From the NCBI GenBank assembly GCA_950295325.1, contig OX485804.1, positions 29,388,001 to 29,452,000 on the forward strand: a stretch of 64,000 nucleotides of DNA, in the 5' to 3' direction. The notes beneath the pieces were generated by a model that was given only the letters and a program-made list of their open reading frames with translations, did not search any database and had not been told where the DNA came from. Below are positions 1-64,000 of the stretch, piece after piece. Source of the DNA: Polytrichum commune (taxonomy: Eukaryota > Streptophyta > Polytrichopsida > Polytrichales > Polytrichaceae). The position numbers and the translations under genes are program-made. Within the stretch, counting starts at the first letter, position 1, and every line of letters begins with the position of its first letter.

Positions 1-322
1 ATTTTGAGAACATGAAAGTACAAATTTAATTTCAAATTCACAACTCTTCTTGTGTTTTGGATGTGGACACAAAGCTTGTGAATAATTAGGAGAAACGAGA
101 GCAAAGATTTGTAATTATCCATTCATTGTTTTCCAAACACCTTTTGGAGTAAAATAGGGGTAGAATTGTCTTCTTGGGATAACTTGTAGTTATGGGAGAT
201 GTGATATGCGGGTTGCTTTTATATAACACTCTTACCAACACTTAATAATTACACAACATTTATTAACTATAGTGCATCTAACGCGTGTCTTTTTGTTGCA
301 GTTACAAAGCTGTTTCCTCCAT
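1..322. other. AT-rich flank without a recognised gene
   Basis: AT-rich sequence downstream of the first ELIP gene. I see no splice-bordered coding segment and no clear repeat border. The ELIP duplication block starts at about 323. Confidence 0.5.
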
Positions 323-420
323 GTGTGGTAATGTACACTCACGATCACTAGAAATGTACAGACTACAAGTCTATTTCATATCGACAAATAATGTGTGGGA
401 CACTAACATAAGTTATTACT

Positions 421-1252
421 TCACAAGTTGAGGGAGCTGTGGATGAAGCCCAAGAGTGGGCCCTTCAAGTAGATGTTCTCCGTGATGAGCAGAGCCACCA
501 AGCCTATCATGGCTGCTCGCCCGTTCCACCTCTCGTTCCGCGCATTGAAGGGCCCGTTGGCCCTGCTGTCGGGAGACTCTTTGTTGTACATGGGGATCAA
601 TGTGGCCCCGATGATGATGGGCGACACGAACAGGAAGTAGATCAACCCTCGCCCCTCCGTCACCTGCTCCCACACACTCTGCCCAGTCAAAATCTCCGCC
701 ACGAACGCCCACGTGATTCCCAACATCGCCAATCGGCTGTTGATGGTCTCCGGTGCGGGTCCGTCAAACTTCATCAGGCTGTTGGTACTAGTGTTTCCAT
801 CCTCTGGGCGCCGCTCATTCTCGGGTCGGTAGAATTTCTCCACAGGGGAGCCTTCGAAGATGCGGAGAGGGTCATCCTTCTTCTCGGGATCGACCTTAGT
901 GCCGGGCTGCACACACCCAATGCATCACCGTCAGGCAAGTAGTTCAGCGCAAAACGTCCAAATTAACAAGAATGAAAAGAACACAACCAGACATTCTTGT
1001 GGACTCCGTGCAAGTGCATGTAGACGTAGACGTAGGAGGAATTGGACTTACAAGAGGAGTGTCAGTGTCTTGCTTGGCGGAAACAACCAAAGTGCGCCGC
1101 AGCTGCTGGCAGTTACCATACTGTGTGCCCTTCAATTCCAGTCCTGCGAGGAATGGGCTGCTAACTCTTGCCTTCACCTGCGAGGCTCCTAGCGATGGAA
1201 GCCCAGCCACTGTCTGCACACAACTCCTGCTCAAAATGGAGGAGGCTGCCAT
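421..1252 (-). CDS. Early light-induced protein (ELIP-type chlorophyll a/b-binding protein), copy 1
   Basis: Two coding exons, 1252-1052 and 906-421 (stop included), joined in phase 0 with a GTAAGT donor and a TGTGTGCAG acceptor; product 228 residues. Residues 1 to about 58 look like a chloroplast transit peptide (rich in Ser, Ala, Val and Arg, ending near VVSA). The mature part has an acidic and basic linker followed by three membrane helices. Helix 1 carries the chlorophyll-binding signature ETINSRLAM (E120, N123, R125), helix 2 is about 155-173, and helix 3 carries NERWNGRAAM (E192, N195, R197). Proteins of this family sit in thylakoids, bind pigment and protect against photo-oxidation under high light, cold or dehydration. 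The family call is secure from the paired E-x-x-N-x-R motifs; the exact subtype is inferred. A near-identical tandem copy lies 6014 bases downstream. Confidence 0.9.
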
Positions 1253-1421
1253 TTTCCACTCTCTATGTAGTCAAGGCTAACCCTGGGTGAATGTCGCTCC
1301 GACACAAATTCAAGCCAAGCTCCGCTGATGAATGGGGATGAATATAATACAAGCTCAAGAATAGATTGCCAATGTTGTTGAAGACTGTACGTAGAATGAA
1401 GAGATGGGAAGGGGTTGAAGA

Positions 1422-1429
1422 GTATATAT
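1422..1429 (-). promoter_or_regulatory. Probable TATA box of ELIP copy 1
   Basis: A TATATA-type motif about 170 bases upstream of the ATG at 1252. The same motif with similar flanks (GAAGAGTATATAT on the plus strand) occurs at 7411-7420 upstream of the second ELIP gene, although most of the sequence between motif and ATG has diverged. Retention in both copies supports a core promoter role. Confidence 0.5.
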
Positions 1430-1711
1430 GATGGTGGCAGAGGAGAGATTTGTGAATTAAGGATTGGATGGAGAAAGAACTCTGTCGACCTGGCGGGCAG
1501 CTATGGCGATACAGGACATGGGATGCCAAGTGGACGCTTGGAGAAGTGAACATGTATCTCCACCATCGCCCCCTACTTTTCTATACATACTTAATATCGG
1601 AGGAGATATGTAAAAATTTCTGCAGTGACTGCTGGCCACCTCAAAACAACCTTTCCACTTCATCCTCTGACGTCGATGCATGGTAGAGCTTGTTGGAAGA
1701 AGCTTGTTGGG

Positions 1712-2385
1712 TCCCAAGTCCTAAGTCACGGGTCACTTGAGGTCAATCCGTGCAATCGCAACCGTTGAGAGCATGAAAGTTGGGGCTTATCACTTCACAC
1801 AAGGGATGCAAGCCTTCAGTCCCAAGTATGACATGGATATGCACATGGCAACACTTGTTGGATGTCGAGCTCAAGGGTTGGGCACATGGCCTAGGCTTCC
1901 ACAACCCATGCAACCTTTGAAGACCTGAACTGCAAACAATAAAAGGTAAAGAGTTGAATGTGACAATAAACATGTGTAGTGCATTTTTTAAACATTTGGG
2001 TAAACACAAGTAATGTTTTTTTTTTGCGTTTGGACAAATTTAGGTTGCATTTTTACTACATTATGTAGCCCGCCCAATGGCTTGCTTTAGTGGTAGCCGC
2101 TTTTTAGCCTTTCTATATAGTTGCTCGCCTGACTACCCTTGTCTCCCCAATGGCTAAAAAAACTACGGGGCAACAAAGCTAGGCCAAGTGCCCATCCCAT
2201 CAAGGCTTGTGTTGAGAGTTGGATTGAGCCAAAAACTAGACCCAACTCTCAACACAAGTCCCAAGGGTTTCTCAAATAAAATAATCAAGATTTGATTTCA
2301 ATGATTATGAGCATACTTTAATGGTGTCTTGATGCTCAAAAGTTGGACCTTTGTCTCCATGTTGGGACTTGAGATCCCATGCGAA
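1712..2385 (-). repeat. MITE-like element, reverse-oriented relative of the 62.1-62.5 kb element
   Basis: Both ends match the element at 62123-62507 in opposite orientation. Bases 1712-1850 match its right part and about 2255-2385 match its left part (shared phrases such as GTCCCAAGTCC and AATGGTGTCTTGA). The middle (about 1950-2220) does not match and looks inserted; it holds a short direct/inverted motif around CCCAACTCTCAACACAAG. It lies in the upstream region of ELIP copy 1. No coding capacity. Borders are approximate. Confidence 0.55.
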
Positions 2386-2903
2386 CCCAACCATGAATAG
2401 CCCACCCCTTGGCCATAACAGTATATCTACTTGTGTAAGTTACAAAGAACATTATATTCGCATACGTTATTGCTTCAGTAGTATGATCACAGTTAAAATC
2501 TCATGTACCACATGGAAATTGATGTTTGTGTCTTTTTCTCTTTGAGAATCAATTTTGTCAATAACAAGGAGCAAAACTAAACCCTCATTCTGCATCCACT
2601 TCTCCTAGAATATTAAACATAGGATAAGTATGAGATGATTTTTGGAGCTCACATGGTTTTCTGATTTAAATTCAAAATGAAACTTTCTGTTGTCAAAACT
2701 AATAAATGGAAGAACAAAAAGTCATTACATTCTTCACATGGGGTTCCTTATTATAATATTCTCTGTCTAATAAAAAAAAAATTTGGGAATATCCCATGGT
2801 CAATTGTTAATCCTACTCTTTTTAATCATGGTTGGAGCTTGGAATTTATTGAGCATATGGTGTTCATGGGCCAATCAGTAGGTTTGAGAATAAAGACTTC
2901 GGA

Positions 2904-3952
2904 TGTTGGAATTCCACTGCTTTACACTAAATCTAAAGTCATGGCAGTTGTCGCAACCCTTGCTAGGTCCCCTTATTTATCTCGGTCGTTTCTCAATTCT
3001 AGCAAGGGTCACGAGTGCTAACCCTTCACATTCCACCCATGTGAATGGCTAGTTCCCAACACCTTGGACCTCTTAGCTCATAGGTGGGTGACCAACCCTC
3101 CTACACATGCATTCGCGACTCTCCTGTTAATTGGTAGCCAATGGTAAGATGTGAACTTCCATATATGAAAGTCTAAACTTTAGTTGGTCATCGTGTTGCC
3201 AGAGCAACACTATAACAACCCAAATAATATTAGGCAACTATGCCCCCACGTTGGCACAACGCCCGTGGAGGCCATGCCGTTCGGCCTCATGTGGATTCAG
3301 TCGGCCACACTGCCTTACCCATATAAGCCTCTAGGACTTTGGGCAAGGCCCCTACCCCACTGTCAATAAATCTTTGTCTTTCTCTTAAGAGTTGGGGCCA
3401 AGTAGACATTTTCCCTTGGTTATTGGGGCTAGAAGGCCCCAACAGCTTCAGACAACCATAATTTCTTTTATGATCTTTAATGCAATCAAGCGACCACTCT
3501 ATCGACATTTACTCTTTGCGTAGATGCCGATGGACCCCTCACTTGCCTCATTCAAGCAAGTATTAAGGAAGTTATGGCTATTCAAACCTAGGCAGTCCCA
3601 GGTCACTGCTGTCCCAAGGCACTGTCCCTAGGCAACGCCCCACTCAAATTGCCATATCTCCTAGCTCACACCTCTGATTGAGGTGTTGTTGAGCATTTTA
3701 GAATCCAGAGGCCATAAGCTACTCATAGCTCATGGCCTTACCCTTGTGACTCCTAGTCTCCGTGGGTGGGAGGCGTTGCCAATGCCCGGGATCACTTGGG
3801 GCCTCTCACCAATGGCGCCACAAGTCCCGGGTGTCACTTCACGGTCCCCCTTGTGCACATGGTGTTTCAGGCACTTCTCATGGAGAGGTGCATGACAACA
3901 ACGGAGCACAACTCATTAGCTGAGTAATGTTATGTGGGATTGGATCCCAACA
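2904..3952. repeat. Candidate solo LTR
   Basis: The segment begins TGTTGGAATTCC and ends GGATCCCAACA, the inverted TGTTGG/CCAACA termini typical of plant LTRs. It has a TATA-like CCCATATAAGCC near 3320. No target-site duplication was found (flanks TCGGA and ATTAA) and no second LTR was seen, so this could be a solo or truncated LTR or a chance match. Confidence 0.3.
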
Positions 3953-4204
3953 ATTAACCAAACCTAAAAGTGAACACTAAATACAACTGGGAAGACCTAT
4001 GTATTTAGTTAAGAAAACAATAAACACCTAATTATGAGGTGGTGCTTGGCTATGCGATCACTTCATTTTCATTAGTCAAATTGAGAGGCCTTGGGATTTA
4101 TGTCCTAGTCCGAGGTTTGAAACTACGAAGTTTGTAATACTAGGACCCATTGAACACTCTAGTGAACTAAAAAAGAAGAAGTTATCATGTTGAATAGTGA
4201 ACCT

Positions 4205-4470
4205 CACTACTAGGAAAACAAACGAAATATGACTAGGGCCTTATGACCGGATATGACTATCGGTTAGAATGCAGTCATCAGTGACCACTTTGGTGACTAG
4301 AAATGACTGTAGTCATCACATGACTAGGATTTTAGTCATATTTTCAGGGGGCCTCAATTGGAACTACGTAGGGAACGTGTTCTCCCGATTGTTTTTCTCA
4401 TGGGCAGCCATATGACTAGAATTAGTAGTTAGGTGACTATAGTTTTGGGCAGCCAATTGTAGGGGGATTT
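4205..4470 (+). mobile_element. Left end of a CACTA (EnSpm) element
   Basis: Starts CACTACTAGGAAAA, close to the classic CACTA terminal sequence and to the end of the complete element at 55236. The next 250 bases hold several copies of ATGACTA/TAGTCAT in both orientations, like the subterminal repeats that CACTA transposases bind. No matching right end with a 3-base duplication was found, so the element is truncated or its right end has decayed. Confidence 0.55.
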
Positions 4471-4479
4471 AGGAGTGGG

Positions 4480-6325
4480 GCATCCATGGTTTTAATGCAA
4501 CTTTTTTTCCTTTGTTTGTGTTCAATTTATTCTTTCACTTCTTAATGATAGTTAACAAATTTTGATCACACACTTCAAATTTTTTTAACACATTTCTTTT
4601 TGGCATTTGTTTTCAAACGCACAGCTGTGACCTAATTACCACTCATTGCTCAATACTCAAATGTCAAATGAGGATAATCAAGAAACTATGCTAGGCATGT
4701 CTTCCTTTATACAAGAGAGCGGGAGTAGCGAATACAAACCGTAATTCTCACCATCTTAGACCTCTGTGATGTGTCGTATCTGCATTGGACATGAGCATGT
4801 CGAATTAAGTCATAGCAAACAGTTCTTGCGACATCGTGAACACTACGTTTGATATCGTACATGGAATGTAGCAAGGCTCCTTGTGAACAGATATGACCTG
4901 GGGTGTTAATAATGAGGAGTTGGCGTGAGTGCTTTGCATGACTTGCATGACTTGCTCAGGCATCGGGTGGTGGATGAGGCTGGAAGATGGGCAGAAGACA
5001 TTGATTGTTGGCGACATGTGGAAAGACCCGAGTGCAAAAGAAGGAGAAGGGAGGATGCATGGTGGCTTGGTTAGTGTGCGTGAAATTGGGAAACCGGAAA
5101 AAATAAACACTTCCTGCCTGACATATGCATTAAAGACCTTTGCCACAAGTATGACTAATGTGCGGGCTTGATAGATCTTGTATTAGATATTCAACTGATA
5201 AGAGCAGAGTCTAGATTTGATTTTAGCCAGAAGGTCGAGAAAGGTATGTACGTGTCTCCCTTCCACATCTTCACCTCAACTCTGCACTCAAACCATGAGG
5301 AATAATCATGTTGTTCAGCTCTTCATTCGTGTCTATAGAGAAATCGATTGTTACCGGATTGTTACCGGTTTGCCTCTCTTTCGATTGCTCCAATAAAAAT
5401 ATTATTCCAGCTTGCTTGAAGTAGATATATATATGAGTCAGGTGTGTCTATTCCTTGGTCCATGGTGTTTCCATGTCATTCAAGTAGCATCAGCAAACAC
5501 AAAAATTATAACATAAGAGTAATTTTTCAAAGTGAATGAATTATCTGTGCGTTGTACTTTCTCCCTTTTTGGAAACATACATTAATTATTATGAACGAAC
5601 ATCGGCGATGCATAAAACGCTTTCAACTAAGAAGAGGGTGTGTTTACTTGTCAACACATGTATACATTTTCAATTTCATGTCGCAGAAAGCCATTCAACT
5701 TTCCAGATAACTATATTTTAGGGGACAATCACTGTTCCACATTTTGTGGAAATAATTTTCAATGTACCAGAGCTTCTACATGCAAAGAAGCTGTATCTAA
5801 TACTCAATACCAATACTCACACTACATATTCATACATTGTACGCAACAATAGCCTTGTTACACTCAACTACAACTAGAGTGTATTTAATGTAGAGATTTT
5901 GTATCTCTCAGACTCGATGTGAAAGGAGATTTCACTCCTGTCAATATTCTGTCGTAAAATTTTGGGATCCAGATACACAAATACCCTGGGTGATTTGTCG
6001 CAGAGTGCACGAACTCTACTGCAATGAAAGACTCTAATGTTTCACCAATTCGTGTTCAAGACAAACTGGCAAGACTGGGAGACATCCTTTCCGATTCATT
6101 TTTGATGTCGAAGAAATCATTTTGCCTTGGAAGGAAAGCATCCGATTACCCACTAAAGAGAACTCATAAATTCACAATCCTGAATCGCAAAAACCGAGAA
6201 TTCGCTTTCCACAATTAAATCAAATCCATCCACGACAATGTACACTTTAAGAACACTACCTCCGCAGACACTCTGCCGAGGTAGCTCACATCTAGCTTAT
6301 CAAAATCGAGCAAAGATACGAATGA
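4480..6325. other. Intergenic DNA between the ELIP copies
   Basis: AT-rich spacer of about 1.9 kb downstream of ELIP copy 2. Short open frames occur (for example near 4800-5170) but none shows a recognisable domain or splice context. No gene supported. Confidence 0.5.
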
Positions 6326-6434
6326 GCTCTATCCCCCGTGTGTGGTATTGTACACTCACGATCACTAGAAATGTACAGACTACAAGTCTATTTCATATCG
6401 ACAAATAATGTGTGGCACACTAACATAAGTTACT

Positions 6435-7266
6435 TCACAAGTTGAGGGAGCTGTGGATGAAGCCCAAGAGTGGGCCCTTCAAGTAGATGTTCTCCGTGAT
6501 GAGCAGAGCCACCAAGCCTATCATGGCTGCTCGCCCGTTCCACCTCTCGTTCTGCGCGTTGAAGGGCCCGTTGGCCCTGCTGTCGGGAGACTCTTTGTTG
6601 TACATGGGGATCAATGTGGCCCCGATGATGATGGGCGACACGAACAGGAAGTAGATCAACCCTCGCCCCTCCGTCACCTGCTCCCACACACTCTGCCCAG
6701 TCAAAATCTCCGCCACGAACGCCCACGTGATTCCCAACATCGCCAATCGGCTGTTGATGGTCTCCGGTGCGGGTCCGTCAAACTTCATCAGGCTGTTGGT
6801 ACTAGTGTTTCCATCCTCTGGGCGCCGCTCATTCTCGGGTCGGTAGAATTTCTCCACAGGGGAGCCTTCGAAGATGCGGAGAGGGTCATCCTTCTTCTCG
6901 GGATCGACCTTAGTGCCGGGCTGCACACACACAATGCATCACCGTCAGGCAAGTAGTTCAGCGCAAAACGTCCAAATTAACAAAAATGAAAAGAACACAA
7001 CCAGACATTCTTGTGGACTCCGTGCAAGTGCATGTAGACGTAGACGTAGGAGGAATTGGACTTACAAGAGGAGTGTCAGTGTCTTGCTTGGCGGAAACAA
7101 CCAAAGTGCGCCGCAGCTGCTGGCAGTTACCATACTGTGTGCCCTTCAATTCCAGTCCTGCGAGGAATGGGCTGCTAACTCTTGCCTTCACCTGCGAGGC
7201 TCCTAGCGATGGAAGCCCAGCCACTGTCTGCACACAACTCCTGCACAACACGGAGGAAGCTGCCAT
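6435..7266 (-). CDS. Early light-induced protein (ELIP-type chlorophyll a/b-binding protein), copy 2
   Basis: Exons 7266-7066 and 6920-6435 have the same structure as copy 1 at an offset of 6014 bases. The 228-residue product differs from copy 1 at three places: I6V and S8C in the transit peptide and R190Q between helices 2 and 3. The intron and about 100 bases of 3' flank are also nearly identical, with a 3-base indel in the 3' flank, whereas sequence upstream of the ATG is only partly alignable. All chlorophyll-binding residues (E120, N123, R125, E192, N195, R197) are kept, so both copies look functional. Expected role: thylakoid photoprotection, as for copy 1. Confidence 0.9.
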
Positions 7267-7410
7267 CTTGCACTACCTTGTGTGAATGTTGCTCACAAAA
7301 GCAGTCGAAGCTCCGCCGATGAATCAAATTAGGAAGAAGGTCAATGCTGCGATGGTGCAAGTAGTATTGTATAGTTGAAATGTAGAATGAAGATTGAAGG
7401 GTACTGTGAA

Positions 7411-7420
7411 GAGTATATAT
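7411..7420 (-). promoter_or_regulatory. Probable TATA box of ELIP copy 2
   Basis: A TATATA motif about 150 bases upstream of the ATG at 7266, in the same local context as the one upstream of copy 1. A further conserved promoter patch lies at about 7453-7540 (matching 1464-1545). Confidence 0.5.
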
Positions 7421-7619
7421 TATGATGGCAGGAGGAGAAAGTTATGAAATAAGGATTGGACAGAGAAAGAAATCTGTCGATCTGGCATGCAGCGATGGCG
7501 ACACAGGACATGGGCTGCCAAGTGGAGGCTTGGAGAGGTCAGGAAAATGTGTGAGAATGTCTGCAGTGCCTGTTTGCCACCTCTAAAGATACTTCCACTT
7601 CATCTTGTGACAATGATGA

Positions 7620-9380
7620 AGCCCAGTCCCCCATTAAAGTAGAAATACCATAACCCGTGAAAATAATAAGGTGATTCTCATTGAAGATCTGGTCTGACAA
7701 GCATGACATAATTTTCCAAGATAGACGAGAAGGATTCATGAAGAATGCAAGTTGTTTCATATTTTTCTGCCCTATGCAAAAAATGCTACAATTTTTCAAA
7801 GTGGAAAGTTGTCAAAACCCCTACTCGTTCGCTAGATTCTCCCTGCACCGAACACAGTAATCCGCATTTCCATATAGAACATGGCCTAAATTGGTTACCT
7901 CATGAGTACATTAACGCTTGACTCCCATTGGTTACACTAAGTGTACAGTGACGCATTGAAGTTGTCGCCGAGCCATGATCCGTTTTAGAAATGGCACTTC
8001 ACCATTATGTATGACGGCAGTCTAGTGCACGGCTAGAGGGTGGTTAACATGTTATGGTATTTCTACCTTAGAGCTTTCTGTATGCAGTAAGAGTAAGGGT
8101 GACTTCCATGTAGGCCGCTCACCCATCATATTCTAGTGGGATTAAGGGGTGAATGTCGATGGAATTTGGTGGGGTGGTGTTCATATGTGCCAACCAACTA
8201 TTGCCATTTCAATTGTTTAGTGGTCCATGGCCATAACCCTCCACATTCTAATAGGCCGCCAAAATGTGATTCATAAATTTCTTTTGTTTATCAATATGAA
8301 AACATTTCCAACTCATTATAATCTAGAATCTAGTGGGCAAGTGGCCTACATGGAAACTAACTCTAAGGCTACCCCCATGGCCCATAACAAATCACTAATC
8401 CAAGACCACAAAGGTTTATTGAACCTTGCCACATGTTTCACCAGAAAGTACATCAATTCCACCACACGTTATATTACCAAGAGGGCACTGAATGAATGTC
8501 ACCCAAAACCCAATCCATCCTAGCCATTGTGGTAGAATGGGCAAAGGGTATGTATCACCCCCACAATGGGGTTCGTCACCCACAAAAGACCCAGGGGGTT
8601 GAAGACCCAACACTATTGGATGCATCACCCGGCTTTTGACCGGGCCATCAAGACTGCACTGATTGATTGCTACCATCAGATACCGGTGACCGTTTCCACT
8701 ATGATTCCTGCAACCCTACAATATTGATTTGGACATGATTTCTTCTAGTGCATGGAGACTTGCAAATGGTTGATAACCTGCGTAGGCCCAAAACCAAAAG
8801 CATGTAAGGTAAGCAGGTCCACGTATTGCTCAGTACCCACTTCTCGTAGGATATGAATCTTGCAATTAGTGTAGGATGATTAGCAAATCCAAATCGTGCA
8901 CGTAGCCATTTCCCTCACAATTTTTGCAGTACATAAATATCTTATCCATTATCGAAGTGAACATTCTCATTTTCATTAGATGACTATGTTGAATTCAACC
9001 TACCATCGGATACCAGTGACCGTTTCCACTGTGACTCCTGCAACCCTGCAAGGTTGATTTGGACATGAATTCTTCTAGTGCATGGAGACTTGCAACCATG
9101 CATAATGCTCAAATTTTGTCCATGAGTTGATCGATTATGTCTAATCAATAACTCGAGTAAGTGTAGGAGTGGTTTGTCACCCACTCTCCTCTTGTTGGTT
9201 ATCTGATCCATATCAATGTTCATCATTGGCGTTGGGTTATGCAAAATGTTATTGATCCTACCCTAGGCTCATATGTTGATGTGAGCCATGCAACCCTGCT
9301 AAAAGAAGATACTAAGAGTTGCACATCCTAGGCCATTACCTCACCTCCAACAGCCTAAGACATGAATTGGGTATATATGA
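7620..9380. repeat. Gene-poor spacer with dispersed repeat pieces
   Basis: No gene supported. About 100 bases at 8673-8770 are repeated directly at 8999-9098 (shared core ACCGTTTCCACT, then TTCTAGTGCATGGAGAC). Between them, about 8836-8990 matches, in reverse orientation, the repeat found in the GDSL introns (shared TAGGATATGAA and TGATTAGCAAATCC). Confidence 0.5.
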
Positions 9381-9383
9381 GAG

Positions 9384-9742
9384 CTACACTAAATATGATA
9401 TTTAGTGTCATATGGTATTCAATGTCACTATGGCAACTTTTCGGATGACACTTCTTATGAATAAGTTTTCAAATACTGTCATGGATGGTGGATGAGTTCA
9501 TCCATTGGCCAAAACCATACCTTCTCTTGTTAGCAACTTGTGACGAAATATTGTCATGGATGATTGAAATTCAGATGAAAAATCACTTGGTAAATGACAA
9601 TAATTGCAACAGTGTAAATCTATAATACCCCCAAAAATTTACAAGGATTGACAAATAATGTTAGGTTAACATTTAGTGTTGGTGACGCTACATCGCGGTT
9701 TACAGTTAGTTTTGGTGACATTAAATATCATATTTAGTGTAG
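9384..9742. mobile_element. Short inverted-repeat element (MITE), 359 bp
   Basis: The outermost 27 bases at 9384-9410 are the reverse complement of 9716-9742 with one mismatch. The left terminus is itself a palindrome, ACACTAAATAT-G-ATATTTAGTGT, and the right one nearly so. TA dinucleotides flank a CACTAAAT terminus. There is no coding capacity. A related, longer and inverted copy lies at about 13231-13800; 9539-9742 and 13241-13463 align well as reverse complements. Confidence 0.6.
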
Positions 9743-10120
9743 TTGGTGTCAACATTGGAAGTGGGTGATTGTACATGCTAGACCAACGATCCTAACATAT
9801 CGCAACTAAGAACATCCGTTCCCTAGGGTTTCAGATGTTAGAGAATGAGTGACATTAAGGAGGGGCGGACGTTAAACCTCCCCCTATGATTTTGTTTGGG
9901 GAGGGGTCTAGGTTGGGATAAGGCCAGGGCCCACGGCTTGCAACCCCGCAAGCAGTCTCAACAAAAATCTCAAATTTCTTTTTGAACCCGTCCAAAAAAC
10001 GTCGCATGCCCTGCCCGATTTGAAAAAAAAAAAAAAAAGTAAAAATTACCCTTATAGTCTTGAAGGTTGCTTATCCACAAAACCCATATTGAGTGCACCT
10101 CACCTTCAAGGTCTAAAATC

Positions 10121-10137
10121 CTATCTATCTATCTATC

Positions 10138-10182
<45 letters not shown>
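10121..10182. repeat. Compound microsatellite (CTAT)n-(AT)n-(GT)n
   Basis: Uninterrupted tetranucleotide run followed by AT and GT dinucleotide runs, read directly from the sequence. Confidence 0.95.
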
Positions 10183-11171
10183 TCACTTAGTAAATAAGCA
10201 ATTGACTAGGATTGCATTTCTTAAGGGAAGTCGTCAACAAAACATGCAATTAACTTTGAGGTTATGAATATTAAAAAAATCCTCATTAGGATTGAGGTTA
10301 TGATTTTTGTGGTTTAGCCTTAGCTATTTTTTAAAGTAAACTTTAAATAATGTGCTTATTTTAGTTAATTCGTTTTATATTATTTTAATATAATGTCTTC
10401 TCTTTTCACAAGTATTCATACACATTCAAACTAATTAGGCCCAATTAAAGTAATTGAGCGTAATTAAGCGCAAGGTCTAAATTTATACAAGTTTTCATAC
10501 CCATTCAAACTAATTAAGCCTAGTTAAGTGCAAGTAATTAAGCACATTAAACCTGATCAAGCATAATGAAACCTATGCAAGTGTAATTAAGCTCATCAAT
10601 GCAAGTTTCTCAATTATAACATAATTAACTAAGTAAAAAATGATTTAATTATCTTAACTATATTAACTAACACATAAAAAATTAGCACATTATTTTTAGT
10701 TCATATTTAGAATGGAAAATGCTAAATTAAAAAATGTTAACCTCAATCTTGATGAGGATCTTGCAAATACTTGTAACTTCCAAGTTAATTGCCTAACTAT
10801 ATTGATGGTTTCCTTTCAGAAATGGAATTACAGTCAATGATTATTTATTAAGTGGAAGTGAACATATATATTGGATATTGGACCTTGAAGACATGGTGCA
10901 CTCTTATCTGGTTAACCTAAAACATTTAGGTTTCCCCTATGCAAACAATTTTTATTTTCAATGGGTTTTCAATGAATATGGCAATTCCATTATGTTTCAC
11001 CATCTATATTGAACACATTATCTAGGTAACATAGAATATGCTTGCTTAACCTTCAACCTCATACTCTAAGTACTCAATGGTACTCAAGGTCCCACCTCAA
11101 ACTAAGGTTCAATGTCTCATAACCTCTCCCATGAATTCTAAGTGTATGGCCATGCTTTCAAATTATCAACA

Positions 11172-11203
<32 letters not shown>
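11172..11203. repeat. (ATT)n microsatellite
   Basis: About ten perfect trinucleotide units. Confidence 0.95.
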
Positions 11204-11204
<1 letters not shown>

Positions 11205-12249
11205 GCAGCGGTGTTATGTCAATCCTTGAACACACACTGCACCTATCACAAAACACAAGCTATAATGGGCTCTAACGCATAGTTCGTATCCAAATGTGAG
11301 ATGTACACATCCTTAACAAACCATTGTATATCATTCATGACTTTAACTCCAAGAAATCATAAGATATTCATCTTGACTCCAAAAGTGGCAAGCTCGATTC
11401 CTAGTTTCTTCATTTGGATTGGGTGCAAGGATAATAAAGTGGACAACTCTTGATCCCTGCAAAGGTTAAAGTGAAAGTGATTTCAAATTGTATATTAACA
11501 ATGAATCATGCGTAGATCACTCTAAGGCATTCTTGTGCACCACGTGCGGCTGGGGTTTTTTTTGTTTTGGGGTTATTTACCTTCAAGGGCTGAATTAAAG
11601 CCTCCCTATAATTACTTAAATTTCAAAAATGGCCCATTTGTTTGCACCCTTCCATTACTTATATTGTCCAAGTCACTGCAATTTTTTGTACTCTATATTC
11701 ATTTTAAGTAATTTTGGACAGACGGAAATCCCAATTATCATTCATCCCCGTGAGTCCTAAACCCATTTACATACCATACTAAACATACCTTCTAGGATCC
11801 TTATCTTCAGCCCCTATATTAATTTTACAAAAAAATAATGGCCCATATTTTATGTCCATCTAACTTACTTATAATGGGATTGTCTACATTTAATGGCCCC
11901 TTCATTATTTGGAATTCCTTTATAATTTTTATTTCAAATGATTTTAATCTTCTTTATATTATGCCGCACGTCGTTTTTAAAATGCACTAAGTGATCTACC
12001 CGTGCAATGAATTTTCTGAAAATAAAGCACAACCATTCAAAAAAAAAATATTGATTCACAAAGCCAAGCAATTTATGTTAACAAGAGCAATTTCAAAAAA
12101 ATAAAAAATACATAGTCAAAAAAGACAATGCAAGTGGTGTGCAAGTAGGTGATATGGAACACGTGATTGTCTATAAATTGTCTTAAATAACAACATTACA
12201 TTAGTACATGGCATCATGAAACAAAATCCATTTTAAATAGCACTTTTCT

Positions 12250-12960
12250 GGTCCATTTTACCGTGGTGCACCCATTTCTTGATGTGCATATACAAGTTTT
12301 ATTGTGTTGCCAAACATCTCCCCTTGTTGAAATTCACATGAGGGTGAAAACACAGTAAAGTGGACAACTCTTGATCTGTGCCCAGTGTTAAGTGAAAGTG
12401 ATTCAATTTTATGTATTAACTTTGAATTTTTCAAAGAAAAAGACCATAGGCATTCAAAAAACACACTCATCTACAAAGCCAAACAATTTATGATGACAAA
12501 AAAAATTCCAAGAAAAGTCTACTTATTTAGAAGACGGTGCAAGTGGTGTGCAAGTAGGTGATATTGAACAAGTCACTATATAAAATTCGTTTAAAATATG
12601 ATGAAATTACATCAAATTGATGGTTTTCTGTAAAGTTTTGTGATGATGCCCTCAAGTAGATAATGAATTCAAGGAATATAAATAAAATTCCAACTTTAAA
12701 ATAGTGGAGGTCATGAAATTTACATCCAAAAATAGAATCAACCATTTTCTTTGAGCATCACTTTTGATGCTAAGTTTTGAAGATCTTAGCTTGATATTCT
12801 ACATCCGAGTATTTAACATAACAATGGATCGAGGTCATCATAAAAACATATTCCAATTTAAATAACGCTTTGCTACTACTTTTAGGCCTTTAACCCAAAA
12901 AATGATGGTTTTGATATATATACTGGAGCACTTTTTTGGTCCACGTAATCATGCTTGCAC
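12250..12960. repeat. Dispersed repeat copy (family also at 26000-26620)
   Basis: Long collinear similarity to 26000-26620, including AAGTGGACAACTC, TCTACAAAGCCAA, TGATGATGCCCTCAAG and GAGCATCACTTTTGATGCTAAG. It ends near GCACTTTTTTGGTCCA. No coding capacity and no clear terminal repeats; class unknown. Confidence 0.6.
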
Positions 12961-13230
12961 CCATTCATATTCTTTGCAATGAATATCTTTAATTTTTACC
13001 AAAAGAAAACGAAAAAGAAGGGAGCGATGTAACATCATTCAAATGCTTTTGTGTGCACTCTGCACATAATGTCCATATACTAGGTCACAATCCAAAATGA
13101 ATGCATCTACCTCACTCTAACTGAGAATTCATTCTTTGGAACTTCGATGTTAAATGAAAAGGAAGGCCCCATGAATTACCCAACCCTAGCCAAGCCAACC
13201 AACGGACGCCACTTGTCAGCACCTCAGTGG

Positions 13231-13800
13231 TGGCAGGCCACTACACTGTATTTAGTGTCACCAATTCTACATATTGTCTTGCTCGATACTAATTGTAAAC
13301 CCCAGTTGTAGTTTCACCAACACTAAATGTTAACCTAACATTATTTGTCATTCCTCGTAAAAATTTTGCGCACAAAAGATTTACAGTGTTGCAATTATCG
13401 TCACTCACTAAGTGGTTTTCCATGCAAGTTTCAAGCATCCACGACAATATTTCATGATAGATTTGTTAAGATGCAAATTATGCCAAACTTGTGTTACAAT
13501 AATCGGCGGTTGGATAAACTGAAAGTAAGTTGGGATGACATTATTTGTAAACTCATTCATAGAAATCGTCACTTGTAAAATTACCATGGTGATATAAATT
13601 ATCATGCAATATGAATTCTTTTTCTTTTTTCTTTATTTATTTTTGAAACACAGGAGGCGCTTGACCAGCTGCCTTGTTTCCAATCAAGTAGAGAGACGAT
13701 GTCACAGCAGGGAATCGAACCGCCAACCACTCCATTTGGATCGGGTACTTCTCCATTATTCAGGGTCACTAAATACAATGTTTAGTGCAGTGCCTGGCAG
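13231..13800. mobile_element. Related inverted-repeat element (longer copy)
   Basis: The left end (TGGCAGGCCACTACAC) and the right end (reverse complement TGCCAGGCACTGCAC) form terminal inverted repeats. Both then run into TTTAGTG motifs as in the 359-bp element at 9384, to which its left half is inverted. About 13640-13760 is extra and contains GGGAATCGAACC, the reverse complement of an RNA polymerase III B-box, suggesting a SINE or tRNA-like insertion. Confidence 0.5.
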
Positions 13801-14162
13801 CAAGTCTATTCTTCTCGACAAGAGCAATGGGACTGTCGGTGAAGTACTATAAAGTAGGGTTTTACATCATAAGTCTGCATGTGGAGGGACAATAAGTTGC
13901 TCCAATTTTGCCAAGAAATAGGACAGAGGGAGTTGTAACATTGCATGAAGAATTTCCAGGGTTTTCCAGGATTATTTCGGGTTTGTTTTGGGGTTTTTTC
14001 AGCTCATTGTCCGGTATTACGGTGGAAGGATCGGCGACGACAACAGCCTTGAGTGAGTAATGTACCTAATTGCAGGTGGGGAGGAGGATGCGGGTAATGT
14101 TTGCAGGCTGATCGAGTTTCCGAAATTTCTGTAAGGTAGTTTGTTCAGCAAAGGCGGTGATC

Positions 14163-17100
14163 ATGGTGGAGCACACAGACGAGAAACGGTTGGCTGAAGT
14201 TCTTGCTGCGGAGGATCTCGTCTCCCGCCACCTTCCCCTCTGCAGAGCCCTGCCGAAAGTGGAGCTTCACGCACACCTCAATGGCTCCATCCGGGCTTCC
14301 ACTCTCTTGTGTGCTCCTTCACATGCTCTATCCCATGCTATTTAATATGCTCTATAATAGTCATATCACAACATAACATTACCGTAATATGCATAACATA
14401 ACGTAACATAACATAATATGACGTTTCTACATGCTTGTGCCTGACAGTGGCACAGGGGTTTGCTATCCTGAATCCTTCAAATTACAATGTCACGTTTAGA
14501 AGCACAGAGACGTGCATTGCGGTATTTATTACCGGTGCTACCGTGCAGAGAAGTTGTTGTCTTTGTTTTGAATGCCACATTCGTATGGTCAAGAATGTAT
14601 TGAACTCCACGAGGTCCAGAGACTTGAGCTACAAAGCTTAGCACATTGAATTCAGCATGTCACTCGGGTAAGATTACTTGAATTCCTTCGAATTGCAGAG
14701 TACTTTACGTTATAATATGTCTACATGCTCGCGCCTGACAGTGGCACAGGGGTTTGCTATCCTGAATCCTTTAAATCACTGGGTCATGTTTAGAAGTACA
14801 GAGACGCGTATTGTTAAATGTATTACCGGTTCTGCCGTGAGGAGAAATTGTTTTTCTTGTTTTCAATGCCACATTCGTATGGTCAAGAATGTATTGAACT
14901 CCACGAGGTCCAGAAACTTGAGCTACAAAGCTTAGCACATTAAATTCAGCATGTCACTCGGGTAAGATTATTTGAATTTCTTCGAACTGCAGAGTACTTT
15001 ACGTTACAATATGTCTACATGCTCGCGCCTGACAGTGGCACAGGGGTTTGCTATCCTGAATCCTTTAAATCACTGGGTCATGTTTAGAAGTACAGAGACG
15101 CGTATTGCTAAATGTATTACCGGTTCTGCCGTGAGGAGAAATTGTTTTTCTTGTTTTCAATGCCACATTCGTATGGTCAAGAATGTATTGAACTCCATGA
15201 GATCCAGAAATCTGAGTTACAAAGCATAGGAAGTTGAATTAAGCATGTCATTTGGGCAAGATTATAATAGTTCTTCCAAAATGCAGAGTGTTATACTGAA
15301 GGATCTGCAATAGGACAATGCTCTTCTGACTATGACCTTCAAATATACGTGGACATGAAAATATCTTGGACTAAAGCCTTCTAGCGACTTAGACATTGAT
15401 TAGCTTCCAGTTTAGCCGTATAACTCACATCGCATGCACTGCTCTACTTATAACTGGTTTTACCTTAAGGAGAAGTTACAGATGTTGGTTTTGATGCCAC
15501 ATATTCATATGGTCAAGAACCTATTGAACTCCATGAGCTCCAGATATTTAATCTACCAACAGTAGAGCCTTCAATTAAGCATGTCTCTCGGGTAAAATCA
15601 TAATAATTCTTCTAAATTGCAGAGTATTTTACTGGAGAATATGCAATAGGACAATGTTCCTCTATGGATGGCATCCAAATAAATTCTGGAAATAAAAAAT
15701 CTGCATACAGGATATTTTTGGACTCAAACCTTCCAGCCACATAGACATTGATCAGCTCCGATGGAGAAGTGGAGATACCCCATTTTGTTTGCTATGATCT
15801 TGAAAGGGAGTTGGATTGAGACCGTACAGCAAGATGTTTGCAGTTGAATGGCTGTTTGTCCAATTGACAATGTTATCTGGCATTACTATTGATGAAGGAC
15901 AGGTGGATATTGATCTTCAAGGTTGCTTGTGTGCAGGGAATTAGCATATGAACATAGCAAGAATGGTGTAGTTTGTTATCCTGATTTGGAGTTCATAATA
16001 AAGAAAGGTACACTTGAGTTTCAGTCTCAAGACAATTGTGAGCCTTTTCAATGTCTAAAGTCTCAAAATTGGGGGTAAACATGCCGTGCTCTTGGGACGT
16101 TCTCTGATTCTGAACATAGCAAGAATGGTGTAGTTTGTTATCCTGATTTGGAGTTCATAATAAAGAAAGGTACACTTGAGTTTCAGTCTCAAGACAATTG
16201 TGAGCCTTTTCAATGTCTAAAGTCTCAAAATTGGGGGTAAACATGCAGTGCTCTTGGGACGTTCTCTGATTCTGAACTGTGTACCCCAGAATTTTCCATT
16301 TTCCATCCACTACTTTACTATTACATGTAGGTTTCTGTCTGAATATATGATTCAGATAAGTTTCTAAGCTTCAACATACTCTTGTTGCCATCCAGGTGTC
16401 CGTGTTTTCATGTGGTGCTGCATTTATTCATTACTTGACATTTTTTGGTGTTGGATGTCTATTAGACAGAAGATCACTTCCAGAAACCTTCCAGCTGTTT
16501 CACTTGATTCGTCTTGTGACTACAGATTATCATGTGATAACACGTATCACTCAAGAGGTAAAATGTAATGCCTTTAAGCTTTCAAAGTTGCACACTGGTT
16601 TTAGAAGCACGAATTTCTAATGGTTGGCATATAGGTTATTGAAGATTTTGCTGCTGAGAATATTATATATGTGGAGCTTCGGACAACTCCCAAGGTAATA
16701 CATTTCTAATCCTTGGTTGCTACTGTCTTCATCAGCCATACTTCATCTCCATGCTTCAGCGTTGGATCAAGTGTTTTGATTTGTTCGTTCAAGTTTTTAT
16801 CACCAATAAGGTTGTTTATATTAATGAATTTGTTGATTTCAGACCCGTTTGGGCAGATTTGCCCCACTTTGGGTTGATAAATACAATACAGTGAAGATTG
16901 AGACCGTAAGGGAGGACTGATGTTGCCTGGATCAATGACACCAATACCAGAACCTTATACCTAAGTAGTATTCTCTTTGCTTTTCTACTAGTTGGAAATA
17001 GATCTCATGACATCGCTAATGGGCAACAACTGACCTGAAATATGTGATGTGTGGGAGAAATGTCCAGTTTGGATTCTCTGTGAGCTTCTCTATGAAATAT

Positions 17101-20100
17101 AGCTTATCTGCTATAGATCTGCTGGATATAACTAGTGTTTCTGAAACAGAACAATCCAACAATAGGGATGACAAAGCGATCGTACATGGAAGCAGTCAAA
17201 GCAGGTCTGGATAGTGCTGTTCCTGTTTCACCTATTCATGTGCGGGTCATACCCAGCATAGATCGGAGGGAAACAACAGAGGCAGCCATGGATACTGTGA
17301 GTCCCATCAACCTTGTGAAATATATACTTCTTTCATACCCAGAAATGAGGGGTTTGGAGAGTATTCTTGAAAAAATAAAGATTGAGTGTCTGAGGGGCAC
17401 TTGGGACCTTTATACTATACACACTTAAAATTGTTACGGTGGAATTGCTCTTGTCCTAAAGAAGATTAGTACTTCCATATGAAGCCATTGGGTTGAATTG
17501 TTGGGGCATTGAAACTCATTACGGCCTTTCCATTTTCCACCCAGTCATCCACCCAACTATTGCAGGGATTTCTTATCATCTTAAACTGGGGGCATTGAGG
17601 GGCTTGGCAAGCCTAGTAGGGGAGTATCAATAGGCAACCTGATTGCCCTCATTACGGCTGTCATAAAGTGTCCATTTCTTATTCAAGGCATTTGAGGCGT
17701 AGACCCTACAATGATACTAGTGTTGGGTTAGCACTTTTTTAGATGCTTTACATAAACATAACTTCACGTGATTGTCTGAAATATGTGCTTTTAGATGAAT
17801 ATATTTGCTTGATTATACAGATGTTATCACTTGTTGATAGTTGTGAGCTTGTCTATCCTTGCAGGTGCGTTTAGCATGTGAATTGCGGCAAGAGGGATGG
17901 GAGATTGCAGGCATTGATTTATCAGGGGACCCTGCTGTCGGAGAATGGTATGAAAATGGATGTTTAAACTGTTTGTCATTGAGGTCAATTTGAACAATCA
18001 ATTGCTTTCTAAGAGCTTATGATGTGTTACCAACTCTTTATTGGGCACTGCTTTTTATGTGCATTTTCAGGGAGACTTTTGTCCCTGCTTTAAAGTTTGC
18101 GCGTGAGCAGGGGTTTCCTTTAGCTCTTCATTGTGGAGAGGTTTAATCACTTTAACCTTTTAACTTTTCTTTTGAGAAAAGACAGGTTGGGCCTTGTTGT
18201 CTATGATTTGTGGTGACAGTTTTTGTTGCAATTGTCTCTTTTCTGTTTGTTCCTTCTCTTACCACTTCACATTCTGTCAGTTCCTTTCTTGGTTTTGGCT
18301 TTGTTTATATCTCAATTTCCATTACCATGTTATCGATCCACAAAAAGTAACTTTTGGCGTGACAAGGAATATTGAAAATTGACTTGGTGAAAGGGTAAAT
18401 TTTAGTTGTTACTGAACAGTTAGTACGAGCAGCAATTCTCTTGTGAACTCAAAAGACAAGCAAGACCTGGTCTGTCATGGAGGTGACCTGAAGTGATGTA
18501 TTGGTGTTGGCAGGTTCCCAATGCCGAAGAAATTCGAAGCATGCTTGCCATGTGCCCAGAGAGACTTGGGCATGTTTGCTGTTTAGATGAACCCGAGTGG
18601 CAGGTGCTACTAGCATCTGGTATACCAGTAAGTCTCCCAACAGGTCTTTTTAAATGGGACACTCACTTTTATGATGAAAGTCTCCTATTCTATATGTCAT
18701 AGGAGTAATGACATCTCAGCCTTGAACTGAGTATCTAGATTAGAAGTGGGAATAGGTGTCACACTGTGAGGAGTTTAAATTCACCATCACACAACAAAGA
18801 TTGTATTCCCTCAAGAAAGGTGCACTGTACAACCTGCTCTTAACAGCCGTGGCTGTGAATGTCCCAGAATGAAGCTAGCACACTGAAGGAGGTTTATGTT
18901 TATTGATTAGATGTTGGGAATCAACATTTTTGCACTCCACCACTGACCAGCTTTCAAAGTCAGAAAACCAGGTGCCAGTTATGTGAGTTTCGCTGCAGTA
19001 AATGCATAGAACCATAACATAATCATCTAGAGCGTAGATCTTGCAACATTGAGAGTATAATTGATGCACAAGTGTACATTTGATCATGAGAATTAGTGGT
19101 TTAGGATTTAAGGTTGATGCAGTTATTTGAGCATCAGTTAATTGAACTGTTTGATGCAGGTGGAGGTCTGCCTTACGTCCAATGTTGCAACCTTAAGTGT
19201 ACCTTCAGTTGAAGACCATCACTTAGGTAACTCCCTGTCTTCGTGTTCATCGCCCATTTTGTTTCCTATTTGTTTGCCAAAAATGAGGCAGTAATTCCAA
19301 TAATTGATTGGAATGCAAAGACTGAACAACACTGTCTGTTTACATTGTCATCAAGACTCACAGGCTAAGTGAGAGGTTTCAGTCTCTTCAGAACGCAACC
19401 AGTCATCCTGGTCCTTTAGGTTGTTTATCGTTTCTCTTATTTTCAAATATGCTCAGAAATTGCAGTTGACTCTCAAGTACAAATCTGTCATAGTGAGCAA
19501 GATGGAACGTTGAGGGTATAGAATTACATACAGATTGTCTGTTTTCAAAGGTCACCAAAGACTGGCCTGTGGTTGTGTTGGGACAGTGGGACTCCATAAA
19601 GCCAAGCACCCGATTGCCATCTGCACAGATGATACTGGCATCTTTGCCACTAGCCTCTCTCGAGAACTTGCTTTAGCAGCTGCTTGTCTTGGTATGTGTC
19701 AAATCTAACCTCAGTATTTCAAGTCCCTTGCCAATTACATGTTGGCTTCTCTCCCAAATTTCAAAGTTGTCTTATGGCTTATGGGAGAGCTGAAAAACAA
19801 GTCAGATCTTTCACATAAGTGGTGGCATGAATCCAAGGGCTTAACTTAGTTCCAGTGGAGTTAGGTGCATAAGGCAGAAATAGTGCTCGGGTGGGTGATC
19901 TTCCTAGCACTTGATTTCCTGCGCACGCTACTATTATGGTCCACCCAATCATAGTGGGAGTATGTGGGTGAACTGTGCCTTCTGCCAACCATGTGGGAAA
20001 CTAAGGGCTTGCCCCTTGGGAAGCTTAGGTACGGCTGGCTTGTTTGCGCCCATTCAAGGTGCTCACCTTTGAAAGGAGGCAGTATTCTTCAAGATCCCTC

Positions 20101-20284
20101 TTATTTCATGATGTCTAGTTTGGAATTAGACTGACTCAAAGATAAAGCAATACCAAAATTCATGTTGGTGACAACATCAGAGTCACCTCTCTCTTAAGAC
20201 GTCGGTTTTGGAATTACATATAGAACTAGACTAACTTGAAGACGAAGCAACACCATAATGGACATCAGTGACAACATCGGAGTC

Positions 20285-20350
<66 letters not shown>

Positions 20351-21014
20351 TTCTGAATTACATATAGAACTAGACTAACTTGAAGATGAAGCAACAACAA
20401 AATTCACATCGGTGACAACATCGGAATCACCTCTCTCTCTCTCACAAGATGTCCGTTTCAGAATTACATAGAGTTTAGACTAACTTTGAAGATGAAGCTA
20501 CACCACAAGTTGCGCCAGTGACAACATTGGAGTCCTCTCTCTCTCTCTCTCCCTCTCTCTCCACATACTCAATAGTATGGAAATGGTGGCTTTGTCGGGA
20601 TTTGTGTCTTGCATTGTTGGTTTTGTGGGGGTTTTGTAAGACAACAACTACGTCATATACACACTTATTCAACTGTGCTTCCCTTTAGCCGAGGATAACT
20701 CTATGATAACACTTGAGTTAAGTAGCGAGGATACTGTGATTTTTAAGCTTGTCAATGTTTATCAAGAGGATACAGACCAAGTCTGCTCACGGAAAGGTTG
20801 TTCTCTTGGTTTTTATTCCTGTAGTCAAAAAAATGTTGTCGCCTACAGTGGATAGAACTTAACATGGGGCAAGTTTTGTTTCACAACAGATTTGACAACC
20901 GAGGAGCTGTTGGCACTCGCCAAGAATGCAATTGACTATGCATTTGCTGAGCCATCTTTGAAGAAAGCCCTTCACCAGACCTTCGAGTCCAAAAAGATCA
21001 ACAATATTCATTAG
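14163..21014 (+). CDS. Adenosine deaminase-like protein (N6-methyl-AMP deaminase type)
   Basis: Eleven coding exons: 14163-14308, 15937-16007, 16466-16557, 16635-16694, 17150-17296, 17865-17947, 18071-18140, 18514-18627, 19160-19226, 19587-19691 and 20890-21014. All have GT-AG borders and the frame stays open, giving 1080 coding bases and 359 residues, the usual length for the ADAL family. Catalytic features are complete: zinc-binding HAH (H36, H38), IDLSGDP, HCGE with general acid E223, RLGH (H243) and CTDD (D298, D299). Family members hydrolyse N6-methyl-AMP to IMP in the cytosol, clearing nucleotides from degraded methylated RNA; substrate is inferred from the family, not seen. The ATG at 14163 precedes the conserved LPKVELHAH core by 30 residues. 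Introns carry much repetitive DNA, yet no coding lesion is seen. Confidence 0.93.
14432..15600. repeat. 294-bp tandem array in intron 1 of the deaminase gene
   Basis: Three well-preserved units start at 14432, 14726 and 15020, an exact 294-base period (shared CCTGACAGTGGCACAGG). Units 2 and 3 are nearly identical. A fourth, more diverged unit and the start of a fifth follow to about 15660 (shared TATGGTCAAGAA, AACTCCA, TTGCAGAGTA). Open frames of 68-85 codons in each unit reflect shared ancestry of the repeat, not evidence of coding. Confidence 0.9.
15950..16273 (+). repeat. 162-bp tandem duplication covering exon 2 of the deaminase gene
   Basis: Bases 15950-16111 are repeated at 16112-16273 with one difference seen (CCGTG versus CAGTG). 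The first copy includes all but the first 13 bases of exon 2 plus its donor. The second copy has the same exon sequence and donor but lacks the original acceptor, so it should lie silent inside intron 2. Confidence 0.92.
19985..20570. repeat. Dispersed repeat with four degenerate sub-copies and (CT)n tracts, in the last intron of the deaminase gene
   Basis: A segment starting CCATGTGGGAAAC leads into CACCTTTGAAAGGAGGCAGTA, then about four diverged units containing AGACTAACTTGAAGA-GAAGCAA and GACAACATCGGAGTC, each ending in a CT run. The same order of motifs occurs once at 50945-51150. The longest CT run is 20286-20347. Confidence 0.75.
20286..20347. repeat. (CT)n microsatellite
   Basis: About 31 perfect dinucleotide units inside the repeat described above. 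Confidence 0.97.
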
Positions 21015-23117
21015 CAAGTTTCAATACAAGGATCTATGAATATGCAATTCCAGAATCATAGTTCATTTTTTTCTAATCTCGTCACTTCTCTGGACCCTAT
21101 GGTTGCTCTCTGATGACTCAAGTTTTCAAACGGACTAGGTAGTGTAACTTTAATTTGTCACTTGATGACCCAAATGCTGTTGAAAATTGAACTTTGAAAG
21201 CATATTCATGTTGAAATACATGTATTACTCCCACAATTGACTTGGAAGGCATGTTCTGGAATGATTCTTTTGGCTGCCTTAGTAGCTCATCTCAAATTGT
21301 AGTGTAAATAGCTCTGGAAAGTGAACCACATCTGTGATGACATGTGTCCAAGTGAATGAGATATATATATGATAGGTTGGCTATTAACCATAATTAATCC
21401 CCATACTATATCCCAACATAGATAAATGGATAGCCAATGAGAAAATAGATAATAAATTATCAAAGAAATTTTGGACAAACAAAAACATGTCTTCTAAAAC
21501 TAAGACATGGTCAATACATAGGGAACGCCAAGAAATGACCATTCTTTAATAGGGAAGCTTTCACGCCAATCACATCTCCCATATGTAACTCCCCATACCT
21601 CGACACATGGCTACACGTACTTGTAAAGTGCAAACAACACCACATACATGCCCTCCGAACCAAAAGACATGATAAGGCAGTAAGGGAATTAAGAAAACTT
21701 CTAGTGGCATCAAAAAAATCAAGGTGTTATGTTCTCATTAATGCATCCCCCATGGCTACCACCTTGCACGTGTGGTCAACAAAGATGTCATTGCAATGCC
21801 ATATTCAATTAAACTAGTCCTCTTAATTATGTGTGAAAGGACTACCATACCACTCCCCACCACCAACAGATCCGAATGAGAACCTAACAATACAATTCAT
21901 GGAATTCACATACTATAACAATAGAATACCATATGATACTATAATCATAAAAACAATAAAAATGCAAACTACCTATAAACAATATTATCAATAGAGGATG
22001 GAAGGTAAACCCACTAAATATAGGGCATCGCGGCTGGATATAGGGCAGCCACACACACCCCTTCTATGAAAAGTATTGAAATCATATTTAAAATCCCTAA
22101 CATAAGCATCCAACACACATTTGAGGAAATCAACGTCATTGCCATACAATATGTTATGTCCATAATCCTACACAAAAGGAGAATAGAGAACAATGAACCA
22201 CTACCAACAAACACACAACCACCATAACAACCCCAAATACCCACCAACAAATAAATAATTAGGATTCAAAGAAAAGAATAAATGCCAGTGAGAGCTAAGG
22301 AATTGTTACAACCCACGGTAGGGGTTGATGGCCATACTTTCCTGCCAAGCAAACTCACGTAGCATATGCCAAGTCACTTACACCACAATATAGTGCTTGT
22401 ACAAGGCCATCATGCATCAAACCCGGACCACTAAACATGTGTTACTAACCCCCACATTTAATGAACCACTGAGTAGTCCCTGACTCGGCAACCACCACAC
22501 GAAGAAACACAAAACATATACCCTTACAAGCATCGCAACCACACTAACACCACCAATACAAAGATCATCCAATCACTAAGTTCCCATGGTCACCTTGGTT
22601 ACCTTAGTTACTATAGTGCCTTGGCACCCCAAGAGGGGTTAGTAGTCATGCACCATAGTTGGGCATAATACCAAGGGTGGGTCTAACGGGCATTTCAATC
22701 ACATTGATCCCACTAAAATCCCACTAAGATCAGCATTTTTTCTCTCTCTGAGATACAAAGCATTTCTTATCTGTGAATAAACCTTGTGAAGTACATCATG
22801 AATGAGTGGCACATATTCCATTGAACCTAATTTTATAAGTTTTGAATATGGAATGCCATATATTGTTTGAGGGCACAAAGGCTACAACCTTAGTAGTTTG
22901 AATACTTAAAGGTTTGAATAATTTTAGATACGTACCAAGTAGAGTTAGTAATAAAATTTTAGAGATAAATTTGCAATGATATGGCCAAGACGATGGTCCC
23001 ACCCATCCTCTTAGGTTTTGAAAGGTACATAGATATGTAGAGGAATGGTTTGGCCTCTAAACAAGAGGATGTACTAAGAAGGGACTATGCTTGAATGTAA
23101 GCATAAATCTATTCAAG

Positions 23118-23120
<3 letters not shown>

Positions 23121-23155
<35 letters not shown>
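23121..23155. repeat. (TC)n microsatellite
   Basis: Perfect dinucleotide run. Confidence 0.95.
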
Positions 23156-23156
<1 letters not shown>

Positions 23157-23297
23157 ACTTGAGATATATATGACTTTCTTGGGTGTAGAAATGTTTATAA
23201 TAGTGTATATATTGTTAAATTTTGAAAATCTAAAATTCTTTCTACCCTTTACAAAATAAATATTCCAACTGCACATCAAGAGTTAAGACTCATTTGA

Positions 23298-23299
<2 letters not shown>

Positions 23300-23328
<29 letters not shown>
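23300..23328. repeat. (AT)n microsatellite
   Basis: Perfect dinucleotide run. Confidence 0.95.
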
Positions 23329-23332
<4 letters not shown>

Positions 23333-25200
23333 GATGGAAAGTGCTTGTTCTTCTTGTCCATCTCTGAAAAATATTGCACAAGTTTCAAGCCACTCTTTTT
23401 GGTTGAATCAACTTATTTTCACCGTTTTCCGTTTTTCTACCTTACACACGTGCTTAAGCTTACACATTGCTATTTTTAGCTAATGATACCAAAAAATGAG
23501 CTGACAATCCTCATTCGACAAATTTTGTAATGAATTCGGATGGATTGAGGTACGCTCATATTCAACAATTCATGCCAAAAAATATATATATGGAGCGCAT
23601 ATCAGAGGATATGGTCATGTGCAAGGGGTACTTTGTTTCTAATATGTACCTAGCCCCTATTTGGGTTATTCTTTGCCACAAAAAAGGTTGAAACCAAGAT
23701 GTTTAGTATTTTATGTGCATGTCGTATTGTTGGATAGTCAAAGGTTTGACTCTATTATTTAGTTTCATGGCACATTCAATCTACGCTATATTGGTAAAGT
23801 GAGGTACAAAACTTGTACCTTAAGTTCATGTAGTCAAGTGTTTCCTTACCCCTACTATGAGGTACATACCAACGTTGGACATGTATATAGGGAAATTGCA
23901 TTGATATCAATAATCAACATCAACAATGGCATCAAACAACTTGCCCCTTTAGTACCAAAAATGTAATACCAATCCAATATTGATATTTGACGTGCATGTC
24001 AAGGTGAGAGAATCCTTGTACATGTACTCAATTTATTAATTGGGTCAGTACCATTCTAAACTATATCGATACTACGGCAATTTTAGCTACGTCTAAAGCC
24101 TGTCTCTCTCTCTCTATATATATACATAGAGCTGACTTTTCAAAACTTGTATCAAGTTTGTACTTCCTCTTTTCAGAGGCCAAATCCTTCAATTTCTTTC
24201 TCTTTGCAACACAAGGGTGGGTGGGTGGGAACTTCTTCAAAACCCTCTCCATACATTTTTCAAGCCATTTCCTATTTGATAGTATAGTATTACATTGCAT
24301 AATAGAGTCATATGTCTAATGTCTCATGGTGTGTGTTGTACTATACACATACATTTGCATACTTAGTTTGCCTTGCAAGAATATATACCCTATTTGGATT
24401 TTTTGCCATCATATGGTATTCACCCTTCATGTATGATGTGAACTATCCCATGCTTTGGAAGCTAATTGCCAACCTACTTGCCTCCTTATCAAGTACATCT
24501 AACTATAACACCACATGTATGTTGTACTTACTAAGGAGAAGTACTTAGTAACCTCAACCAAAATCTGTGCATAAAATGTCATAATCACAATACATCACTT
24601 GCATTGACTATGTGAAGGGCTTGCCTCACCTGTGCCCATGCAACCAACCAACAAACAATTGAGGATTAGTTACGTACACGAGGTAAATAACAGCAGGACC
24701 CAATTGTTATCCATGTCACACACACTTAGTTCACTTCAAATGCACCAACATATTTCAACCATCAACACTCATTGTAAAACAACATATGGGTGTTCCAAAC
24801 CTATTCTTTTGCCATGATTGGGTTACTCCAAGTAGAAAACTCCTCTTGGTGATGAACCCTAGTTACTCTCACTTCAAGCACGTATCTATTACCCTAATGT
24901 GTATACTCAGAGCTCGCCGCACCTCTCACTTGCGTGAATGGTAAAAAATAGTTATTTTTTAGGGTTAAGGGCTTATATTGTAGTACTTACGTATGGTAAG
25001 TTCTAGTAACCCTATTTTGACTTCATTCATTTGTATCTCTATTACATCCGTTCCATGGTAAGTATGATTTCTTTCCATGTGTGTATACATTTTACCATCA
25101 TATTCTATATTATTTGCTTTACATAAGAGACCTTTGCTAGGTCTATTAAAGTTTGAACTTTAAGTTTTTATGTAACATGGCATTAGTCAAGAACAAGAAC

Positions 25201-25201
<1 letters not shown>

Positions 25202-25233
<32 letters not shown>
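25202..25233. repeat. (AG)n microsatellite
   Basis: Perfect dinucleotide run. Confidence 0.95.
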
Positions 25234-25234
<1 letters not shown>

Positions 25235-25756
25235 ATGAATGGTATAAAAAACACAAATATTTTCAAATGTCCACACCATACTAGTACAAAAAAAAATGTT
25301 AAATCCTTATTATAGGTACCTTAACCATTGTATATGTTTGACAAATTTCATTCGTGTCAAATCCAAAGTGTCGCGTGATGTTTTCAAAAATAAGAAAATA
25401 AAAATTATTGACATCTACAATTTAATCTAAAATGTCACTTCAAATTTAAGTTGCCTAGCTAGTAGTATGTGTCATTTTCAATTTCTAACATGTCGATTGA
25501 TGTGTGAGATTTTTTCTTCACAAGTCACACTACGTGTCAAATTCTAAATTGTGCATGTCGATTGACATGCCATTTTTGTGTGTGTGCAGATTTATTGTGT
25601 GTCAAATGCAAAAAACTTGCGAAAAACAAATGTCAAAAATATACGCATGCCATAACGGTATAAAAAATAGACATTACCATAGGTCATTACAAGTATGAAC
25701 ATACTTTGAAATGACAATAATAGGGAGGAAAGGAAAGGAAAGGAAAGGAAATAAGG

Positions 25757-25985
25757 AGTTCAATGAATGGGGAGAACCGATCGCTAGTTACAAATGAATT
25801 AATTGAGTTTAAGAAATAACTGGTTGAAGTTGAAGGCTTCAGGAAAATCACCGATTGTTATAGAGGAACATATGGAATATTATCTAAAGAGAAACCATAA
25901 GATCCACAACTTGCAACTGGTTGGACTTTGAAACACTAGGATTTTGATTGATTGAGCCCAAAAATCCAGCCTGACATTGAATGGG
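25757..25985. repeat. Diverged relative of the hAT-like element at 52.7 kb
   Basis: Collinear with 52699-52924 (shared CTAGTTACA/TTAGTTACA, GGTTGAAGTT, GGTTGGACTT). The termini have decayed, so borders are approximate and no target duplication is visible. Confidence 0.5.
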
Positions 25986-25999
25986 TGCAAACAGAGTAA

Positions 26000-26620
26000 A
26001 GTGGACAACTCATGATCCTTGCCTAGTGTTAAGTGAAAGTGTTTCAATTTTATGTAGTAACTTTGAATTTTGTGAAGAAAAAAATCATAGACATTCTGAA
26101 AACATATCGATCTACAAAGCCAAGCATTTTTGGATGACCAATAAAAAAATTCCAAGGAAAGACTACATACTTTAGAAGAGTGTGCAAGTGGTGTGCAAGT
26201 AAGTGACATTGAACAAGTGATTGTTTAAAATTTGTTTTTAATATGATATAATTACATCAAATTGATAGTTTTCTACAATTTTTGTGATGATGCCCTCAAG
26301 AATATAATGAATTCAAGGAACATAAAAAGAATAACAACTCCAAATAGTTAAGGTCATGAAAACTATGTCCAAAACCATACTCAACCATTTGCTTTTGAGC
26401 ATCACTTTTGATGCTAAGTATTGAAGATCTCAACTTCATATTCTACATTTGAGTATTTAACACAACAATCGAGACCATTATAAAAACTAAAAAAAACTAA
26501 AATTCCAATTGAAATAACACTTTGCTATTACTTTTAGGCCTTTGACCAAAACAAGTTAGGGTATTAGTATACCATAGCACTTTTTTGGTTCATTTTACCA
26601 TGCTTGCACCCGAATGAGTT
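26000..26620. repeat. Dispersed repeat copy (family also at 12250-12960)
   Basis: Collinear with 12250-12960 over about 600 bases, same orientation, both ending near GCACTTTTTTGGT. It directly follows the hAT-like remnant. Confidence 0.6.
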
Positions 26621-29600
26621 TGGTGAGTCCAAGGGGTCAAATCCAAACCCATTGATCGTACCAAATCTCGAGTGATTTTAAGAATCTTTCGTTATCATCT
26701 AATTATAAGAACATGTATACAAGTTGACCTAGTGGAGGTCAACGATATTGTTGGTAATCGGTACTCTAAAACTGACTCTTCAAAATCTTTCTCTCTCTTG
26801 CATATATAAATATATCATGCAAAGTCAAGACTACATGATATTATTTAGCTCTTAGGTTGTAATGTGGGCCCATGAATAAAATATGTTTATTGGCCAAGTA
26901 CCCAACCCGAGATTAGGAGTAAGGCACCCTTCAAATAACAAACACGGAAGGTCTTGCTATTTTCAAGTATGGGTCACATTGACAAGCAGTACCTTGGTAC
27001 AACATCATTATGTAGCCCACACACATATCACGGATGAATGTGTTTTTTTATAATTACCCCTCTACGAGCATAGGGCCACTTTGCACTAGAGCTTGAGGGT
27101 CCTTGACCCGTGATATAAAAATTGTGTGATAGGTCAAGGAGTCAATGACGGTCCAAGTTTATTTTACATGTGATCCAAATAACCCAAAACTTGCGTAAAA
27201 TAACTCAAATAATCCATATTCTTCACATGTGACCACATCAACCAGTAATTTGCACAAGTAAAAATCATGCCAACCAGAATTTCAATTGGAAGGGAATTGC
27301 AATTGGGTCATTCATATAGTGCATTTGTATGCAACATCGTTGATATTGCAGTTGTGAAATGAGGTCGTAGGATCTAAGCATATGTTCCCAAATGAGTTGC
27401 AAAAATGGGAGAGTTCGGACATGATTTGAAGATGTCCTTGCAGCCTCCTTGTCACTGCTAGGTGTGAGGACAACCCCGTCCAAAAGTAGAGGCATGATCT
27501 TGAGGTTTGCCACGCTTTGCCATGAGCGCATCGACTTCTTTGTGGCCACTCCTCCTTGATGGGGATTGCTTGGTATGAGGAAAACATGCCCATCTAGGAG
27601 TGTGCTTCCTCCTTGGACCCCTTTTGATGGTGCCAATAAAAACATCGGGCGCTTGGACATACAGGTCGATTGGTGCAAACATTGCAAGGCCCTCAAATTG
27701 GGCATAGTTTGTAGGATCCAATGATGGTGCATGGAGTGGTGCTTCAAATGTGGGTGGACCTTCACCCCCAACTATGTTGCCCTCTTTGGAAATAGTAGAT
27801 GTGTGTGCTATATATGGCCATGGCCTAACCCTAAACAAATAGCAAGAGATGATGGAGAAGAAACAAAGGATGGATGGAGGGTGAGAACCGATGCACATGA
27901 GAGCGAGAGGCATATCCAAAGTGGGAGGCTAAAAAGGGGCAGTGGTGGTATTTGTACAAGCAACATACATGAAGGTGTAAACAACAGAGAAAACAAGGTT
28001 GTCGATTCATAGTCTGCATTATGCCAGACGACCCGTATTGAAGTTCAATGTGTGGTGAAATCAATGGCTCGTGTAGGGACCCCCACACAACCAATGCCAA
28101 AGATGCATTCATTTGCAATGCGAGCATGGAAAAACCTTCGTCATAGGTTCAATGCATGTGGAGGGATGTTGTTTTTGTATGACTAGGAATTTGCAACTAC
28201 ACAAATTAAAATGTGTTCATCATGCCAAATGTTTGTGATATATATGAAACGAATATGTGATCACATTATGACATCAACACATGGGAGAGGTTAATGGGCC
28301 AAGGGGGGGGGGGGGGAGGGATGTTCATTATTGTGGGAGGCAGAGCATGTGCTACAATACATGTTTTAAACCGCGTGAAAGCCTATGACGACTTGGATGC
28401 TCCGGCCTTCTTGATTTACATGCCTAATATTGCATTTGAAAGCCCCTTGCATTTGTAGTATTTATTAAATATTGGTTATAATGGGGGGGGGGGGACATGG
28501 CCTTATTAATTTTGGTGCAATTTGGCCTTGACATGATGCCAAAAAATAAAACACTAATAAGGTCTATGCCTAGATTACATGATGGTCAACAAATTGATCA
28601 TGTAAGTGCAAACACATGACACTTGCCATTATTATTATCAATATTGCATACTAAAATGTAAAATTATCATCTCAAATACTCCAATGTGCTAGTTAAAGGT
28701 CAAACTTTAAAATGTCATTACTTCAAAAAGTCACTTATACTAACCCCTAAATGCCTTTCGGTTGGCTACCCCAAGATGATGTTGGAAGATTCTATGTGAC
28801 ATTTAAACCTTTGACAATTTTACAAACCACATCTAATAAGTTTAGACCCAATCCAACTATACATATGTTTAGATTGTGAAGTTGAGAAGTGCCTCAAAAA
28901 AGTCTTAGCCATCCATGTATCTCTAGCTAGGATGTTTAATGTTTATGCTATGAGGCACGTCCAAAAAAGGGATACCTTTCACCTTTATTCTTTATCGAGA
29001 TGCACGTTTTTGGGGGGTTTGTTAGGTTCAATAATACATCACTAGTAAAGGTACTAGAAACTCAACCACATGCAGCTTAAAACTACAAATGTCACATTTT
29101 GAAAATTTTGAGAGAAACTAGATATTGTTGGATCAAATACCAATCTTTTGAATGAAATACTTCTGGACTTCAAAATCCAAATCCCAACTGTAGATGTGGC
29201 ATAAATATACTAAACAAATAGACAAAAAGTTTGACAAAAAAAATTCAAAATCATAGAGAGATATGAGCCCCCAATGGTGAACACCTCAACCTTTAAAGGC
29301 CAAAACAAACAATTTTGTCTGGGTAGTCACTGTTGCCCACCAATACCAACACTTACATTTATGTTGTTATCTTCCAATTGTGGACACATGAACGGTTGAA
29401 AACTTGTGTGATCAATCCCATAACTCTACAAAGCTTCCATACGTATGCCCAACTTCTCTTTAGTGTGCTTATGAGCACGTATGAATTGTTTTAGGCAATT
29501 TTTTGGGACGATTTTGCTTTGGCCTTTAGAGGTTAAAACCCCTTAATCAATTGGTTGGAGGAACAAATTTACTACAAATCCCAAGTAGTGAAACTTTGAA

Positions 29601-30326
29601 TTACACTCCAACCTCCCTAATATCAATGCTTGCGGTAACCAAAGTGCATGTGATATTAAGGAGGTCAACAATGTTAACAATGCATAATAATAGAGAATTA
29701 GCGTAGCATGTGACACTACGGATAACACAAAGTCAACATGACAATAATGACAATGATAATAGTGGGATGCATATATGTGAGTGTGTGATTTAAATTCTTT
29801 GGTGGATTATTTTAATGTCGAAATCCATGATATATGAGAGGGAAATGTGACAACAAGGAGGGAGATTTGAGCATGGCACATCCATTCCCTAGGGTTTATG
29901 ATATAAGAGGGGGGGAGTGACATTACGGAGGGTGACTTTACGGAGGTTAGGGTGCATTCCATAAGCTAGAGATTTTGTCCAGATTCCAATAAAAAAATTC
30001 CGACAAATTACAATAAAAAGGCCCACAACACCACTAGGAAGGTCTCGGCCATCGATTGCGATCTAACAAATTTGGCCTCTCTTCCCCTTGGGTAGAGCTT
30101 GAAAAACCTCACGTTGAATGAAATCTCCATCTCCATCTTTCTCAAAAAGCTTGGATGACATTTTCCAAACTAAGTCCTTCATTAAAAGGACTTGCAAAGG
30201 AGATGATGCAGTCGGAGGGATTTGGACCTTTACCTCTTCCTTCCAAAACATAGAACTAAGTGTACTAGCCATCAACTCCAACCCCCTTGTTGATGACCAA
30301 CCTTGAAATGAATGAAATTTAACATG

Positions 30327-30429
30327 TTGTATGAGAGTATTTGTGTAGGATTTTGAAGGTGTCCCGGAGGGTAACTCCATCGGGAACTTAGGGAACCTTT
30401 AAAAATCCCACACAAATGCTCTCATACAA
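30327..30429. repeat. Foldback repeat with 34-35 base arms
   Basis: Bases 30327-30360 are nearly the reverse complement of 30395-30429 (TTGTATGAGAG...GGT against ACC...CTCTCATACAA). An inner pair, TCCCG and CGGGA, extends the hairpin toward the centre. No coding capacity. Confidence 0.8.
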
Positions 30430-31040
30430 TGGGATGAACTATCAACCCCTTCATCTTGCAAACATTGATTTATTTTTCATTCGCCAAAATTTCATTCGTC
30501 GTAGGTTTTTTTTAAGGCTGCCCGAGCGGTTTTGTAAACCATAGGATGGGACTATGTGAATGGATGGCTTGGATGTGGTTTGCCCACAACCACACACCCT
30601 CCATTGCAAGCACCTCAATGACATGGCCCACAACATGCTTTTGGATAAATTCTACTTATCCAATCCCTTAAAAAAACACTCTCATTTTGAATGATTACGG
30701 TCTCAAGTTAGACATTTAGGGGTTAACAAAGGATGTCATGTTGACAATTAGTGGACGTGACATTTCTAGGCCTATAGACACTTGAAGCAGACCCTTCGCA
30801 CGTACGTGACACTAAATATCATAAACATCGTATGAATGTCGACTAGATCATCCACATCATATCATCCATCCATCCGAGTTGGAGTTGGGGGGATGGGACA
30901 TTGAAACACATTTGGAGTCGCCGCCAGTGGAGCAAGAGCGGGGCCCCAAGCTAAGAAAAGAAAGCCCAGTCCGGAGATTCATCGCCTCATCGCATCGAAG
31001 GGCGCGCGATCCCCCTCGCTCGCAATCTTTGGGGAGCCGG

Positions 31041-31383
31041 ATGGATCGCCGCTGCCGCTGCCGCTGCTGCTACAGACGTGATCGGATGGCGAGTTTCCTG
31101 AGATCGGGCTGCAACCATGCCCGGCCGCCGAGCAGCGCGGGACTCAAGGTGCAAGCGGAGGGAAGAGCGCGGGTGCCGCAGGTGGTATCTCACGATTCCG
31201 GTACGATCCAAACAACAACAATCTTCCCGGGCCCCGGGCTGCCTACGACGGAATATGGCGTGCGGAGGCGGGGGATGATCGATTCTGAACACAAGGAGAA
31301 GACCTCGATAGGAGGAGGAGGAGGAGGAGGAGGAGCTGGCGGAGATGCGTCCTGTTTGAGATCGGTGGACGCAGCGGGGCCAA
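31041..31383 (+). CDS. Possible first coding exon of an unidentified gene in a GC-rich island
   Basis: A clearly GC-rich segment (about 30930-31390) with many CpG sites stands out from the AT-rich surroundings, as at a plant gene start. The plus frame is open from before an ATG at 31041 (second ATG at 31086) to a candidate donor, GTATGG at 31384. The peptide is basic and then rich in Gly, with a run of eight glycines (GGA/GGC codons). I recognise no domain. It may instead be 5' leader of the repeat-protein gene at 34.58 kb, whose coding exon is preceded by a splice acceptor. Confidence 0.3.
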
Positions 31384-31442
31384 GTATGGTGTTTCTGTTT
31401 TCTCTCTTATTATATCATCGTGTTCATGTTGTACGTATGGAT

Positions 31443-31930
31443 CGAGAGGGTTGGAGTCTCAGAAATGTGGTTCTTGGATCAGTGGCGGAGAGGACGAGTG
31501 CTTTGGCGCTCGATATTGCAGCTGAAGTATCGTCGTATCGCTTATTGTGTAAGCGCAGGAGCATTGTGGCGGTAAACTAATCTGTTGTAGCAACCCCGCA
31601 GGGTTCACTTTCGTTAGAACATTATGGTTTGGAGCTGAGAAAACATTTCTAAGAAGGATTAATTTGGATCTTATTTTAAGAAGACTTCTGTGGTGGAGGG
31701 CTGGAGCCTCCAGAATGTGGTTCTTGGATCAGCGACGGCAAGGATGAGTATTTTGGCGCTCGTTATCGCAGCTGAAACATCGTTGTATTACCTATTGTGT
31801 GAGCGCAAGAGCATTGCATTGGTATCTATCTGTGGTAGCACCCCCGCAGGGCTCATCGTCTTTAGTACATGATGGTTTGGAGCTGCGACAACATTATTAG
31901 AAGCATTAATTTGCATCTTACATTACGAAG
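31443..31930. repeat. Diverged 250-bp tandem duplication
   Basis: About 31443-31690 is repeated at 31693-31930 with a 250-base offset and moderate divergence (shared ATGTGGTTCTTGGATCAG, TTTGGCGCTCG, ATGGTTTGGAGCTG). It lies just downstream of the GC-rich exon candidate. Confidence 0.8.
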
Positions 31931-33450
31931 AACAGTAAGGCATCTGGATATGGACTGTAATCCCTGTTATAGAAGAATTGCGTTATATAATTAGTTCTAA
32001 ATACGATCGACATTTGAATGTGTTCACCTTTTCTTATCCAGGCATAGTGGTATCAATGAACTCCTCTCAATGCCCCTGTTCTAAGCGTGTTGTGCCTCTT
32101 CTTTGTGGATTAACAATTTCTCATTTCATTAAAAACCGAAGCATTAGAAGTGATCTAGAAACAACTGTTCTGGGCCTGGAACATCAAACTCCTCACGCCG
32201 TTATCGCACGATCAGGCAATGGCTCCGACACGAATTCGGTCTTTGAGCTATGTTCCAGCGTTTTATGCAACTTAGCAAATGCAATTTGGCGGCAGACAGA
32301 AGTATCGCATCCTGAATCTATATATTGTACTAGAGGAGTCCAATGTAATCGCGTCCCTGAACCTTTCTTTGGTTGCTACCTTCTCTGGTGAAGTGGATCA
32401 CCAATGCGTCTAGGATAATACACATCTCTCTCTCTCGCGCGCGCGCGCCAGAGGAGTGACAAGGTAAATAGCATTCATAGATAGACAAGCATTTTAGCGA
32501 GTTGGCACTACTTTCACCATGCCATTGCAGAAACTTACAATGCCGCTGTTATCCTTGTAGTCGTCCCTTTAATTGCACCCTTTTTACTGCTTTCTCCTCT
32601 TGGAAAGCTCCCGAAATACTTAAAGGGCTTCCCATAACTTGTAGGATCCACGAAATCCTGAATACTATTAGGCTAAGAGAGACTAACAATTCCTGGAAAT
32701 TGATAGTGCAGGTAGCCGCTGCTGATAATCAAATCAGAATCTTTCCACCTCTGTAAATCAGCAAGCGGTAGTTCTCCTCCACCAGCCAAGTGTGTTTGTC
32801 GTCCAGAAGGGATTTGGAACTTGCTTCGAGGATCCTGGGGCTACAAGGTAAATGAACGGAAGAGTTTGATATTTTAAGCAGAGGTACTTTCTAAATAAAA
32901 GAACTATGCTTACTGGTCAATGGAATGGATCCCGAAGGACTGCTTGAGAAGTAGAACTAGAAGACCAGTTGTGAAGCACTCGTGGGTTTAGCAAAGAGAT
33001 TTGAGGTCCGTCTATCTGTTCCTTGCTCTGTTAACTCACTCTTGTCATCTGCTTCCTTCCAGCTTCTCTAATTCCAAGCTTCACACCTTGTCGTCGGAGT
33101 AGCATCAAGCCCCTTGAACTCACACCTAGGGGATTTGAAGCTCGTCTGGTAAGTGCGCTGTCCTGGCTTTCTGAACGTGTTTTGTTGAACGTGTTCATGT
33201 CAAAAGAGATGAGGAAAGCTGCATGAATTTTGAGAGATTGCAGATGTCTTTGTTAGTGTGGCTTTAAACAGTTGGGGAATGAGGCCGTAAGAATATGGAA
33301 CGTTATGAGGGAGAGAAATAGAGAATAACGAAGTAGCTACTTGTTTAGGTATATCACCTACACCATATTGTTCACTCTTTCGCTCCGATTTATGCACATT
33401 TGGCCAGTTCTATGCCTTGGTTTACAATGCACTATCCTAAAATCTTGCAG

Positions 33451-33518
33451 GCCTTCAATATCTTGGAGGATGATATGCTGTGTGACATTGTGAAGATTGG
33501 CAACATCATTTTTGATTG
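33451..33518 (+). pseudogene. KRR1-like exon fragment
   Basis: Flanked by an acceptor (AATCTTGCAG) and a donor (GTGAGT), this 68-base segment encodes a peptide with LEDDMLCDIVKIGN. This resembles the conserved block (D-E-M-Q-C-D-I-I-K-I-G-N) of the KRR1 small-subunit processome protein. The residues expected next in KRR1 (RNKERFVKRR) are absent and no other KRR1 exon was found nearby. Probably a captured or relict exon, possibly used as untranslated leader of the downstream gene. Confidence 0.45.
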
Positions 33519-34583
33519 GTGAGTTCCTTGTGTTGCGAAACAGGTTGTTTGTGGCAATTGGTTTTTGTGGGTTCTTTTTGTTTCACTCTATTATTTTAGA
33601 GTCGATGCTATCTGCATATCATCATGTGAATGTGCACTCCTAGTTATGCTTGCCAAAGTAGTTATGTTGTTCACTTTTAGCATCTGAGGTTGTGACAAAG
33701 GTCTGGTTTTTGGAAGTCTGCAACAATCGGCATGGATGCTGTCAGTTGTCTTTGATTATCCTTTGACAAACTTTTTAACTATGGCAGGTCTTTGAGCTCC
33801 TTACTGCTTGTTAAGCATCAACGAAATACTAGCTCAACTTTTTGGATTGGGCAATGATGAATGTCATTTTTAAAAGGCAAGTCAGTGATTTATGAGTAGT
33901 GTCTTCTCTTTATCTTGTGGAAGAACAGTCCTTATAGTACATGCAAATAGATGCTTGTTACAGAGGTACAATAAATTGAACTTATTCAATCTTGTAGTTC
34001 CCCTTAAAATTAGGATGTGTTGTTGCAAATAATGCAGTATTGTAAGATTTTCATTCAACTACAAGAGCATCTGCAGGTCGTGTAGATGCCTGATTAAGTG
34101 TAGGACTCCACTTCTGTTATGGAGGATTTCAGTATGAGGGGCTAGGAGATGAGTAATTAATGTGTTAGACACTGGTGCTGGTGCAACTAAGTACTAACAA
34201 ATGTTGCTGATATCTGTGACTTGATCTGACAGTTTCCTCTCTGCTGCAGAAAATATAAGGAATAGACCAATTCCCATGTTTTTCAACAAACAAGACATGG
34301 TGAGTATGTGAGTGTATGGAAGTTGTGTGATAAGTTTGAGATGAGCTGGCTTTCACCCTTTGAATGTGTTGTTCTCCCCCGAGAGTAGGACTACTCGTTA
34401 CAAAACCTTACAGTCAGGAAAAGTGTCTGTTTCCACTTGTGGTTCAAGACATACATTTGTTGATGTAGCCCACTAGGTAGCTGTTATGACATGACAAATG
34501 CTTGTAAGTCCATGTAATTTATTCAGGTATGAACAAGTCATTAACTCTGTCTTGGTGGATGTTTGCAGAATCATCACAAGGTC

Positions 34584-37500
34584 ATGGCTTCTACAAATGT
34601 CTGCTGCATTCTCCTGCTTGTAATCCTCTGCTGTGCATCGCCGTCTTATGGTGAATCGAAGGTCAGGAAGTATGGGCCATTTGAACTTGGAGGCAAAAAC
34701 TCAGATAATGCAGATATTATTCTGAGCTCTGAGAGAGTGCGCCAGCCAAATGGGCGACTGGGGAGGTCCCTCATGGATGTGATGGAAGATCAGAATAAAA
34801 TAGATGAAGTGAAACAGGAATGGAAACCACAGGAGGAATGGAAGTCGGAGGAGAAAAAGGAGTGGAAACCTGAAGAGAATAACGAGTGGAAGGCCGAGGA
34901 GAAAGAAGAAGAATGGAACCCAGAGAAGAAAGAGGAATGGAAGCCTGAGGAGAAAAAGGAAGAGTGGAAGCCTCAGGAGACTAAAGAGGAATGGAAGCCC
35001 GCAGAGAAGAAAGAGGAGTGGAAGGCAGAGGAGAAAAAGGAAGAGTGGAAGCCAGAAGAGAAGAAAGAAGAGTGGAAACCTGAGAAGAAAGAGGAATGGA
35101 GGCCTGAGGACAAAAAAGAGGAGTGGAAGCTGGAAGAGAAGAAGGAAGCCTGGAAGCCGGAAGAAAAGAAAGAAGAGTGGAAACCTGAAGAGAAGAAGGA
35201 GTGGAAGCCGGAAGAGAAGAAAGAAGAGTGGAAACCAGAGGAGAAAAAGGAAGAGTGGAAGCCAGAAGAGAAGAAAGAAGAGTGGAAACCAGAGGAGAAA
35301 AAGGAAGAGTGGAAGCCAGAAGAGAAGAAAGAAGAGTGGAAACCAGAGGAGAAAAAGGAAGAGTGGAAGCCAGAAGAGAAGAAAGAAGAGTGGAAGGCAG
35401 AGGAGAAAAAGGAAGAGTGGAAGCCCGAAGAGAAGAAAGAGGAATGGAAGGCAGAGGAGAAAAAGGAAGAGTGGAAGCCAGAAGAGAAGAAAGAAGAGTG
35501 GAAGGCAGAGGAGAAAAAGGAAGAGTGGAAGCCAGAAGAGAAGAAAGAAGAGTGGAAACCTGAAGAGAAAAAGGAAGAGTGGAAGCCCGAAGAGATGAAA
35601 GAGGAGTGGAAGGCAGAGGAGAAAAAGGAAGAGTGGAAGCTAGAAGAGAAGAAAGAAGAGTGGAAGGCAGAGGAGAAAAAGGAAGAGTGGAAGCCCGAAG
35701 AGAAGAAAGAGGAGTGGAAGGCAGAGGAGAAAAAGGAAGAGTGGAAGCCAGAAGAGAAGAAAGAAGAGTGGAAGGCAGAGGAGAGAAAGGAAGAGTGGAA
35801 GCCAGAAGAGAAGAAAGAAGAGTGGAAGGCAGAGGAGAAAAAGGAAGAGTGGAAGCCAGAAGAGAAGAAAGAAGAGTGGAAACCTGAAGAGAAGAAGGAA
35901 GAGTGGAAGCCGGAGGAGAAGAAAGAGGAGTGGAAACAGGAAGAGAAGAAGGAAGAATGGAAACCTGAGGAGAAGAAGGAAGAGTGGAAACAGGAAGAGA
36001 AGAAGGAAGAATGGAAACCTGAGGAGAAGAAGGAAGTGTGGAAACTGGAAGAGAAGAAGGAAGAAGGGAATCCGGATGAGAAGAAGGAAGAATGGAAACC
36101 TGAGGAGAAGAAGGAAGAGTGGAAACTGGAAGAGAAGAAGGAAGAAGGGAATCCGGATGAGAAGAAGGAAGAATGGAAACCTGAGGAGAAGAAGGAAGAG
36201 TGGAAACAGGAAGAGAAGAAGGAAGAATGGAAACCTGAGGAGACGAAGGAAGAGTGGAAACAGGAAGAGAAGAAGGAAGAAGGGAAACCTGAAAAAATGA
36301 AAGAGGAATGGAAGCCCGAGGAGAAAGATTCCAACTCAGGCAATATCAAGCATGAACAGATGTTGCAGGAAGGGCAAGCAGAATCCAACCGTGATGAAAA
36401 ACTCGAGTTGAATACAGAGGGGCAGGATGAACCTAAGACTGAGGAGCAAACACAAGAATTGAAACCTCAGGGAAAGGTAGAAGATGAGCCCCGGGAGGTA
36501 AAAGAGGATGTGAAGCCAATGGAAGAGGAGCTAAAATCATCAGAGAAGGATAAACTGGAATTTGGAAAAGAGAGAGAGGAGGACCAACAAGATGTAGAGG
36601 AGAAGTTGTTAGCTGATGCTACTGCCAAAGTGTGGGGATCAGAAGTGAAACAAGCTAGTCTGCCTGCAGTGAAGGAAACATTGGATTCTGTAAAAGCGCA
36701 AGGTGGTGCACATGTTGAAGAGCAGCCCAAGAAACTTGTTATTCAAGACAAAGTGCAAGAATCTACCAGCAAGGGCTCATATGGTACTGTGCTAAACCAA
36801 GTGCATCATGACAATCGACTTCCATGGGAAAAGAGCCTAGAGTATGACAAACTGGGCGTGGATATGTGGAGTCAGCATGGGTTGAAGCCAATAGAGCACA
36901 ATGGCTTCTCTTTACACAATGTAGATAGCCAAGATGACATGTTTTTGGGTCATGGTCAACATGAGTTTTATAAGGAGATTGCTGATAGGGAGCGTAATCA
37001 AGATGACTTTGAATTGGAGGCAATGGGTCATGTCAAACCTGATGAAGAGGAAGACTGGGAAGCCTGGGAAAAGAATGAAGTTTTTAAACCAGAGGACAGG
37101 CAGCATAAGTGGGATCACAAAGAAAGGAAATTTGTGGTGGTTAAAGATGCTGAGTTGAATCGGGTGGTGGACAACAGGGGTGGAGCCCTTGTTACTGATC
37201 ATCAAGGAAGCTTGAGAGATTGGGAAAGACACGAAGCAGTCAAGAGGGAAGTGGTGGGCTGGAATCATGAGCCTGAAAAAGCAAAGCAAGACAAGCTGGC
37301 TGTGAAGGACAACAGTGTACAAGATTTTACCCCTCACCGAATGTCGGGATCTGTCCCAAATGCAAGCGAGACCAAGCAGCAGTTTAATGGTGCCCAATCG
37401 GCACCAAAATCTGAGCTGCATATGAATAGCTCAGTTGAAGTAAGAGATTCTCAAAACCTTCCACCAAGTATCCAGAGGAGATCTGGAAATGTTGTGGAAC

Positions 37501-38153
37501 ACCTCACGACAAATATCAATGCTTTCTCAGACCAATCAAAGACATCTTTTGTCAAAGTCAACCAAGACTTAGCCACCTCTATTTTACCCCTTCTTGGAAG
37601 CAAGTATGCGCCTGTTTTTGCTTCTGTAATTTCATACTGCTTACTGCTGCTCCCCTTGGCGGTAGTCTTTTTCGTCTGCGAGCAAGTCCGGGAGTTCCTT
37701 ACCCTGCAGAAAGCTATCCTGTTCCTCAACATCTATCTTGCTGTATACTTTGAACTGCTGCTAATAGCAGCCTTAGGGCTGGGGACCGAACCCATGGAGA
37801 TTTTCCACAAGTATTCTCCTTCAAGTTACATAGTTCTCCAGCTCCTTCAGGCGATTGGCTACTTCTTTTATTTGGCTCTCCAGGTGGCAGATGTGGTCAC
37901 AACATGGCCTGATGGAACAAGTTTTGCAAGGTCATCAGCTTCAATACAACTGGCGGTTGGAGGAGTGATAGGCCTCCACTATTACATAACTGTGTTTCAT
38001 AGAGCAACACAAGGAATGGGGCCTGATACGTCCTGGAAAGCATATGCCTTTTACAGCATTGCTTACATGGTATTGTGCATCTTTGCCAGAATCAAGCGTG
38101 GTAAGAAACTATATCTTCCTGTGGGAAATGAAACTACAGATAAGAAGAACTGA
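34584..38153 (+). CDS. Membrane protein with about 56 Trp/Lys/Glu nonapeptide repeats
   Basis: One long coding exon of 1189 residues. The ATG at 34584 is chosen because it starts a good signal peptide (residues 1 to about 23, hydrophobic CCILLLVILCC core); an acceptor lies just upstream at about 34569, so a leader intron is likely. Residues about 78-582 are tandem units of the form EEWKPEEKK, with one Trp every nine residues and variants A, L or Q for P. An acidic region follows to about residue 1000. The C-terminal 190 residues hold about five membrane segments (near 1010-1035, 1045-1070, 1080-1105, 1115-1140 and 1145-1165) and end in a basic tail. I do not recognise the family. The topology suggests a large, highly charged lumenal or extracellular domain anchored by a helical bundle. 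Function unknown. Confidence 0.85.
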   Translation: MASTNVCCILLLVILCCASPSYGESKVRKYGPFELGGKNSDNADIILSSERVRQPNGRLGRSLMDVMEDQNKIDEVKQEWKPQEEWKSEEKKEWKPEENNEWKAEEKEEEWNPEKKEEWKPEEKKEEWKPQETKEEWKPAEKKEEWKAEEKKEEWKPEEKKEEWKPEKKEEWRPEDKKEEWKLEEKKEAWKPEEKKEEWKPEEKKEWKPEEKKEEWKPEEKKEEWKPEEKKEEWKPEEKKEEWKPEEKKEEWKPEEKKEEWKPEEKKEEWKAEEKKEEWKPEEKKEEWKAEEKKEEWKPEEKKEEWKAEEKKEEWKPEEKKEEWKPEEKKEEWKPEEMKEEWKAEEKKEEWKLEEKKEEWKAEEKKEEWKPEEKKEEWKAEEKKEEWKPEEKKEEWKAEERKEEWKPEEKKEEWKAEEKKEEWKPEEKKEEWKPEEKKEEWKPEEKKEEWKQEEKKEEWKPEEKKEEWKQEEKKEEWKPEEKKEVWKLEEKKEEGNPDEKKEEWKPEEKKEEWKLEEKKEEGNPDEKKEEWKPEEKKEEWKQEEKKEEWKPEETKEEWKQEEKKEEGKPEKMKEEWKPEEKDSNSGNIKHEQMLQEGQAESNRDEKLELNTEGQDEPKTEEQTQELKPQGKVEDEPREVKEDVKPMEEELKSSEKDKLEFGKEREEDQQDVEEKLLADATAKVWGSEVKQASLPAVKETLDSVKAQGGAHVEEQPKKLVIQDKVQESTSKGSYGTVLNQVHHDNRLPWEKSLEYDKLGVDMWSQHGLKPIEHNGFSLHNVDSQDDMFLGHGQHEFYKEIADRERNQDDFELEAMGHVKPDEEEDWEAWEKNEVFKPEDRQHKWDHKERKFVVVKDAELNRVVDNRGGALVTDHQGSLRDWERHEAVKREVVGWNHEPEKAKQDKLAVKDNSVQDFTPHRMSGSVPNASETKQQFNGAQSAPKSELHMNSSVEVRDSQNLPPSIQRRSGNVVEHLTTNINAFSDQSKTSFVKVNQDLATSILPLLGSKYAPVFASVISYCLLLLPLAVVFFVCEQVREFLTLQKAILFLNIYLAVYFELLLIAALGLGTEPMEIFHKYSPSSYIVLQLLQAIGYFFYLALQVADVVTTWPDGTSFARSSASIQLAVGGVIGLHYYITVFHRATQGMGPDTSWKAYAFYSIAYMVLCIFARIKRGKKLYLPVGNETTDKKN
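34815..36329 (+). repeat. 27-bp coding minisatellite
   Basis: About 56 units of a 27-base GA-rich repeat encode the nonapeptide repeat. Over 35200-35890 a 54-base dimer is evident (GGAAGCC type alternating with GGAAGGCAG type), showing recent expansion by dimers. A later block (35930-36290) uses GGAAACAGG/GGAAACCTG units. The unit contains no stop in several frames, so long open frames on both strands here are by-products. Confidence 0.95.
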
Positions 38154-38159
38154 TTTTTG

Positions 38160-40280
38160 ACAACCATTCTTCAGGTCACTTTCTTGACCTTCTGTAGTAT
38201 AAGTTACAGAGAGAAAATCATAGAATTATAGATAGGGAAGTTCACACCAACCCTATACATCAATGTGGTTGGTGGGATTCAATTGCTTCCTTCTTTACTG
38301 TGATTTTGCTAAGCAGATACTTAGTGACCAGATACTTAGTGACCAGATACTTGTGTAGACTAGATATGGGATGAATTCATTGCATGTGTGCAGCTGCAAA
38401 AATAAGCTGCCCTTTTACTGTTTCTTTAATTCATTATGTACTAATTGGGACATCCTAAACGGTATGCCCCCCCCCATGCTGCAGCATGAGCAAGTACTAG
38501 GTATTCTCATTTGCATAAATATTCCGTGCTATTTGTCTTGCCTTTCTCTTTCAATCTAGACTGTCAATTGTGGCATGTTCCTTCCATTGTGAATGTTGTT
38601 TTCTGAGATGACGTGATCTTTGCAGTTACGGATCGTTTTTTTGACTTTCATGTTTGGAGTCATGAAGTTGCATTGTTACAGACTGGTCTGTGGCTCTTAC
38701 CAATTCTTTTTTTGATAAATGATGAGGAATTTGTTCATAAGTTGAACTCTGTACTTCTATTTAGAGGGCGTTTGCTATGTAGAGTCTATGCAGCAAGTAA
38801 TTATGGGAGAGGTATAGACTGTTCGAGCACCATACCTACTTTTAGCTAATGTTCCTCAGGAACTGTAATTTTCAGTTACCAGGTTCTCTGGGCAATTTCT
38901 CCTGACATTGTTCAGAAATGTGAAGACGCATCTATGGCATGTTGCTCATCCTCCGCAGGTTTGACACATATAAAGAGCTTCGAATGTAATTTGGAGGTAA
39001 ACATTGTTCAATGCCTCTTTGTTACTACTGGTGGTCCTCGGAAAATAGCATAGTTTGGTCACTTTCACAATAAGAGGCTTAACTTTGGGAGCTGCACATT
39101 ATATTCTTTGGTCAGCCTGAATACACAAATACAGTAATTTTATGGTACGATGTGACGTTTATTTGCAATTCAATGCCTCTTGGAGTTTCTCTAACAGAAT
39201 GCATAAATGCACTGACCTACTATACCACTTAGATCTGGTAATCCTGCCATCACAGTGTTAGGGCGATCAAAATAGAAAGAATGAAGGAAAAAATAGCAGT
39301 TTGTGTTTACAATCTGGTTGCACTGCCATTCATAAGGTTGCTGCTGATACATTAAATTAAAACTCAGAAATCTCACCTCTTCTCTTTCCAGTTAATTTCA
39401 TTTGAATGCTTGCAGGTCAAACATGTCGTGACTAACTTGTATTGGGAGCTTGAAAATACAGAAATGTGATGTCTGGTCGTAATCTTCTCCCTCTATAAAC
39501 AGCAATTGGTGATGTGGTGCCAATAAATCTGGTTGCACTCTGGTCATGAGGAACATTTCAGTAAGGTGCCAACAAATCTGGTTGCCCACAAATGCAACTT
39601 TTGACCAATACAGTAGTCTTTTGCAAACGATGTCTTTTTGTTGGTACGGCAGAATCCTCTTGTTCTTGCGAATAAGAAAATATACAATCTTAGAAATTCA
39701 AATTATATAAAGTTTGCTGAGCGCTTATGCAATCTGTTGGTTTTAGGTGTGCTGACCTTATCTTAAATGCCGACAATTCTCCTCTGCCACCAGTCCACTG
39801 AAACCATGCACTTGGAGTGGGAATCATGATTGATGAGCTGATGATGATGGAGAAGCATCCAGGCTTCCATCTCACTCTTCCAATCGGAAACTCAAACTTA
39901 AGAGGGAAGCAAGTATCACACATTCCTGTATGCATAACCATTATGATTCATCATCATCTAAGTGTGCTATTGCAAGTCACGCTACTACTCCGCAGCAGAC
40001 GCAAAGCTTCACAAGAAATCCAAGAATGTCTTAGTCTAACTCATTGAGATCTTCAGACAAAAGGATCCCAATGGAAGTACTGAGTGGGAGAATCATCACG
40101 TCACGGTTGCGCGGAGAGCCTACTTCCTGTGGACTTGTCAACAACAGCAAGCAATCTGTAGCAACAGGATGCACGCAGTTGTTGTTACCGAGGGAAGAAG
40201 CAGCAGCAGCTTCAGTTGTGAGCTTGTAGGGGTTGAATTAGGAGGGAGTTTGAGGATCAGGAAGAGGAAGGAGGTGGTTG
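38160..40280. other. Spacer between the repeat-protein gene and the fucosidase gene
   Basis: About 2.1 kb holding the 3' flank of the upstream gene (with a small tandem GATACTTAGTGACCA at about 38320-38350) and the putative promoter of the fucosidase gene. No other gene supported. Confidence 0.5.
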
Positions 40281-40282
40281 AA

Positions 40283-43200
40283 ATGGGTGGAAATTATTTA
40301 GGGTATGGTGGACTTATGATGTTTGTTATCACGTTCCTCTATGAGTTGATCAGTATGCCTGCCATGGGGGAGGTCAGTCCACCACCATTGCCTCTCCTCC
40401 CATTTCCATCTCACCAGCAACTCGTGTTCCAGCGGCGAGAGCAGGCCATGTTCTTCCACTTTGGTGTCAACACCTTTTCGGGTCGGGAGCAAGGCGATGG
40501 TACCGAGGATCCCTCCATCTTCAACCCCGAAGGGCTGGTAGGTAACCTACATTGCTTCAAAGCTCTCGTAACCTGTTCTAATCGGAATGGAGCTCCAGAA
40601 ACTAGTTGCATGTCTGTTTGGCCATCGCCTTGGTTTGTCGATCAGGGGTTGAAGTGGCTTGCCTTTTTCACCAATTGTACAATGATATTCCCATGTAATG
40701 AAACCCTTATGTTCTTCATGCATTTCATGGTACCTATTGGTTGTTGGTTCACCACGGGGGAGGAAGCGCTGCTTTGCAAAGGAACTTGAGCGGACATGTG
40801 GAAACTTTAGATGCTCGATAAAAATGACTGGCAAGTAGGTTAGTCATCGCGACCATTTTTGGGTCGTGACGCGAGCAAGGTGATGGTACCATTGATCCTT
40901 CCACCTTCAACCCCGAATGCTTGGTAGGCACCTACATTGCTTCAAAACTCTCGTAACCTGTTCTAATTGGAATGTAGCTGCAAAAATTTGTTGCATGTCT
41001 GTTTGACCATTATCTTGGTTTGTCGATTAGGGGTTGACGTGGTTTGCCTCCTTAACCAATGTCTTCGGGGGTCCTGGGGTTGGATACAATGATATCCTCA
41101 TGTCTTTCATGCAAATTGTGGTACCTATTGGTCGTCGGTTCAATTAGCCATGGGAACCATCATGGGGAAGAAGCGCCACTTGCAAGTGAACTTGAGTCGA
41201 AATGTGGATAGTTGGCCGTAGCAAGTAGGAAAATGACTCCCAAGTAGGTTAGTAGGTTAGTCACCGCAACGCTTCGATGCTCGACAATGTGGGCGTGAGC
41301 ATGGTGATTGCACCGATGACCCCTCCATCTTCAACCCCAAACGCTTGGTACATACGATCCATCATCATGCATCTTGTCATTTGCATCTCTTATATCCTGT
41401 AGCTCCAAATATTGTGTCAGTTTGGCCATTGTCTTGTTTTGGCATCGGTTTGGCCCTTTAGGGTTACAACTCTAATTTCCAATGCCTTCTGGGGCCCTCT
41501 GGTTTGAATGCAATGATATCCTTAGTTCTTGATGTATTCTTCTAGAACTGAGTGTGATGCATTGGCATCAGTTCAATGACGGGCTTTAATTCCTTGCTAA
41601 GGCCCACTTCAAGAATTTAACAAATGTCTACTTTTTTAAACAGAATGCGACGCAGTGGGTGCAAACAGCCAAGAATGCAGGGTTCAAGATTGTGATCCTT
41701 ACAGCAAAACATGCAGATGGGTTTTGCTTGTGGCCCACCGCGTACTCAAATTACTCAGTCAAAAGCTCACCATGGAAAAATGGCACAGGTGATGTTGTGC
41801 GGGAGGTTGCTGAGGCAGCTAAGAATGAGGGTCTTGAGTTTGGCATCTACATGTCGCCTTTAGACCGCCATGAACCCACTTTTGGCAACACAACTCTGTA
41901 CAACGAGCACTATCTCGGCCAACTCCGTGAGCTTCTAAGCATGTAAGCATTCCCTTAAGGTCCACTGTCTTGCAGAACATAACTTCATTCGGCTCACTTT
42001 AGTTTTGACACTCCAGAAGATTTTAGCAGCAAGGACATGAGAATCTCATTTCACCAGAGGTTTTTGAGATTTTGCTTGATTTTGAAGGGCAAACCCACAT
42101 ACAATCAAAGCTGACTATTTACCAAACTTATAACGTCTGGAGCCTTTCGGTAACCTAGAGTAGAAATGCACAAGTGAGAATTATTAGTTAATGACATCTA
42201 AGGAAATGAGAACATATCTAAAATGTCTAAAATGTCATTTTTCTCCTTTCCTTTTTATCTTTCTAATATGGTTCAATAATTATGATGATGTAGGTATGGA
42301 CCGATTTCCGAGGTTTGGTTGGATGGGAACAAGGGCCCTGCTGGCCAAGACATGAATTACCTATTTGACTCATGGTTTGCGGTGATTCATCAAATGCAAC
42401 CAACTGCAAATATTTTCTCTGACGCAGGCCCAGATGTTCGGTGGGTTGGTGATGAAGCAGGGCAGGCTGGAACGACCAACTGGAATATGATGAATAAGTC
42501 CCTTGTCACAATTGGAGGCGGTTTTGAACAGTAAGTTTACATCATTTGCAAAATTATCACTCCTTACAGCAAGAAGGTTGTAGAGAAAATTTTGCGAGTC
42601 TAGTCATCAGCAACATTTGTCAAACCCAGAAAACACGACCATGTCTTAAGCCTGTCTTAAATCAATATCTCTCTTGGTTGACGTTGTTTCTTCCTGTGCA
42701 CATAAACTGAAGTTTCATTCTCTGAAACCGTTCTAGAAATATTGAGAGACATGGCTGTACTTTTCTAGCAATAATTACTTCTTTGTCTCATGAATAATCA
42801 TTCTCCTCACTGGCCTCCACGAACTCCACATGTGAATCCCTGTTGGTAGAGCTCTTTGTTCAACCTAAACTGAAAACTTGTGTTCTGTTAGGATGCTTAA
42901 GGATTTTGCTCATCTAAGCCACATACAAAAATCATGAAGTCTAACCTTATTTCTTGTTTCTCCCAAGGGAAGATCTTTGTGATGGAGTTAGACAGCTCCA
43001 ACTGGGAGTTCTCAAATCATTCATGGGCTGTCTAACCCTTGTGCACAATTCCATTCTGTGGAGTTGTCCGACTCCGGTCACCACGTGCTCACATGCTAAG
43101 TATAGCAAAGTATGGTTAAGTCATTCATCAACTAATCAACCAATTGATCAGTTCATGAAACCACTAACTTAAGGTAGATCACCATTGGAAGTTTCCAACT

Positions 43201-43938
43201 GTGTGTATGTTCTTTGGGCTTCGCATCAGGTACTTGAATGTGGGCGATGAATATGGTGTCGACTGGGTCCCTCCGGAATGTGACGTCTCCATCCGCCCCG
43301 GCTGGTTTTGGCATGAAAATCAGCAACCACGCAGCGTTCAATCGCTTCTCGACATCTACTACACATCTTCTGGTCGCAATTGCGTTTTGCTCCTCAACAC
43401 ACCCCCGAACCGCACCGGCCTTCTTCACGAAACCGATGTTGCCGTGCTCAAAGAGTTCCGGGCGGCTCTCGATTCGATCTTCTCCCAAAACCTTGCTGGT
43501 CATGCGCACGTAACCGCGAGCAGCACGCGGGGTAAGTCGACGCCATTTTTTCAGCCAAGCCAAATTCTAAGCAAAAATCTCGACCTGTACTGGGCCCCGG
43601 TGGAAGGTGTCGCCACCGGCTACTTGACCCTTGATCTTGGGTCCACTTTATCATTCAATGTCGTGAAAATCCAAGAGGCTGTGCACATGGGCCAACGAGT
43701 TCGGAAATATCACATCGACGTTAAGGAGCAAGGGGGCACATGGAAAACCGTTGCCACAGGGACGACAATCGGCTACAAAAAGCTTGATCAAATCACGAAA
43801 GTGCAAAGCCAATTCGTGAGGATTGTGATTGATGAAGCGCGAGCAGAACCATTGATCGCTGCCGTGGGTCTGTATCTTGACAATGTTTCAAATATTGGCG
43901 GCAACTGTAATAGTAACCATACACTTTGTCTCATGTAG
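40283..43938 (+). CDS. Alpha-L-fucosidase, glycoside hydrolase family 29
   Basis: Four coding exons, 40283-40537, 41644-41942, 42294-42530 and 43230-43938, give 499 residues with GT-AG borders and no frame loss. The ATG at 40283 begins a hydrophobic signal segment (MGGNYLGYGGLMMFVITFLY), predicting secretion; an in-frame ATG at 40169 would add a non-signal extension. Conserved GH29 parts include MFFHFGVNTF, ILTAKHADGFCLWP and EVWLDG with probable nucleophile D195. DAGPDVRW and CDVSIRPGWFWH follow, then LLDIYY and LLNTPPNRTG, and a C-terminal carbohydrate-binding-like domain from about residue 385. The plant enzyme releases alpha-linked fucose from glycans or xyloglucan-type oligosaccharides in the wall or vacuole; exact linkage is not visible. 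Intron 1 contains partial copies of exon 1. Confidence 0.92.
40479..41350 (+). repeat. Three tandem copies of the exon 1 end of the fucosidase gene
   Basis: The end of exon 1 plus its donor (from GGGTCGGGAGCAAGG through TTCAACCCCGAAGGGCTGGTAGG) recurs in intron 1 at about 40858-40990 and again, more diverged, at about 41283-41360. The first intronic copy keeps the following intron sequence (CTACATTGCTTCAAA-CTCTCGTAACCTGTTCTAAT). Each copy has a GT at the donor position. Confidence 0.85.
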
Positions 43939-44039
43939 GAGCCGCAATGAAGAAACTGCATAAGGAAAGGAGAACGACTGTGTTTGGCCGACATTAGCAT
44001 AAAATAAGGTAGATGCATCTAAAATGGTTATATTTCCCA

Positions 44040-44480
44040 ATTAGCCCATTTCTCCTAGGATATGAAACATGTGATTAGCACGAGATGGTGTCCGATTAAG
44101 ATAAGTAATTGAATTGGGTACATCGACCTTATAGAGTCTGCTAAAGTAGGCTACTGCCTCAATTAAGAGATGTACTGTTTGTAAAGTATGTGGGTGTTAT
44201 TCGGTTACTTTTCTTGATCAGGCATGTATATTTGATTGGTGTGTGTTTAAATGAGGATCAAAGAACAAAACACCATAAAGAAACATGTTTAAAAGAGATT
44301 GGACTACGTCCTCAAATTGTATCAACTACTCCACACTCAATAGTGAACGTGACGATTGGGATGACCTATAATTTCAATTAAGGAAGCAACAAACATGCAC
44401 TTTCGATAACCATAACTAAATCATGGGAAGTATGATTATGAATTTGATGTATGTCGATGCTTCATTGTAAGCTTATATGT
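44040..44480. repeat. Dispersed repeat copy 3' of the fucosidase gene
   Basis: Bases 44185-44400 match the repeat seen at 48760-48930 and 49555-49740 (shared TTGATCAGGCA, ATTGGACTACGT, TCAATAGT). The part at 44043-44085 (CCCATTTCTCCTAGGATATGAAA) is the reverse complement of its other end, as at 49830-49857, so this copy has a foldback arrangement. Confidence 0.6.
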
Positions 44481-44499
44481 TGTGATTGGTATGAGAGCA

Positions 44500-45300
44500 T
44501 ATCAACCAAGAGATCACCTCCATTAATAGGTAGGTGAATGTATCATTAATGAGAGGATCCAAGGTTAAGGAAGGTTGGGCCACCCTAGTAGATAGAGATA
44601 GGTAGTAGCACGTGTCAGTCCATTAAGACAATCCATATTTTACATAAATGGAACCTCTTGCCTCTCTCTCGGCATATGGAGAATTCTATTCACTCATGTT
44701 GAATATCTTTGTCTATCTTGAGTACTACCTATCATTTTTCATAACACGTTATCATCACTTTTGCTCTCATTCTCACGCTCCTTCAATTTCTTCCGATTTT
44801 AGTTTGCAGCTCTTAGATAGCTTGAATCTGCTTGAATGTGCTTGAGTCTGCTTAAGTCCGCTTAAGTCCTACTGCTTGAGTTACTTCGGCGTCAAACAAG
44901 AATAAATTTCGGCTATCTAGGAAACTCAAGGTATCTAAGAGCTGCCTAAATGTGTTAGAACTCAAGCAGTATAATACAAGCTGTCAAAGAGTTATCTAAA
45001 AACTATAAAATCAAACTGTCTAAGAGCTATCCAAGAGCGTTAGAACTCTTTACACAAATCTGTCTGCATCCTAGTTACTGTATTAACATAGTATGTATTA
45101 TATCTGGTGTATTTGGTGTATCTGGTGTATCAACATTGTATCTGTTGTACATACAAGTTGTTTAACTACAGTCGAATTTGTTTTCTACTATAGTTATATT
45201 TACTTTTCTGATTGCATCTTCTACAGATTGCAACTGATTTTATTTTCTATCGACACCAATAACTTTCTTTCTTCTATGACACCACGCCGAATACCACATA
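44500..45300. other. Region upstream of the copia gag, possibly LTR or leader
   Basis: AT-rich, with small local repeats (CTTGAATCTGCTTGAATGTGC; TATCTGGTGTATTTGGTGTA). A left LTR would be expected here, but I could not define borders or a matching right LTR. Confidence 0.35.
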
Positions 45301-45339
45301 ATTTAGATTATCCCGTAGTAATGGCTACATAGAATTCCT

Positions 45340-48010
45340 CTCTCGACTCTCGCCTTCAACATTTATTCTCCATTGTTCTAAATTCTGATGGCTCTAATTT
45401 TTTGGAATGGCTCAATGATGCCAAGACCGTCCTATCTGCTGAAGATTTGGCGAATACTTTGAATATTGATGAAGCCGCTAAACTTCCCCCTGTATGTATG
45501 GCAAGCCCTACCGATCTTGCGCCGCAATCTTGATCTCCCACTTCGATTGCAATACATCTAGGTCGATGATCCAGTTGACCTTTGGAATCAACTGCATGTA
45601 CGTTTTATCATCAGCAAACTTTTTTTTTGCCTCAAGACCCCCAGCGATTGGATTACTCTCAGGGTGTTGGATTTTCCTGACTTTGTTTCTTTCAACTCCG
45701 AGCTTCATGGCATCACAACTCATCTTCAACATTACGAACAAATCATCACCGAATCCGAACTCATTGAGAAGACATTACCTATTTTTCCTCCACCTACCGC
45801 TATATTGTCTTAGCAATATAGGAACATGAAATCCAAGAAGCACTCATATCTCATGTTTCATTTCTCCTTACATAGAAACATCAACAGCTGTTACTCAAAG
45901 ATATTGAGGCGTGTCCAACTCCAGAAGTTCATGCAACTGCACCTGTAACTCGTGAATACTACGTGACTTCATCTGCATTACCTAAGGTGCATGTTACCGA
46001 GGCATCACATCGACCCCCACGAGGTTCTTTTCGAAAACCTCCCTTTAGGCCTTCTAGGTATGCAGTACGGGAGATGCCTTATAAGCCTCAACCATTATCT
46101 CCTAAGTTAGTGAAGGATATTTGCTCCAAATGCGGAAGAAATGATCATTTTGCTAGAGAATGTTGCGCTACATCCTACGTCGTAGAAATGTATAAGGAAT
46201 TGCAAAAATTCCGCGACCAATCTCGAAAAAATTATAATTTTCATATCCATTCAGATTCTAACCAGGATGTCAAAAATTACATGACTTTTCATGATCCAAT
46301 TACACTAAACCCCTATGTAGTTTTCCTAGATATTGTATTTATTGATACTATACTAACAAACCAATTTTTTTTCAATTTTCCAGCTAGATAAACATCTTAG
46401 TAGTATTATAAATTTTTTATAATGGTCGGAAGCCGAAATATCAAATTTTGGGAGGGTCAAACAACGATAATTCTACCCAGGGTTCCCCCTCGTGTATAAT
46501 AGAGCAATGTATGCTTTGGATGCTCCTCGTAACGTGATCAACTACCGAGATTGTCGAGCAAGTGAAATCCATGTTTTCACTACGTTGAAAAATAATGAAA
46601 ATTTCTGAAGCTTAAGCAAGGGCAGAGATTCTTTACACCCACACATGCGGGAAGTGACGGCCTATACCGGATTGTTATAAAACCAATAACAATTAGTTCC
46701 ATCTCATTGACAGATGCAGAAGAGGTGTGTTTGGTAACTTGGGCAGAGGATCCTAAAGCTAGAAGCCGCAACCTGGTAATGTATGTATTTGTTGATGCAA
46801 TTGCCAAGCTTGATTTAAGACACATATAGTAGGGATATTCAAGCACAATAATCTTTCGCCGGATGTTGTCCGTTATAACATGCCATAATCTGATTACTTC
46901 AGATGTTCTTAAAATTTATTATTGTTTCACCTATATTGAAGACAAATTTATTAAATGCCATCCAGATGGCAATTTCCTAATGATTTACCTCCACCTCTTT
47001 ATCGTCTTCGTGATGTCATTTGTCATCCCATTAATTCCCCTCAGGTATTTCTTGTTACTATTTTATCATGATTGATGCCTCAATGTGTAACTTGATTGAG
47101 GAACATGGGCTGATTTTGTTGTTTGAAACTCTTTATGAACACTCTTAATGTAAAACCTTGTTGTGCCTTGGATTTTGGTGACTTAGTACTTTGAATGCTC
47201 TTAAACCCTTTGGAGCAAAATTGAATAATTATAATGAACATACCTAGCTTAAAATTAGAGCTTCATCAAATTTAAAAGTAATTATAGGGTCATTTAAAAA
47301 ACAATAAATTAGCAAATTATATAATAATACGGTACAAAAAATTAAGGATGGATAATTAAATACCCCTTGAATAAATACCCTTGTCACGCACGTGTATACA
47401 TATATACATGTCTAGTGAACTCCCCGAGGTTTCTGATCATGTTATCGTATTGTTAGAAAATCCTCTTCATTACACAGGAAATATTTTATCTCAGAAATGA
47501 CTCGACTCCACAACTACTTCTCGTCGAAAACATCCAAAATCTCATGTATTGTTTATTTTTAATACATTACTTCATACACATGATTCGGATCTCACCTCTT
47601 TGGCTGAAGCTTAATCCCGACTAGATAGGCCTAAATGGTAGACTGTTTCAGAGGCAAAATATGCATCCTTACGTAAGCACCAAGTGTTTGAGTTACTTTT
47701 TACAGATTTACAGAAGCCACCTAATAATCATAAGTTTATTTTTACCCGTAATGTTGATGCACGAGCCAATACCATTCTTTATAATATACGATTGGTACCA
47801 TTAGGTTTTTCTCAAAGACCAAGGATTGATTTTAATCAGACTTATTCTCTTGTTATAGATACAATCTCCTTCCCATTTCTTCTTGTTTTTAAGACCAAAG
47901 TCACTTCACATATACTCACTTGATGTTGTTACTGCCTATTTACATGGTATTTTGAATACCACCCTCTTTCTTTCACATCCACTTGATTTTCTTCCCATAA
48001 TTTTTGGTGT
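45340..48010 (+). pseudogene. Decayed Ty1/copia retrotransposon (gag and reverse-transcriptase remnants)
   Basis: Across shifting frames, 45340-45930 encodes a gag-like region (SNFLEWLNDAKTVL, LWNQLHVRF, DFVSFNSELHGIT). An open segment at 45963-46391 contains a zinc knuckle, C-x2-C-x4-H-x4-C (CSKCGRNDHFAREC). From about 47650 the reverse-transcriptase N-terminal part is recognisable (LVPLGFSQRPRIDF, then after a frameshift LDVVTAYLHG). Several stops and frameshifts and loss of most of protease and integrase show it is dead. It is cut exactly at 48010/48011, where the duplicated GDSL segment begins. Confidence 0.8.
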
Positions 48011-49056
48011 TCATTTGAAAATCTTATCCAATGTCAAAAGTGAAGATTCTCTTTCTTCTTACCTGAACATACACGTCAGTAACACCAACTATGATGACTA
48101 TTGAACCTAGATTAGATGAGAAAGTTTGAACATGTAGTCCAATCTCTTTCAAAAACTTGAGGCCTTGGTAGCCATTCTTAGATCCACACCTGACCACAAA
48201 CCACTCTAATATAAGTAACCGAATTAGGCCCACTTACCTTGATGGTTGAAACTACACACAAGACTGACTTTGAGCCAACAGGACTCGGTGATATAATTCC
48301 ATTTTACTGGCTTTCAATAGCTATTGAATGTGAGCCAATCACAAACATAACTGCATATTGTACATGGTGTACTCTATACCAAAGTGCCAAGAACTACAGG
48401 CAACCAATTGTGTTGTCAAATTTGGTGTATACTTTTCCATGTCTTGAGCTTCGGGCCTAGGACTGTGTATCCGGAGACTGATGCATAGAGCTTTATTACA
48501 GCTTTCCATCCAGCTTGTGAAGGATGGATATAATCGAATATGAATGCCTTCTTCGGGTTGGAACAAATTTTCCATACAGACGCAAATTGGTATCCAATGG
48601 GTCCTGTGCAGCATGATTTATAAGGATCTTCAAAACCTGCATCAAAATCAAAGGGTTGAGCGCAGGTGCTAATTATTGATAAGTGAGTTTATATGCTGGT
48701 AATAAGCAGGGGAAACCCATCATTAATAAGATAATCGTGCCTAAATTGAACACAACAGTAATCTGGACACCTATATTTGAGTCATGTGTGGTTAGGTGTG
48801 CATCTACAAACGGGCACCAGAGAAACATGTGATTGAAAGAGTTTGGACAACGTGGTCAAAACATGCTAATCATTCTAGGCTCAATAGTCAACATGATTTG
48901 GGGGGACCTATATGACCACTTCAATCTTCACTTTGAAGATTAATAAGATATCCATATAAGCTCCGAAAATTGTGAAGCCAATGGCTACCGGCCAAGATTT
49001 GGATTTGCTAATCATCTTGCACTAATACCATGCTCCATATTCTACAAGAAGTGGGC
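48011..49056. repeat. Direct repeat of at least 1046 bp, first copy
   Basis: Matches 62955-64000 at a constant offset of 14944 with no substitution or indel that I saw. It covers the GDSL 3' flank, the last GDSL exon and part of intron 4. The second copy is cut by the window end, so the true length is unknown. Confidence 0.95.
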
Positions 49057-51438
49057 GCAGAGAGAAAACGATCCATCGAAGGCATGTCAACCTTAAAGAG
49101 TTGACCATGCGAACACTGACTTACCATATTTTTCTCCATGATGAAAAATCTCCTCAAAAGCTTTCGTCATATTGAGAATGATAATGTCAGCTCCACGTAT
49201 GCCTTTGTTGAGTACATTCACTCGGGCTTCAAGTAAGTTGTTGTGTAGTGTGGTCTCGTTACTGATGGTTTCATTTTTTATGCAGGCAGTATAGTTGTTG
49301 ACCGTTTTAGTACTGTATGGCATGCAATTCCCGGGAGCCACATTTGCTACCATAATATGCGGGATGCCGAGCAATTGGATTCGTAACAAGTTGATTGCGA
49401 TTCCATCCACCACACTTCCCACAAGTGCTCTTACCCCCTGCACCATCATAAATGCAGTTTCATTGCATTGGTCAAATACTCCACTACTCAAATGAGTACA
49501 AGCTGCTAACACAAACTTCAGTCGAAACTAGAGTCAAACATGGTAAGGTAGGCATGCCTAATCCAGTGACTTCTTTTGATCAGACACCTATCTTTGAGTG
49601 GTATGTGGTTAGGTGCAGATGCCAAAATGACATGTGTATACAAGAGATTGAACTACGTGCTCAGAGTATCATATTAACCATTCTAGGCTCAATAGTCAAC
49701 ATAATTGGGGGGTCTATATGACCACTTAATGAGTACAAGAATCTTCACTTTGATAATACATAAGATATTCATATGAGCTCCAAAGACTCTGAGGAATGTG
49801 GGATCTGCTAACTGCTGCTGCTAATCACATGTTTCATATCCTAGGAGAAGTGGGCTAATTGGAAAAAGTGGCCACTTAAGACCCATCTACCTTAATGGTG
49901 GGAGGAATTGGGTAGTTGTGCACCTGAGGGTCACCATGTACGTTGTAGGCGTTATAGTCATTGATTGCAATGTTCACCAAAGCAACTGACTTTCGAAGGT
50001 GTGCCTTGGTCCACACACCTGCTTTCACAATTTTCTCAAATTGATCCACCTGATCGTCAAGAGTTCTAACACCATATGCATATGTAACCCCTGCACCGGA
50101 TGATCCGAAATTGACACCACCATTGTTTGTATAATTTGCATCCAAAACCTCATATGGTGTGGGTGTTGGAACATTGAAAAGGTCCGCTGAAACCATGAGA
50201 CAAATGAGGAATCAAAACAATGTTGATGCCAGAGGTTTTAGGGCTTCATGTGTTTTTGACATTATTGACGAGGAAATGCTTAGGATTAGGAAGAAAATGT
50301 ATGAGGAATATTTCATCAAAACAAAAAGGACAGCTGCTCAGAAGGAAATAACAATCGTTAGTCTCATATTTTGGGTCCCTCATGGTCATCAAGAGCTTAT
50401 CGTCGATCAAATTAGGAATTATACTGTATTGTAGTGAGATCAGTACTTTGGGTGAGGAAAAGGTTGGATTTAAACTGAGTGTGATGGTCATACCAAGGTA
50501 GTCAACTTGATTGTGGCCATCACTGAATCGGCGTGCAGTTCCATTGGCAGGCCAAGTAATCCCATAAGGAGGGGATGTTATGTAAGTATACCCGGTGTCA
50601 GTGTACGAGTCTCCAAACGAAAACAAGGCTTGCGCTCCTGCAACCCCATCTGGACAAAAGCATCCAACAAAATATTGAATGAAATCAACAATTCCTTCGA
50701 CCTGCAGCTCAAACTCAATATATTAACCTACACAATTATTGGACCTTTCCTGAAGTATTCAAATAGGTTTCCCAAGTGAGTGGGCAGATATTCTTCATCA
50801 GATTTTGAGGCAGCGTTGAGCATGGGCTTGAAAATATGAACAAAAAGTGAAAGATGGCATCACAATGTTTAGAACTTACACCTTGAACTCCTGGGCTATC
50901 GCATGCAAGTGCAGTTGTGAGGAGGAAAGGGTATCCAGGTTTCAACCAACCATGTGGGAACCTAGGGGCTTGCCCTTGTCCGTGCCCGTTCAAGGTGTTC
51001 ACCTTTGAAAGGAGGCAGTAGTCTTGGGGGCCCCTCTAATTCTCGTAATGCTCGTTTCAGGATTATATATAGACTTGGACCAACTTGAAAATGAAGCAAC
51101 ACCATAATCCACGCCGGTGGCAATATTGAAGTAGTCCTTCTTTCTTTCTTTCTCAGGCATATGTTGAGGGAGCTGTAAATGATTACATGAATTTGTGTCT
51201 CTTCACAATATACTGAAGGGATGGCGTGAATTTGCAACTCAAAAGGAAAAAAAAAAAGGGCCAAACCCATCAAGTTCAGAGACTCGTGAGACACTAGCAA
51301 TCATCTTATAATCTGCTATAAAGAGAGCCATTCATAGCCTTAATCTGTTGATTAAAAAATGTTCAATACCATACCTGTCATGCACAAAATCTGAAGAGTA
51401 CATAGAAGTGTCACAGCCGCAGCTACAAACGTCCTCAT
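48416..51438 (-). CDS. GDSL esterase/lipase (SGNH hydrolase)
   Basis: Five coding exons on the minus strand: 51438-51375, 50637-50494, 50186-49891, 49437-49125 and 48636-48416. They have consistent phases and GT-AG borders, giving 345 residues. Exon 1 is a signal peptide (MRTFVAAAVTLLCTLQILC), so the enzyme is probably secreted. Block I is LFSFGDSYTDTG with nucleophile S32; a block II-like GVNFGSSGAG follows; AINDYN is block III; DYIHPSQAGW near the C-terminus carries the catalytic D307 and H310. The length is near the plant norm of about 350. Such enzymes hydrolyse acyl esters of lipids, cutin or secondary metabolites; substrate cannot be told. Introns 3 and 4 both carry the same dispersed repeat, and the last exon is duplicated at 63360-63580. 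Confidence 0.9.
48760..48930 (+). repeat. Dispersed repeat copy in GDSL intron 4
   Basis: Shares CACCTATATTTGAGT, TGTGGTTAGGTG and CATTCTAGGCTCAATAGTCAACAT with the copy in intron 3 at 49555-49740. It is followed at 48990-49056 by the shared end TGCTAATCATC...GAAGTGGGC. A reverse-oriented fragment lies at about 48060-48240. Confidence 0.7.
49555..49857 (+). repeat. Dispersed repeat copy in GDSL intron 3
   Basis: Collinear with the intron 4 copy, same orientation, ending in CCTAGGAGAAGTGGGC at about 49840-49855. Confidence 0.7.
50945..51155. repeat. Dispersed repeat copy in GDSL intron 1
   Basis: Same motif order as 19985-20290: CCATGTGGGAACC, CACCTTTGAAAGGAGGCAGTA, ACTTGAAAATGAAGCAACACCATAAT, then a pyrimidine (TTTC)n run instead of CT. 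Confidence 0.7.
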
Positions 51439-51649
51439 ATCACGTGATGGCAATTCTCCACGAAACCTTCAATTCCTGCACATATGTGGATTAGACAGTT
51501 GATTTGGATCACAAGTCAAATCGCCTACAGGTTATTCTCTGTTGAAGGACTATTGTCAGCTATGGGGGTTTCTTGAACTTTCAAGAAGAAATCCCTCACA
51601 ATCATATCGTCAGCAAAAGTGTTTCACAACCACATCACAGATTGAAAGA

Positions 51650-52220
51650 GAACAGAATTCATTCTCAGTTTATGTAGGACAACATACTGGTTAGCAATTT
51701 GTATTCCAATGAACCTATCTATACTCTACGCAACTCCTGAATTTCTCAAAAATTTGGAGAACAAAATACCTTCAATAGATATGCATGCAGCCATTCAACA
51801 GGAGGATATCTGAAGAGTATTTGAGGACCACAAAAGCATACCCAAAATCAACGACTATTCGGTTACGTGAACACTGACTATGTCAAGAAGAATCGCACAT
51901 AGTTTCTATCATATACGAGATAGAAAGAGACGAGCGCCTCAGTTTATGTGAGGATAACATACTGCTAGTCAGCAATTTGCAGCCCAAAAACATGTGCTTA
52001 GGGAATAAATTGGTATCTGTAGACTAGAGGCAAAAGGGTTGAGTTCAATTTGTGCAATACAACCTTTGAACCTATCTATGTTCCAATCAACTACTGAATT
52101 TCTCAGGAATTCAGAATACCAAACCTCCTTCAACAGAGATGAATGCAGCATAGCCTACCATTCGACAGCAGGACATTTGAAGGGTATTTGAGAACCAAAG
52201 GGCATACCGCAAATTTCTAT
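51650..52220. repeat. Diverged tandem duplication upstream of the GDSL gene
   Basis: About 51660-51850 resembles about 51940-52215 (shared CTCAGTTTATGT, ACATACTG, TTTGAAC/GAACCTATCTAT, CTGAATTTCTCA, GGGTATTTGAG). This is the presumed promoter and leader of the GDSL gene, so any regulatory sites may be present twice. Confidence 0.6.
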
Positions 52221-52698
52221 TTACCTGATGGGAAGATCTGAACTGTTGGCTTCAAAGATGATCTGAATGGGCATCGATGTGCCAGCTTCAGATCCCACTG
52301 CCGTGGCCTTGGTTGAGAATTGAAGACTCTATCCATCGACCTATATACTCTGCGCCTCGAAGGACATCGAAAGAAAAAATTCCACCCGGCTCCTGCCATT
52401 GAAGCTTCCACTCTTGATCATTATCTCACTGTGGTCTCCAAAGATCCGGAAGCAATTCTACTTGTCATTCATGCATCCTGGCAGCAAAAAGCTTGCTCTT
52501 GGACTATCCTCAAATCTTCATTGCCCGCCAAGTTCAGGTTCCTTCACGTGGTACATGGATGTGCTGCAACAATTTTTTAAGTATAGGTTGACATTGAGGT
52601 GCACTGAGTATGAGTCACGTGAACATGACTTGTGCAACTAATTTCCCTTCACCTCTTAAACATTTTGACTAGTGCCGCAAGCGGTGGGTAGGCATGAC

Positions 52699-52924
52699 CT
52701 ATGATCGGGGAGACTCGGCAGTTAGTTACAGATGAACGTGTTGAGTTTGAGGTATAACCGGTTGAAGTTCAAGATTGCGGGAGAATTACCGATCATTTCA
52801 GAGGAATTTATAGAATATACCCCAATTTAATAAAGGAAAACCGGAGGATATCAACATGAAACTGGTTGGACTTGCAAAAAGTAGGATCTCAACCGGTTAT
52901 GCGCAAAAATCTCCCCGATCACTG
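52699..52924. mobile_element. Non-autonomous hAT-like element (226 bp)
   Basis: Flanked by an 8-base direct repeat GGCATGAC (52691-52698 and 52925-52932), the size made by hAT transposases. The termini are inverted repeats of 15 bases with two mismatches, ending in TGATCGGGGAGA; the right end reads CAG inward, as hAT ends do. No coding capacity. A decayed relative is at 25757-25985. Confidence 0.75.
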
Positions 52925-52934
52925 GGCATGACAT

Positions 52935-54760
52935 CCTTAACACAGTCCGGGGAGTTTTATACAAAATCCGGTACATTTCCTACCTTTTATAAAGAGGATC
53001 GGCTTTTTTCCTTTTTACTCGGAAGTTTCTGAAAGCCAAGTTTTTTTCTCGGTTAAATTCGGACCTTTACCTTTATCATTCAGTATTTTTCCTAGTTTCT
53101 AAATTTTATTTTGGTATATTTCCGAAGTTATGTATAGTAAGTCAGATTTTTTTGTTTTATTTTTATTATATAAATGAAAATTGGTGTTATGCTTTTAAGG
53201 GGGTGAATTTGTGTTGAAAGAGATCCCAAGTATCCTTGGAAGGAGTTGAATCTTATCAAGCCCCCACCATCTTGGGCCCAAGGATGTAACCTTTGAAAAA
53301 TGTATGGATCCAAAGAGGGTGCATACATTTTTTTAGAGGTTGGTTAGTACAACAATATATGAAACCTTTAGACTAATCAACATCCTTAGGTTTGGGAAAC
53401 ATAACTTGAGTTATTGAACAAGAAGCGTCACTACTTGCATAAGACATATAATGTGAATGGTTAGCGTATAGGAACTAGTACTTAGTTCCATTTTTACACA
53501 AAGGAATTTCCTCTTCAATGATATTATCAAAGTTCTCATATGGCCCCTTCAAAGCAATTCTAAGCATAGCTTCCAAATTTTTGTTTCCAACCCACCAGGC
53601 CTCGAATAACTCACAACTGACACCAAAACTTGATCCCCCAAATCACCCGAAAGCACCCACAACTTGCAATCAACCCACCAACATGAAAATCCTACATATA
53701 TGTTCCTCAAACCTCCATGCATCCGCAAACAACAAGACTTAGTTTACAATAGATTTGCATCCGTAATCGAATCTAATGGCATTGTAATGACCTGAAGTTC
53801 ACCGATGCAAATCAAACCCACCAGGCCTTGAATCACTCACAACTGACACCACAAGTTCCATCCCCCAAACCACTAGAAGCACCCACAACTTACAATCAAC
53901 CCACCAACATGTAAATTCAACATAACTGTTCCTTGAACCTCCATGCATCTGCGAACAACAACATTTGGCTTGCAATCGATCAATTGTCCCAATAGGGCCG
54001 CACTCAATATAACTACTACTACCCACAATTGCAAAACTAGAATGAAAGATGAAGAGAAAACCAACATTTTAGCACCTAATTCAACGCACCCTTGAATGAG
54101 ATTGACAAGTGGTGGAAGAACGGAAGCCACCCACTAAGGTCGAAGCCAAACATGGAGCTTGAAACACCAATTGAAAACACAAGAGCAAAAGCGGAAGCTT
54201 GGAACATGAATGGGATAGAGAGAAAAACCCCAATGGAGGAGTGAGGCACTTTGCCCACGGGGCTCAAACTCTTCTTATACTTGTGAGAGAGGGTCCTTGG
54301 TTGCTTAGAGCATCAAAACCTCAATTGGCCCAATGACAATGGAACCAACCATACATTAGCCTCCATGGTTTTTGAACTTATGAGTCATGACCATAGTATT
54401 ACCCTAGTAACATTTCCACCCTATCCCTTGTCCCTTCGGCTACTTGCCTAAAACAAGAAAAAACTAGCTTGGTAAATATCCCAAACTTTGATGCCTCAAC
54501 CAACCATATTGCCAGTTTATTCTCCCTTGAACCGGTCGATTTCCGACCTCCACAATTTTACATCAATACCTCATTCGAATCATTGCGAAGTCATTCGAAA
54601 ATCTCCAAAAACTTTCGGCTAGCTTGTAACTAAACCTTAGTACTCCGCATACATTGATCCTTAAGTAGCCTTAGCCTATTTAGTAGGTTCTGATCCAAAT
54701 GGTATATTCTTTATGTAGTCCAGATAACCTAAGAATGGACCTCTTAAATTGGGGATGTAC
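52935..54760. other. Intergenic DNA between hAT-like and PIF/Harbinger elements
   Basis: AT-rich. An internal direct repeat occurs: about 53585-53745 resembles 53810-53965 (shared CACCAGGCCT, ACTCACAACTGACACCA, ACAATCAACCCACCAACATG). No gene supported. Confidence 0.5.
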
Positions 54761-55634
54761 CTCTTAAACTAAGGGCCACTTCACACACGAACCAAGGGCC
54801 ATGACCACGGAATGGTGAGGACCCTTGACTATCATCCAAAGGCCGTACCAAGGGTGATGGGCTACCCACTTTGTGTGGGGTCGGGTCCTCAAACATAGTG
54901 TGAAGTGAGAATGGACCATGTTGAGGGACCGTTGCATATTTTATTAGTGAGAAAAGAAGGGCAACCCTACCTCACTAGTTACTTATCTTCATTCTCTCTT
55001 TTCTCACTCTTTTTTTCGAGTTTTACATCGGTGAGGAAGGAAAGAGAGCACGATGGATCACATTGAGAGAAGAAGAAGGATTCTTGTTGCATTAGCTTTA
55101 TATTGGTGTTTGCACATGATTGTGCAGCATATGCTTGATATGCAAGCATTGGCACTCAATGGAGAATGGGAAAATGCCCTGATTTTGAGCATTTGCTTTG
55201 AGGGTATGAAGATGAGCGATCGTAGTGTATGGGCACACTACTAGAGATTGTGTACAATCTAGACATGTAACAAGACATTTATTGAAGTAAACAAAGACGT
55301 GATCTAATAGCATATATTACTAGAAAGTGTGTTGTCTACGACATGTCTTGGGGGACCATGCCCTACACCCCATGGATCGTCTATTTGGACATAGCCAATA
55401 TGTTTAGGACCATTGCTTATGATGTCTAAATATACTAAAAGTTTTACAGGCTCCAAACTAAATTATTACTTAACGTTAAAACGTGCATGCATGTGTAGGG
55501 CTATCATTGGTTGATATGTTGAATAATGAGTGGTCCTATTTTTTAACAAATGAGTGTCATTTAAAAGAGATATCCATCATTAGTAAGTCCAATCCTCACC
55601 TCTCAAGCCTTGCCATCTATAAGCACCTATAGTT

Positions 55635-55750
55635 CTAAGTGCCTAGCCACTTACCTAGTAGGCTAAGCCACGGGCGGGGGCCAAGGGATTTGATCCTTGA
55701 ACCTCTTGGCTCCCACATAGAGGCCTTAGCCACTAAGCCACCACTCCGCG
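55635..55750 (-). repeat. Possible tRNA-derived SINE head inside the CACTA element
   Basis: Read on the minus strand: TGGCTTAGTGGCTAAGG resembles an RNA polymerase III A-box region and GGATCAAATCCC a degenerate B-box, at tRNA-like spacing. No clear tail or target duplication was found, so it may be tRNA-like by chance or an old SINE. Confidence 0.4.
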
Positions 55751-55789
55751 CATGATATATTAGAAGTATTTAAAACATTTGTATATAGA

Positions 55790-56560
55790 GACCCAAATTA
55801 CTCTTTATTTTTTATTTATTGTATACAATATAATATCAACTATGTATGGCATATATTATTTATTGTCTATTATTTACTGCTTATAATTTATTATCCAATA
55901 TTTATTGTATGTTGCCTATTATTTATTATTAAGTGTATCGTATTTTCTATTTACTGCCTCGTATTTACTGCCTCGTATTTACTGTTTATATTATCATATT
56001 TACTATGTACTGCCTAATATTCATTATTTATAGTTTATAGTCATAATTTATAGTATTTATTATTTATTATTTTCAGTATGTTATTATTATCTATTCTATA
56101 TAGTATAATATTTATTATTTATGGTATGATATTTAATATTTAATATTTATAGTATACTGTTATTATTAATGGTTTGATGTTTTTTATTATTTATTATTTA
56201 TTATTTTCATTATGTTATTATTATCTACTGTATATAGTATATTATTTACTATTTATAGTTTGATATTTAATTTTCAATATTCATAGTATATTAGTACTAT
56301 TAATGGTCTTCTATTTATTATTTATAGTATTTTATTATTATATATTTTCAGTATGTTATTCTTATCTATTGTATGTAGTATATTATTTATTATTTACGGT
56401 CTGATATTTATTATTTTGTTATATTATTATATTAGTTCTATTAATGATCTGCTATTCTTATTTACTATTTATAGTTTACTATTTTTATTATTAACGGAAT
56501 TTTATTTATTATATAATGGAAATTGTCTACTATTTACTGTGTACATGATTTTCCATATAC
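55790..56560. repeat. AT-rich degenerate TATTTATTATT array
   Basis: About 770 bases of imperfect repeats of TATTTATTATTTATAGTAT-type units occupy the second half of the CACTA element. Confidence 0.8.
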
Positions 56561-58101
56561 GCCCTAAAAATTCCCGACCATAATTACACAATCTATTGGA
56601 CAAATTGTCTGATTGTTTATAAGACGATGTGAGGCGTCCTATAAACAACATCGGGGCGTCAATGTGTCCACAATGACTATTTTCCAACACTTATACTAGA
56701 AACATGTCGATTTCCTTTTTTTCATGAAATGTTGGTCCAATAAGCACATGCTTGCTAAAACACTGTACTAAAAACCCTTGTTTCTCTTGTAGTGGCATTT
56801 GAGAGAAATGTAGGGTTTACGGATGGGTTGTTATTGGGTTCATTCACGGAAGAAATGTTTAAACAAAGAACTCGTGTATGTCACAATACATTCAAGTTTC
56901 TTTGTGAGAGGTTAGGTCCATATTTGCAGAGGAAGAATACACAAATGAGAGAAACAATTTTAGTTGAGAGTAGAATTGTAATGTCATTACAAAGGCTTGG
57001 GACTGGAAATACCTTGTGTACCGTAGGAGAGGTATATGGGGTGGCCGAAAGTACAATTTCAGAAATAGTTCGATATTTTTGTATATTAGTTAGAGTTCAT
57101 TTGCAAGGGACTTTTGTGCAATTTCCAAGTCCAGCTCGGTGTAGGGTTCTAGCCCATGAATTTGAGGTTTTTCATGGAATTCCTCACATTATAGGAGCAA
57201 TCGATGGATCTCACATTCCAATTCTTACACCTGTAATTAGGGGAGAGTATTACTATTGCAAAAAATCGTTTCATTCGGCTTTATTACAAGGTATAGTAGA
57301 TACGAAATGTGTATTTTAGGATTACGAATTTGGATGGGTAGGAAGTATGCATGATTGGACATTGTTTCAATTGACAAAAGTTAGAAGAGATTGCATTAAA
57401 GATAAATTCTTACCTTACAAGTTGATTGGAGATTGCGCATATCCATTGCGACCGTGAATTTACAGTCCATTCAAAAGGTGTGAAGAAGGAGTAGAAGGTT
57501 ACAAAGCAAATTGGAATTTTATTCAAAGTTCCACCCGCATGTGTGTAGAACGTGCTTTCAGAATTTTGAAAGGAGATGGAGAATCATTATGAGAAGATCT
57601 GATATACCAGTACGGCATATGGCTGATGTAGTGGCTACATGTATTGTACCACACAATATGTGTACTATTGGAAAAGACAAATTTGATATAGAATGGATAG
57701 AAGAAGCTGAAAGAGAATTGAATAGACGTATAGAGAATAGATCATTGAAAGAAGGACAAGAAATGAGGGCTGAACTAGCAGCTATAGGTGAGATCATGAA
57801 TATTAGTATTACAGAAAATGATACAAGAAGAGCAGAAGTAGTTGATAGATATACTAAAATTTTCTTGATAAAAGAAAATAAAAAAGACGAAGATTTATTG
57901 ATAGAAACTACAAATATGCATATAGCAATAGCTAAATCTTTATGGCAAATCAAACTTCAGAATAATTCTAACTTGGAATTCCAGGATATGGATACAAATT
58001 CTGATATGAGCCTCTAACTATAACTTGTGTACTAAGGCTGCCATATGAGCATCCATATTTTTCAGTAAATCTGTTGTTGCCTGAAAATATGCAATCAAAT
58101 T

Positions 58102-59271
58102 TTAAGAATTACTGACTATCTGTTTTAGAAACCCTTCCATTTTGTCTTGAAATTTCTTCTTTTTGTCCTTTGTAGCGCTTGCCGGTGAATTCTGTTGTGT
58201 GGTCTGCATACTGTAATGGTCATCATCGTCTTGAGCACTTGCTGGCATCTGATTGACCACACTTGCACACTGTCCATTGCACATGTCCATCTGCTCATAA
58301 TGTTGACACTCTCGTCTATTATGTCCTGAAATTTTATTAGAGCGTTTATCATTTTTGTATTCTATAAGCAAGACCTTGTATTTCTTCTCAAATGCTAACT
58401 ATGTTCTTTCAAAATTACGCAGAGTGGATACCATACGAGTATGCAGTTTAATCTAAACATTCATTCATGTTCCATATTACATCAACAATAGAAGTCAGTA
58501 TAATAAGATACAGTAGAATACAAGGTAATGGGAATAAGTACAATATGCTAGGAACTCTATCAACTAGAAGAGAGGGACAAGTACGTCTATACCACCTACT
58601 AAGGACTTCACCCATAGCGAGGAGGTCCCGGATTCGGAGCCTGTCGCCATTGATTCTTCGAAGTCCTCAATGGGGGGAAAGGGGGGTATGGGGCAAAAGC
58701 CAAGGCCTTCAAAAAGGCCCAATTGGCCCAATTTGAATTTGAATTTTTATATTTTCATTCAATTTATGCTTTTGAAATTAACAACAATCAATCTAGTATA
58801 CAAATACATACCTTGTTTTCTTGCAGATTTGGCGAATTTCTCTTCCATCTCACCGCGAATGGCTATGAGAGTTTCAATCTCATAATCTCGCCATTTAATT
58901 GGAGCTTCTTCTTCACCTTCCGAATCTCCCAAATCCACTTCATCCACTTTTGCTGTTTTTTTGGGGTTCTTTTTGATTTTGTAGCTACTGCCCTATCTCT
59001 TTTCTTCTTGCCAATATCATCATCTTTCCTAGAAGTATCTTCTGCTTTTCCTCTAATGTTCACATCTCTACTGCTCTCTACATTTTGCGGCATTTTGTGT
59101 ACCAATCAACTCTACATCTTCATCAGCAAACAATTGAAATTTGTTGAAATTTCTATTTCCTAATGAGGGTCTGTGCAATCCGAATTGTGGTTGATTCCAC
59201 GACATCCAAGGAGAATTTTGGCTCCATTGTTGGGTTTCGGACCCACTCACATCTTGCGAAAATCCTGCCAT
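58102..59271 (-). pseudogene. PIF/Harbinger Myb/trihelix-like accessory gene (ORF2), decayed
   Basis: Minus-strand segments in shifting frames. 59271 leads with MAGFSQDVSG and an N-terminal region rich in Gln, Ser and Trp. 59105-58863 is a Lys/Arg-rich nuclear-type region. 58947-58800 carries the SANT/trihelix start (IKWRDYEIETLIAIRGEMEEKF), and a good donor (GTATGT) follows KQ. 58371-58102 is a Lys- and Gln-rich tail. Frame changes and an insertion in the intron show decay. In the family this protein binds the transposon ends and brings the transposase to the nucleus. Confidence 0.7.
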
Positions 59272-59482
59272 TGAAGAAGAAAAAAAAAATTGCCAAAAAA
59301 ATTTCGCTCAAAAAATTGTCTACTTCAATCGCACACACAACATACTCTAACCACTTCAACTTCTGGGCATGTAGGAGAAATGGCCATATGCCTCTTTTTA
59401 TCAACTATGTTCTGGAAAAGTTACTGTTGGAAAAAAATATTAAAATAATGCTAACAGCCATTTACAGCTGTTTGACTGCCAT

Positions 59483-59547
59483 GGTCTGCCGGAATTTGCG
59501 TCAGGCCTACCTCTTGGAGGTGGGCCTGACGCAAATTCCGACAGACC
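59483..59547. repeat. Perfect-type hairpin, 25-base arms
   Basis: Arms 59483-59507 and 59523-59547 are reverse complements with one mismatch. The 15-base loop contains its own ACCTC/GAGGT stem, giving about a 31-base-pair foldback. It lies 190 bases from the right end of the PIF/Harbinger element. Confidence 0.95.
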
Positions 59548-60241
59548 ATACACCCTTATCCACTGCCTGCCATGTAGGACTCCATGTAGACTTTTCATCC
59601 ACGAACTTTTCTTTGGTCTTTTAGGCCTCCACCTCCTAGTGTGAAGTCAACTTGGACGGTCCCCGCCTTTTCGACCAATGAGAGCTCTTCCTTTGCCGTG
59701 GTCATGGGCCTTCAGCCTTGTGTGTGAAGTGGCCCTAAATCTTGGTAGATGGAAGAAGGCCGGCTTTGTGTCCGAAGATCATAGGCAAACAATGAGGTCA
59801 TGCTGACTTATGAGAGTTCAATGCCACTTGACTATGCTCGGCATTCATACATGCACTCAAGGACCTTGATTCTTCATGAAAATTTATTCGTGAAGCTAGA
59901 TTAGAAAGAAATCATTCTTACCCATGCTTAAGAATGTTACTACGGGAATAATGAGTTTATGTCGACTGACGAGAGCTTCATGGCACTTGACTATGCCCGG
60001 CATTCATGCATGTACTCAAGAACCTTGATTCTTGATAAACAAAATTCCTTGAAGCTAGAATAGAAAGAGAAAGTCCTTGCACATGCTTATGAATGCTACG
60101 GGGAGAGAAAGGCCCTCAGTCTCGAAGCTTGTCGGGCTTGCGCTTTGAGTTCTGAGGATGTGATTTCATTTCTTGGAGGTGTTTGGCTTCATCGGCTGGG
60201 AAGGGAGCTCAGTTGAGGTGTTAGGGTTTGGGCTTAGGGTT

Positions 60242-60649
60242 ATGATGGAGCAAGTGCAAGATGATGAGTGGGAGGGCGATGGCGAGGAGTACGGGCTCCA
60301 GCAACAGCTCTACTCCAGCAAAATGCGTTTACACGACCGCCTCAAGGTTTCAACCTTAGCGACGGCGGAGACCACAGCTCAGAAACACAATTTGGAGGTA
60401 TCAAGCCTTGTCATGACTGCTCTTTCGGAGCTCACATTCAAGTTTACGGAGGTGCTGGCAACAGATACGGAACTCTTTGCACGCCATGCCGGCCGCAAGT
60501 CTGTGGTCATGGAGGATGTCCTTCTTGCTGCTCGCAGGAATGAGGATGTGGCTTCTTCGCTGCGTTCAATGGCAGAACAATTCGCCAAGGAAAAGGAGCA
60601 GCGGCCGGATAAGAGGCGCAAGAAGGGTCCTGCAGAAGCAACTACCTAA
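60242..60649 (+). CDS. Centromere protein S / MHF1 histone-fold protein
   Basis: Single exon of 135 residues starting at tandem ATGs (60242 and 60245); the length fits the CENP-S family (about 100-140). A short acidic start (QDDEWEGDGEE) is followed by a histone fold (about residues 24-107) with RLKVSTLATAETTA, SSLVMTALSELTFKFTEVLA, FARHAGRKSVVMEDVLLAARRN and SLRSMAEQF, then a basic tail (RPDKRRKKG). The protein pairs with CENP-X/MHF2, binds branched DNA with the FANCM helicase, limits meiotic crossovers in plants and sits at kinetochores. Good codon-level integrity suggests a working gene. Tandem repeats follow its 3' end. Confidence 0.88.
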   Translation: MMEQVQDDEWEGDGEEYGLQQQLYSSKMRLHDRLKVSTLATAETTAQKHNLEVSSLVMTALSELTFKFTEVLATDTELFARHAGRKSVVMEDVLLAARRNEDVASSLRSMAEQFAKEKEQRPDKRRKKGPAEATT

Positions 60650-60702
60650 TGCATTCTGAGACAAGCTTGAGTTGCATAATTCTCTGTGTTAAAGTGGTTT
60701 CA

Positions 60703-61140
60703 AATTTTTCCATCCTACTATACGCTGGCTATGTAGTCCAGAATCTTCTTCCACAAATGCTAACGGCATTTTCCTCCAGAGATGTTGCGGAGTGCTTTGG
60801 GATGTGCTGCAATGTCTAAGAAGATTGGTGATGTTGCCAGCGGAGTATTGACATTCTTGGATGGTTCAGTAGAGCACGGGTACCGGTACTGGCCTTCCGA
60901 AGTAGGGTCTCCCTGTTCCCCTGTCTTGAATTTTCCCATCCCACTATGCTCCGGCTCTGAAGTCCAGAATCTCTTACAACAAATGCTAATTTTCTTCAGA
61001 GATGTTGCGGAGACTTTCGGAAGTGGTGCAAGATCTAAGTAGATTGGTGATGTTGCCAGTGGAGTATGGACAGTCTTCTCCGAGCATTGTTTGATGGCTT
61101 GCGAAGTAGGGTTCTCCTGCGACCTTGTGGATGGCAAATT
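60703..61140. repeat. Tandem duplication of about 225 bp 3' of the CENP-S gene
   Basis: Bases about 60703-60930 and 60932-61140 share AGTCCAGAATCT, CAAATGCTAA, GAGATGTTGCGGAG, AGATTGGTGATGTTGCCAG and CGAAGTAGGGT at offsets of 220-226. The first unit begins within the 3' flank, so it may form part of the transcript tail. Confidence 0.85.
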
Positions 61141-61149
61141 CACTTTCCA

Positions 61150-62120
61150 TCTGTTCTGTCCGCTGCGGAGGCACATTTGAGGCACTGTCTTTCGATCGGG
61201 ACAAGATTTTTCTTGCCACTTTAAGAATCATCTGTATACCTCTTTAGCAATCGGGCCGTAATTTTTCTTAAGATTGAACATGCTGAAGGGGAAACTACAT
61301 AGCTCCGGCTTGCACCTTCATGTCGCAGGAATCATTTTGGCATTGCCTACTCTCTTAATATGACTGGCACTTGGAGAGAGTGTGTCAGACTGATTACACG
61401 GTAGAAGTTTCAGCCTCTTTGCAATGTGATTTTGTTGACCATTGCAACATTGAGCTTGGCTTGACCTTTCTTTACGCATATAAACGTGCCTGTATCATGA
61501 CCGGAGATTCACTTCAATTTGATAATTAGCTACTCATACAACACATAAATACTCAGCAACTCGGCATAAGCGCCTTGATCCGAGGTGTGGTTCTTTCTTA
61601 CATCCTAGTCGCATGGATTTAGGGCACAGTGGAGCGTCGAGTAGTAAGCTATCGACCAATCTTCAATAGAGAAGATTCCAAAAACAGTTTTGATTGCCTT
61701 CTGTCCCGTCTTGAACTTTTGTTGTCAGATTCAAAGTATGGTGGATATGTCAAAAGGACGGATGCTGATGAGTCCTGAGAGTTTTGCTGCGAGTAAACAG
61801 GCGCCACGGTACACGAACCAGAATTTTGAACAAAATTCTGATGTAATTCGGTAAGCATATATCCAAAGCTACTAGCAAAACAACAAGAGTAATTAATGAG
61901 GTGAGCGCATGCTTCACTTCGAGTTGGATGTCTGGTAATGCATTGCTAAGGTGCTCGATACTATTTCCTCAACAGCCTTCATGAAAATTTTGCAAAAACG
62001 TGTGACCCGATAAGGCGGGAAGAGGTGACCGTAATCTAAACCCTAAACCCAGGTCCTCTAGAATGAAGCTCTGCTTTCATGGCTGAATCATTTCCCATAT
62101 AACTGTCAATGTCATCCACT
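61150..62120. other. Spacer without a supported gene
   Basis: No splice-bordered coding segment or repeat border recognised in this stretch of about 1 kb. Confidence 0.4.
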
Positions 62121-62122
62121 TT

Positions 62123-62507
62123 GGGCCAGTTCACATGGGGTCCCAAGTCCCACTCATGTTAGCAAGTCCCAATATGGAGGCAAAGTCCCAACTTTTGATC
62201 GAGCCTCAAGACACCATTAAAATATGGTTAATTAGCAATAAAGTTGGATCTTGATTATTTTTGCAAAAATATTCATGGGACTCGTGTTGAAAGTTGGGTC
62301 TAGCTTTTCGCTTGACCTAACTCTCATTACAAATCCCGAGTCTCACCTCCATAAAGTGTTCTCATGTAGGCACTCCATGTTGTACTTGGGACTTGGGACC
62401 TCATGTGAAGTGGTAAGTCCCAACTTTCATGCTCTCAACGGCCAAGATTACACAGATTGACCTCAAGTGACTTGAGAATTAGGACTTCGGACCTGGGTGA
62501 ACCGGCC
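62123..62507. mobile_element. Tourist-like MITE (385 bp)
   Basis: The left end GGGCCAGTTCAC and the right end GTGAACCGGCC are inverted repeats, and both lead inward to GTCC-x-AAGTCC. TTT trinucleotides flank both sides. The GGGCC-type termini resemble PIF/Harbinger ends, but not closely those of the element at 54773. No coding capacity. A rearranged relative is at 1712-2385. Confidence 0.65.
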
Positions 62508-62879
62508 TTTACATACCTGTGTTTTCTAAGCATTCTTAGCACTAATTTCTATCCTCTTGATCCACTTCAGTTTGTTGCATTAGTCTGTTGCAGAGTCTCA
62601 GACCCCACAAACGATTGTTTTTTTTTGACTCTTCAGTAATTCTCACCAACAATTAGTAAGAGCTTGCATGCATATCTCCAGGAGCTGATGGGATATATGA
62701 AAAACCATGTCAAATAGTGATGACTAGGATATAAAATAGCAAGTTTGCAGCTTTCATCATTGCCTCTGTTTTCATGCAATATAAATAGAAGATAGTTGTA
62801 GAATCTGCATTGGGTGATGTAACATTACTCTGCATTTAGTTCTCGTTCTGGAGGCCCTCAGATTATAACAGTGAGGGCC

Positions 62880-62954
62880 GGTTTACATCATGGACCATGA
62901 AGTCGGAACATGAAAGATGGCATTTTTCCATGGTCGAACTTCTTAAACATGCAA
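62880..62954. repeat. Truncated repeat end next to the duplication breakpoint
   Basis: GAGGGCCGGTTTACATCATGG resembles a MITE end of the GGCC-GTTCAC type, cut off at 62954 where the duplicated GDSL segment begins. Confidence 0.35.
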
Positions 62955-64000
62955 TCATTTGAAAATCTTATCCAATGTCAAAAGTGAAGATTCTCTTTCT
63001 TCTTACCTGAACATACACGTCAGTAACACCAACTATGATGACTATTGAACCTAGATTAGATGAGAAAGTTTGAACATGTAGTCCAATCTCTTTCAAAAAC
63101 TTGAGGCCTTGGTAGCCATTCTTAGATCCACACCTGACCACAAACCACTCTAATATAAGTAACCGAATTAGGCCCACTTACCTTGATGGTTGAAACTACA
63201 CACAAGACTGACTTTGAGCCAACAGGACTCGGTGATATAATTCCATTTTACTGGCTTTCAATAGCTATTGAATGTGAGCCAATCACAAACATAACTGCAT
63301 ATTGTACATGGTGTACTCTATACCAAAGTGCCAAGAACTACAGGCAACCAATTGTGTTGTCAAATTTGGTGTATACTTTTCCATGTCTTGAGCTTCGGGC
63401 CTAGGACTGTGTATCCGGAGACTGATGCATAGAGCTTTATTACAGCTTTCCATCCAGCTTGTGAAGGATGGATATAATCGAATATGAATGCCTTCTTCGG
63501 GTTGGAACAAATTTTCCATACAGACGCAAATTGGTATCCAATGGGTCCTGTGCAGCATGATTTATAAGGATCTTCAAAACCTGCATCAAAATCAAAGGGT
63601 TGAGCGCAGGTGCTAATTATTGATAAGTGAGTTTATATGCTGGTAATAAGCAGGGGAAACCCATCATTAATAAGATAATCGTGCCTAAATTGAACACAAC
63701 AGTAATCTGGACACCTATATTTGAGTCATGTGTGGTTAGGTGTGCATCTACAAACGGGCACCAGAGAAACATGTGATTGAAAGAGTTTGGACAACGTGGT
63801 CAAAACATGCTAATCATTCTAGGCTCAATAGTCAACATGATTTGGGGGGACCTATATGACCACTTCAATCTTCACTTTGAAGATTAATAAGATATCCATA
63901 TAAGCTCCGAAAATTGTGAAGCCAATGGCTACCGGCCAAGATTTGGATTTGCTAATCATCTTGCACTAATACCATGCTCCATATTCTACAAGAAGTGGGC
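62955..64000. repeat. Direct repeat of at least 1046 bp, second copy (runs off the window)
   Basis: Base-for-base match to 48011-49056 at offset 14944, ending only because the window ends. Confidence 0.95.
63360..63580 (-). CDS. Last exon of a second GDSL esterase/lipase gene (partial)
   Basis: Identical to exon 5 of the gene at 48416-51438: acceptor at 63581-63583, the GFEDPYKSCCTG start, DYIHPSQAGW with the catalytic Asp and His, then the stop codon. The remaining exons would lie beyond 64000 (exon 4 expected to end at 64069). Whether the rest of the gene exists cannot be seen here. Confidence 0.8.

Follow-up and report, generated by a model that had tools for sequence, protein, structure and literature searches.

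A transposon nest in Polytrichum commune: a PIF/Harbinger-type element very probably interrupted by a later CACTA element

The window considered here is the whole stretch of 64,000 nucleotides of Polytrichum commune DNA that was analysed. It holds a CENP-S-like ORF (histone fold), which spans about 60164-60649 with its first ATG at 60242; the stretch 60188-60646 gives the match, at E 5.9e-18. About 0.5 kb upstream of this ORF ends a nest of two repeat-bounded elements, the features of which are detailed in Table 1, and a 159-bp tandem repeat (1.9 copies, 59791-60099) lies between the nest and the ORF. Several other features are found further away. Two near-identical ORFs of 167 residues (421-924 and 6435-6938) have the appearance of a local duplication; a match to chlorophyll a/b-binding protein (5.3e-9) was obtained for the first, in keeping with a plant genome, and both resemble ELIP proteins. 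An open frame of 1202 codons extends from 34545 to 38153 and includes a 54-bp minisatellite (34848-36326) coding for repeats of the EWKPEEKKE type. A 294-bp tandem repeat is present at 14426-15265 (2.9 copies, 91% matches), and an exact inverted pair of 16 nt with identical 3-base flanks (ATT) delimits 9650-13349, perhaps a further element.

Table 1. Features of the two nested elements, in order along the window (positions are those of the window).
Feature	Position	Strand	Basis or remark
Left TAA target-site duplication, outer element	54770..54772	.	Sequence read
Outer PIF/Harbinger-type element	54773..59735	+	TIRs, TAA duplications, transposase homology
Left TIR, outer element, GGGCCACTTCACACAC	54773..54788	+	16 bp, perfect
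Interrupted transposase frame, first 61 codons (MDHIERRRR...SVWA)	55053..55235	+	Open frame, continuity
Left GCA target-site duplication, inner element	55233..55235	.	
Inner CACTA-type element, 1559 bp	55236..56794	.	TIRs, GCA duplications
Left CACTA TIR, CACTACTAGAGA	55236..55247	+	
tRNA-like segment in inner element	55676..55752	-	A-box/B-box pair; outer limits chosen by analyst
AT-rich diverged tandem array in inner element	55810..56526	.	134-bp period among others
Right CACTA TIR, CACTACAAGAGA (minus-strand reading)	56783..56794	-	
Right GCA target-site duplication, inner element	56795..56797	.	
Rest of transposase	56795..58017	+	DDE_Tnp_4 region, two in-frame stops, frame change, C-terminal part lacking Pfam hits
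ORF1, Myb/SANT-like, decayed (pieces in different frames, one stop)	58102..59271	-	Myb_DNA-bind_4 match
Right TIR, outer element	59720..59735	-	16 bp, perfect
Right TAA target-site duplication, outer element	59736..59738	.	Sequence read

The outer element is 4963 bp long as present, and 3401 bp after subtraction of the insert together with one of its two GCA flanks. Its perfect TIRs are directly flanked on both sides by TAA, in keeping with the footprint given in the sequence-only reading. The likeness of the two ends extends beyond the 16-bp TIR and reaches 40 nt at 85%, and GTGTGAAGT is found just inside each of them (at 54898 and 59639). The window contains one pair of inverted repeats that are identical over 12 nt, separated by 100-15000 bp and bordered by TAA/TTA duplications, versus a mean of 0.075 in 40 first-order Markov sequences of window length. 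A 3-bp TAA/TTA target duplication is characteristic of PIF/Harbinger elements. The motif G(N)5GTT is absent from the outer TIR, which reads GGGCCACTT, with CTT replacing GTT; to our knowledge, this motif is not a rule for the whole PIF/Harbinger superfamily. The TIR length lies within the range of 14-25 bp given for PIF/Harbinger elements in a study of Medicago, in which G(N)5GTT served as a search filter (PMC2213677). No second copy of the outer element was detected in the window when pieces of it were searched at E up to 0.01. A near-perfect hairpin (33 bp, 94% complementary, 3-nt loop, -60.6 kcal/mol) is located near the right end, at 59481-59549; no duplication could be seen at its edges on inspection by eye.

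The family assignment is further supported by the coding content. On the plus strand, the frame 3' of the insert matches DDE_Tnp_4 over residues 135-259 (E 2.5e-16), with a score of 60.1 bits versus a cut-off of 24.8 when stops are set to X, as for an IS5-like DDE transposase. Taken alone, the fragment before the first stop reaches 14 bits, which is below this cut-off. HTH_Tnp_4 is seen only below its own cut-off, nothing in Pfam matches the C-terminal part, which starts at 57484, and a PDB sequence search returned no match at E up to 1. The frame contains two in-frame stops and a frame change, and the outer transposase gene would therefore be dead even without the insert. The second gene, ORF1, lies on the minus strand and converges with the transposase, at a position where a PIF-type ORF1 could be expected; according to PMC9710019, a Myb-like gene accompanies the transposase in PIF elements. 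The match of ORF1 to Myb_DNA-bind_4 (E 9.7e-4, 19.9 bits) is below the Pfam cut-off of 27. ORF1 likely contains an intron, with a predicted GT donor after ...KSARKQ near 58811 and the domain resuming near 58452.

Searched by themselves, the first 61 codons of the proposed transposase gave no Pfam hit. Their frame runs without a stop for the 67 codons that precede the insert, which has a chance of 1.1% for one frame, and the join across the insert reads ...SDRSVWA|FERNVGF... in the transposase frame. Because of this openness and continuity, the insertion probably lies inside the coding sequence, and the 61 codons from the ATG are likely to be coding rather than merely upstream of the coding sequence. 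The sequence-only reading had emphasised that the inner element is inserted in phase. The frame does resume after the duplicated GCA, but this is automatic: removing an insertion together with one duplicated copy restores any frame, so the resumption brings no independent evidence and was discarded as such.

The inner element begins with CACTA, its two TIRs (CACTACTAGAGA and CACTACAAGAGA) are alike at 11 of 12 bases, and it is flanked on both sides by GCA, a 3-bp target duplication as in CACTA transposons; here too, the footprint had been correctly read. Under a strict CACTAC rule, which tolerates a single mismatch between the 12-nt ends and requires an identical 3-base duplication, the window holds this single instance. 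A looser rule (6 nt, CACTA, 3-base duplication) was rejected as evidence, with two real instances versus 3.1 expected by chance. At E up to 0.01, Pfam returned nothing for any of the eight ORFs of at least 45 residues in the inner element, and no transposase ORF could be recognised among them. The best subterminal repeat is a 7-mer present four times in 520 bp, a count reached or exceeded in 51 of 500 Markov runs. The part occupied by the tandem array has a GC content of 17% (55800-56560). The window held no further copy of the inner element, whether pieces of it were searched at E up to 0.01 or its AT-rich middle, with masking, at 1e-5. This 1559-bp sequence was classed as a non-autonomous member of the CACTA group, on its ends and duplication alone.

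Another origin of the inner sequence has to be weighed at this point, namely that it could have been fixed long ago in the outer family, as an intron or as acquired filler, and have spread together with that family, with the GCA repeats being coincidental. Its right end, TTTCTCTTGTAG, does resemble a 3' splice site. However, a pair of CACTA ends similar over 12 nt and bordered by the same 3 bases was absent from all 40 Markov sequences, and the exact borders are CA...TG, unlike those of a GT-AG intron, which makes this origin highly improbable. A further proposal combines the nest with removal of the insert by RNA splicing and with a captured Pol III promoter, making three layers. The candidate 3' splice site, TTTCTCTTGTAG|TG, ends at 56792, and a candidate GT donor, G|GTATGA, is found at 55203/55204, 32 bases 5' of the insert, in a matching phase (1 in 3 by chance). 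If the insert were spliced in this way, the join would be in frame, and ten residues of the outer transposase would be replaced by one. We consider this combined proposal very unlikely.

The two-layer nest itself, a PIF/Harbinger-type element later interrupted by a CACTA element, is very probably the correct description. The ends, the duplications and the DDE_Tnp_4 homology all bear out the initial assignment of the two elements to the CACTA and PIF/Harbinger superfamilies. The relative order it proposed also holds: since the inner element is nested within the outer one, the outer element landed first and the inner one later.

The sequence-only reading had further suggested that a tRNA-like segment within the inner element might form a third layer. 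An A-box, TGGCTTAGTGG, starts at 55740 on the minus strand without mismatch, and a B-box-like motif, GGATCAAATCC, starts 44 nt on with one mismatch. This is the only A/B-box pair with at most two mismatches in the window, and none occurs in 15 Markov sequences, under a stricter consensus that was fitted after the site had been seen. With a generic consensus, three pairs are found in the window versus a mean of 0.65 in 20 Markov sequences. The surrounding region (55560-55760) has a GC content of 48%, versus 17-37% in the other measured parts of the inner element. Both the scarcity of such a box pair by chance and this local composition would fit a tRNA-derived SINE inserted in the CACTA element, on top of the same nest.

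Several results go against such a SINE. Neither ARAGORN nor Rfam calls a tRNA in the segment, so that a genuine tRNA gene was rejected for the inner element, and relaxed ARAGORN scores the segment at 35, versus 27-38 at six other places in the inner element. The families that Rfam did list (PhrS, and five families that are mostly microRNAs) scored far under their gathering thresholds and were attributed to chance. The flanks show no credible duplication, the one exact 8-mer being matched by 65 of 100 random sequences, and elsewhere in the window the segment has short and weak matches only (best E 0.45). The choice of the stricter box consensus once the site was known also weighs against this layer. 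The segment was not filed as a SINE because no flanking repeat exceeds chance: what stands of the initial suggestion is a box pair that is rare by chance, but neither a tRNA nor SINE borders. A SINE as third layer can be entertained tentatively, as a possible but doubtful addition to the two-layer nest.

A simple succession of events would account for the two-layer nest. A PIF/Harbinger-type element with two genes would have inserted at TAA, upstream of the CENP-S-like gene. Later, a non-autonomous CACTA element of 1.56 kb would have landed on a GCA within the 5' portion of the outer transposase gene, breaking this gene. Insertion was presumably of the cut-and-paste type for both layers, and the inner element may have been mobilised in trans by a CACTA transposase.

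The closest system for comparison is the PIF/Harbinger group of Medicago truncatula, described in 2007. These elements have two genes and a TAA/TTA duplication, and some of them carry nested insertions (PMC2213677). The outer element shares with them the 3-bp TAA/TTA duplication, a G-rich TIR, and a transposase combined with a probable orf1, which is located downstream of the transposase in some Medicago lineages, as it is here. The sizes are also similar, with Medicago core elements of 3,160-5,965 bp. There are also differences in the sections compared. The Medicago TIR motif G(N)5GTT is absent from the outer element; ORF1 lies here on the strand opposite to the transposase, whereas those sections give the order of the Medicago genes, not their strands; and the later inserts in some Medicago copies, although comparable in being nested, are gypsy-like retrotransposons and an unidentified 2,191-bp element with a 15-bp TIR and a 5-bp TSD, in contrast to the CACTA insert described here. 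In that paper, CACTA appears within a reference only (PMC2213677).

For the inner element, a useful reference is soybean Tgmt*, a CACTA (En/Spm) element whose 13-bp ends are imperfect and whose duplication measures 3 bp (PMC2613891). The two have in common imperfect CACTA ends of 12-13 bp, a 3-bp duplication and insertion into a gene. Unlike Tgmt*, which is 20.5 kb long, the inner element measures 1.56 kb, and has neither a transposase nor a clear subterminal repeat array (PMC2613891). PIF and CACTA families are both listed for grapevine in PMC2528002. No CACTA element inside a PIF/Harbinger transposase gene was met in the literature compared, of which the coverage was partial, and no claim of novelty is made. 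Viral contigs yielded six pattern matches and no relatives.

Nested insertions in plant PIF/Harbinger elements have already been published (PMC2213677), and the present case is an ordinary two-layer nest. It provides one clean relative order, with the outer element older than the inner one, and two family signatures that can be used for mining the genome. The general picture is unchanged, nesting being routine among plant transposons. On wheat chromosome 3B, 30,199 nested insertions were reconstructed, with up to 8 layers (PMC4290129). The Polytrichum nest resembles these wheat nests in that a later element interrupts an earlier one and that the order can be read from the borders; it differs from them in its depth, with two layers, both of which are DNA transposons (PMC4290129).
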